Source: a virus. Taken from it: 32,842 nucleotides of DNA. Location: the IMG/VR virus record IMGVR_UViG_3300044844_000349, positions 1 to 32,842 of that record. One strand, given 5' to 3'. Made by a program: the position numbers and the translations under genes. Positions within the stretch are counted from its first letter, which is position 1. Every line of letters starts with the position of its first letter. The notes below the pieces were generated by a model. It was not told where the DNA came from, made no database searches, and saw only the letters and a program-made list of their open reading frames with translations. Shown here one piece after another: positions 1 through 32,842 of this stretch.

Positions 1-1291
1 CCATTGCACCAAAACAGGTGCTAGTATCTGTGCCTGCTGCTATAGCTAGTGTGAGTGGTGTTGCCACTCCTGTGAATGTGTTTCTTTCCAACTGAAACTT
101 GAATAGAGCCTCTTTGAGAACGTCAATAGAAGGTGATGCTTGTGTAGATGAATTAACGAATCCAGAAGCCATAACTCTACCACCAGTAATAGCGGTACCT
201 GAAATGGTATATTCAACGGCTGAGTCGGCGCTTGCTGGAGTCCATGATGATGTTGTAACCGTGCCTCCAGTTATGACCTGCCAGTTGAAATCTACACCAT
301 TACCACGACCTAGAATAGATAGAGCGGTCATAATAACGATAGCGTCCAATGCTGTTGATTTCAGTCTTATTGAAACAACTGGATAATATGTACCTGCTGT
401 AGTTAGTGCTTTTGGTGCTGTGATAACCGTACCAACTGCTTGCTGTGAACCTCGCAACTCATAACCACCTTCTGAAATAACAGAAGAACAGACTTGTTTC
501 ATCGTGCTATTGTTTGCTGTGACGGCTGTATTCTTGATTTCTTGACGCAACGGCAATGACGCTGTGGTCATGTATGTTGATGTGATTAGATTGGCGTGGT
601 GAAACGAATGACAATGAATTAGCTGACCATCAATAACGAAACCACATCTAACTGTACCAAGACCTAGCCACTCAACGTCAATAAACAAAATCTGTGCTTT
701 TGAAATGTCTAGTGTGATACCTGATGGGCTTGAAGCAACAGGACCAAGTAATGTGTCCATGTTCCAGTCGGCTTGATTTACTCTTGTTTCTGTGATTGTG
801 CCAGTGGTGTTTGATCTTTGAACAAATGAAAGTGTAGATCCATTAAGTTCAAGATAGATACCATTATCAGTGCCAAAGTAACCAACTCTCTGTCTGAGAT
901 TAGGCTTGGCTGTATTCATAACGAATGTGGATAAAATCTGTAATGACTTGCCTGGCTGATATGAGAATACTTTAGATGTCTCTCTAACGACCTCAGCATT
1001 AGCAGCCGTTGTCACATTCATATTAATTAGACCCTCTGTGATAGAGAAGGCATATGTAGAGTTGCCGGATGTGTTTGCTGTGTTCCAGAGTCCATTATCT
1101 TTGAAGCGATGGCTGGAATCGAATAGAGTGAGAGGAGTAGACATTCTGGCTCGGCCGAAAGCATCAACAGCCATACCCGTAGGATTAGCTGGACCAACCT
1201 GATTACCATACTGGTCGGCTAGCATTACTACTTCAAAGAGGGTTTTCTCTTGTGGTAGGTATTGATGTGAGTCTATTCGAAACTGAGCCAT
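1..1291 (-). CDS. Virion structural protein, C terminus outside window
   Basis: An open frame runs from an ATG at 1291 off the left edge (about 430 residues visible, beginning MAQFRIDSHQYLPQEKTLFE). A good ribosome site, AAGGAG, lies 7 bases before the ATG. The sequence is rich in Thr, Ser, Asn and Gly with beta-type periodicity, and has no obvious catalytic motif, signal peptide or membrane segment. The style (a shared PTGMAVDAFGRARMS-type N terminus, then beta-rich domains) matches virion proteins seen in T4-like marine and rhizobial phages, possibly tail, fibre or head decoration; this is recognition from memory, not a search. A CTAAATA late-promoter-like motif sits just upstream, consistent with late expression. 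The exact role is unknown. Confidence 0.75.
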   Translation of the reverse strand, partial: MAQFRIDSHQYLPQEKTLFEVVMLADQYGNQVGPANPTGMAVDAFGRARMSTPLTLFDSSHRFKDNGLWNTANTSGNSTYAFSITEGLINMNVTTAANAEVVRETSKVFSYQPGKSLQILSTFVMNTAKPNLRQRVGYFGTDNGIYLELNGSTLSFVQRSNTTGTITETRVNQADWNMDTLLGPVASSPSGITLDISKAQILFIDVEWLGLGTVRCGFVIDGQLIHCHSFHHANLITSTYMTTASLPLRQEIKNTAVTANNSTMKQVCSSVISEGGYELRGSQQAVGTVITAPKALTTAGTYYPVVSIRLKSTALDAIVIMTALSILGRGNGVDFNWQVITGGTVTTSSWTPASADSAVEYTISGTAITGGRVMASGFVNSSTQASPSIDVLKEALFKFQLERNTFTGVATPLTLAIAAGTDTSTCFGAM

Positions 1292-1313
1292 AAGTCTACT
1301 CCTTTATTCTATC

Positions 1314-1320
1314 TATTTAG
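1314..1320 (-). promoter_or_regulatory. Candidate late promoter CTAAATA
   Basis: CTAAATA on the minus strand, 23 bases before the ATG of the virion gene starting at 1291. It resembles the T4 late promoter TATAAATA. The same heptamer precedes another virion gene (32400-32406) and the plus-strand homing gene (21534-21540), which supports a shared function. Confidence 0.45.
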
Positions 1321-2031
1321 TCATAGCCCCATTTCAGTTTTTTGAATGATATATTCTTTAACGACACCGCTTCTTACAATGTCCTCAATGCCAAACTCAA
1401 TATGATCGAATGAATCCATACGGCGAGTAACAGCCATCAACTCTTTAATGCCAGTCTTGTCGTGTGGCTTATGCAAGTCTGTCTGTCTGTAGTCACCAGA
1501 GAAGATGATACGAGAGTTGTTACCAATTCTGGTCATAACTGTATCGATCTCTGAAAACGTCATATTCTCGCACTCGTCAACAATGATAATTGAGTCGTTA
1601 AACGTAGTACCACGCAAGAAGGATGTGGTAGTAAATTCGACTAGACCCTTTATCTTCAATATGCGATATCCATCACCACGACCAAATAGATCGTCACAAA
1701 TCTCTTGATAGGGTTGTTCATATACTTCCGCTTTTTGTTTCTCGGTACCTGGTAGGAAGCCCATGTCTCTGGATGGTACTACGGAGCGGATGATAACAAC
1801 CTTTTTATATATGTCGGATGTTAAAACGTCATTGATTGCCAAATAAGATGACAGGAATGTTTTACCAGTTCCTGCATAACCATGTAGCATGAGATTAGCG
1901 CCGGCATAATAAGCATCCCACACTCTTTGCTGATTTACTGTTAGCGGACGAATGTGGCGTAGTTCAAAGTGGTTCTTTTCGGCATGGTTCTCATTAGGCT
2001 GGTTATTATTTCTTCTACTCTTGCGTGACAT
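1321..2031 (-). CDS. phoH: PhoH-family ATPase
   Basis: A 236-residue P-loop ATPase of the PhoH family, found in most T4-like marine and rhizobial phages; its role is unproven but linked to RNA metabolism and phosphate stress. Walker A is GYAGTGKT (51-58), Walker B is IIIVDE (148-153), and a sensor-like stretch RIIFSGDYRQ follows (174-183), as in the PhoH/RecD-like fold. The length is typical of phage PhoH. I chose the ATG at 2031 because the longer frame (to 2202) would have to read through a terminator hairpin at 2071-2109 and overlap the neighbouring gene. The ribosome site before 2031 (AAAGG) is modest. The N terminus is basic (MSRKSRRNNN). Confidence 0.92.
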   Translation of the reverse strand: MSRKSRRNNNQPNENHAEKNHFELRHIRPLTVNQQRVWDAYYAGANLMLHGYAGTGKTFLSSYLAINDVLTSDIYKKVVIIRSVVPSRDMGFLPGTEKQKAEVYEQPYQEICDDLFGRGDGYRILKIKGLVEFTTTSFLRGTTFNDSIIIVDECENMTFSEIDTVMTRIGNNSRIIFSGDYRQTDLHKPHDKTGIKELMAVTRRMDSFDHIEFGIEDIVRSGVVKEYIIQKTEMGL

Positions 2032-2070
2032 ATATTTGCCTTTGTTTTTATCGTTAGGCACATCATCATA

Positions 2071-2109
2071 ACAAAAAGAGGTCGCAGCCTTTTTACGGGC
2101 TCGACCTCT
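2071..2109 (-). terminator. Rho-independent terminator upstream of phoH
   Basis: On the minus strand AGAGGTCG-AGCC pairs with GGCT-CGACCTCT (12 bp with one bulged G, 8-base loop), followed by TTTTTGTT. It lies 32 bases after the stop of the 87-residue gene and 40 bases before the phoH ATG, so it separates phoH from the upstream operon. phoH therefore needs its own promoter or read-through; I see no clear sigma70 promoter in the 40-base gap. Confidence 0.85.
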
Positions 2110-2140
2110 AAACTTTTTTGAAGGTGTCTGGTCTGTCAGG

Positions 2141-2404
2141 TTAAATCTCCTTAGGGATATCCCAACGCTTACTTGCGACGGCCGAAGCCTCAGGCACAGC
2201 ACTCTTGATACGACCTAATACATACTTTTGGAAGTCGGCTGGGGGTTTGGTTACACCGATATTGACAGGATCAACCATTGTGAAGTTGCGAATGACTTGC
2301 TGCAACTGTGGGTTGTTCTTTTCGTATTCATCACGTTCTGCAATGGTCATGGTGTTAGTAAATTCTTCACCAGTCTCTTTGTTCATCCACGTATAGTTAG
2401 GCAT
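2141..2404 (-). CDS. Conserved small phage protein (paralogue 1 of 2)
   Basis: 87 residues beginning MPNYTWMNKETGEEF. It is clearly related to the product of the adjacent gene (2404-2598): both share MP-Y-x(3)-K-TGE-F, then M-S/T-x-E, D, and a run of acidic and Asn residues. This N-terminal pattern occurs in short proteins of T4-like cyanophages; the fold recalls the FmdB-type beta hairpin without its cysteines. No catalytic residues are evident. The ATG overlaps the stop of the upstream paralogue (TAATG), implying translational coupling. It is the last gene before the terminator at 2071-2109. The C terminus (about 50-87) is absent from the paralogue. Confidence 0.8.
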   Translation of the reverse strand: MPNYTWMNKETGEEFTNTMTIAERDEYEKNNPQLQQVIRNFTMVDPVNIGVTKPPADFQKYVLGRIKSAVPEASAVASKRWDIPKEI

Positions 2405-2598
2405 TATACATTTTCCTTTGGGTCATATGCTTTGTTATTCTTGAGACCGCCATTCATATTAGCACCGAGAAAGTGTGGTGCAGATAGTAACTTTTCAAGA
2501 TGTAGATTCTCTTCCATAAACTTGTCAAGTTCGGAGACAGACATAAAGGCGTCGAATGTCTCTCCTGTATTCTTATCACGAAACGAATATGTTGGCAT
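2404..2598 (-). CDS. Conserved small phage protein (paralogue 2 of 2)
   Basis: 64 residues beginning MPTYSFRDKNTGETF, a shorter relative of the next gene downstream. The start at 2598 is preferred over an upstream alternative because GAAGGAGG lies just before it and the ATG overlaps the TAA of the preceding gene (TAATG). The tandem pair looks like a local duplication followed by divergence. Function unknown. Confidence 0.78.
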   Translation of the reverse strand: MPTYSFRDKNTGETFDAFMSVSELDKFMEENLHLEKLLSAPHFLGANMNGGLKNNKAYDPKENV

Positions 2599-3164
2599 TA
2601 TGCCTCCTTCAACCACTCTGGCGCATTGCGCTTTTTCCACTTGTGCAAATGTGCCTTGCCATACTTATAGTAGTTCCGATAGTTAGCAATCGGATCTTCT
2701 GATATGATGTATTTAGCATCCATCGCACTCGGCGGAGTGGTAAAAGCGTTGTTTGTCATATTGTTTGGATGATCAGCAAGCAACGTGAGTAAGCCGCTTG
2801 ACTCAATCTTATGGACTTTGCCATAGCGATATGTATATTCTTTACAATGCTCGGCCATATACACCCACAAGAAAGCATAGTTACAATGCGACTCACGAGC
2901 CCAAATAGCACACGGGTGATTGACATGCGTGGCAGAATACATAGCAGTCTCACGAGCATCAGGCAGAAGCCAGCGTTTAATCTTGCGATAACGAACAGGG
3001 AAACTACCGGCAACCGGTTTATTCTCAACATACTGGATGCCGTCAAGAATACGGTGAGCGGTAGACAAGAGTTGGGCACTCTCAAGGATCATCTTGATGC
3101 AATGAGAATCGACTGCCCACTTGGCACAATTTTCAGCTTGTTCATCGATAAAAAACATATTCAT
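2598..3164 (-). CDS. Conserved phage protein of unknown function
   Basis: 188 residues, soluble, rich in His, Cys, Trp and Tyr. Conserved-looking blocks are an early D-x-HCIKMILESAQLL-TAHR segment, a central HPCAIWARES-x(2)-NYAFLW segment and an EYTYRYGKVHK segment. I recognise these blocks from proteins of T4-like cyanophages and other large phages, but know no assigned activity; the His/Cys/Glu content could indicate metal binding. It overlaps the cREC gene by four bases (ATGA) and the next gene by one, so it belongs to the ligase operon. Confidence 0.8.
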   Translation of the reverse strand: MNMFFIDEQAENCAKWAVDSHCIKMILESAQLLSTAHRILDGIQYVENKPVAGSFPVRYRKIKRWLLPDARETAMYSATHVNHPCAIWARESHCNYAFLWVYMAEHCKEYTYRYGKVHKIESSGLLTLLADHPNNMTNNAFTTPPSAMDAKYIISEDPIANYRNYYKYGKAHLHKWKKRNAPEWLKEA

Positions 3165-3544
3165 ACGAAACGATCCTTCATAAAGTTGGCCATATAGCGG
3201 CGGATATTCTCAGCGCCAACGGGATTAGCTGAATGAACGCCATAGTCAAAGTCATTCAGACATACATCATTATCCATAACCCACTGGCAGAACCACTTGG
3301 CAAAGTCGTAGCCAGTAAATTCATATGGTTTACCACGAGCAGTATCGTCCATAAACTCATCCATAGGACCATATTCTGACTCAAGATTATAATGAACATC
3401 GGCCAGATCATGATCAAAGGAGATATAATACGGCAGACCGTAGTTCGTAACCATCCACACGGCATCGTGGTAGTTACGAGCAATACGCCAGTCGGGATGC
3501 AGGTCAGGATAACGCAGGTCATCCAGGTAGAGTTTGTATTTCAC
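3161..3544 (-). CDS. cREC: cyclic-phosphate-processing receiver-domain protein
   Basis: About 127 residues. Motifs of the cREC family are plain: LYLDDLRYP (6-13), SFDHDLADV (42-50), FTGYDFAKW (76-84) and HSANPVGAENI (104-114). The family was named by comparative genomics as a receiver-like domain predicted to process cyclic-phosphate ends in RNA repair; biochemical proof is limited. I place the start at GTG 3544, which overlaps the ligase stop as GTGA, the usual spacing here; a TTG at 3565 would add seven residues but lies inside the ligase. The association with a ligase and, further on, RtcB suggests a role in RNA end repair (inference). Confidence 0.82.
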   Translation of the reverse strand: MKYKLYLDDLRYPDLHPDWRIARNYHDAVWMVTNYGLPYYISFDHDLADVHYNLESEYGPMDEFMDDTARGKPYEFTGYDFAKWFCQWVMDNDVCLNDFDYGVHSANPVGAENIRRYMANFMKDRFV

Positions 3545-4665
3545 AGGTCTCTCTTGCCTTTCCAAAATGCCACGACAACAGGGAAACGGAGTTTACCGTC
3601 ATCAGTCTTATTCTGATACCGTACCGTTACGCTTGTATAACCATGATCATTATACAACAGGTCTTTCAACATGTCAAATGATCCTCGCACTCCTGCAAAC
3701 TGCGTCGTTCCGTCTTTCAAACGGATTTCAATCCGCTTGGCTGCACCTGCCCAGTTACCTTTACCTTCTTCGATGGAGACGATTTCAAATTCATCGTCCT
3801 CAAACTCCTTATGTTTGATAAGATTTCTAGAACGCTTACCTTCATAAGGTGAGTCGATAACACGAAGCATTTGACCCTCATATCCACTTTCGAGATATTC
3901 ACCGAGCATCATTTGAATGTCGTGTTCATCCTGAATATTAGAGGTCTTTACTGCTTGCACAATCGGATAATAACGATTACCAAAAGAGTTACCATGACTA
4001 ATATGACGATTGATAAAGGCAAGTCGATCAACGAACGGACCATCCATAATCACATCATAGACATGATACTGAACCAACTTTGAAGCCTCAATATAGTCTT
4101 TTGTTTCAGGCTTAGTCTTACGAACAAGCGAGATAATCTTTTCGAAGTTATCTCTTAGTTCATGGTTATACAGTTCACCATCTAACACGGCATCGGGAAA
4201 TGCCTGAAAGAACGGATCAAGTGCCTCAAGAATATGAGGACAAGAAACAATGGGCTTACCATTGCGTGACTGCATACCATCTTTGGAGATAAGGCAGCGA
4301 ACACCATCAAGTTTCGGCTGTGAGAAATACGGGAACTTGTTATGCTTCTTCGGATCATACTTGTCGGCCAACATGCACTCAAAGAATTTAGCACCAAAGT
4401 AAATAGACTCACCAACAGAGGTGTGATATTTACCCTGGTTCTGTTTCTTTGTATATTCAGCATCAACCTCGGCCTTCACCTGCTCGGCAACAGTCGTCGC
4501 ATTAGAACGACCAACGTTCTTGGCCTCAGGATACTGCCAACCAGAAACTACAATCTTGCCACCTTCGATGCCAGAATGTGTGCGATACTTTTCGTTATCG
4601 TATTCCATCCACCAGACACGAGTTTTGCCCGTGGTGTCGATCTTGTAGAGTTTGTCGGCGTTCAT
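3541..4665 (-). CDS. ATP-dependent DNA ligase
   Basis: 374 residues. Nucleotidyltransferase motifs are in order: motif I QPKLDGVR with the adenylated lysine K118, motif III LDGELYN (161-167), motif IV EGQMLRV (263-269), motif V LIKHKEF (282-288), then an OB-fold region with VTVRYQNKT near 346-354. The first 70 residues look like a WGR-type beta domain. It would seal nicks in phage DNA using ATP. It is shorter than T4 gp30 (487 residues), so closer to small phage ligases. It is placed between the cREC gene (4-base overlap) and a conserved small gene. RNA ligase activity is possible but the architecture favours DNA. Confidence 0.93.
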   Translation of the reverse strand: MNADKLYKIDTTGKTRVWWMEYDNEKYRTHSGIEGGKIVVSGWQYPEAKNVGRSNATTVAEQVKAEVDAEYTKKQNQGKYHTSVGESIYFGAKFFECMLADKYDPKKHNKFPYFSQPKLDGVRCLISKDGMQSRNGKPIVSCPHILEALDPFFQAFPDAVLDGELYNHELRDNFEKIISLVRKTKPETKDYIEASKLVQYHVYDVIMDGPFVDRLAFINRHISHGNSFGNRYYPIVQAVKTSNIQDEHDIQMMLGEYLESGYEGQMLRVIDSPYEGKRSRNLIKHKEFEDDEFEIVSIEEGKGNWAGAAKRIEIRLKDGTTQFAGVRGSFDMLKDLLYNDHGYTSVTVRYQNKTDDGKLRFPVVVAFWKGKRDL

Positions 4666-4668
4666 TGC

Positions 4669-5043
4669 TTAACATCCTTCGTCGGATATGATTTCTAAAC
4701 CAACATCGGGACCGAAGTTGATTTCTCTGCTAATTTGTTCTTCCCGATGTTTAACACTATCGAAGATAAAACGCAACTTGTTTTCTGTTGGCCAGAAACT
4801 TAGATAAGCGTTTTCACGATCAAATAGTTCCAGATATTCTTTCTCCGTGATAACACGATGGGAAAAGATATCTTCCGCAATATGATTCTGTGATACTTCT
4901 TCTAGTTTGTCTTGATAAGTTCCGGCTGTAATAGCGTCGGTCACATCATCAAGAGCATAATCATTTGGCTCACTATCAGGTAGTCGCACAACATATGTGT
5001 GGCGGAATGTGGAAACAGTTTCGACTAGGACAAGTTTGGACAT
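4669..5043 (-). CDS. Conserved phage protein, unknown function
   Basis: 124 residues, acidic, beginning MSKLVLVETVSTFRHTYVVR. The opening block (LVLVETVSTFRHTYVV), a middle SQNHIAEDIFSHRVITEKEY block and an AYLSFWP segment are a recurring pattern in small proteins of T4-like and other large phages. No enzyme motif is visible. It ends three bases before the ligase ATG, so is co-transcribed with it. Confidence 0.8.
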   Translation of the reverse strand: MSKLVLVETVSTFRHTYVVRLPDSEPNDYALDDVTDAITAGTYQDKLEEVSQNHIAEDIFSHRVITEKEYLELFDRENAYLSFWPTENKLRFIFDSVKHREEQISREINFGPDVGLEIISDEGC

Positions 5044-5047
5044 TATA

Positions 5048-5254
5048 TCAACTCCGTTCGATTAAGTCAAGTAGATTAGTTAGGAAACGTTCCTCTTGAC
5101 TACACTGACCGACAATACCTTCCCACACAGGATCAATCTTTGCAGTCTGGGCAAAATCATGTTTGATACGCCGCAGATCGGCTAGTCTATTATAAATCTT
5201 TTCTTTGATTTCGATTAGTGCCACATCGGCGCTTTTAGTTAGAAACTCTGTCAT
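5048..5254 (-). CDS. Small helical protein, unknown
   Basis: 68 residues, predicted mostly helical with heptad-like Leu/Ile spacing (ALIEIKEKIYNRLADLRRI). The ATG overlaps the stop of the upstream gene (ATGA at 5251-5254), and it ends four bases before the next ATG. I do not recognise the family. Confidence 0.7.
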   Translation of the reverse strand: MTEFLTKSADVALIEIKEKIYNRLADLRRIKHDFAQTAKIDPVWEGIVGQCSQEERFLTNLLDLIERS

Positions 5255-5667
5255 TCTACCACCTCTAGTTTATCTTTATTCACTTTCAATGTTACTTTCT
5301 TACAGGCATCAACATTACCAACCAGCTTGGTATAGTCACGACCACCATCAATAGCAACTGGACCGCACTCCCGATAATCATGACGATAACGAGAATAATA
5401 CACATCATCACCAACCTGAATACCCTCGAAAGGTTCAGTAGCGGTGATGCCATTGGTGATCATGAACTGTTCGCCATTATGATACAAGGCAAAGTAGTTT
5501 GAACCCTGCGGATGGGCTTCTTCTGTATAAAAGATGGCTGCAGGAAAGTTCGCCCAGCCATGCTTGCCTTTGATACAAGACTCCATAACGAATGTAGCCT
5601 TATACATATTCTCCATCTTGGCGATGCCATCGACCTTTAGAAAGGTACATTCATTATGGATTTTCAT
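5251..5667 (-). CDS. Hypothetical protein, 138 residues
   Basis: Starts at ATG 5667, preceded by CGGAG and overlapping the stop of the 50-residue membrane gene (ATGA). A longer frame to 5727 would lie wholly inside that gene and is rejected. The product is soluble, with several aromatic/Gly turns (GKHGWANFPAAIFYTEEAHP) and a YYSRYRHDYRECGP segment; beta-rich. No known domain recognised. Confidence 0.72.
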   Translation of the reverse strand: MKIHNECTFLKVDGIAKMENMYKATFVMESCIKGKHGWANFPAAIFYTEEAHPQGSNYFALYHNGEQFMITNGITATEPFEGIQVGDDVYYSRYRHDYRECGPVAIDGGRDYTKLVGNVDACKKVTLKVNKDKLEVVE

Positions 5668-5816
5668 TCGTCTATTTCTCCGTAATACCAAGCATCCCAG
5701 GTGGCACCAATACATTTGATAAACCAATCAGGTCCAAATATGAGAACACCGACGGTTAGGATCACTCCTAGAAATGCTAATATCAATCGTGCTAGAATAT
5801 TATATACGATTGTCAT
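5664..5816 (-). CDS. Small membrane protein, 50 residues
   Basis: Frame from ATG 5816 to TGA 5664, overlapping both neighbours by four bases (ATGA). Residues 7-28 (ILARLILAFLGVILTVGVLI) form one membrane helix, followed by an aromatic tail ending in GEIDE. The overlaps at both ends make it convincing despite its size. Function unknown; phages often carry such peptides to alter the host envelope. Confidence 0.7.
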   Translation of the reverse strand: MTIVYNILARLILAFLGVILTVGVLIFGPDWFIKCIGATWDAWYYGEIDE

Positions 5817-5995
5817 TCGTCTATATCCTTTGAAAACATAAATGGGCCAAACTTATAGAACACATAAGGACGATTAGTGATAAACGTCCTCTTTCTCCGT
5901 TTGAGAATGGCCCAATACTTCGGATGCCATACGATACCCAAACCGTATTTACCCACATACAAGTGAATACTATCCTTGTTTTGTATCCAAAACAT
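5813..5995 (-). CDS. Small basic aromatic protein (HPKYW/FGP family, copy 1)
   Basis: 60 residues, basic and aromatic. A block VWHPKYWAI ... YKFGPFMF is also found in a 40-residue gene at 24364-24486 (IWNPKHWTF ... YRFGPLFV), so both belong to one tiny paralogous family. No signal or transmembrane segment is evident. The stop overlaps the next ATG (ATGA). Function unknown. Confidence 0.7.
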   Translation of the reverse strand: MFWIQNKDSIHLYVGKYGLGIVWHPKYWAILKRRKRTFITNRPYVFYKFGPFMFSKDIDE

Positions 5996-5998
5996 AGA

Positions 5999-6205
5999 TT
6001 AGTTACCATTCAGGTTCAGATTGACATTGTTATTGCGGAGATTGTTATTCGCCACATTGTATTCAAAGCAAGCCTTACTATTCGGGTCACCACTTTTCAT
6101 ACACTGACCCATTAGATAACCATTATAGACTACGCCGATCAAACCAATAATAAACACGATAGCGAAGATAAGGCCGAAGCCACCAAAGAAACGATCATGA
6201 TTCAT
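5999..6205 (-). CDS. Single-pass membrane protein, 68 residues
   Basis: Residues 8-32 (FGGFGLIFAIVFIIGLIGVVY) form a membrane helix; the remaining 36 residues contain two Cys and an Asn-rich tail (ANNNLRNNNVNLNLNGN). The ATG overlaps the SWIM gene stop (ATGA). Unknown function; co-expressed with two other envelope-type peptides. Confidence 0.72.
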   Translation of the reverse strand: MNHDRFFGGFGLIFAIVFIIGLIGVVYNGYLMGQCMKSGDPNSKACFEYNVANNNLRNNNVNLNLNGN

Positions 6206-6543
6206 TTTCTAACTCCATCGATATGAGAGCATTTACTACGATACTTATATGCGGTGCAGGTGCATGAATAACGCTTGAACGGACCCGCAGTTACGACATA
6301 CTTGTTATCAACGATTGAAACATTATCCCCACGATTTGACTTGTCGACCCAGGCCTGAATAACATCACGCTTATCAAGTATGCGAACCGGAGCATCAATG
6401 TCACCTGTAGTGAGAAAAAACTCATTCTCTGATAGCCATGAGGAACGTGGGACAACATGCCCCACATATTCAACCTCTGACGGACTATAAGCAAGCCCAT
6501 TAGGCTTGAACGCCGTTTTATATCGTAGTTTGACAAGAGACAT
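6202..6543 (-). CDS. SWIM zinc-finger protein
   Basis: 113 residues. The C terminus reads YSCTCTAYKYRSKCSHI (93-109), the CxC...CxH signature of a SWIM zinc finger, a small nucleic-acid or protein-binding module. The rest is beta-rich with no further motif. Family knowledge: SWIM domains usually accompany other domains, so a minimal phage version may act as a binding adaptor. The start overlaps the upstream stop by one base. Confidence 0.75.
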   Translation of the reverse strand: MSLVKLRYKTAFKPNGLAYSPSEVEYVGHVVPRSSWLSENEFFLTTGDIDAPVRILDKRDVIQAWVDKSNRGDNVSIVDNKYVVTAGPFKRYSCTCTAYKYRSKCSHIDGVRK

Positions 6544-6803
6544 TAGAGAACCTTCATGTCGATTGTAGCATCAAAGAACGTTTTGATTTCACGTTCAAAG
6601 TATTCATTCTTTACACAGCCATCTTTCCAGGCTAAGAAAGAATGATACAGGTTATGTATTTCATCTAGTGTGCGGTGTAGTGCCTCCACATCTTCATCAA
6701 TCTGACCCTTTTCCAAAACACGATAGCCACGACGCTCGACGTTCTCAATGAGGTCATCAGTGTCGATATCGCTAATGTCGATTTGCACATTGACGTAAGA
6801 CAT
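6543..6803 (-). CDS. Conserved small acidic phage protein
   Basis: 86 residues, acidic. The N terminus MSYVNVQIDISDIDTDDLIE with its repeated Asp-Ile pattern is common in short phage proteins near replication or regulation genes. A strong AGGAG lies before the ATG. Probably helical after residue 20 with heptads around 45-60. Function unknown. Confidence 0.75.
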   Translation of the reverse strand: MSYVNVQIDISDIDTDDLIENVERRGYRVLEKGQIDEDVEALHRTLDEIHNLYHSFLAWKDGCVKNEYFEREIKTFFDATIDMKVL

Positions 6804-6827
6804 GGAAGCACTCCTATTGTTTAGAGA

Positions 6828-7421
6828 TTAGATGCCAAGAGCCTTGAGGTCAAGACCTTCGATGCTATCCCAGTCACGGTCAACATTGAACGAGGTGCCA
6901 ACTTCACCTGACGTACCAAACTGTTCAGTCACATCGTCATATTCACGGACATTCTTGGGCTTAAACTTAGCACCCACAGCCTTCAACTTAGCAAGATTGG
7001 CTGCCTTGATATCAGCAACAGACTTGGAAGACTTAGCAGCAGCAACCTTGCGGGGAGCAGCGGGTGCAGCAGCCTTCTTGGGAGCCTTCACCTTAGCAGC
7101 CTTGGGGGCAGCAGGTGACTTAGCCTTGGCGACTTTAGCACCAATGCCACGAATATCAGCAGCGTTCTTCGGCTCGACGGAGCAGGTATAAGAAACGATC
7201 TTGCGACCGTCTTTCTGCACAGTGAAGTCAAAGCCGAGCAGACGCAGGAACGTGATATACTTGGCAGAATAGTTCTTAGAAGAACCGGCAGGACGGACAA
7301 GGTTGTCGATATCAGACGGGGAGACTGCCTTGCCGAGTTTAATCAAGTGGATGATCGGCTTGACACGACGAGCCATGGTATCAGCGGAACCAGCCCAAGC
7401 AGGAATGTTTACATTAGCCAT
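6828..7421 (-). CDS. Histone-H1-like protein with Ala/Lys-rich linker
   Basis: 197 residues from ATG 7421, chosen because AAAGGAG precedes it; in-frame codons back to 7451 lie in the leader. Residues 1-85 form a conserved phage domain (AWAGSADTMARRVKPI ... KYITFLRLLGFDFTV), probably a winged-helix fold. Residues about 98-145 are an Ala/Lys/Pro linker with H1-like repeats (KVKAPKKAAAPAAPRKVAAA). An acidic tail follows. Expected to bind DNA or RNA non-specifically, perhaps compacting phage DNA or competing with host nucleoid proteins (inference). It is the first gene after a perfect sigma70 promoter, so probably abundant and early. Confidence 0.8.
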   Translation of the reverse strand: MANVNIPAWAGSADTMARRVKPIIHLIKLGKAVSPSDIDNLVRPAGSSKNYSAKYITFLRLLGFDFTVQKDGRKIVSYTCSVEPKNAADIRGIGAKVAKAKSPAAPKAAKVKAPKKAAAPAAPRKVAAAKSSKSVADIKAANLAKLKAVGAKFKPKNVREYDDVTEQFGTSGEVGTSFNVDRDWDSIEGLDLKALGI

Positions 7422-7451
7422 ATTAGATACTCCTTTCATCATTATGATCAT

Positions 7452-7480
7452 ATAATAGCACGACCGGGAACATATGTCAA
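7452..7480 (-). promoter_or_regulatory. Sigma70 promoter (cassette A)
   Basis: TTGACA (7480-7475), 17-base spacer, TATTAT (7457-7452) on the minus strand, about 30 bases before the ATG of the H1-like gene. Immediately upstream lies the repeated hairpin element (7484-7532). Confidence 0.88.
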
Positions 7481-7483
7481 GAG

Positions 7484-7532
7484 AAATCGTATGTAAACAC
7501 CTGCGACATGTTGTCGCACCAATAGTCTATAG
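7484..7532 (-). repeat. Repeated upstream element, cassette A
   Basis: On the minus strand: CTATAGACTATTGG, hairpin TGCGACA-ACA-TGTCGCA (7518-7502), then GTTTACATACGATTT directly before the -35 box. Copies with the same order lie at 8490-8538 and 12548-12592, and a degenerate one at 11921-11952. The conserved text outside the promoter boxes points to a protein or RNA-polymerase contact, or to a terminator fused to a promoter. Confidence 0.8.
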
Positions 7533-7559
7533 AATGAGTAGAGTGTTGTCATACGATTT
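7484..7559. repeat. 17-base inverted repeat around cassette A hairpin
   Basis: AAATCGTATGTAAACAC at 7484-7500 (plus strand) is matched by its inverted copy at 7543-7559 with two mismatches. The arms enclose the smaller TGCGACA hairpin. The outer arm runs to within nine bases of the stop of the 7568-7780 gene. Confidence 0.75.
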
Positions 7560-7567
7560 GTTGTCAT

Positions 7568-7780
7568 TCAATGCAGGGTGGGAGAGAGTTCATAATCGGT
7601 CGCCCATTCATCATTGAAAAACTTGTCAAGGACTTCCTCCACAAATTCTAATTCAATCTTGATTGGCAGCCGCTCATTCACATAATTGAGGACATCGTTA
7701 TCTGTCATAACGCCTGGCTCACCCATTGCATCATGAATAAGATTAACGGCCTCAATATACAATTCAGACATTTTTGACAT
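7568..7780 (-). CDS. Hypothetical acidic protein, about 70 residues
   Basis: Acidic, mainly helical (DNDVLNYVNERLPIKI). ATG codons at 7780 and 7771 are both possible; a TTG at 7786 is less likely. Either start overlaps the end of the upstream gene (stop at 7764). It is the last gene before cassette A. No family recognised. Confidence 0.65.
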   Translation of the reverse strand: MSKMSELYIEAVNLIHDAMGEPGVMTDNDVLNYVNERLPIKIELEFVEEVLDKFFNDEWATDYELSPTLH

Positions 7781-7919
7781 CTTCAAGTATATCCTCTATA
7801 ATCCACATTAGAATACCGACTTTGATCAGCATCGCTTCATTATCGGCTTCATGACCGTTATTATCTTCATAACTGAAATAGCTATGCAGATAGCTTAACG
7901 TAGCATCTATATTAGACAT
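7764..7919 (-). CDS. Hypothetical acidic peptide, 51 residues
   Basis: Reads MSNIDATLSYLHSYFSYED and ends DILEDVKNV. It overlaps the upstream gene by eight bases and the downstream one by up to 17. The codon pattern and tight overlaps support it. Function unknown. Confidence 0.6.
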   Translation of the reverse strand: MSNIDATLSYLHSYFSYEDNNGHEADNEAMLIKVGILMWIIEDILEDVKNV

Positions 7920-8052
7920 CAGAAAACTCCAGGACAAGAGTATATTTACCGTCTGACCACTTTTTCTGTTTTACAACATGCCAGCCGAGAGCAATAAAGT
8001 TATTTGCTACACGGCAGACATAACTAAAATCACCAGAGATAATCTTTTGCAT
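7912..8052 (-). CDS. Small protein resembling DUF1737-type peptides, 46 residues
   Basis: Begins MQKIISGDFSYVCRVANNF and continues ALGWHVVKQKKW. A short helix followed by GW and beta strands recalls DUF1737-like small proteins; the match is weak. GGAGG precedes the ATG by six bases, a strong site. Overlaps the next gene by eight bases. Confidence 0.65.
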   Translation of the reverse strand: MQKIISGDFSYVCRVANNFIALGWHVVKQKKWSDGKYTLVLEFSDV

Positions 8053-8053
8053 A

Positions 8054-8185
8054 TTAGTCCTCCGCATTTTCATCAAATTCATCTATCATTTGCTGCAATG
8101 TTTCAGCAGCCTCATAATAGCCACGAGCCTCAGCCTCAATAAGAGCGCATTGAAGTTCTAAGCGATAAGCATCATTGCTATTCAT
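8054..8185 (-). CDS. Small acidic helical protein, 43 residues
   Basis: One or two helices (LELQCALIEAEARGYYEAAE) with an acidic end. AAGGAG stands before ATG 8185. It ends one base before the next ATG. Unknown function. Confidence 0.62.
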   Translation of the reverse strand: MNSNDAYRLELQCALIEAEARGYYEAAETLQQMIDEFDENAED

Positions 8186-8197
8186 ATTGATCACTCC

Positions 8198-8431
8198 TTA
8201 AATGCCAACGAGGTTATCAAGATAAGACTGGTCGACAGAGCCGACGATGCCGACGTTACGGAGCCAGGCATTGATATGCTTGGACGTGGTACGTGACCAC
8301 TTATAATTCGTGCGAACATAACCCGTGCCCGGCACATATGCAGCGACAGGGGTCTTGTAGGAGAACAGAATAACAGTTCCGTCCTTGAGATTGATCTGGG
8401 TCTGATTGGAAGCGAAGTTATTGAGTTTCAT
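8198..8431 (-). CDS. Conserved small phage protein, 77 residues
   Basis: Contains TPVAAYVPGTGYVRT and WSRTTSKHINAWLR, a pattern I know from a family of short phage proteins (probably the one named DUF8033); name not certain. Beta strands are followed by a helix. First gene behind cassette B, with AAGGGA before the ATG; likely early and well expressed. Confidence 0.75.
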   Translation of the reverse strand: MKLNNFASNQTQINLKDGTVILFSYKTPVAAYVPGTGYVRTNYKWSRTTSKHINAWLRNVGIVGSVDQSYLDNLVGI

Positions 8432-8457
8432 GATTTTCCCTTTCTCGATTATGTCTA

Positions 8458-8486
8458 ATCATAACACAACGGAATGGAAGGTGCAA
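8458..8486 (-). promoter_or_regulatory. Sigma70 promoter (cassette B)
   Basis: TTGCAC (8486-8481), 17-base spacer, TATGAT (8463-8458) on the minus strand, 26 bases before the ATG at 8431. The upstream repeat element abuts it. Confidence 0.83.
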
Positions 8487-8489
8487 GGG

Positions 8490-8538
8490 AAATCGTATGA
8501 CAACAGGTGCGACATGATGACGCACCCTTAGTCTATAG
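8490..8538 (-). repeat. Repeated upstream element, cassette B
   Basis: Minus strand: CTATAGACTAAG, palindrome GGTGCG-TCATCATGT-CGCACC (8526-8506), then TGTTGTCATACGATTT before the -35 box. The six-base outer stem is perfect; the inner part has a T-T mismatch, then CAT/ATG. It shares sequence and layout with cassettes A and C. Confidence 0.8.
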
Positions 8539-8557
8539 TTTTGGTAGTCTTTTGCGA

Positions 8558-8582
8558 TTGTAGACAGATTTCTTGTCTACAA
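8558..8582. repeat. 9-bp perfect hairpin TTGTAGACA/TGTCTACAA
   Basis: Stem of nine base pairs with a seven-base loop, just after the stop of the 8594-8824 gene on the minus strand. A third TGTAGACA copy lies at 8591-8598, overlapping that stop. There is no T-run, so it is not a typical terminator; it may be an operator or a processing/stability structure. Confidence 0.7.
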
Positions 8583-8593
8583 ACACCTTTTGT

Positions 8594-8824
8594 CTACATT
8601 GAGGGCTTCGAAGGGCTTTCGCCACTGGATTTATCGTTTTGCGTTTCATCTTTCTTTCCTATTTCCAGATTGTGTAATTCGATAATGAGATGTATCGTTT
8701 GTAGTCTTAGACGATCTGCGCCAAGGCCACGCCAGGTCTCACTCTTTTCTTTTGCATCAATAAGTCGAATAAGTATCTCTCGTTCCTTATTGATATACTC
8801 AATTTGTTTAGGTGACAGTTTCAT
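8594..8824 (-). CDS. Hypothetical helical protein, 76 residues
   Basis: Charged and helical (EYINKEREILIRLIDAKEKS), then a disordered tail (KSSGESPSKPSM). AGGAG lies 10 bases before the ATG at 8824. Overlaps the upstream gene by 17 bases. No family recognised. Confidence 0.68.
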   Translation of the reverse strand: MKLSPKQIEYINKEREILIRLIDAKEKSETWRGLGADRLRLQTIHLIIELHNLEIGKKDETQNDKSSGESPSKPSM

Positions 8825-8981
8825 CTTTTGCTAACTCCTGTATAAGGTCTGCAATTTGCCGACAACCTTCTGCATTAGTAACATAGGCCCAATAGGACTT
8901 GTCCTCTTTGGTTGCCAGTGTTCGTTTATCAAAGTAGTCGGCAGCGTCATTTAGAAACTTGATTGCTTGTTCTACTGTCAT
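8808..8981 (-). CDS. Hypothetical protein, 57 residues
   Basis: Starts MTVEQAIKFLNDAADYFDKR with AAGGGA before the ATG, ends KDETVT. Two helices predicted. It follows rtcB after three bases, so it is probably in the rtcB transcript. Function unknown. Confidence 0.65.
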   Translation of the reverse strand: MTVEQAIKFLNDAADYFDKRTLATKEDKSYWAYVTNAEGCRQIADLIQELAKDETVT

Positions 8982-8984
8982 CTT

Positions 8985-10211
8985 TTATCCCTTTACATTT
9001 AGAACCTGACGAAGGCGATGGACAATCTCAACAAGGTCATCCTGTGCAGCCATTACAGCGCCAATGTCCTTATAAGCAGCCGGGCTTTCGTCGATTACAT
9101 CAACGTCCTTACGGCACTCAATACCTTCGGTCGCCTTGATATGATCTTCCAGCGTGATAGCCTTACGAGCCGCATTGCGGGACATACGACGACCAGCACC
9201 ATGAGAACACGAACAAAACGACTCCTGGTTACCGAGACCACGAACGATAAACGAACCCGTACCCATTGATCCCGGTATGATACCAAGATCGTCCTTACGG
9301 GCACGAACCGCACCCTTACGGGTCACCCACACATTCTTGCCAAAGTGGTTCTCCTTAGCAATATAGTTGTGGTGACAGTTCACAGCCTTTTCATCAGACA
9401 CAACAAAGTGCGGCAAACGCTGACGCAGAACATATAGCACCGCATCCATCATTACCTGACGGTTAAGAGCCGCAAACTCCTGTGCCCACGATACAGCCTC
9501 CACATAATCATCAAACAGCGTCGTGTTTTCTACAAGATAGGACAAGTCACTATCCGGTAGATACGGCAAGACATGATAACGCTCCATTTCACGCTTTGCA
9601 GCCTCAATGAAGTATTGACCAATCTTGTTACCAACACCACGAGAACCAGAGTGTAGCATTATCCACACATAATCGTCCTCGTCCAGACACAATTCGATAA
9701 AGTGGTTACCCGTACCGAGAGTTCCCATAAACTCAAAAGTCTTATGAGAACGGATCTTCGGGTGCTTTGCTACGATAGCCTCATAACGAACACACAACTT
9801 TAACCAAGCGGTCGTAGCAGCATCAGAAACATGAGATTGCCACGTTCCCTTGTCGTTCTTACCACCGTTGTCGGTACGACCATGCGGAACCACGGACTCA
9901 ATATGAGAACGCAGCGAGTGAAGATTGTCCGGCAGATCGTTCGCCGTCAATGACAGACGAACAGCCATCATACCACAACCGATATCAACACCAACAGCAG
10001 CCGGCACAACAGCACCAACCGTCGGAATAACCGACCCAACCGTTGCACCCTTACCAAGATGGACGTCCGGCATAACAGCAACGTGGCCAGCAATAAACGG
10101 GAGTGCCGCAATATTGTCTAACTGGGTGCGGGCATCAGCCTCGACCTCAACTCCCTCACACCACATCTTTAAGCGACCACCACGGGCGCCATCCACATAC
10201 TGGTATGCCAT
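8985..10211 (-). CDS. rtcB: RtcB-type RNA ligase
   Basis: 408 residues, the full length of bacterial RtcB. It joins RNA ends bearing 2',3'-cyclic or 3' phosphate to 5'-OH ends, using GTP and Mn2+. Metal and active-site residues are in place: GVDIGCGM (D76, C79), GTGNHFIEL (H170), LHSGSRG (H187), CHHN (H280/H281), and the guanylated histidine in SHGAGRRMS (H337, the same number as in E. coli). No archease gene is visible. It is encoded among small accessory genes between cassettes B and D. The likely phage role is resealing tRNAs cut by host anticodon nucleases or maturing phage RNA (inference). Confidence 0.95.
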   Translation of the reverse strand: MAYQYVDGARGGRLKMWCEGVEVEADARTQLDNIAALPFIAGHVAVMPDVHLGKGATVGSVIPTVGAVVPAAVGVDIGCGMMAVRLSLTANDLPDNLHSLRSHIESVVPHGRTDNGGKNDKGTWQSHVSDAATTAWLKLCVRYEAIVAKHPKIRSHKTFEFMGTLGTGNHFIELCLDEDDYVWIMLHSGSRGVGNKIGQYFIEAAKREMERYHVLPYLPDSDLSYLVENTTLFDDYVEAVSWAQEFAALNRQVMMDAVLYVLRQRLPHFVVSDEKAVNCHHNYIAKENHFGKNVWVTRKGAVRARKDDLGIIPGSMGTGSFIVRGLGNQESFCSCSHGAGRRMSRNAARKAITLEDHIKATEGIECRKDVDVIDESPAAYKDIGAVMAAQDDLVEIVHRLRQVLNVKG

Positions 10212-10221
10212 TTTAATTCTC

Positions 10222-10371
10222 CTATCGTTCCTCTACACAGTAACCGGTATAATGTTCATTATGCTTATAACGTTCTATATAGCGTTTTACTGCTACACGA
10301 GAGATACCTCTCCATGTGCGGTCAGCCAAACGAAAATGTATGGTGAGATTGAAAGTTTTGACATTAGCCAT
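10222..10371 (-). CDS. Small basic protein, 49 residues
   Basis: MANVKTFNLTIHFRLADRTW..., basic, with an Arg/Tyr-rich helix (RVAVKRYIERYKHNEHY). AAAGGAG is well placed before the ATG. Lies 10 bases upstream of rtcB. Unknown function. Confidence 0.66.
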   Translation of the reverse strand: MANVKTFNLTIHFRLADRTWRGISRVAVKRYIERYKHNEHYTGYCVEER

Positions 10372-10383
10372 TATATATCTCCT

Positions 10384-10590
10384 TTAGAAGTTAGCCGAGT
10401 CATCGAAAGCAAAAGGATTTACGTTTTGTGTTTCATCACCATCAGCAAATACCACAATGTCGTTTTCCTGCACCTCGCAGACTGCACGATAATCCCAGAA
10501 CCTATGGATAAAGTCTGGCTTACCAAACACAGCAACCGCCGTATGATAACGGTCATTTTTGAAACCGACAAAGTGGATTGCATTTGTCAT
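10384..10590 (-). CDS. Conserved phage protein (AIHFVGF...PDFIHRFWD)
   Basis: 68 residues. The AIHFVGFKNDRYHTAV start, KPDFIHRFWDYRA centre and IVVFADG end are shared by short proteins in many large phages of alphaproteobacteria. No activity known. ATGA overlap with the upstream gene. Confidence 0.78.
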   Translation of the reverse strand: MTNAIHFVGFKNDRYHTAVAVFGKPDFIHRFWDYRAVCEVQENDIVVFADGDETQNVNPFAFDDSANF

Positions 10591-10733
10591 TCAGGCACCA
10601 TCCAGATTTGAACACCGTTAGCAGCAAACGCTTTACTATACACTACCACACCGACTTCACCCCACAGTTCGGTGTTATTCAACAACTCTATGGTAGGCAA
10701 ATAAACAGTTTCATCGGTATGAGCATCAGCCAT
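10587..10733 (-). CDS. Hypothetical protein, 48 residues
   Basis: MADAHTDETVYLPTIELL..., mostly beta, ends QIWMVPE. AGGAG precedes the ATG; TAATG overlap upstream and ATGA overlap downstream. Function unknown. Confidence 0.66.
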   Translation of the reverse strand: MADAHTDETVYLPTIELLNNTELWGEVGVVVYSKAFAANGVQIWMVPE

Positions 10734-10945
10734 TATATATCTCCTACTTCAACAACTTCACTGATAGGCGCTGGACCTTCTACAGCAGGATTATCCAGCG
10801 TTCGCCCTTCAATACGATAGAACGGGTAATAAGGTCGACTCGGCCATGCCTCCCAGGCATCACGAGCCGCTTGAATAGATGAATACACACCTATAGCCCG
10901 ATCATCGTCGGAGTGCGCTTCACATATCAGAAGATATACACGCAT
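10733..10945 (-). CDS. Hypothetical protein, 70 residues
   Basis: Begins MRVYLLICEAHSDDDRAIGV, followed by an AARDAWEAW helix and Pro-rich tail. This layout (strand, acidic loop, helix with Trp) is common in short phage peptides that react to signals, but no family is clear. TAATG overlap on both sides. Confidence 0.68.
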   Translation of the reverse strand: MRVYLLICEAHSDDDRAIGVYSSIQAARDAWEAWPSRPYYPFYRIEGRTLDNPAVEGPAPISEVVEVGDI

Positions 10946-11049
10946 TAGTTCGTCCTATCAATAACGATCCACAGCAAAGTGCCGATAAAGGCAAACGTAG
11001 CAACCATACCGAGTGCGGCATATTGCATGACTTTAGTTTCGTCCATCAT
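10945..11049 (-). CDS. Small membrane peptide, 34 residues
   Basis: Residues 10-30 (YAALGMVATFAFIGTLLWIV) make one membrane helix. Two consecutive ATGs (11049, 11046); the first overlaps the upstream stop (ATGA). GGAGG lies 10 bases before it. Unknown function. Confidence 0.62.
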   Translation of the reverse strand: MMDETKVMQYAALGMVATFAFIGTLLWIVIDRTN

Positions 11050-11201
11050 ATGAAAATATCCTCCAGTTCGTCCATATCGTTTATAGTGCCAGGAACAATC
11101 CAATATGAAATATCAGTTTCAAGGAGTAGATTGCCAAGGTACTGTGTGAAGCAATACTCACGGGTACCACGTTCATCATAGATCGAATAAAACACAGTCA
11201 T
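11046..11201 (-). CDS. Hypothetical acidic protein, 51 residues
   Basis: MTVFYSIYDERGTREYCFTQ..., ends with an acidic helix (DMDELEDIFI). AGGAG precedes the ATG. ATGA overlap with the next gene. Unknown function. Confidence 0.64.
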   Translation of the reverse strand: MTVFYSIYDERGTREYCFTQYLGNLLLETDISYWIVPGTINDMDELEDIFI

Positions 11202-11211
11202 ATTAGTTCTC

Positions 11212-11430
11212 CTATTCAGCCATCACGGCCTTGAGCAAATCTTCATTCATAACAGTAGCAGCAATAAGGCGCAAGGTCTTTAACTTGCGGGTTGCTATTG
11301 TTACAAGTTCGGGATCAGTCAGGCAATCCCGCTTCATTCCCATTTCAGATAATGTGGTGGCGAGTTCTTCCATGGGCAATTCCATGTTCTCACGATATTC
11401 TTGAGTATCAAGATTGACAGTCGTAATCAT
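11212..11430 (-). CDS. Hypothetical protein, 72 residues
   Basis: Acidic first half, then a basic helix (ATRKLKTLRLIAATV). GGAG precedes the ATG. It ends 10 bases before the next start. No family recognised. Confidence 0.66.
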   Translation of the reverse strand: MITTVNLDTQEYRENMELPMEELATTLSEMGMKRDCLTDPELVTIATRKLKTLRLIAATVMNEDLLKAVMAE

Positions 11431-11431
11431 A

Positions 11432-11515
11432 TCAATTCTCCATGTTAGTAAGAGCGATTAACGCAAACGCAATCGGAGGAGCAAACACTACAATAAAGAG
11501 AACGATATCAGTCAT
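11432..11515 (-). CDS. Membrane peptide, 27 residues
   Basis: MTDIVLFIVVFAPPIAFALI plus ALTNMEN: a single hydrophobic helix with a Pro-Pro kink and almost no soluble part. GAGAGGAAATATA before the ATG and a TAATG overlap with the upstream gene argue that it is translated. Candidate for membrane modulation; function unknown. Confidence 0.58.
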   Translation of the reverse strand: MTDIVLFIVVFAPPIAFALIALTNMEN

Positions 11516-11694
11516 TATATTTCCTCTCCACAAGCACCGAATTGATATATTTCATTCAATACTACTTTGCGTATTGAAACGTTTTCGTCCTTTTGATCCA
11601 GCACATACTGGCGAGCCTTGACATAATCAGAGAATATGCCCAACAATTGCTCACCCTCATATTCCATGAACCATATTACAGCGAAAACTTCCAT
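11515..11694 (-). CDS. Hypothetical protein, 59 residues
   Basis: MEVFAVIWFMEYEGEQLLGI..., beta strand, helix (FSDYVKARQYVLDQ), two strands: a compact alpha/beta fold as in small phage inhibitors. TAATG overlap downstream. The ribosome site (AGGGG) is 6 bases before the ATG. Confidence 0.66.
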   Translation of the reverse strand: MEVFAVIWFMEYEGEQLLGIFSDYVKARQYVLDQKDENVSIRKVVLNEIYQFGACGEEI

Positions 11695-11696
11695 GA

Positions 11697-11861
11697 TTAA
11701 CCCCTAACGTTTATTGATTTACCACGAGTAATGCTATTCTTCGGACGTTTAGTAGGTTTGGCTACTTTAATGGTGCCGCCATTCTCAAAATAGTTAGTGA
11801 GAGCATTAAGAGTGGCCACGTCCAGGTTAAAGGACTTTTTAACGAAACGGGGATTAGACAT
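11697..11861 (-). CDS. Small basic protein, 54 residues
   Basis: MSNPRFVKKSFNLDVATLNA..., C-terminal half is Lys/Arg/Thr/Pro-rich (KVAKPTKRPKNSITRGKS), suggesting nucleic-acid binding. AAAGGA before the ATG; first gene behind promoter D. Unknown function. Confidence 0.68.
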   Translation of the reverse strand: MSNPRFVKKSFNLDVATLNALTNYFENGGTIKVAKPTKRPKNSITRGKSINVRG

Positions 11862-11890
11862 ATTAGATTCCTTTCATCGATTATGGACGT

Positions 11891-11919
11891 ATAGTAGCAC
11901 GGAACGGATCGGTTGTCTA
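11891..11919 (-). promoter_or_regulatory. Sigma70-like promoter (cassette D)
   Basis: TAGACA (11919-11914), 17-base spacer, TACTAT (11896-11891) on the minus strand, 30 bases before ATG 11861. Weaker boxes than A-C. Confidence 0.68.
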
Positions 11920-11920
11920 T

Positions 11921-11952
11921 GTGACAGATTGTCGCACCCCTGGTTTACATAC
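11921..11952 (-). repeat. Degenerate copy of the cassette element (D)
   Basis: Minus strand: CGTATGTAAACCAGG, then GGTGCGACA-ATC-TGTCAC. The CGTATGTAAAC box is inverted relative to copies A-C and overlaps the last codons of the sigma-region-4 gene; the hairpin is shortened and bulged. Confidence 0.6.
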
Positions 11953-12187
11953 GTTTGCTGGTAAGGCCCTGTTTAAGTTTGCGGAGTATCTTGGCTTCGA
12001 TCTGCCACACACGATTGTCAGAAACACCCAACTCTTCCGCAATTGATGATAGATTTTGATTTTGATAGAAACGACGAACAGCCACAAGGCGCTGCCGAGG
12101 CTCAAGACTTGCGATTGCATCTTTTAAAACAATCTGCAAATCCAGTTCATGCATATTGATAAGGTCAAGAAAGATGGGATTAGACAT
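11945..12187 (-). CDS. Stand-alone sigma70 region 4-like protein
   Basis: 80 residues that align only with region 4 of sigma70-type factors: LEPRQRLVAVRRFY, then the helix-turn-helix LSSIAEELGVSDNRVWQIEA (46-65) and KILRKLKQGL. No regions 1-3 are present, so it cannot act as a full sigma factor. It may bind the -35 box or the RNA polymerase flap and redirect transcription. It is co-transcribed with the GIY-YIG gene (TAATG overlap) from promoter C, and its 3' end runs into cassette D. A plain HTH repressor is the alternative. Confidence 0.82.
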   Translation of the reverse strand: MSNPIFLDLINMHELDLQIVLKDAIASLEPRQRLVAVRRFYQNQNLSSIAEELGVSDNRVWQIEAKILRKLKQGLTSKRM

Positions 12188-12510
12188 TAGCGCACATCCG
12201 TATTGAGTTTGGGCTTACGTTCTTTAATCAATTCACGCTCACGCAAATGGGCAGCAGTCTTGCCACGCACGACCTCGAGGACAGAAACGTTGAAATTATC
12301 GGGGCCATACTTGCGAATGGCTACGCACAATTTCCAGTCTTTGCCTTCGGTCAATGCACGGCGGACATGCTTTTGCCAGCGACGGGTGAGGGAGGCGTTG
12401 ATACGACCTTTATCAACAAAGGTAACACCGATATACTCTCGGCCATTTATAGCCAAGCTATAGATTAGGTGCTTACGGTCGGAACGGGGTTTGCGTTTTG
12501 CTTTGATCAT
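12187..12510 (-). CDS. GIY-YIG nuclease-domain protein
   Basis: About 107 residues after a basic N terminus (MIKAKRKPRSDRKH). The domain runs from LIYSLAINGREYIGVT through RRWQKHVRRAL and AIRKYGPDNFNVSVLEV to ERELIKERKPKLNT; the first Gly of GIY is replaced. Likely a homing or nicking enzyme, or a degenerate DNA-binding relative. The ATG at 12510 lies six bases from the -10 box of promoter C, leaving essentially no leader; a GTG at 12516 abuts that box. Confidence 0.78.
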   Translation of the reverse strand: MIKAKRKPRSDRKHLIYSLAINGREYIGVTFVDKGRINASLTRRWQKHVRRALTEGKDWKLCVAIRKYGPDNFNVSVLEVVRGKTAAHLRERELIKERKPKLNTDVR

Positions 12511-12516
12511 GCTCAC

Positions 12517-12544
12517 ATTATAGCACGACCAGCGGAACAGTCAA
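12517..12544 (-). promoter_or_regulatory. Sigma70 promoter (cassette C)
   Basis: TTGACT (12544-12539), 16-base spacer, TATAAT (12522-12517) on the minus strand. The expected start of transcription falls at or within one or two bases of the ATG at 12510, so the mRNA would be leaderless. Confidence 0.83.
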
Positions 12545-12547
12545 CAA

Positions 12548-12592
12548 AAATCGTATGTAAACAGGTGCGACAGGACGTCGCACCCTAAGTCG
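12548..12592 (-). repeat. Repeated upstream element, cassette C
   Basis: Minus strand: CGACTTAG, perfect 8-bp hairpin GGTGCGAC-GTCCT-GTCGCACC (12584-12564), then TGTTTACATACGATTT before the -35 box. It is the best-formed hairpin of the set. It also sits just after the methyltransferase gene end, so terminator activity is possible, though there is no long T-run. Confidence 0.82.
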
Positions 12593-12601
12593 TTGATTTC
12601 A

Positions 12602-13441
12602 TTATAGGGGTAATTTACCGCTAGATTTTTGACTTACATCAAGCATTTGTGTTGTCAATTGTTTGTTGTCGGGATTGACAACACCCTCGGCAGCCTCGGC
12701 GATCCGCCTGCCAGATATTTCAAAATATTCCTTCTCTCTTTCAACCCCTATGAAAGAGCGACCAGTTTCTTTAGCGGACACTCCGCAAGAACCCGAACCC
12801 ATGCAAAAATCCAGAACAGTCTCACCCGGGTTAGAGTATGTCATGATGAGCCAGTTTAATAGATTGGTTGGCTTCTGTGTAGGATGCACCGTCTGTTGAG
12901 CAGAGAAGTTCCTGGATGCGTGGAGGATACTCTTAGGGTATCTTGTGCCATTGTTCTCTAGTTTGAATGTAGGCTTATTGCCGAAGCCGTAGCCATGTGT
13001 ATTCTTACCAGAGCCATAACCATTCTCTTTAGTCGTCTCACGATAGTATGGGTTACCTTCTTCCATGATAGGATTATAGGTGCCACCAGTCTTACGATTG
13101 AACACCATAACATTCTCATGGACCTTTAGCGGTCTATGCTTTGCAAGACCGGGAGACCCACACTTGTTCTTATTCCAGACTAGTTCATATCGAAACCAAT
13201 CTAGTTTGCTGACGATAACAAGACTAGAGAAAGGCTGGCTACCAAAGATAATGATATTGGCAGTAGGCTTGCACATTCTCTCTAGTTCGACCCACATCTT
13301 GTTAAAGTCAAGGACCTTGTCCCAATGTATAGACGTTGTACCATAAGGTGGATCCACACACACCAGATCAATAGAGTTGTCTGGTATGAGTGGAAACACA
13401 TTGAAACAGTCGTCGTTATAGATTTCACTTTTTATAGGCAT
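12602..13441 (-). CDS. DNA adenine-N6 (or cytosine-N4) methyltransferase, beta class
   Basis: 279 residues. The catalytic motif DPPYG (30-34) precedes HPTQKP (186-191) and the SAM-binding DFCMGSGSCG (211-220), the order of beta-class amino methyltransferases such as HinfI and CcrM; DPPY favours adenine. A target-recognition region should lie about 90-180. The ATG at 13441 lies within the end of the endonuclease gene (17-base overlap), so the two are translated together. It would protect phage DNA from the partner nuclease or from host enzymes. The target sequence cannot be read from the protein. Confidence 0.92.
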   Translation of the reverse strand: MPIKSEIYNDDCFNVFPLIPDNSIDLVCVDPPYGTTSIHWDKVLDFNKMWVELERMCKPTANIIIFGSQPFSSLVIVSKLDWFRYELVWNKNKCGSPGLAKHRPLKVHENVMVFNRKTGGTYNPIMEEGNPYYRETTKENGYGSGKNTHGYGFGNKPTFKLENNGTRYPKSILHASRNFSAQQTVHPTQKPTNLLNWLIMTYSNPGETVLDFCMGSGSCGVSAKETGRSFIGVEREKEYFEISGRRIAEAAEGVVNPDNKQLTTQMLDVSQKSSGKLPL

Positions 13442-14078
13442 TGCGATACTTGATACCTTCTAGCATTGAGTCACAATACTTTTCCCAACAGAAAAGCACG
13501 CCGTCGATTATAACACGGTTCCAAGCCTGTTCAAAGGTATATTTTTTGACCTTTGTATCATGCTCTTTACGCCAGTTGATTTGTAGATTGTTAGTCGGAT
13601 TCTTAGCCCAATTCTCAACCTGCTTGACACCACGGAGTGTCACATTGTTCATGTCTGACTTATCAAGGCTCAAGAACCAGTAATCACGACCGACATCTTT
13701 CTTGTGCTTAGTGATAAGTTCAAACCACTTTTTATTCGATATAGACTTGGGGAGTTTTTCGATGGGTAGATCGGTGAAGGCCCACAAAAAGCCCAGTTTA
13801 GAGAACGCATTATCGGATCCACCGGAACTGGTCTTGATATTCACATAATGATCAACACCCTTTTCGTCGGTAACGATAAGGTCTCCAAACTGGCGTAGCG
13901 CCACAGGTCGGACGCTATTTTTAAACTTTTTGTTTTTCAGAAGCCAATTGATAACATTAGCTTCGTCTTTCTTACTATTGACACGACCTTCATCATCATC
14001 AGTGACCGCATTGATATTAGCGGTAGAAAGAGCAGCCACGATATCATTGAGAATCTTAGGAGCAGCAGGATTTGACAT
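13425..14078 (-). CDS. Putative type II restriction endonuclease (PD-(D/E)XK-like)
   Basis: 217 residues. GDLIVTDEKG (65-74, D66) followed by HYVNIKTSS (77-85, K82) fits the D...(E/N)xK core of PD-(D/E)XK nucleases, here with Asn in place of Glu. SDNAFSKLGFLWAFTDLP follows. I recall similar blocks from proteins annotated as restriction endonucleases. Direct overlap with a methyltransferase gene strongly supports an R-M pair. A clean AAGGA site and a strong promoter (14110-14137) precede it. Endonuclease first, methylase second is notable for host safety. Other nuclease roles cannot be excluded. Confidence 0.75.
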   Translation of the reverse strand: MSNPAAPKILNDIVAALSTANINAVTDDDEGRVNSKKDEANVINWLLKNKKFKNSVRPVALRQFGDLIVTDEKGVDHYVNIKTSSGGSDNAFSKLGFLWAFTDLPIEKLPKSISNKKWFELITKHKKDVGRDYWFLSLDKSDMNNVTLRGVKQVENWAKNPTNNLQINWRKEHDTKVKKYTFEQAWNRVIIDGVLFCWEKYCDSMLEGIKYRNAYKK

Positions 14079-14109
14079 GATGTATTCCTTCCACGAGAAT
14101 ATGACTTAT

Positions 14110-14137
14110 ATTATACACGGATGGAACAGATTGTCAA
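14110..14137 (-). promoter_or_regulatory. Strong sigma70 promoter before R-M pair
   Basis: TTGACA (14137-14132), 16-base spacer, TATAAT (14115-14110) on the minus strand, 32 bases before ATG 14078. The hairpin element of cassettes A-D is absent; an A-run AAAAAA lies upstream. Confidence 0.87.
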
Positions 14138-14155
14138 GCACTTTTTTGTATACAT

Positions 14156-14353
14156 TCAGTGTTCGTAAAAATCATCAACTTCATCAAAGTCTTCCGTATG
14201 TTCCATCCAGGCTTTCTTGAGATTGCGTAGTGGGCGCTTCTTAGAGACCTCTGATTGTGGTCTTTCTAATCGCTTGCCACCATACTTGCGATCTTCTTCC
14301 TGTAGTTCAGCGTAAAGTGGATCAATAGGATTGTGTGACTTATGCTGTTTCAT
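14156..14353 (-). CDS. Hypothetical charged protein, 65 residues
   Basis: MKQHKSHNPIDPLYAELQEE..., Lys/Arg and Glu-rich, probably disordered, with an acidic end (EDFDEVDDFYEH). One base after the SprT-like gene stop. Function unknown. Confidence 0.68.
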   Translation of the reverse strand: MKQHKSHNPIDPLYAELQEEDRKYGGKRLERPQSEVSKKRPLRNLKKAWMEHTEDFDEVDDFYEH

Positions 14354-14354
14354 A

Positions 14355-14762
14355 TCATGCTACCTTGTAAAGTTTTAGTCCTTTAAAGCTAAAATTGTCA
14401 CGCCACACCCAGAAGGATGGGCCGTGACCTAGTGGTTCTTTGAATTGATGTTGAAATAGATGTATCATTTCATGTGCTAATATCTCCACAAACATCTTCT
14501 TGTTCATAAAGATTTTATCCATAGACAATTCTGGTGGTCTGTCTTTGTCTTTACCTGTCCAAAAGTTGAAATATGCATGTGCATCTTTGTGTCTTTTGAT
14601 AGCAATCTTGTGAAAAGGTTCTAGCTTATTACCAAAGAGTTGTTCATTCAGTATGACAAACCAAGTTTCGATATCTTCGATCTTGGGCTTAAATCTTATC
14701 TTGTCATACTGCAACTCCTTTAACATCTTACGATTTTGGTAATAATCCTTCGAACGCTTCAT
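14355..14762 (-). CDS. SprT-like zinc metalloprotease
   Basis: 135 residues. HEMIH (97-101) and a downstream His in GHGPSFW (H113) form the HExxH...H zinc site of the SprT-like family, seen in many T4-like cyanophages. The N terminus is helical and basic. Eukaryotic relatives act on DNA-protein crosslinks; the phage function is unknown. The start at 14762 has AAGGA eight bases upstream, although it overlaps the previous gene by 35 bases; an ATG at 14726 has a poorer site. Confidence 0.85.
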   Translation of the reverse strand: MKRSKDYYQNRKMLKELQYDKIRFKPKIEDIETWFVILNEQLFGNKLEPFHKIAIKRHKDAHAYFNFWTGKDKDRPPELSMDKIFMNKKMFVEILAHEMIHLFQHQFKEPLGHGPSFWVWRDNFSFKGLKLYKVA

Positions 14763-15159
14763 TCACCAGTCCTTGTGTTAGATATGGAATTTTTAGATCC
14801 TTCTGTAGCATGTTGGTAAACACCTCTGCCTCCGGCGGCTCAAGAGATTCTAAAATCTGGATAAGGAGTTCTGTCCTGCGCTTATCTGTTAAGCCTGCGG
14901 GTGCCTTGGGGTTGCCTTCATGAAACAAATATACACGCTGCATTGCGCTTGTCATGTGATCATACGACATACCTGGTGGTACGTCAACCTTTTTATAGTC
15001 AGGAACTTTCGTATTGAATTTAATGTCAGGATGAAATGCGCCTTGTAGGACACTTTTCAATGCCCATGACTCATTCTTCCGCAGCACTCCAATACGTTCC
15101 TGCTTTGTCTTTACGGTCTTAAACTCGTTAAGAACCTCATAGATATTCTTTAGTGCCAT
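14728..15159 (-). CDS. DUF6433-like conserved phage protein
   Basis: 143 residues, helical. TKQERIGVLRKNESWALKSV, LQGAFHPDIKFN and MQRVYLFHEGNPKAP match a protein widely conserved in T4-like phages, which I believe is DUF6433. It follows the RNase H gene and precedes the SprT-like gene, its usual replication neighbourhood. No catalytic residues evident. Confidence 0.82.
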   Translation of the reverse strand: MALKNIYEVLNEFKTVKTKQERIGVLRKNESWALKSVLQGAFHPDIKFNTKVPDYKKVDVPPGMSYDHMTSAMQRVYLFHEGNPKAPAGLTDKRRTELLIQILESLEPPEAEVFTNMLQKDLKIPYLTQGLVNEAFEGLLPKS

Positions 15160-15166
15160 AGTATCC

Positions 15167-16027
15167 TCAAAAGTCGCTTATTGACTCAATCATAACCTTG
15201 AGACCCTTGTCAATAAAATAGGTTAGCATCTTCTCTTTGGCCGCTGGCTTTGTTTCTTCGAAAGCCGAGACGATCTTAGATTGGATCTCATTAGGTATAT
15301 AGTCAAAATCAACCAACATCTGATTACGTTTATAACCACGAAGCATATCATCCGTAGTGCAAAACTGATTGGCATCCTGCGTCACCCATACCTGTAGTTT
15401 CTTGCTGCTAATGGGCTTCTGACGCTCACCTGCCGCAAACGTATTGTCGGCAGATAGAAAGTTGGGAATGCCATCACCACGATCACCCTTGAGAATATGC
15501 TCACGGATAAACTGTGTTGGGTTGTCGATCTTGATGAAACGCTTTAGAATAGGCGAATACTGTGTAACATTAGGATACTTCTGTAATTGCCCAAAGTCCT
15601 TATCACTCGAAAGAATGAGGACGTTGCCATGTGCAGATAGACGGGCAGTCAAGACGGCGATAACATCGTCTGCCTCTGCACCTTCTACATTGAGGGTCTT
15701 GTATGGAAAGTTGTCACGCAATTCATCACGAATACGGTTGAGGACATCAAAGATCATTCCCCAATCAAGCCCAGAGGCTTCTCGGTCATGCTTACGCTGG
15801 CTCTTATAGAAAGCAAAGGCGTCACGGCGCCAGTAATGCTTGGAGTCACAGCAAAGCACAATGTTCGGATACTTTGACCGAAACTGTCTTACATTTGAGC
15901 GGATGGTATTGATGCACATATGACGGATCAGATCCTCGGACATGGTCTGTTCCTTGGTGATCATCTTTAGATGCTGCATCAGATTAGAGATTAGAACCTG
16001 GTTTAGGTCAATAAGCATATAGTTCAT
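15167..16027 (-). CDS. rnh: T4-type RNase H / 5'-3' exonuclease
   Basis: 286 residues (T4 Rnh is 305). FEN-1/PIN-type acidic residues are present: D7 in MLIDLNQ, the EGAEADDV cluster (115-122), SSDKDFGQL (140-148) and KGDRGDGIPN (180-189), the last being the helix-hairpin-helix region. It removes RNA primers and 5' flaps during lagging-strand synthesis, working with ligase and gp32. AAGGA precedes the ATG. Expression from promoter 16051-16079. Confidence 0.93.
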   Translation of the reverse strand: MNYMLIDLNQVLISNLMQHLKMITKEQTMSEDLIRHMCINTIRSNVRQFRSKYPNIVLCCDSKHYWRRDAFAFYKSQRKHDREASGLDWGMIFDVLNRIRDELRDNFPYKTLNVEGAEADDVIAVLTARLSAHGNVLILSSDKDFGQLQKYPNVTQYSPILKRFIKIDNPTQFIREHILKGDRGDGIPNFLSADNTFAAGERQKPISSKKLQVWVTQDANQFCTTDDMLRGYKRNQMLVDFDYIPNEIQSKIVSAFEETKPAAKEKMLTYFIDKGLKVMIESISDF

Positions 16028-16050
16028 GATAATTCCTTAGTGAGGATTAT

Positions 16051-16079
16051 AGTATAGCACTATTCCTCGTCGCTGTCAA
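16051..16079 (-). promoter_or_regulatory. Sigma70 promoter before RNase H
   Basis: TTGACA (16079-16074), 17-base spacer, TATACT (16056-16051) on the minus strand, 24 bases before the ATG at 16027. It overlaps the last codons of the upstream 131-residue gene. Confidence 0.82.
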
Positions 16080-16455
16080 GGTCGTCCTTGGCTGCGGTAA
16101 GTTCCGCCATTACCGACTCAATTTTCTCTTTCAATTCTTCCTTAGTCATACCTTCCTTACCTTCAATCAACTTTACATTGTCATCAATAAAGTCATGTAA
16201 GTGGTGTGGCAAACCAAACGAGCGATACACGGCGGCCTTGAGGGCATCTAGAACGAGAACAAAGTCCTTAGTGAATTGCTTGTTCTCAATCTCAACATAA
16301 TAGTTATCTAGTTCGGTGATAACCATGCCAGTGATTTCATCAACAATAGTGTCCGCCATCTTTTGATCAGCACGGCGATTTCGTTCCTCTAGCACCTCAC
16401 CAGGAACATCCCTGACGACCTTGTGTTTTGGAAACTCGATTACTTTCTCTGTCAT
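16060..16455 (-). CDS. Conserved acidic helical phage protein
   Basis: 131 residues, acidic, beginning MTEKVIEFPKHKVVRD. Two long helices with a LPHHLHDFIDDNVKLI segment between and an acidic coiled-coil end (EELKEKIESVMAELT). Recalls a protein found near RNase H in T4-like phages of alphaproteobacteria. ATGA overlap with the upstream peptide. Confidence 0.75.
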   Translation of the reverse strand: MTEKVIEFPKHKVVRDVPGEVLEERNRRADQKMADTIVDEITGMVITELDNYYVEIENKQFTKDFVLVLDALKAAVYRSFGLPHHLHDFIDDNVKLIEGKEGMTKEELKEKIESVMAELTAAKDDLDSDEE

Positions 16456-16574
16456 TTTTTGTCCTTATTCTTGAAGTCGTAGTATGTGGCAGCAATCACA
16501 ATGACCACGGCCAATACTCCTGTAATCATACCCATATAGATCGCCACCCAAATCATAGCATGTGTAGCACTCAT
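16452..16574 (-). CDS. Membrane peptide, 40 residues
   Basis: Hydrophobic helix about residues 7-31 (MGMITGVLAVVIVIAATYY in its second half) and a Lys-rich cytoplasmic end (DFKNKDKK). ATGA overlaps at both ends. Function unknown. Confidence 0.64.
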   Translation of the reverse strand: MSATHAMIWVAIYMGMITGVLAVVIVIAATYYDFKNKDKK

Positions 16575-17680
16575 TTTACCACTCTCAACAAGATTGTATC
16601 CATGTTGATACGACCCGTTGCCTTTGTTTCTGTAGTTTTGATATTCTCCATGACCTTGCGGAGATAAATCTTACCACCATCTAGTAGTGGCTTGATTACT
16701 GCTTCTGGCTTACGGAGTTTCTTTGTAACCGAAGTTGTCTCATCAAATCCTGTAATCGTAGTCCCTCTGACCGAAAGGCCAGAATGACCCACGGCATTAT
16801 ACACAGAAAGATTGCGAGTTTTAACATTGAATGCCCAAAGTTGTTCAGCACCGATGATTCCTTTCGGGTCTACGCTGGTGAGTGTATCAGAGGATGCACA
16901 GTAGTTCATCTTAGACACTAGAACATGCGCTGGCTTAATCTTCTTCTTGCGTGGCTTACGAACAGCCTGACCAGCAGAGTCAAGTTCAACCATATGGTCG
17001 ATTATTCGCTTGATGAAAAGCCCCATGATTTTAAGAACCGGCTTACGCCAGCCTTTATACGCTTCCACAAGGTCAGCGTCTTTACCGGTTTGGGCCTCGA
17101 CGATTTCTTCGTATTGAGGACGGAAGTGTTCTGCAATCCTCTTCGCAATTTGCGGTTTAATTCCCTTCTCAAGGGACCACTTCTTAACGTCAAACTGTAT
17201 TACTCCTTCTTGGAAGAATACGTCTAACTGTTCTTCCAGTTCACCGATTAGATCGGATGCCTTGTTATTGATACGGTCTTGGATAGATACAACTTTTTGT
17301 ACCGGTTGCTCCTCCGCATCTGTCTCCTCTTCAACAACATCCTTTGTGAGGTCTCGTATCTTTGCTTCAACCTTGAACCACACATCATCTGGTAAGTTGC
17401 TCCCAGAGTGCAGCAGTCGGCAGTTCCACCCAACATTGTTAAGTTCGATGGCTTTGACGGAAGGAGACCTAAGTTTTCTAATAACTGTGCTATCATATTT
17501 GATTGACTTTAGGTAGGCGATTGTGAATGACTTGGCGTCATCAGAGGAATAGAAATAGTTGAACCAGTTATAGGCTCTGGCGAGTTCTGATTGTGTAGAG
17601 TCCTCGGTCACCGTAGGTTCGGGACCGAGGTACTTTTCGTCTGCAAACTGGGTGCGTTTGACCGTTGCTGACTTCTTCAC
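16571..17680 (-). CDS. Large conserved phage protein, unknown function
   Basis: 369 residues from GTG 17680. AAGGAG sits six bases before this GTG and just after the upstream stop, which favours it over the ATG at 17710. A helical core contains SIQDRINNKASDLIGELEEQ, PQIAKRIAEHFRPQYEEI and GWRKPVLKIMGLFIKRII; a Lys/Arg patch (RKPRKKKIKPAH) and a beta-rich C terminus follow. The same layout is known from conserved T4-like cyanophage proteins without a role. The size and basic patch suggest DNA binding or virion assembly. Confidence 0.82.
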   Translation of the reverse strand: MKKSATVKRTQFADEKYLGPEPTVTEDSTQSELARAYNWFNYFYSSDDAKSFTIAYLKSIKYDSTVIRKLRSPSVKAIELNNVGWNCRLLHSGSNLPDDVWFKVEAKIRDLTKDVVEEETDAEEQPVQKVVSIQDRINNKASDLIGELEEQLDVFFQEGVIQFDVKKWSLEKGIKPQIAKRIAEHFRPQYEEIVEAQTGKDADLVEAYKGWRKPVLKIMGLFIKRIIDHMVELDSAGQAVRKPRKKKIKPAHVLVSKMNYCASSDTLTSVDPKGIIGAEQLWAFNVKTRNLSVYNAVGHSGLSVRGTTITGFDETTSVTKKLRKPEAVIKPLLDGGKIYLRKVMENIKTTETKATGRINMDTILLRVVK

Positions 17681-17690
17681 TTTTTTCTCC

Positions 17691-17984
17691 TTATCCGAAG
17701 AGGTGCCCATAGTCCTTAAACTCGTTGATTACACAAACACCATCTTCTAGGTAGTTATAATTATGCTCTAATTCTTCGGCATAGTCAAGTGCTTCATTGA
17801 TAGTATGAAACACCGGAGCCTCACCGAAGGTATCCTGGATACGCACTAGATCACCTTCATAACGGAAAGTCTGTTCATTAAACTTACCATAGATGGAGTC
17901 GATAGCCTGTGCATAGGTTACACGATACTCAGGTCCCTTTTTACTCTCGGTAAATAGGACATAGATGCCATTATCGGCTGACAT
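17691..17984 (-). CDS. Conserved phage protein (SADNGIYVL family)
   Basis: 97 residues beginning MSADNGIYVLFTESK. This N terminus, then YRVTYAQAIDSIYGK, EALDYAEELEHNY and a closing EDGVCVINE..., marks a family common in large phages, with no assigned role. One-base overlap with the upstream gene. Confidence 0.8.
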   Translation of the reverse strand: MSADNGIYVLFTESKKGPEYRVTYAQAIDSIYGKFNEQTFRYEGDLVRIQDTFGEAPVFHTINEALDYAEELEHNYNYLEDGVCVINEFKDYGHLFG

Positions 17985-18250
17985 TATTCTTCCTCCTCGT
18001 CATCGGTAAAGAAGGACGCAACAACTAGGCGAACAAGCCACATAAACATGAAAGGTGCCCAAAGAGGTGCGAGAACCTCAATCCAAGTCCAGTTATCAAG
18101 ATGGTCAGTTAGTTTTAGACCAATCAACAGAAGGGCTAAGCCATCCATAAAGTTGATAGGCGTCTGTGAAGGACCGACATTGATCACTCGGATATTCTTC
18201 ATCTGTTCCATCTTATCTGCTCCGATATTCGGCGGTAGATTAATAGGCAT
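17984..18250 (-). CDS. Membrane protein, 88 residues
   Basis: Two hydrophobic segments (about 34-48 and 60-82, the second APLWAPFMFMWLVRLVVASF) and an acidic tail (DDEEEE). Start ATG 18250 overlaps the stop of the basic peptide (TGATG) and has GGAAGG upstream; a GTG at 18253 is less likely. Could be a holin-like or envelope protein; not assignable. Confidence 0.72.
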   Translation of the reverse strand: MPINLPPNIGADKMEQMKNIRVINVGPSQTPINFMDGLALLLIGLKLTDHLDNWTWIEVLAPLWAPFMFMWLVRLVVASFFTDDEEEE

Positions 18251-18348
18251 CACTTACCCTTCTTTCCTTTGGTACGACGCATCTTGCGCTTTGTAGATCC
18301 AACTTTACGGCGACCCTTGCGAGGTCTGTTCTTATGAGGCCATGGCAT
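18250..18348 (-). CDS. Very basic peptide, 32 residues
   Basis: MPWPHKNRPRKGRRKVGSTK then RKMRRTKGKKGK: 16 of 32 residues are Lys or Arg. AAGGAG precedes the ATG and the stop overlaps the next ATG. Expected to bind nucleic acid or an acidic surface. It resembles ribosomal-protein-like or protamine-like peptides; no family assigned. Confidence 0.7.
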   Translation of the reverse strand: MPWPHKNRPRKGRRKVGSTKRKMRRTKGKKGK

Positions 18349-18351
18349 ATA

Positions 18352-18624
18352 TTACTCCTTCAATAGTTGTTTCACGGAATCATAACGAAAGGAGCGCCAG
18401 CCACCTTCATCGATATCCCATACTGCTTGGACGTTATCATTCAACTGCCGGGTGTTCTTAGGAACATTACCGTCATACTCGGATAACATAGCAGGCTCAA
18501 CTTGCGGAACATATAGATCGGAAAGAGTAGCCCGCATAGTGCGTTCAGTTCCGTCGGTCTTTTCAAACACAACGGTAACAACTCCATTCTTAAGGTCTTC
18601 CTTCAAACCATACTTATCGATCAT
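18352..18624 (-). CDS. SH3-fold (DUF2693-like) conserved phage protein
   Basis: 90 residues. NGVVTVVFEKTDGTERTMRA at the start and VWDIDEGGWRSFRYDSVK at the end are typical of a small SH3-like beta-barrel family (DUF2693) found across T4-like phages and bacteria. Function unknown; WRSFR is the best-conserved part. Confidence 0.82.
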   Translation of the reverse strand: MIDKYGLKEDLKNGVVTVVFEKTDGTERTMRATLSDLYVPQVEPAMLSEYDGNVPKNTRQLNDNVQAVWDIDEGGWRSFRYDSVKQLLKE

Positions 18625-18817
18625 GGATATTATCCTTCTGTGTTACCTGGTTGTTCATATCTTCTTTAAAGATATTTCTAAACTCCGCAAGAGTAAAGGT
18701 GCGATTTCGCCACCACTTACCAGCAGGATTCATCACCGTGACCATACCACGCTTGGAGACTTTGACCCAAAGATCTCCATAATGATGTGGTGCTTTGGGT
18801 ATACAATAGACCGTCAC
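18614..18817 (-). CDS. Hypothetical protein, 67 residues
   Basis: Begins at GTG 18817 (GTGA overlap with glutaredoxin). Beta strands with Trp and basic residues (GDLWVKVSKRG, GKWWRNRTF) then a helix. Overlaps the next gene by 11 bases. Unknown. Confidence 0.68.
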   Translation of the reverse strand: MTVYCIPKAPHHYGDLWVKVSKRGMVTVMNPAGKWWRNRTFTLAEFRNIFKEDMNNQVTQKDNIHDR

Positions 18818-19047
18818 AGTTTTCCTTCCTCATTTAGCAACTTTTCTAACTCATTATAGCCCCCGATAAACTCTTTGTCAAGTGTTATTATCGGAAAGGT
18901 TCTGGCGTTAGGAAACATTTCCAGGATAGTATCTCGGTCAAAGTCCTTGCCTAACTTATAGACAACGTGTTCCTTTGCCTTGAGTTTTAATAGTGTAATA
19001 GCCTTGTCACAATATGAACAGGCATCTTTTGAATATACTGTAATCAT
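18814..19047 (-). CDS. Glutaredoxin
   Basis: 77 residues with the CSYC redox motif (C10, C13), a TFPIITLDKEFIGGY segment holding the cis-proline, and the expected thioredoxin fold length for phage glutaredoxins such as T4 NrdC. It would supply electrons to ribonucleotide reductase, here the class II NrdJ encoded further right. Co-transcribed with the SH3-fold genes. Confidence 0.93.
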   Translation of the reverse strand: MITVYSKDACSYCDKAITLLKLKAKEHVVYKLGKDFDRDTILEMFPNARTFPIITLDKEFIGGYNELEKLLNEEGKL

Positions 19048-19063
19048 TATAACCTCACTTAGA

Positions 19064-19255
19064 TTAGAAAGTCTGCGGATGTGGTAAGTGTTCGAACGGC
19101 GACAGCGGATTAGGTTTCCGAGGACAGCAAAGTTCTATCAACTCTTGTTTATTAGAATCAAAGTCAAAGATGGTGCGATACTTGTGTTTCTTTTCTATCT
19201 TATGTGGTGTTATCATAACACCTAATACCATCAATGTCAAGATAAGATGTTTCAT
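19064..19255 (-). CDS. Small membrane-anchored or secreted protein, 63 residues
   Basis: Start at ATG 19255 (ATGA overlap with the GIY-YIG gene) gives a hydrophobic N terminus, MKHLILTLMVLGVMIT, followed by a basic stretch, then ELIELCCPRKP. A signal anchor is likely; there is no clear cleavage site. Longer starts to 19294 overlap the upstream gene and are rejected. Function unknown. Confidence 0.68.
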   Translation of the reverse strand: MKHLILTLMVLGVMITPHKIEKKHKYRTIFDFDSNKQELIELCCPRKPNPLSPFEHLPHPQTF

Positions 19256-19644
19256 TTCTTCACATGCGACTTTCTTACTCGGACCATGATCCACGAGTTG
19301 TAATAACTCTCCGATAGCAGCGCATCCCTATCGAACTGCTCCTTCGCTTCATAATACGACGCTTCGCCTTTGCTCTTACATAGACGGATGACTTCTCTGG
19401 TGAACTTCTCCTTACCGAAGATTTCCACGTGGTGTAAAAGTTCTTTATTGCTGCCATAGTAATCTAGCCAATCTGAATCGACCTGCTTCTTTACTCGCTT
19501 ACCTTTCTTCTTGGTAGTGCGAGTGAATTTGAATAGTTTTTTCCCAATATACTTTCTTCCTGTAGGCACACAGGTGATGACATATACGAAGGCTTGATAG
19601 CCGTCTGGGATTTCTGTAAAGGGTTCGTTGTTATAGGTCCACAT
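19252..19644 (-). CDS. GIY-YIG endonuclease, SegE-like
   Basis: 130 residues. FVYVITCVPTGRKYIGKK (19-36) is a GIY-YIG variant, followed by a basic insert, DWLDYYGSNKELLHHVE and the catalytic-Glu region EASYYEAKEQFDRDALL. It matches small phage SegE-like putative endonucleases that cut or home into related phage genomes. No separate DNA-binding domain is evident. ATGA overlap with the next gene. Confidence 0.83.
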   Translation of the reverse strand: MWTYNNEPFTEIPDGYQAFVYVITCVPTGRKYIGKKLFKFTRTTKKKGKRVKKQVDSDWLDYYGSNKELLHHVEIFGKEKFTREVIRLCKSKGEASYYEAKEQFDRDALLSESYYNSWIMVRVRKSHVKK

Positions 19645-19656
19645 AGACCTATATAG

Positions 19657-19875
19657 TTATTCTTCGTATTCTTCTATTTCAGGTGGATACTTTTCGTTCC
19701 ACACCTTATCAAATGCAGGATCGATATCCAAACATTCGTCTAAGTTCTTTGCTTCAAACTCCTCGAACACCTCTAACAATATCTCATATACGAGTTCCCT
19801 ATCTTCATAGGATACATCACTGTTTTCTAGGCTCTCAATAATCTGTCCTAGAACCTGCGTACCTTGGGCCTTCAT
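19657..19875 (-). CDS. Acidic helical protein, 72 residues
   Basis: Very acidic (EILLEVFEEFEAKNLDE, PPEIEEYEE). DNA-mimic or chaperone-like roles are possible but unsupported. ATGA overlap with the upstream gene. Confidence 0.68.
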   Translation of the reverse strand: MKAQGTQVLGQIIESLENSDVSYEDRELVYEILLEVFEEFEAKNLDECLDIDPAFDKVWNEKYPPEIEEYEE

Positions 19876-20213
19876 TCTTTGTCCTTCCTGAAATAAGACA
19901 TATAGGCCTGGAACGAGTCAATCATCATCTTGTAACCGATATTGGACACTACCATAAAATTTCTGTACCACTCGTAGGAGGTACTCCTTGCCAGTATGTC
20001 TGGGTTCTGTTGTTTCTTTCGTTTATGCTTCTTGTGTAACAGTGTTTTATCATCAATCATAGTCTCAAAATATTGTATTCTATTTTCATTTGCTTCTTGA
20101 CAGGAAAGCAAGTAAGGATCAGGTCCCATCACCTTTCTCGCTTTCCTCATTTTCTTTGCTATACGTCTAGCAACATGCAGTTGATCGAATAAGATTTCAT
20201 CCAGTTCATTCAT
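19872..20213 (-). CDS. Hypothetical basic helical protein
   Basis: 113 residues, helical, with a Lys-rich centre (LLHKKHKRKKQQNP). Overlaps the PRTase stop by four bases and the next ATG likewise. No family recognised. Confidence 0.7.
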   Translation of the reverse strand: MNELDEILFDQLHVARRIAKKMRKARKVMGPDPYLLSCQEANENRIQYFETMIDDKTLLHKKHKRKKQQNPDILARSTSYEWYRNFMVVSNIGYKMMIDSFQAYMSYFRKDKE

Positions 20214-20575
20214 AAAATTTCCATAGTGAACAATGCACGAGTGTAAGTCTCCGGGTCATATGGAATCTTTTGTCTAGCAAAGACAACAAACCCCATGTCA
20301 CCAGGTACCATTACCTCACGCATAGATTTGCCAGTTGTCCATACATCATCAACCACAAGATGAATAGGATGATTAGGTAAGCAATACTTCTGTAGAGCAT
20401 TGGCAAGTTTGGTGCCACCACGTGGAATGCCATAGACAGAACCAAACTCTGTCTTTTCGCTAATCATCTTAGCAAGACAATCCCAATCTTCGTCGGTGAG
20501 TGCATCACACTCAATCTTCCAATCGAGTTCATTGCCTGCATGTGAGGTAAACTTACCGAGTTGAAATAGGTTCAT
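20210..20575 (-). CDS. Phosphoribosyltransferase-like protein
   Basis: 121 residues. GSVYGIPRGGTKLANAL (45-61) and the PRPP motif LVVDDVWTTGKSM (73-85) mark a type I phosphoribosyltransferase, close to the orotate/uracil type but short. A role in base salvage is plausible; the substrate is unknown. The acidic pair DD in the PRPP loop is intact. It is embedded in an overlapping operon (ATGA on both sides). Confidence 0.85.
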   Translation of the reverse strand: MNLFQLGKFTSHAGNELDWKIECDALTDEDWDCLAKMISEKTEFGSVYGIPRGGTKLANALQKYCLPNHPIHLVVDDVWTTGKSMREVMVPGDMGFVVFARQKIPYDPETYTRALFTMEIL

Positions 20576-20793
20576 TGTGCTTCTTCCAGTTTCTTCTTCG
20601 CATCAAGAAATTCAATGACATTCTCATACTTGAGTTTTTCAGCATCCTCTTTAGGAAGAAGATCATATATGTGTGATTCCACAATCTGCTTTACAAGTTC
20701 TTCTCTTGACATATTGATAATGTCACCGAAGAAACGGTTAGCAACGTCTTTGCTAACATAGTTGAGGTCCATTCCTTTCCAAGTCTTTATCAT
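20572..20793 (-). CDS. Hypothetical helical protein, 73 residues
   Basis: Two helices (MSREELVKQIVESHIYDLL, EFLDAKKKLEEAQ). ATGA overlap with the L,D-transpeptidase stop. Unknown; possibly a cytoplasmic partner in the same transcript. Confidence 0.68.
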   Translation of the reverse strand: MIKTWKGMDLNYVSKDVANRFFGDIINMSREELVKQIVESHIYDLLPKEDAEKLKYENVIEFLDAKKKLEEAQ

Positions 20794-21188
20794 GGTACAA
20801 TCCTTATCGTTGTGTCTGAATCCTGCTTTACAATGCTATAAAGAGTAGCAGCATTGCTTGGAGAAAGGCGAACGCAGCCGTGAGAAGCGGGTCGACCCAA
20901 AGCACCAACATGAGGAGTAGCGTGAATTGCATAACCACCGCTAAAAAAGATAGAATGAGGCATCGGGGCATTGTCGAACTTCTTTGAGTAGTGCATTAGT
21001 TGAAGGGAATAAGGACGGAACGTACCAGTGGGAGTATAATAACCTTTGCGGGCGGTTGAGACTCGCCACTGATACGATCCATAATCACTATCAACCTGCA
21101 TCATCTGGTGCGACTTGCTAATAGTGATATTAGTTTCTGCTGCGGCTGGTGTAGAAAGTAGCATCATAGCAATCAATAGTTTCTTCAT
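20790..21188 (-). CDS. L,D-transpeptidase (YkuD) with signal peptide
   Basis: 132 residues. A Sec signal peptide MKKLLIAMMLLSTPAAA (cleavage after A17) is followed by a YkuD domain with H89 (YAIHATP) and the catalytic SHGCVRLSP (H103, C105, R107). The enzyme would act in the periplasm on peptidoglycan stem peptides, forming 3-3 links or swapping D-amino acids. It is small for the family, essentially catalytic core only. GGAG stands before the ATG. Seen in a phage, it may remodel the wall to block superinfection or tune lysis (inference). Confidence 0.92.
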   Translation of the reverse strand: MKKLLIAMMLLSTPAAAETNITISKSHQMMQVDSDYGSYQWRVSTARKGYYTPTGTFRPYSLQLMHYSKKFDNAPMPHSIFFSGGYAIHATPHVGALGRPASHGCVRLSPSNAATLYSIVKQDSDTTIRIVP

Positions 21189-21275
21189 TCACTTCTTCTC
21201 CATATATGTAGCACATGAGGCAGGTAGTTTATTATCATACTTACAATAGGCGGCGATTAGATTTCGCATTATCAT
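21189..21275 (-). CDS. Possible 28-residue peptide
   Basis: MIMRNLIAAYCKYDNKLPAS plus CATYMEKK. It fits exactly between its neighbours: ATGA overlap with the upstream stop and its TGA one base before the transpeptidase ATG. GGAAG precedes it. Two Cys; no membrane segment. Could simply be a coupling reading frame. Confidence 0.5.
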   Translation of the reverse strand: MIMRNLIAAYCKYDNKLPASCATYMEKK

Positions 21276-21505
21276 TCTTCCAGTTTTTTAGTTGCTCTCT
21301 CAATACCTTTTTCACGATTTTTAGTTTTTCTAAAATGGTGTGACATATAACGCATATTCTGTATCGGATCTTTACTTCCATCACCACTATCATATGCCCG
21401 TGAATGTGCTGCTTTGCTTTCACCAGCCTTTTTGATATAAGATTTTAGTGTTTCAGAACGCATTTCGTCAAGTTTGTTATAGAAACTTTCTTTGATATCG
21501 GACAT
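21272..21505 (-). CDS. Conserved small phage protein, 77 residues
   Basis: MSDIKESFYNKLDEMRSETL, then KSYIKKAGESKAAH and KTKNREKGIERATKKL. The SYIKKA...R-KGI-A-KL pattern is shared with modules in the two virion proteins at 28543 and 31351, suggesting a structural or prohead link. AAGGA before the ATG. A T4-late-like TATAAATA lies about 90 bases upstream. Confidence 0.75.
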   Translation of the reverse strand: MSDIKESFYNKLDEMRSETLKSYIKKAGESKAAHSRAYDSGDGSKDPIQNMRYMSHHFRKTKNREKGIERATKKLEE

Positions 21506-21533
21506 TTGTAAATCCTTAGTTTGCTAAATAGAG

Positions 21534-21540
21534 GTGTAGG
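21534..21540 (+). promoter_or_regulatory. Candidate late promoter CTAAATA
   Basis: CTAAATA on the plus strand, 50 bases before the homing gene ATG. The intervening leader holds GTAGGC/GCCTAC inverted repeats that could fold near the ribosome site, as reported for other phage homing genes. Confidence 0.42.
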
Positions 21541-21589
21541 CCACGGACGGCAATCCTGCCTACTCTAATCTCGGCAAGGAGACCAGCCT

Positions 21590-22234
21590 ATGGCTATTTA
21601 TAGAATCCCTCAACCACAGCGTCTAAATCAACCGAACGGTATGATTCCTCTTCCAAGCAAGGAAGAGTTCCTCCACCTATACCAAGACCAAAACAAATCC
21701 CGACAAGAGTTAGCATTATACTACAAAGTTCATAAAGGTACAATAGACAACTGGTGTAAAAAGTTTGGTGTAAAGAAAACCAAACAGCAGCAGGTAGATT
21801 TAGCATTACGGAACACTCCAAAGTTCAACAAAAGGAATGGAAAGTATAGTGAAAGTATTTTCCGCAAAAGACCATACCTAAAAGACAAACCTGCCACATT
21901 CTACATCATTCGAGTTTATAATGATACCGAGTCATTCTATAAGTTTGGTATTACCATACACGATGCCAAAGCAAGATACAAAGGCCGTTTTAGACAATAC
22001 AAGTATGAGATAATCTCGGAAACAAAAATGTGTCTGTATGATGCCTTCCTTTTGGAATCTTCTTGCGTTGATTACAAGAATACACACAGACACATTTCTT
22101 ATGAACCCTTACATCATTTTGAGGGACATACGGAGTGTGTTATATGTCACACCCTCCTGCCGAACACGCCAAATTTTGAACACCCTCAGTCTCGTCCTCA
22201 AACTCTACCAATGTATCCCAGTCCAGGTGAGTAG
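21590..22234 (+). CDS. Free-standing homing endonuclease-like gene (HTH + GIY-YIG-like)
   Basis: 214 residues on the opposite strand. Residues 22-62 form a helix-turn-helix (SRQELALYYKVHKGTIDNWC), and 102-158 resemble a GIY-YIG/T5orf172 nuclease (ATFYIIRVYND, YKFGITIHDAKARYKG, E156 in LLESS). GGAG lies eight bases before the ATG. The last 95 bases run antisense into the 3' end of nrdJ. Opposite orientation and position beside an RNR gene are typical of mobile homing genes. The catalytic set is incomplete by eye, so activity is unsure. Confidence 0.78.
   Translation: MAIYRIPQPQRLNQPNGMIPLPSKEEFLHLYQDQNKSRQELALYYKVHKGTIDNWCKKFGVKKTKQQQVDLALRNTPKFNKRNGKYSESIFRKRPYLKDKPATFYIIRVYNDTESFYKFGITIHDAKARYKGRFRQYKYEIISETKMCLYDAFLLESSCVDYKNTHRHISYEPLHHFEGHTECVICHTLLPNTPNFEHPQSRPQTLPMYPSPGE
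21595..21602 (-). promoter_or_regulatory. Candidate T4-type late promoter TATAAATA
   Basis: A perfect TATAAATA on the minus strand inside the first codons of the plus-strand gene, about 90 bases upstream of the 77-residue gene at 21505. It would drive that gene and the transpeptidase late. Confidence 0.45.
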
Positions 22235-24032
22235 GAATGGAAGGCAACATAGCATCATATAAGTCCTTAGTAATGGATTCATACGGAGCCTGTCTATAAC
22301 TGCCGCCGTCATATGGCAGGAACGAGACACCAGACATTTCATCAAAATGGTCGTAGACCCAGGCACCCACTTTCATCCATTCTTCTTCTTTGACATTGAT
22401 GGTAACAGATGGCTTATGTTCTGCCCACGCTTCCTGATAGACTGCCCATAGTTCCAGGTGCTTGATAGCGTCAATGTCGTCTCTTACAACTGCACCCTTT
22501 GGTGCTTTCATTGGGAAAGAGAATACAGTTGTGGACTCTGGCTTCATAACATCAGCCTCCCATGGCACACCCTTGTCCTTCATAAACTGTGTTAGAGGGT
22601 CTTTATTATCAGCACGAACACGACGGATATAATAATTAGAATGCCGTGGATGGATGCCAGAAGCGGAGTCGCATAGTTGAGAAACAGTCCCAGAAGGTTT
22701 GACGCAAGTGATAGCAGCAGCAGGATTAATGCCAAGTGTTTCTGCGAGTCCATTATTCACCTCGATTGCAAAGTCACGGAGAGAAGCAAGGCGTTCTTTG
22801 ATGCCTTTATCTTCTGGATTGTTAAACAACTTGGAGTCATAGATGCCTGTGAGAGAAACACCAAGTAATCTTTCTTCTTCTGCGTTCTTGACCCAAATCT
22901 TTCTTAGATACGGGAAATCAGTGAGAGTAGATTGGAAAGTACCGAGAATAGTTGCAATCTCAATCTTCTCCTTAATCTGTTCCAAGGTGTCTGTGGCTCT
23001 GATAACCACCTCGGTAAGGTTACAAAATCCATACGGTCTAAGGATAATTTCACTACACGGATTGGTGCCGAATAACTGGTCAGCATTTCTTCTTCCGTTT
23101 CGTTTTGCGATTTTCTGACATGCTTCACGACTGAATAAACCTCTCTCTCCTGATTTGCTTTCGTATAGTGAAACCCATTCCTGCATGAATGTGCCAACTT
23201 CTGGCTTCTCATTATACACAGCACTATTGTTTGATAGGGCTCGCTGTGGATTTGCTTCCCACCAAGCACCTGCTTTAGCATGACGCATACGGTCATCTGA
23301 TAAGTTAGATAGGCTAATCATTGCGGAGCGACGAACACCACCAACAACTACGACCTCGCCTATCTTACACATGATGTCATGACATTCTAATGATGTTAGA
23401 CGACGACCATGTGCGTTCTTAAACATCTTAACAACAAACTTAAACAATTCTGAAAGCGGGCCAGGACCTGACGAACGACCACCAAATGTCTTTAGAGGAG
23501 CACCTGCTGGTCGAACCTTTGTCAGATCCCACTTGGGAATCTCACCCGTGTATAGCAATGCGATAAGCATACGCAAAGCCTTGGCCCATCCTTCCTTACT
23601 ATCACGGACAGATATGATAGTTTCAGAATCAAACATCTTCTCTGGGATTTCTGGTAGTTGATTGATGAACTGACGTTCAACGGAGAATCCAACACCGGTA
23701 CCACATAGAAGAATAAACATGGCTTCGTCAAAAGCCTTTGGATCATCGATAGGTAGGAATGAACAGTTATAACCACAAGTGTTATCACGTTCAAGTGCCT
23801 TACCAGATGTCATCAATGCTCTCATGGAAGGCATAACCTTCATGTCATGAATAGCACTAAACAAACGAGGACGAACCTCCTTCATGTCAAATGCATAGTT
23901 AGCCATCAAGTGATCCTGCATAAAGTCAAGATAACGATTGATAGTCTCTTCCCAATTCTCACGGCGATTTTGTTCTGGCAGATAGCGTGAATATCTGCTC
24001 TTATAGATAAATTCCTGATATAAACTGTCCAT
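22140..24032 (-). CDS. nrdJ: Adenosylcobalamin-dependent ribonucleotide reductase, class II
   Basis: 630 residues, single chain, like the Lactobacillus leichmannii ribonucleoside triphosphate reductase (about 739). C90 (CGYNCSF), the GTNPCSEI active site with N324, C326 (thiyl) and E328, C337 (YGFCNL), and the C-terminal redox pair CSAGGC (C623, C628) are all present. GGVRRSAMISL (231-241) is well conserved. It makes dNTPs using host vitamin B12 and needs no radical-generating subunit; glutaredoxin or thioredoxin reduces it. TAATG overlap with the upstream small gene. Its 3' end overlaps the homing gene antisense. Confidence 0.95.
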   Translation of the reverse strand: MDSLYQEFIYKSRYSRYLPEQNRRENWEETINRYLDFMQDHLMANYAFDMKEVRPRLFSAIHDMKVMPSMRALMTSGKALERDNTCGYNCSFLPIDDPKAFDEAMFILLCGTGVGFSVERQFINQLPEIPEKMFDSETIISVRDSKEGWAKALRMLIALLYTGEIPKWDLTKVRPAGAPLKTFGGRSSGPGPLSELFKFVVKMFKNAHGRRLTSLECHDIMCKIGEVVVVGGVRRSAMISLSNLSDDRMRHAKAGAWWEANPQRALSNNSAVYNEKPEVGTFMQEWVSLYESKSGERGLFSREACQKIAKRNGRRNADQLFGTNPCSEIILRPYGFCNLTEVVIRATDTLEQIKEKIEIATILGTFQSTLTDFPYLRKIWVKNAEEERLLGVSLTGIYDSKLFNNPEDKGIKERLASLRDFAIEVNNGLAETLGINPAAAITCVKPSGTVSQLCDSASGIHPRHSNYYIRRVRADNKDPLTQFMKDKGVPWEADVMKPESTTVFSFPMKAPKGAVVRDDIDAIKHLELWAVYQEAWAEHKPSVTINVKEEEWMKVGAWVYDHFDEMSGVSFLPYDGGSYRQAPYESITKDLYDAMLPSIPTHLDWDTLVEFEDETEGVQNLACSAGGCDI

Positions 24033-24196
24033 TATGCTTCCTCTTGTTCTAACTTTTCCGTAATTTTCAAATATAAAGGTAACTCTGGATATAAATAACC
24101 AGAATATAGCTGTCTGATTTCTCTACCCATGAACCTGCTATTCACTTTGCGAACGGCTCTACCAAACTTCTTGAAGTCATACTTATCAAATAGCAT
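24032..24196 (-). CDS. Hypothetical basic protein, 54 residues
   Basis: MLFDKYDFKKFGRAVRKVNS..., basic and aromatic, ending EKLEQEEA. TAATG coupling to nrdJ. Unknown; perhaps an RNR accessory because of its position. Confidence 0.65.
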   Translation of the reverse strand: MLFDKYDFKKFGRAVRKVNSRFMGREIRQLYSGYLYPELPLYLKITEKLEQEEA

Positions 24197-24208
24197 TGTT
24201 TTCCACCA

Positions 24209-24364
24209 CTAATAGCAAAATTTACTAATCAGTATATCAATACAATATTGACGTTCTGATTGATGTTGTTTAGCCCATTTATAATCATCAGTTGTTTCAG
24301 CAGCCCATTCTAATCTATTGATATGTCTTACCAGTTGAGTTATTTTCATCTTATCATAAGGCAT
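24209..24364 (-). CDS. Hypothetical protein, 51 residues
   Basis: MPYDKMKITQLVRHINRLEW..., helical, with a WAKQHQSERQYCID segment. TAATG overlap with the upstream gene. Unknown function. Confidence 0.63.
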   Translation of the reverse strand: MPYDKMKITQLVRHINRLEWAAETTDDYKWAKQHQSERQYCIDILISKFCY

Positions 24365-24486
24365 TACCAAAATCTCCTAACAAACAAAGGACCAAATCTA
24401 TAACTCGTATATGGATTTCCACCATTGAATCTTTTGACTATATGAAACGTCCAATGTTTAGGATTCCATATCCAATGAACACTCAT
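24364..24486 (-). CDS. HPKYW/FGP family peptide, copy 2 (40 residues)
   Basis: MSVHWIWNPKHWTFHIVKRF, then YTSYRFGPLFVRRFW. It shares W-x-PK-x-W, a basic middle and Y-x-FGP with the 60-residue product at 5813-5995. ATGA overlap with thyX. Function unknown. Confidence 0.65.
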   Translation of the reverse strand: MSVHWIWNPKHWTFHIVKRFNGGNPYTSYRFGPLFVRRFW

Positions 24487-25265
24487 GGTAAAAACTTCAA
24501 CTTCTTCCACCAAGAATCTTCAATCGGTCTTGTCTTTGTTCCAATCTCTGTTCTGTTTATCTTATAACCAATCTCAATCTCTTTTGTCCAATACTCACGC
24601 AATGACGGGAAGTGTTTTAGAATCTCTTCCTGTGCAGCAAGAGCAACCTGACGGTGTTCTTTCTGTGTGCCTGCTTCGGCTCTAACGTCAATGTAATGAA
24701 TCCAAGAACGAAGTGTCCCTGACATATATAGACGAGTAGAAGTTAGACCTTCTGGTAAAACTGCTCTGGCTTGTTCTTTGGCAATACCACTTTCAATCGC
24801 CCATTTATAGGTATTCAATGCTCTTTGTGCTACGTTATCCTGTTCAACTTCCCATCTATTCTGTAGTTGAAAATCATCAACCTCAATACTATTCTGACGG
24901 TTCTTGGCGTCCTGTAGTCTTGCCTCTCTCGTTACAAACGACATGTCCTTAGTAGGGTCGGCATAACGCTGCGAGAACTCCTGAAAGGAGAATGAACGAT
25001 GGCGAATGATCTGGTGAGAGATATCACGAGTTGTATTGATTTCCATTGTGATAGAAACCATTTCAAAAGGTGACCAATGCTTATGTTCGATTAGATACTT
25101 GAGGAGTTTTTCTGATGTTAGTGTGTTATGCTGATTGGATGGATTTGATACTCGTGCGGTGTATGCGATAAACTCATTGGGTGTCATATAGACAGGATTA
25201 TTAGCCAAATCTTTATGTGATTCAATAAGCGGCTGTGTTACTGCAATAATCTTAGCGTCGTTCAT
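24483..25265 (-). CDS. thyX: Flavin-dependent thymidylate synthase
   Basis: 260 residues. The ThyX signature RHRSFSFQEFS (88-98, RHR-x7-S) binds FAD and dUMP; RYADPTKDMSF and EAGTQKEHRQVA are also typical. It makes dTMP from dUMP with methylenetetrahydrofolate and NAD(P)H. Together with NrdJ it gives the phage its own deoxynucleotide supply. ATGA overlaps on both sides. Its first 16 bases match the start of the neighbouring 25262-25447 gene. Confidence 0.96.
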   Translation of the reverse strand: MNDAKIIAVTQPLIESHKDLANNPVYMTPNEFIAYTARVSNPSNQHNTLTSEKLLKYLIEHKHWSPFEMVSITMEINTTRDISHQIIRHRSFSFQEFSQRYADPTKDMSFVTREARLQDAKNRQNSIEVDDFQLQNRWEVEQDNVAQRALNTYKWAIESGIAKEQARAVLPEGLTSTRLYMSGTLRSWIHYIDVRAEAGTQKEHRQVALAAQEEILKHFPSLREYWTKEIEIGYKINRTEIGTKTRPIEDSWWKKLKFLP

Positions 25266-25447
25266 TTTACTTCCTCAAAATATTTCATTATCTGGTCGTC
25301 AGTAGCACCATCTTTTAGTTCTTCAATCAACTTGGGAATGTCATTAGGATTCACATATCGCATCAAATCGGTTATCTGGTGAGTTAGCGATCTTTCTAAC
25401 TCAAGTTTTCTCATACAGTTCCGAGTCATTCTCTTAGCGTCGTTCAT
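25262..25447 (-). CDS. Hypothetical helical protein, 61 residues
   Basis: Start at ATG 25447, overlapping the primase stop (ATGA); an upstream in-frame start at 25459 lies inside primase. Sequence MNDAKRMTRNCMRKLELERS, then NDIPKLIEELKDG. Unknown; coupled to thyX. Confidence 0.7.
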   Translation of the reverse strand: MNDAKRMTRNCMRKLELERSLTHQITDLMRYVNPNDIPKLIEELKDGATDDQIMKYFEEVK

Positions 25448-26499
25448 AGTTTCTCCCACTGGTTCATTTTCATAGTCGCTATCAATCCTTCATATGTATT
25501 ACTATCTATGATATGTTGGATTTCACTCTGATGCATTCCACCCATAATCATTTCATTGATATCTTTATATTGAATGTCATTAGGCCACACACAAATCTTT
25601 CTTCCCATTTCAATAGTCTTCCGCATGTTAGAAACGATTTGTTTGTTACGAGGTTCATTATCATATACGAATATGTAGTCTAGGTCAAGTCCTACGATGC
25701 TAGGAGCAACGTATAATGCTGCATCCATAGTAGCCAGGCTATTATCAAGGTAAAGAGAATCGATGGGCCCCTCAACCACATACATAGTCTTACGAGGGTC
25801 AACTCTATCCCAACCAAATATCTTAGGAGCAGTTTCATCTACTTTGATCGTTATGTATTTGATTTTAGATGGGCCAATGGCACGTCCTTGAACGCCTATT
25901 AGGAAGCCATCCTTATTGAAGAAGGGTATAACTATCCTTGCTTCTTTATATAGTTGTTTGTCATTCTCTGGGAATGATCTCTTTACAAACTGTGCGAAGT
26001 CATCCGTGTAGTATAGACGTCCCATGGGACCCTTAGGAATCTGTCGCTCTTTCAGATATCTAACCGCAGGATTCTTAGAATCAAGCATAATCATAGGGGT
26101 GATATCATCTAGTTCATGGAACGTATGATTAGTAGCAACAACCTTTGAAGGAGGACGACATGGTATATTGAATACAGGCTTTGATACGAACTGGTTGGCA
26201 TCAACCTTAGTATTCGTTGTGTTAGATTGAACGAATGTCTCTAACTGATAATCGTTATACAGTCCCGGATCAACATACTTGATAAATTTTTGCAGTCCCA
26301 TGGTTGTACCGCAGTTGTGACACATAAAGCCAAAGTGTTCCTTTCGCTTATAGATATACCCACGAGCCTTGATCTTGTCCTTCTGGGAATCGCCACAAAC
26401 AGGACAACGGAAGTTCCATAAAAACTCTCCCCGCTGCTTGAACTGTTTGAGTTTAGGAGCGAGGAGAGAGACATACTTTTTATCAATATATACCGACAT
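25444..26499 (-). CDS. DNA primase, T4 gp61-like
   Basis: 351 residues (T4 gp61 342). An N-terminal zinc ribbon (C32, C35, C60, C63 in CPVCGDS and CHNCG) and a TOPRIM core with VVEGPIDSLYL and DYIFVYDNEPRN. It lays RNA primers for lagging-strand synthesis with the phage helicase. Its own promoter lies at 26528-26554. Helicase is not in this window. Confidence 0.93.
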   Translation of the reverse strand: MSVYIDKKYVSLLAPKLKQFKQRGEFLWNFRCPVCGDSQKDKIKARGYIYKRKEHFGFMCHNCGTTMGLQKFIKYVDPGLYNDYQLETFVQSNTTNTKVDANQFVSKPVFNIPCRPPSKVVATNHTFHELDDITPMIMLDSKNPAVRYLKERQIPKGPMGRLYYTDDFAQFVKRSFPENDKQLYKEARIVIPFFNKDGFLIGVQGRAIGPSKIKYITIKVDETAPKIFGWDRVDPRKTMYVVEGPIDSLYLDNSLATMDAALYVAPSIVGLDLDYIFVYDNEPRNKQIVSNMRKTIEMGRKICVWPNDIQYKDINEMIMGGMHQSEIQHIIDSNTYEGLIATMKMNQWEKL

Positions 26500-26527
26500 A
26501 TATCACCCAGTCATAATGAACAAACAT

Positions 26528-26554
26528 ATTATACGACCCTTGACTCTATGTCAA
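26528..26554 (-). promoter_or_regulatory. Sigma70-like promoter before primase
   Basis: TTGACA (26554-26549) and TATAAT (26533-26528) with a short 15-base spacer, or TAATAT at 17 bases. The -35 lies inside a CTTGAC-ATAGA-GTCAAG hairpin, which might affect access. Confidence 0.65.
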
Positions 26555-26557
26555 GTC

Positions 26558-26893
26558 TTATTTTTTGAGCAAAGGTTTCATTTGCTGAATAACTTCCTTG
26601 AGGCCTTCAATCTCCTTACGGAGGTCCTGTCTGTCTTGATCAACGACAGGAACCCTTGCCTCAAGTTTTGCTTTGATGGTATCCATAGTTTCTTCTATGT
26701 GATTTACCTTCTGTTCAATGTAAGTTACTCTTTGTTGGAGTTCTAAATCTTTCATCTTGAAATCACCAATGGTCATGAAATAGGCGGCAATCAATCCACC
26801 GACTGCTATTAGGGCAGTGATGAAATGAGGTGCCTTATCAAGTAGACCACCAACTACATCGTCATTGTCGTCGTTGGTGTTGTGGTTAGCCAT
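26558..26893 (-). CDS. Membrane-anchored coiled-coil protein; holin/spanin candidate
   Basis: 111 residues. One membrane helix (FITALIAVGGLIAAYFMTIG, about residues 24-43) follows an acidic N terminus; the rest is a coiled coil (LELQQRVTYIEQKVNHIEET ...) ending in KKs. Next to the endolysin, so a lysis role is plausible, though single-pass plus coiled coil is closer to an inner-membrane spanin than a holin. Start 26893 is chosen for its GGAAG; 26905 is an alternative. Confidence 0.72.
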   Translation of the reverse strand: MANHNTNDDNDDVVGGLLDKAPHFITALIAVGGLIAAYFMTIGDFKMKDLELQQRVTYIEQKVNHIEETMDTIKAKLEARVPVVDQDRQDLRKEIEGLKEVIQQMKPLLKK

Positions 26894-26913
26894 TGTTGCT
26901 TCCATTCCTTTCT

Positions 26914-27003
26914 TTATCCCCCTAATGCGATTACTGTGGTGTAGGTAGGAGGACCTAAACCGACTTTGTGTAGCATGACACTAACGAACAATCTCGTTCG
27001 CAT
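26914..27003 (-). CDS. Possible 29-residue peptide
   Basis: MRTRLFVSVMLHKVGLGPPT plus YTTVIALGG, in the 134-base gap between endolysin and the membrane protein. GAGAGATA precedes the ATG. A 5-bp hairpin CGAAC/GTTCG lies in its first codons. Evidence is limited to frame and ribosome site. Confidence 0.38.
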   Translation of the reverse strand: MRTRLFVSVMLHKVGLGPPTYTTVIALGG

Positions 27004-27027
27004 TATCTCTCGCTCCAGTGCATCATA

Positions 27028-27741
27028 CTACTGATTAGTTAGATCAATCTCAACAAACATTGGTATATCATTAGATGTATTAGCAACTGTTTCAACCACT
27101 TCAATAATCGTATTTGTATTCGGTTGCTCAATCTTTTTTACGACCACTGGTTCCGCTTTAGGTTGTTCAACTTTCTTAGGAGCAGGTTCAGGTTTCTCAA
27201 ATGTCTCAATAGTTTTCAATGCCTGTTTTGCTCTAGCAAGTTTAGCCTTACGATCTTCTAGACCATTGTAACCACCATTGATGGCTCTTGTTACAAGTCT
27301 AACATCGTCACGGTCAGCAAGTGCATTTATCTTTCTCTGCTTCCAGTATTCCAATGCAGTCAATACTGAAATCCTAGGAGTCGCTGCCAACTCTGGATGA
27401 TTAACTAGGTCAATACCTAGAATGTCTCCATAACGCTGATAGTTAGCACGACCTGTTAGTTGGATGACACCACGTCCTTTAAAACGAACACCATCACCCT
27501 TTCTAATGTTTCCTAAATCTCGTCTGCCTTCATATGCTCTACCAGATGCATATTCTTCGGTAGTTCTAAAATGGTCACTCTCATGTGCGATTTGGGCAAG
27601 AAAGTGAGCCAATCTCAATTTTGTTGTTATACCATATTTCTCTAGTGCCTCAGGCAAGTGTTCAACTAATCCATCAATTACTTTTTTGTTACCCTGGACA
27701 CCAGAAACCTTCCTTAGTATCTCTGGTGTAATCTTATACAT
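27028..27741 (-). CDS. GH19 chitinase-like endolysin
   Basis: 237 residues from ATG 27741 (GAGAGGATAAT before it). The GH19 lysozyme domain (about 1-170) has AHFLAQIAHESDHFRT with catalytic E54, then E62/E63, GDGVRFKGRGVIQLTGRANY and VTRAINGGYNGL. It cuts peptidoglycan glycan strands at lysis. A 65-residue Lys/Pro/Glu-rich tail follows (KPEPAPKKVEQPKAEP), unusual for a soluble endolysin, ending in an acidic FVEIDLTNQ. No signal peptide, so it needs a holin. Confidence 0.92.
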   Translation of the reverse strand: MYKITPEILRKVSGVQGNKKVIDGLVEHLPEALEKYGITTKLRLAHFLAQIAHESDHFRTTEEYASGRAYEGRRDLGNIRKGDGVRFKGRGVIQLTGRANYQRYGDILGIDLVNHPELAATPRISVLTALEYWKQRKINALADRDDVRLVTRAINGGYNGLEDRKAKLARAKQALKTIETFEKPEPAPKKVEQPKAEPVVVKKIEQPNTNTIIEVVETVANTSNDIPMFVEIDLTNQ

Positions 27742-27742
27742 A

Positions 27743-28153
27743 TTATCCTCTCTTACCGTAACGAGCATATAACATTTCACCTGATGTTCTATTCTTTAGA
27801 ACGATAGGCTTATGTGGATGCTTGTTAGCATATTCTCTAATCTCAGCCAAGCAATCATCTTCTTCCAGATACTTACGCCAGGTTTTGTGTTTTCTTTTTT
27901 GGTTCTTTGTGTTATAGAATACCTCTGATGATACCTCAAACACAACGGCGCCGGCGAATGTCTCACATTCTTCTGACAACGGAGCCTTACGACGCATCAT
28001 ATTGATGATAACAGGTGTAGGTGTAGATTTATTCTTACCATATCTCTTTCTCTGTGCTTTGACAGATACACCTGGTTCACCCATTGCTCCGACGCCTGCA
28101 CCAGCAATAGCGCCTGAACCTACGTTGTTTGTTGGGGCATCTTCTTTTATCAT
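27743..28153 (-). CDS. Conserved T4-like phage protein, probably virion-associated
   Basis: 136 residues. The Gly/Ala N terminus (EDAPTNNVGSGAIAGAGVGA) is of the kind found in T4-like prohead or virion proteins. The C-terminal domain VSSEVFYNTKNQKRKHKTWR ... NRTSGEMLYARYGK is well conserved in my memory. Ends one base before the endolysin start. Role unknown. Confidence 0.78.
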   Translation of the reverse strand: MIKEDAPTNNVGSGAIAGAGVGAMGEPGVSVKAQRKRYGKNKSTPTPVIINMMRRKAPLSEECETFAGAVVFEVSSEVFYNTKNQKRKHKTWRKYLEEDDCLAEIREYANKHPHKPIVLKNRTSGEMLYARYGKRG

Positions 28154-28536
28154 ATGTTCCTCAATCTGTCTGCTATGGATAAATCCACAGGTATCTCTTC
28201 CTGTCTTATGATGTATTTATCAAACGAGACCTTGAAATGGGTGGGCATATAGTTGAGATATAGCAAAATAGTTTTGAGAACTGGGAAGTCCTCTTGATCT
28301 ACTTTGAAGAAAAGCATGTTGGTGGTTGCTTCTACACCAAACACATTAGCAAGAATGATAACGTGGTTGAGAACCAACCTCTCTTTGAAGTCACCTGTCT
28401 GTCTATACTTTCTGATAAGTCTTTTTACATACTTGAGCCGCTTTAGATCGTCCTCAAACTCCGATTGAAGAATGTGAGGACGATCATAAGACTTTGCAGC
28501 ATAGATCAAAAAGTTTCCATCATTAAGATCAAACAT
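28150..28536 (-). CDS. Conserved T4-like phage protein (MFDLND family)
   Basis: 128 residues, helical. MFDLNDGNFLIYAAKSY, DLKRLKYVKRLIRKY and ERLVLNHVIILANVFGVEAT recall a short family present in most T4-like marine phages (I believe DUF7207), near structural genes. No enzyme motif. ATGA overlap with the next gene. Confidence 0.8.
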   Translation of the reverse strand: MFDLNDGNFLIYAAKSYDRPHILQSEFEDDLKRLKYVKRLIRKYRQTGDFKERLVLNHVIILANVFGVEATTNMLFFKVDQEDFPVLKTILLYLNYMPTHFKVSFDKYIIRQEEIPVDLSIADRLRNI

Positions 28537-28542
28537 TACATT

Positions 28543-29616
28543 TTATTCAGATTGCTCTTTGTTCTTAGCCTTCCAGGCAGTAGCAAAGGCAATGCCTTTT
28601 TCTTTAGCAGTTAGTTCGCCGTCTTTGGCATAACCCTTCTTGATGTGCTTGACCATACGCTCAAACTTGGCACCTGGAGGTGCTTTTTCATCAATCTGTT
28701 CTTCCTTGACAGTCTTTGAATACTCATTGCTGTCTTTGCCATAACCATGACGACGAGCCATAGACTTTAGTTGTTCTTCTGATTTACCAGCGAACTTCTT
28801 AGCCTTTTCTTCTGGTGTCATGTTAGCCAATTTCTGCTTATGCTTGATAACAGAAGCGGGCATACGACCTTCTTCGACAGTTTCTTCCATATAAGGATGC
28901 TTAGGAGCAGAGGCATTTACCTTTGCCTTACCTTTCATCTTCTTATCAGCAAGAGCAACACCCTTTTCACGACCTTCTCCAGCCTTGTTCTTATAGCGAA
29001 CAAGTTTGCCTAGAGAAACTTCGTTTAGACCCTTTTCAGAATCGGAGACTGCTTCCTTGTTACCCTTCTTCTTTTCATCGGAAGTGATATCATGCATTGG
29101 CTCTTTTGGAGCATTTGCTTTAGCAGACATCTGGCGACATTCGGCTTCTTCTGACATGGTGATTTCAGCAATGTCTAGTAGTTTGTCTAGTTCTTCCTTA
29201 TCAACTACTCTTGCCATAACCTTGAACATACCGCCAACAATTGGCTTAGCATATGTAATGCCATATGGTGTTAGTATGCCATACTGTAAGAATAGATAAT
29301 GAGTTGAAGGAACTTCATTGACAAACTCACCAGAGTCGGTCATACCCATCTTGTGTCCAAACTGACGTAGTTCAAATACCTCAACACCCTTATCACCTTC
29401 AAGGAACTTCTTAGGAAGAATGATGTGATACTGTGCTAGTAGTTTTGATAGTCTGTTATAGACAACATAAGGTGTTACTGCTGGCTGTGAGGTCACGCCA
29501 GCAATAGCAGCATTGATAGCGGCACGAACCGCTGGTTTGTTAATGTCTAGGCTGCCATCTGCCACTTGGGCAGTTGGCATAACATCTTCTTTAAGAAAGT
29601 CACGAAATGTTTTCAT
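28543..29616 (-). CDS. Modular virion/prohead internal protein with capsid-targeting-like N terminus
   Basis: 357 residues. MKTFRDFLKED at the start resembles the capsid-targeting sequence of T4 internal proteins (MKTYQEFIAEA). A folded domain (about 25-155) is followed by linked motifs: SLGKLVRYKNKAGEGREKGV ... KGKAKVNA (201-235), MPASVIKHKQKLANMTPEEK (252-271) and PPGAKFERMVKHIKKGYAKD ... ATAWKAKNK (313-353). The first motif is also found in the 31351 protein. The Lys/Glu-rich, low-complexity style suits a scaffold or internal head protein. Confidence 0.8.
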   Translation of the reverse strand: MKTFRDFLKEDVMPTAQVADGSLDINKPAVRAAINAAIAGVTSQPAVTPYVVYNRLSKLLAQYHIILPKKFLEGDKGVEVFELRQFGHKMGMTDSGEFVNEVPSTHYLFLQYGILTPYGITYAKPIVGGMFKVMARVVDKEELDKLLDIAEITMSEEAECRQMSAKANAPKEPMHDITSDEKKKGNKEAVSDSEKGLNEVSLGKLVRYKNKAGEGREKGVALADKKMKGKAKVNASAPKHPYMEETVEEGRMPASVIKHKQKLANMTPEEKAKKFAGKSEEQLKSMARRHGYGKDSNEYSKTVKEEQIDEKAPPGAKFERMVKHIKKGYAKDGELTAKEKGIAFATAWKAKNKEQSE

Positions 29617-29626
29617 CTATGACTCC

Positions 29627-30238
29627 TTATGGTGTTGTTACGGCAGCGTTTGCGGATGTAACAGTGTTTGCTCCTGTTGCGGAAACTAGAACACGGAATG
29701 TATTGCCTGTTGCTACTGTAGCATTGGCGATTAGAGCAGGTGATGTTGCATTGAAGTAAATACCAGCGGTGTTAGCGACTGATACCCAACCTGAACCTGG
29801 GTTACGCTGCCATGCATAAGATAGTGTAGCACCAGATGGTGTTGATGTAGCAACTGATGTTAGTGTTACGTTGCCTACGCCATTTGCACTTGATGGATTT
29901 GTTGTAATTCTTAGTGTGTAATCTGGGAAGTTGGTATCATCAGAACCGTCGGTTGCGATTGAACCTGTAGCAACTAGAACTTCATATGTTACACGACCAG
30001 CACGTAGGCCAGTGCCTTCTTTACGAAGAACCCAACCAGAGTGAGGGATTTTACCGTTAGCACGGACTTCGTTTGTGTCTACAGCAAACTGTCCGATTGC
30101 TAGGTTTGTTGTGAACTGACCAACTCTAGTATTACCATAAAGCATTGTCTGGTTGGCAGTTGTGGTTGCTTTATTAACCTGCATTGTTGCTGCAATGTCT
30201 GAATTGGCAGCGTTGTCTTTATTACCCCATAGTGGCAT
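29627..30238 (-). CDS. Virion protein with Ig-like domain
   Basis: 203 residues. The start MPLWGNKDNAANSDIAAT with QTMLYGNT is a familiar virion motif in T4-like marine phages. Residues about 110-203 look like an Ig-like/Big domain (GVGNVTLTSVATSTPSGAT, LSYAWQRNPGSGWVSVA) of the kind decorating capsids or tails. No signal peptide. Co-transcribed with its neighbours. Confidence 0.8.
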   Translation of the reverse strand: MPLWGNKDNAANSDIAATMQVNKATTTANQTMLYGNTRVGQFTTNLAIGQFAVDTNEVRANGKIPHSGWVLRKEGTGLRAGRVTYEVLVATGSIATDGSDDTNFPDYTLRITTNPSSANGVGNVTLTSVATSTPSGATLSYAWQRNPGSGWVSVANTAGIYFNATSPALIANATVATGNTFRVLVSATGANTVTSANAAVTTP

Positions 30239-30239
30239 T

Positions 30240-30410
30240 TTAGTTTTCCTTCTTCTCTGAAAGTGATGGACCTTGCATACCTGACTTTTCTGGATCCAAC
30301 TCTACGGGATCCGACGGTTTGCCTGTCTCTGTTTTATTCTTCTTCATTTTTTGGAGGACCTTTTTACGGTCCTCCTCAGTTAGTTTCTTTGTATCATATG
30401 GATGTTTCAT
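30240..30410 (-). CDS. Small charged protein, 56 residues
   Basis: MKHPYDTKKLTEEDRKKVLQ..., Lys/Glu/Pro-rich and probably disordered. TAATG overlap with the upstream gene. A perfect 8-bp inverted repeat (GGAGGACC/GGTCCTCC, 30353-30375) lies within the frame. Unknown, probably virion-associated. Confidence 0.7.
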   Translation of the reverse strand: MKHPYDTKKLTEEDRKKVLQKMKKNKTETGKPSDPVELDPEKSGMQGPSLSEKKEN

Positions 30411-31312
30411 TATACGATCCTATATTTATTATCACCGACCATTACAGATTCATTCATTGGAGTCACAGAACCTTTTGCTTTCTTTTCATCTGGTGTATTA
30501 GATGATGAGGTTGCATTAGGTGTTGTCTGTGTCTGTGCATTAGATGGTGTGCCCAAGTCGGCTGGACGACTTGGTGGAGTTGGCACATTATCAACTGGCT
30601 TAGGTGCTGGTTCAGACTTTACACCTGTGTCAGTCTGTTTTGATGGTGCAACATACTTTTCTGATCCCTTTGCAGGGGCTAGATTAGTCTGATATGTCTT
30701 TTCACCATACTTGAATGAACCAGTTGATTTAGCACCAATCTCTGATGCTTTTGCTCTAGCAGCAGCGAAGGCTTGACCAAAGGTCTTAGGTGCTTCTTTT
30801 GATGTGGTTGTTCTGCCAGCATTTGGTGCAATAGAACCACCGGCTACAGGAGCAGTATTCTTAGCACTGCCCTGCCCTGGTGCAACGTTAGGCAATGACT
30901 GACCATAAGCGGCTTGTCTTGCCTTTTCGTCCTCACCAGAGTTAGCAGGAGTTGGCGTCATAGCAGCAGCAACACCACCAACAACTGGATTGGCTGCTAC
31001 TCTAGCAACTGTTCCTACTAGACCTCTCGCTGCACCTGATGCAACAGTAGGTGCCTTAGGTGCGTTCATTGCAGCACGACCGGCATCTGACATCTTAGCA
31101 GTTACCTGACTTGGTGATGAACTAGACATCTTTTGTGCTACTTGAGTTCCACCCTGTGAGAATGAACTAGTACCACCAGTTGCTCTAGCAGACATACCTC
31201 TTGAACCAAATCTAGCAGTAGATGGTTTCACAGTTGGCTTTGCTGGCTGACCAGCGACGGCAGGACCATGAATAGCGGCCACAGGCTGTGCGGCAGCCGG
31301 TGGCATTCCCAT
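30410..31312 (-). CDS. Low-complexity Ala/Pro/Ser-rich virion protein
   Basis: 300 residues, disordered except for a KTFGQAFAAARAKASEIGAK...FKYGEKTYQT segment, a short motif recurrent in phage structural proteins, and the end (MVGDNKYRIV). ATG 31312 lacks a good ribosome site. The frame stays open upstream (… LNAQATGKSVNELAMGMPP) to 31382, inside the 31351 gene, so a -1 frameshift product is possible. Probably an internal or tail-associated protein. Confidence 0.72.
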   Translation of the reverse strand: MGMPPAAAQPVAAIHGPAVAGQPAKPTVKPSTARFGSRGMSARATGGTSSFSQGGTQVAQKMSSSSPSQVTAKMSDAGRAAMNAPKAPTVASGAARGLVGTVARVAANPVVGGVAAAMTPTPANSGEDEKARQAAYGQSLPNVAPGQGSAKNTAPVAGGSIAPNAGRTTTSKEAPKTFGQAFAAARAKASEIGAKSTGSFKYGEKTYQTNLAPAKGSEKYVAPSKQTDTGVKSEPAPKPVDNVPTPPSRPADLGTPSNAQTQTTPNATSSSNTPDEKKAKGSVTPMNESVMVGDNKYRIV

Positions 31313-31350
31313 TGCTAGTTCGTTTACCGACTTACCAGTTGCCTGTGCGT

Positions 31351-32358
31351 TTAGAAAGACTGGTCTTCCTTTACATACTTTTTAGCAAGTTTAGCCTTGA
31401 TGGACTCCATCATTGCTTCATTAGCTTGAACTTTAGCACGACCTGTTAGTTTATTGACAGCCATATTGACACCCTTTTCACGCTTGTAGGAATCACGATT
31501 ATGCTTACGGGCTGTTTCAACGTCCTGCTTTGTTCTTTTCTTTGTAGCAAGTTCCTTGCCATATACTTTACCAGACTGGAAAGAAGATTCAGAACGCTTG
31601 TAATCGGCGTGCTTGATATACTTACCAGCTAGTTCTTTTGAGATTTCGTTGATCTGATCTTCTTCTGCAATAGAAACACCAGGAACAGGAGCCTTTGTTA
31701 CTGCACCCTTGTTTGGCTGACGCTTCATTGCCCAATCCTTAGGAGCAGTTACATTCTCTCTAACAGCATTTGACATGCGCTGTGTGGTTGGGTTATTTGG
31801 TGTTAGTGAAGATGCTGCACCTGGATATGACTTTGGTGTTGATGGATCTTCCTTTGGAGCAGACTTAGTAACGTCGCCTGAACCTTGAACTGATGGATCT
31901 CTTTTTACAACGTCAAGACCTTCTTCCATCTTGCCTGCTAGTCTAGCAGCACGGAAGCGAGAACCCCATACTTCGTCCTTTGGCTTCTCTCTCTTACCGT
32001 CTCTATCGTAGTCCTTGTCGGCGAGTTTCATTTCTTCTTTTGTTAGAGAACGAGCAGTTCTTTTTAATGACTGACCTGGAAATCCACCCATCTTTTTGAT
32101 GTGCTCCATGCCAACTTTTTCTTCATGCTCTTTCTTCTTTTCTTTATTATCTTTGTTGCCTTCCTTCATGCACTTATAGGCTTCCTCAACAGCGGCATCA
32201 TATGCAGCAAGGTTTTCACGAATGACTGCATTGCGTGAATAGACACCGAACTGTTCATTAACTGTAGCGATAGCCTGGCGGCGCATGTCACCGTCAGCCT
32301 GTGCTTGCTTGACTGCCTCTACTAGAGGGTCCTTCTTTAGAAATTTGTTATCAAACAT
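31351..32358 (-). CDS. Modular virion/prohead protein
   Basis: 335 residues. An N-terminal helical domain (LVEAVKQAQADGD..., NEQFGVYSRNAVIRENLAAY, about 1-65), a charged linker, a DxDxDG calcium-type motif in DYDRDGKREK (117-126), WGSRFRAARLAG (131-142), and a C-terminal module with GKYIKHADYKR ... REKGVNMAVNKLTGRAKVQA (245-312) shared with the 28543 protein. Likely scaffold, core or minor virion protein. AAAGGA precedes the ATG, and a CTAAATA motif lies 42 bases before it. Confidence 0.78.
   Translation of the reverse strand: MFDNKFLKKDPLVEAVKQAQADGDMRRQAIATVNEQFGVYSRNAVIRENLAAYDAAVEEAYKCMKEGNKDNKEKKKEHEEKVGMEHIKKMGGFPGQSLKRTARSLTKEEMKLADKDYDRDGKREKPKDEVWGSRFRAARLAGKMEEGLDVVKRDPSVQGSGDVTKSAPKEDPSTPKSYPGAASSLTPNNPTTQRMSNAVRENVTAPKDWAMKRQPNKGAVTKAPVPGVSIAEEDQINEISKELAGKYIKHADYKRSESSFQSGKVYGKELATKKRTKQDVETARKHNRDSYKREKGVNMAVNKLTGRAKVQANEAMMESIKAKLAKKYVKEDQSF
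31378..31384 (-). other. Candidate slippery site T AAA AAG
   Basis: Within the zero frame ...GCT AAA AAG TAT... near the end of the 335-residue gene. A -1 slip here or in the following 30 bases would continue into the 30410 frame. The sequence resembles, but is not identical to, the efficient A AAA AAG site. Confidence 0.35.
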
Positions 32359-32398
32359 TTTAGGTTCCTTTGTTGTTTCTTATAATAAAAGTTGTATA

Positions 32399-32842
32399 TT
32401 ATTTAGCTTTTCTGTATTTCTTCTTCTTAAAAATGCTTGTTTTTTCAAACTCTGCGTTCATGTCAGGTTTAACATCCTCTATATTTGAAGCATTTGGAGT
32501 TGCACCCATAGACCCCATATAAGGATCAACTAGGCTTTCTTGTTTTAGTTTCTCGGCAGTTTCCTTCAACTTTTGCTCTGCCAACTTTCCATACTTCTCT
32601 TTAAATCTCTTGCGTGTTTCTTCTTTGACCATCCAACGATCAATAGGTGACCAGTTTGCATTAGGTTCCATAGGAACAGATGGGTTGACATCACCTGTAA
32701 TGTTACCGACGAACGATGGGTTCTTAGCAGAGGTGAATGTCTGACCAAGATTGTCAGCGCCGATACGCAACTTGCCAAACACCTTGACACTATCTGGCTT
32801 ATAGTAGCCCATCTTGCGTGTCTTACCTGGCTCTTGACCTGG
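32399..32842 (-). CDS. Virion-associated protein, N terminus outside window or at 32812
   Basis: The frame is open to the right edge; the first ATG visible is at 32812 (MGYYKPDSVKVFGKLRIGAD) but ten codons upstream remain open (PGQEPGKTRK), so the gene may start beyond the window. It has a conserved-looking N-terminal part, then a coiled-coil helix (RKRFKEKYGKLAEQKLKETA) and a basic end (KKKKYRKAK). Located in the virion block; role unknown. A CTAAATA motif overlaps its stop. Confidence 0.68.
   Translation of the reverse strand, partial: PGQEPGKTRKMGYYKPDSVKVFGKLRIGADNLGQTFTSAKNPSFVGNITGDVNPSVPMEPNANWSPIDRWMVKEETRKRFKEKYGKLAEQKLKETAEKLKQESLVDPYMGSMGATPNASNIEDVKPDMNAEFEKTSIFKKKKYRKAK
32400..32406 (-). 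promoter_or_regulatory. Candidate late promoter CTAAATA
   Basis: CTAAATA on the minus strand overlapping the stop of the 32399 gene and 42 bases before ATG 32358. Together with 1314-1320 it suggests a late promoter motif for the virion genes. Confidence 0.45.

Follow-up and report, generated by a model that had tools for sequence, protein, structure and literature searches.

A conserved, predicted exported L,D-transpeptidase in a group of uncultured T4-like phages

A T4-like virus fragment in IMG/VR (record IMGVR_UViG_3300044844_000349; its 32,842 bases are referred to here as the window) encodes a YkuD-family L,D-transpeptidase (LDT) with a predicted export signal, which is a conserved gene of a whole group of uncultured phages. 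No report of a phage-borne L,D-transpeptidase was found in the open-access full-text literature searched; judged from those texts, what is apparently new is a known enzyme family in phages, together with a new gene pair described below. The sequences establish the family, the export signal, the conservation and the gene coupling of the LDT, and the safest statement is that it is an exported LDT-type enzyme that would act on the host wall. From these we infer an activity, its timing and a protective effect, and tentatively propose that the exported LDT fortifies the wall of the infected cell, with a benefit against transglycosylase-type attack, a reading that could well prove wrong.

The phage nature of the record is clear from its T4-type genes (PhoH-like, RtcB, ligase, T4-type primase and ThyX, among others) and from the GH19 endolysin on the same record (Table 1); an RNR of 630 aa is also encoded. 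No relative among cultured phages was found when 22.8 kb of the window was searched at the DNA level. The relatives of the LDT and the phiM12/phiN3-type neighbours of one window gene suggest an alphaproteobacterial host, whereas the window primase is nearest to those of cyanophages (41-43%). Downstream of the LDT, the 73-aa ORF has no Pfam or PHROG match, and the phosphoribosyltransferase-like ORF has a weak PF00156 match (E 0.018) under the cut-off; a gene of the latter kind adjoins the LDT in most clade A loci. The homing-endonuclease-like ORF on the opposite strand is present in some relatives only (for example L004, L005, L007, L017 and L020).

Table 1 Features of the window in and around the LDT gene and the lysis region.
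Feature	Position	Strand	Evidence or remark
Phosphoribosyltransferase-like ORF, 121 aa	20210..20575	-	Overlaps 73-aa ORF by 4 nt
73-aa ORF downstream of LDT	20572..20793	-	Overlaps LDT stop by 4 nt
Predicted exported YkuD-family LDT, 132 aa	20790..21188	-	ATG-started ORF, Pfam, AlphaFold2, Foldseek
Catalytic stretch H89 to R107 (HATPHVGALGRPASHGCVR), Cys105	20868..20924	-	Invariant alignment columns; 59/59 phage sequences
Predicted signal peptide, residues 1-17	21138..21188	-	From the sequence; A15-x-A17 cleavage site
26-codon remnant of exported HNH-type gene	21189..21269	-	DNA alignment; internal deletion
77-aa ORF upstream of LDT	21272..21505	-	Beside LDT in few relatives (L017, L019)
Homing-endonuclease-like ORF	21590..22234	+	Opposite LDT operon; PHROG endonuclease families, best E 2e-9
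T4-late-like motif TATAAATA	21595..21602	-	407 nt upstream of LDT; not conserved
Small membrane protein, weakly spanin- or holin-like	26558..26905	-	phrog_7686 E 3.6e-4, phrog_1296 E 8.3e-4
GH19-type endolysin of window phage	27028..27780	-	PF00182 E 1.4e-9; phrog_181 endolysin E 3.2e-64

The window LDT matches the Pfam YkuD family (PF03734) with an E-value of 4.8e-17 and 63.3 bits against a cut-off of 23.4, and each of ten larger LDT-bearing phage records (10/10) holds exactly one YkuD protein over the cut-off. Its active-site string is IHATPHVGALGRPASHGCVR, in which the IHAT-x10-SHGCVR site is complete. The motif H[AG]T-x10-SHGC[VI]R occurs in all 59 distinct phage LDTs, the window included, and, with T or S allowed, in 80/80 bacterial LDTs (the best 80 of at least 579 matches); the catalytic cysteine is the sole cysteine in 58 of the 59 phage proteins. 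The AlphaFold2 model (pLDDT 82.3, pTM 0.76) was best matched by Foldseek to PDB entry 5bmq (E 3.4e-8, TMq 0.72). There were 68 PDB matches at E <= 0.001, and the top 50 listed were almost all L,D-transpeptidases. Searches of the window LDT gave no PHROG match and no NCBIfam match over the cut-off, and the PADLOC anti-phage defence models gave 0 matches for the LDT and two HNH-type proteins.

The LDT N-terminus, MKKLLIAMMLLSTPAAA followed at the predicted cleavage point by E, reads as a signal peptide whose residues A15 and A17 are nearly invariant in the alignment, and the mature protein would comprise ~115 aa, barely larger than the catalytic domain. Signal peptides were called with a crude home-made sequence rule, which picked 1 of 58 window sequences (the LDT itself) and 49 of the 59 phage LDTs. 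Among the ten phage LDTs that failed the rule, L039 ends at a contig edge, four show a hydrophobic export-type N-terminus when all start codons are re-read, and the other five carry a KKLL...TPAM(A/S) string behind an upstream start. The sequence-only reading had claimed a signal peptide plus a full HGCVR site in a phage, with which the ORF, the PF03734 match and the 59/59 motif agree; its description of a periplasmic cross-linking enzyme is borne out as far as the YkuD family, the predicted export signal and the active site. The same crude export rule picked 13 of 238 ORFs in G001 and 8 of 268 in G005, two LDT-bearing phage records, and positions 159471-165337 of G001 (L072-L073) hold a cluster of ~6 small signal-peptide ORFs, one of them Gly/Tyr/Trp-rich. 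These LDT-bearing phages appear to have a whole set of exported proteins.

A scan of viral contigs with the LDT protein gave 63 loci, and a scan with the LDT alignment kept the best 80 of 163 candidates; together the two scans yielded the 59 distinct LDTs of >100 aa, window included, one of which is incomplete. In one set of loci, clade A, the LDT mostly stands between the RNR and a phosphoribosyltransferase-like gene, in that order. Its neighbours differ in a second set, clade B (L043-L062), and in isolated cases such as L042, and the LDT was found in three or more genomic contexts. Sampling was also based on the primase instead of the LDT, which avoids circularity. Among the 57 primase loci, 34 had a primase identity of at least 58%, and 18 of these hold both the RNR and the gene beyond the site; the LDT is present in 17 of these 18 spanning clade A loci, several of which are near-copies of one another (L090-L093, L104/L105, L084/L085). 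The one locus that lacks it, L107, has another ORF at the LDT site. The other 23 primase loci, at <50% identity, carry no LDT (0/23) within the DNA fetched, which indicates that the LDT is a feature of this group and not a general one. Presence in 17/18 loci, taken with the three or more contexts, argues that the gene has been retained and has also moved around.

Among 50,697 cultured-phage records, tblastn found a single LDT match, OQ658363. This record (OQ658363.1, locus L297, 'Pseudomonas phage sp.') was rejected as a source of a phage homologue: genes for a 16S rRNA pseudouridine synthase and a transacylase lie beside the match, and the record appears to be bacterial chromosomal DNA deposited as phage. 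When viral structure models were searched, three of them matched weakly at E <= 0.001 (TMq 0.55-0.56), and more distant YkuD-fold proteins may exist in other phages.

The closest bacterial proteins, considered here as the best 80 of at least 579 matches, share 47-64% identity with the phage LDT in the best segment. They bear mostly Hyphomicrobiales (Rhizobiales) names and include one Chromatiales MAG; most are single-domain proteins with an export signal, 138-230 aa long, and any annotation they carry is that of an L,D-transpeptidase. Maximum-likelihood analysis of 59 phage and these 80 bacterial rows, carried out after L063 (47 aa) and identical sequences had been dropped, places the phage LDTs in one clade (100/100) on a stem of 0.77 changes per site. 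Where this clade attaches among the bacterial rows has weak support (70/76, 80/79), with no resolved sister, and a bacterial origin of the phage LDT is clearly indicated. Nine LDTs, including those of clade B, are nested within the phage part of the tree (52-row fork 97/88, 55-row fork 99/95), a placement suggesting that the gene later passed from one phage group to another. Such a transfer would fit the LDTs of G001 and G005, which are 70% identical against a median of 46% over 100 reciprocal best hits; but the RNR is also 70% identical and the LDT ranks only eleventh, so that strong constraint alone could possibly explain the figure.

Signs of exchange or of assembly problems were noted at several places in these contigs. 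Five consecutive genes with 100% protein identity are shared by G001 (8941-11420) and G005 (6444-9004; L065, L074), two records that are distant elsewhere (median 46%), reflecting either a very recent exchange or an assembly artefact. The LDT at L017:4744-5133 joins a clade A body to a clade B-like C-terminus, and those of L041 and L238 diverge over their second half; these three mosaics may be products of recombination or chimeric assembly.

The mature part of the LDT has a median dN/dS of 0.12 (211 pairs, dS near 1) and the signal peptide a median of 0.31 (274 pairs), as estimated with a simple method, dS being close to saturation, after pairs of dS > 1.5 had been dropped. By this measure the phage LDT is under purifying selection, and its conservation together with the median of 0.12 excludes a chance ORF.

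A frequent partner of the LDT gene is a gene for a signal-peptide-bearing HNH-type protein (155-172 aa), which lies in full length directly upstream of the LDT in 17 of 53 distinct contexts, counted after dropping duplicates and loci short of upstream DNA. The gap between the two genes is -4 to 26 nt in 16 of the 17, depending on the start codons chosen, and 213 nt in L235; the HNH-type gene ends 4 nt inside the LDT in relatives such as L003, L008, L018, L021, L025, L229 and L233. Translation of the two genes is probably coupled, or nearly so, in these 16. The HNH-type gene is missing from 36 of the 53 contexts, including two with remnants; the RNR is directly upstream in 16/53, a 68-aa membrane protein (phrog_6006) in 5/53 and something else in 13/53. 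In the window, the first five codons of the HNH-type gene (ATGCGAAATCTA of the start) are joined to its last ~21 codons, and the same remnant occurs in L001, L017 and L019. The sequence-only reading had overlooked both the conservation of the LDT across the phage group and this exported partner, a remnant of which lies in the window itself.

Eight aligned HNH-type proteins share invariant E74, D76, H77, N87 and N91 and four invariant cysteines, an HNH-like residue pattern in a protein apparently suited to an oxidising compartment. No Pfam model scored over its cut-off among five HNH-type proteins tried, the best match being a weak one to PF13930 (E 4.9e-4, 20.7 against 27 bits). The best PDB match, Cas8f-HNH, is also weak (E 0.0096), and the AlphaFold2 model is poor (pLDDT 69). 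The gene has a dN/dS of 0.12 (25 pairs). A viral scan with the HNH-type protein gave 45 loci. The LDT adjoins in 24 and is absent within 3 kb in 20; the remaining locus, L296, escaped the HNH profile. The gene was found in 1 of 19 bacterial genomes searched. HNH-type relatives in viral contigs without an LDT (L276-L295) include two with lipobox-like N-termini, L280 and L283, and the latter lies near an amidase-like endolysin ORF, as read from translations.

The sequence-only reading had also placed a late-type promoter motif ahead of the LDT operon. The motif TATAAATA is indeed present upstream, but its conservation did not hold: it occurs in 5 of 50 distinct 700-nt upstream regions (duplicates and loci short of upstream DNA dropped) against a background of 6.3% of random windows, and in 0/50 on the other strand. 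In the window it falls inside the first codons of the opposite-strand homing-endonuclease-like ORF. Near background in the relatives and located inside that ORF, it was rejected as a conserved LDT promoter. Genome-wide, the motif is distributed 11 vs 1 by strand in G001 (7.1 expected per strand) and, with a weaker bias, 18 vs 9 in G005 (10.8 expected), and it may be a real late motif elsewhere in these genomes.

In the fortification reading tentatively proposed above, the phage would make a minimal host-derived L,D-transpeptidase, and a Sec-type signal peptide would send it to the periplasm. During infection the enzyme would use tetrapeptide stems already present in the host wall to form LD (3-3) crosslinks, and these would fortify the envelope of the infected cell. 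The likeliest gain would be that the infected cell, and with it the phage's own burst, is shielded from lytic-transglycosylase-type enzymes, whether these are host autolysins or come, as endolysins or tail enzymes, from rival or sibling phages, while the phage's own GH19, GH24 or M15 endolysin would still work. In about one third of the relatives, the coupled exported HNH-type protein could cut incoming DNA in the same compartment.

Excerpts of PMC11390936 report that lytic transglycosylases, the lambda endolysin among them, are inhibited by LD-crosslinks whereas lysozyme and a muramidase are not, and that overexpression of LdtE cut E. coli plaques of lambda and P2 and not those of P1, T4 and T5. 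These findings lend plausibility to the sequence-only reading. If the LDT serves exclusion or protection, the phage's own endolysin should therefore be of an LD-crosslink-insensitive kind. The endolysin survey covered four families, GH19, M15_4, GH24 and SLT, in LDT-bearing phages. Across the 26 LDT-bearing records, GH19 is present in 6, M15_4 over the cut-off in 10 and GH24 in 1, which is also an M15 record, giving endolysin candidates of these three types in 16/26 combined; 10 of the 26 (38-147 kb) have none of GH19, M15_4, GH24 and SLT. According to a portion of PMC12329726, one GH19 endolysin, from a prophage, has been characterised as a hydrolytic muramidase, and a search for a PDB relative of the M15 candidate found none. 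SLT occurs in two records, both with GH19, inside ORFs of 1020 and 608 aa that are probably tail proteins, and one long G005 ORF has a transglycosylase match under the cut-off. The endolysin types found appear to be the kinds reported as LD-crosslink-insensitive, which fits the idea of compatibility and lends it weak support, with poor discrimination in a survey of LDT-bearing phages only. The endolysin slot itself (27028-28153) appears exchangeable: it holds GH19 in the window and an M15-type peptidase in several relatives, and some of the matching slots compared (L087, L089, L095, L098, L101, L102 and L112) have no visible lysis gene.

Extending the fortification reading to the gene pair leads to a two-enzyme 'periplasmic gate', which we regard as doubtful. 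The exported HNH nuclease would destroy the DNA of a second phage on its way through the periplasm, and the co-translated LDT would rebuild an LD-crosslinked wall that rival transglycosylase-type enzymes cut poorly and that leaves the resident hydrolytic endolysin unhindered; the window lineage would have lost the nuclease and kept the wall arm.

It is also conceivable, if rather doubtful, that the LDT maintains the wall or sets the timing of lysis, preventing wall failure while host wall synthesis is shut down, with other phages being irrelevant. The LDT could hold the wall during such a shutdown because LD-crosslinking draws on stems that the wall already contains. Under envelope stress, LDTs mend and strengthen the wall (excerpts of PMC11390936), LD-transpeptidation seems essential in Agrobacterium tumefaciens (partial text of PMC11527210), and the phage LDT is retained without the HNH-type partner in most contexts. 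However, maintenance leaves the coupling to that exported protein unexplained, and a Hyphomicrobiales-type host would already own many LDTs, 14 being given for A. tumefaciens in the same partial text (PMC11527210).

An unlikely reading is that the protein is a hydrolase, namely an L,D-carboxypeptidase, an endopeptidase or a DpaA-like amidase, that trims stems or cuts outer-membrane tethers, thereby aiding lysis or blocking host crosslinking. The YkuD family does include carboxypeptidases, endopeptidases and amidases, as stated in a section of PMC12729407, and the NCBIfam model of ElsL, an L,D-carboxypeptidase, is matched weakly, at 21 bits where the cut-off is 270. The nearest relatives among the best 80 of at least 579 matches are, however, exported proteins of a single domain, called L,D-transpeptidases wherever they carry an annotation, and the canonical SHGC[VI]R motif is retained, although sequence cannot decide the matter.

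Attachment of outer-membrane beta-barrels to the wall, or exchange of D-amino acids, with altered surface, receptors or vesiculation, seems quite improbable as the role of the phage LDT. Hyphomicrobiales-specific LDTs help to tether outer-membrane beta-barrels to peptidoglycan (partial text of PMC11527210) and a Liberibacter LDT also modifies lipid A (excerpt of PMC6267092), but the phage LDT data contain no direct sign of tethering. That the LDT is a passenger from the host without a role, or a virion part, is very improbable despite its clear bacterial origin: this reading is largely refuted by conservation, with the dN/dS of 0.12, the presence in 17/18 loci (L107 being the counter-example) and the retained signal peptide against it, and the clade A gene sits between nucleotide-metabolism genes, not among virion genes.

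The wall enzymes for which phages are known are those that break it, and a phage group that retains an enzyme of the wall-building kind would reverse this usual picture. If the fortification reading is right, these phages would be a natural case of the recent laboratory result that the lytic enzymes able to act on a wall depend on its type of crosslink, and resident LDT phages should exclude transglycosylase-type rivals and not muramidase- or peptidase-type ones. The coupling of the LDT to the exported HNH-type protein further suggests an exclusion module located at the envelope.

Among known proteins, the single-domain exported YkuD LDTs of Hyphomicrobiales share the domain, the active site and the signal peptide with the phage LDT. 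The phage copies differ in being at the short end (~132 aa), near the shortest bacterial members, and in being carried by lytic-type phages as a separate, long-stemmed clade (0.77). By function and not by sequence, the phage LDT can be likened to the T4 superinfection exclusion proteins Spackle (Sp) and Imm, since it would, if our reading is right, likewise be a small exported protector acting at the wall step. T4 Sp is a lysozyme inhibitor without enzymatic activity, whereas the phage LDT, as an enzyme, would alter the wall directly. Sp is named in connection with superinfection exclusion in a part of PMC9004378. A Bdellovibrio LDT fortifies the wall of its prey, as described in excerpts of PMC11390936, and is thus an exploiter's own LDT acting on the wall of the exploited cell, as proposed for the phage; this likeness is drawn from the description, and the exploiter is a predatory bacterium there and a virus here. 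The overexpression of LdtE in E. coli, reported in the same excerpts (PMC11390936), involves the same enzyme family and the same proposed outcome, but a host enzyme was overexpressed there by experimenters, whereas here the gene is the phage's own.
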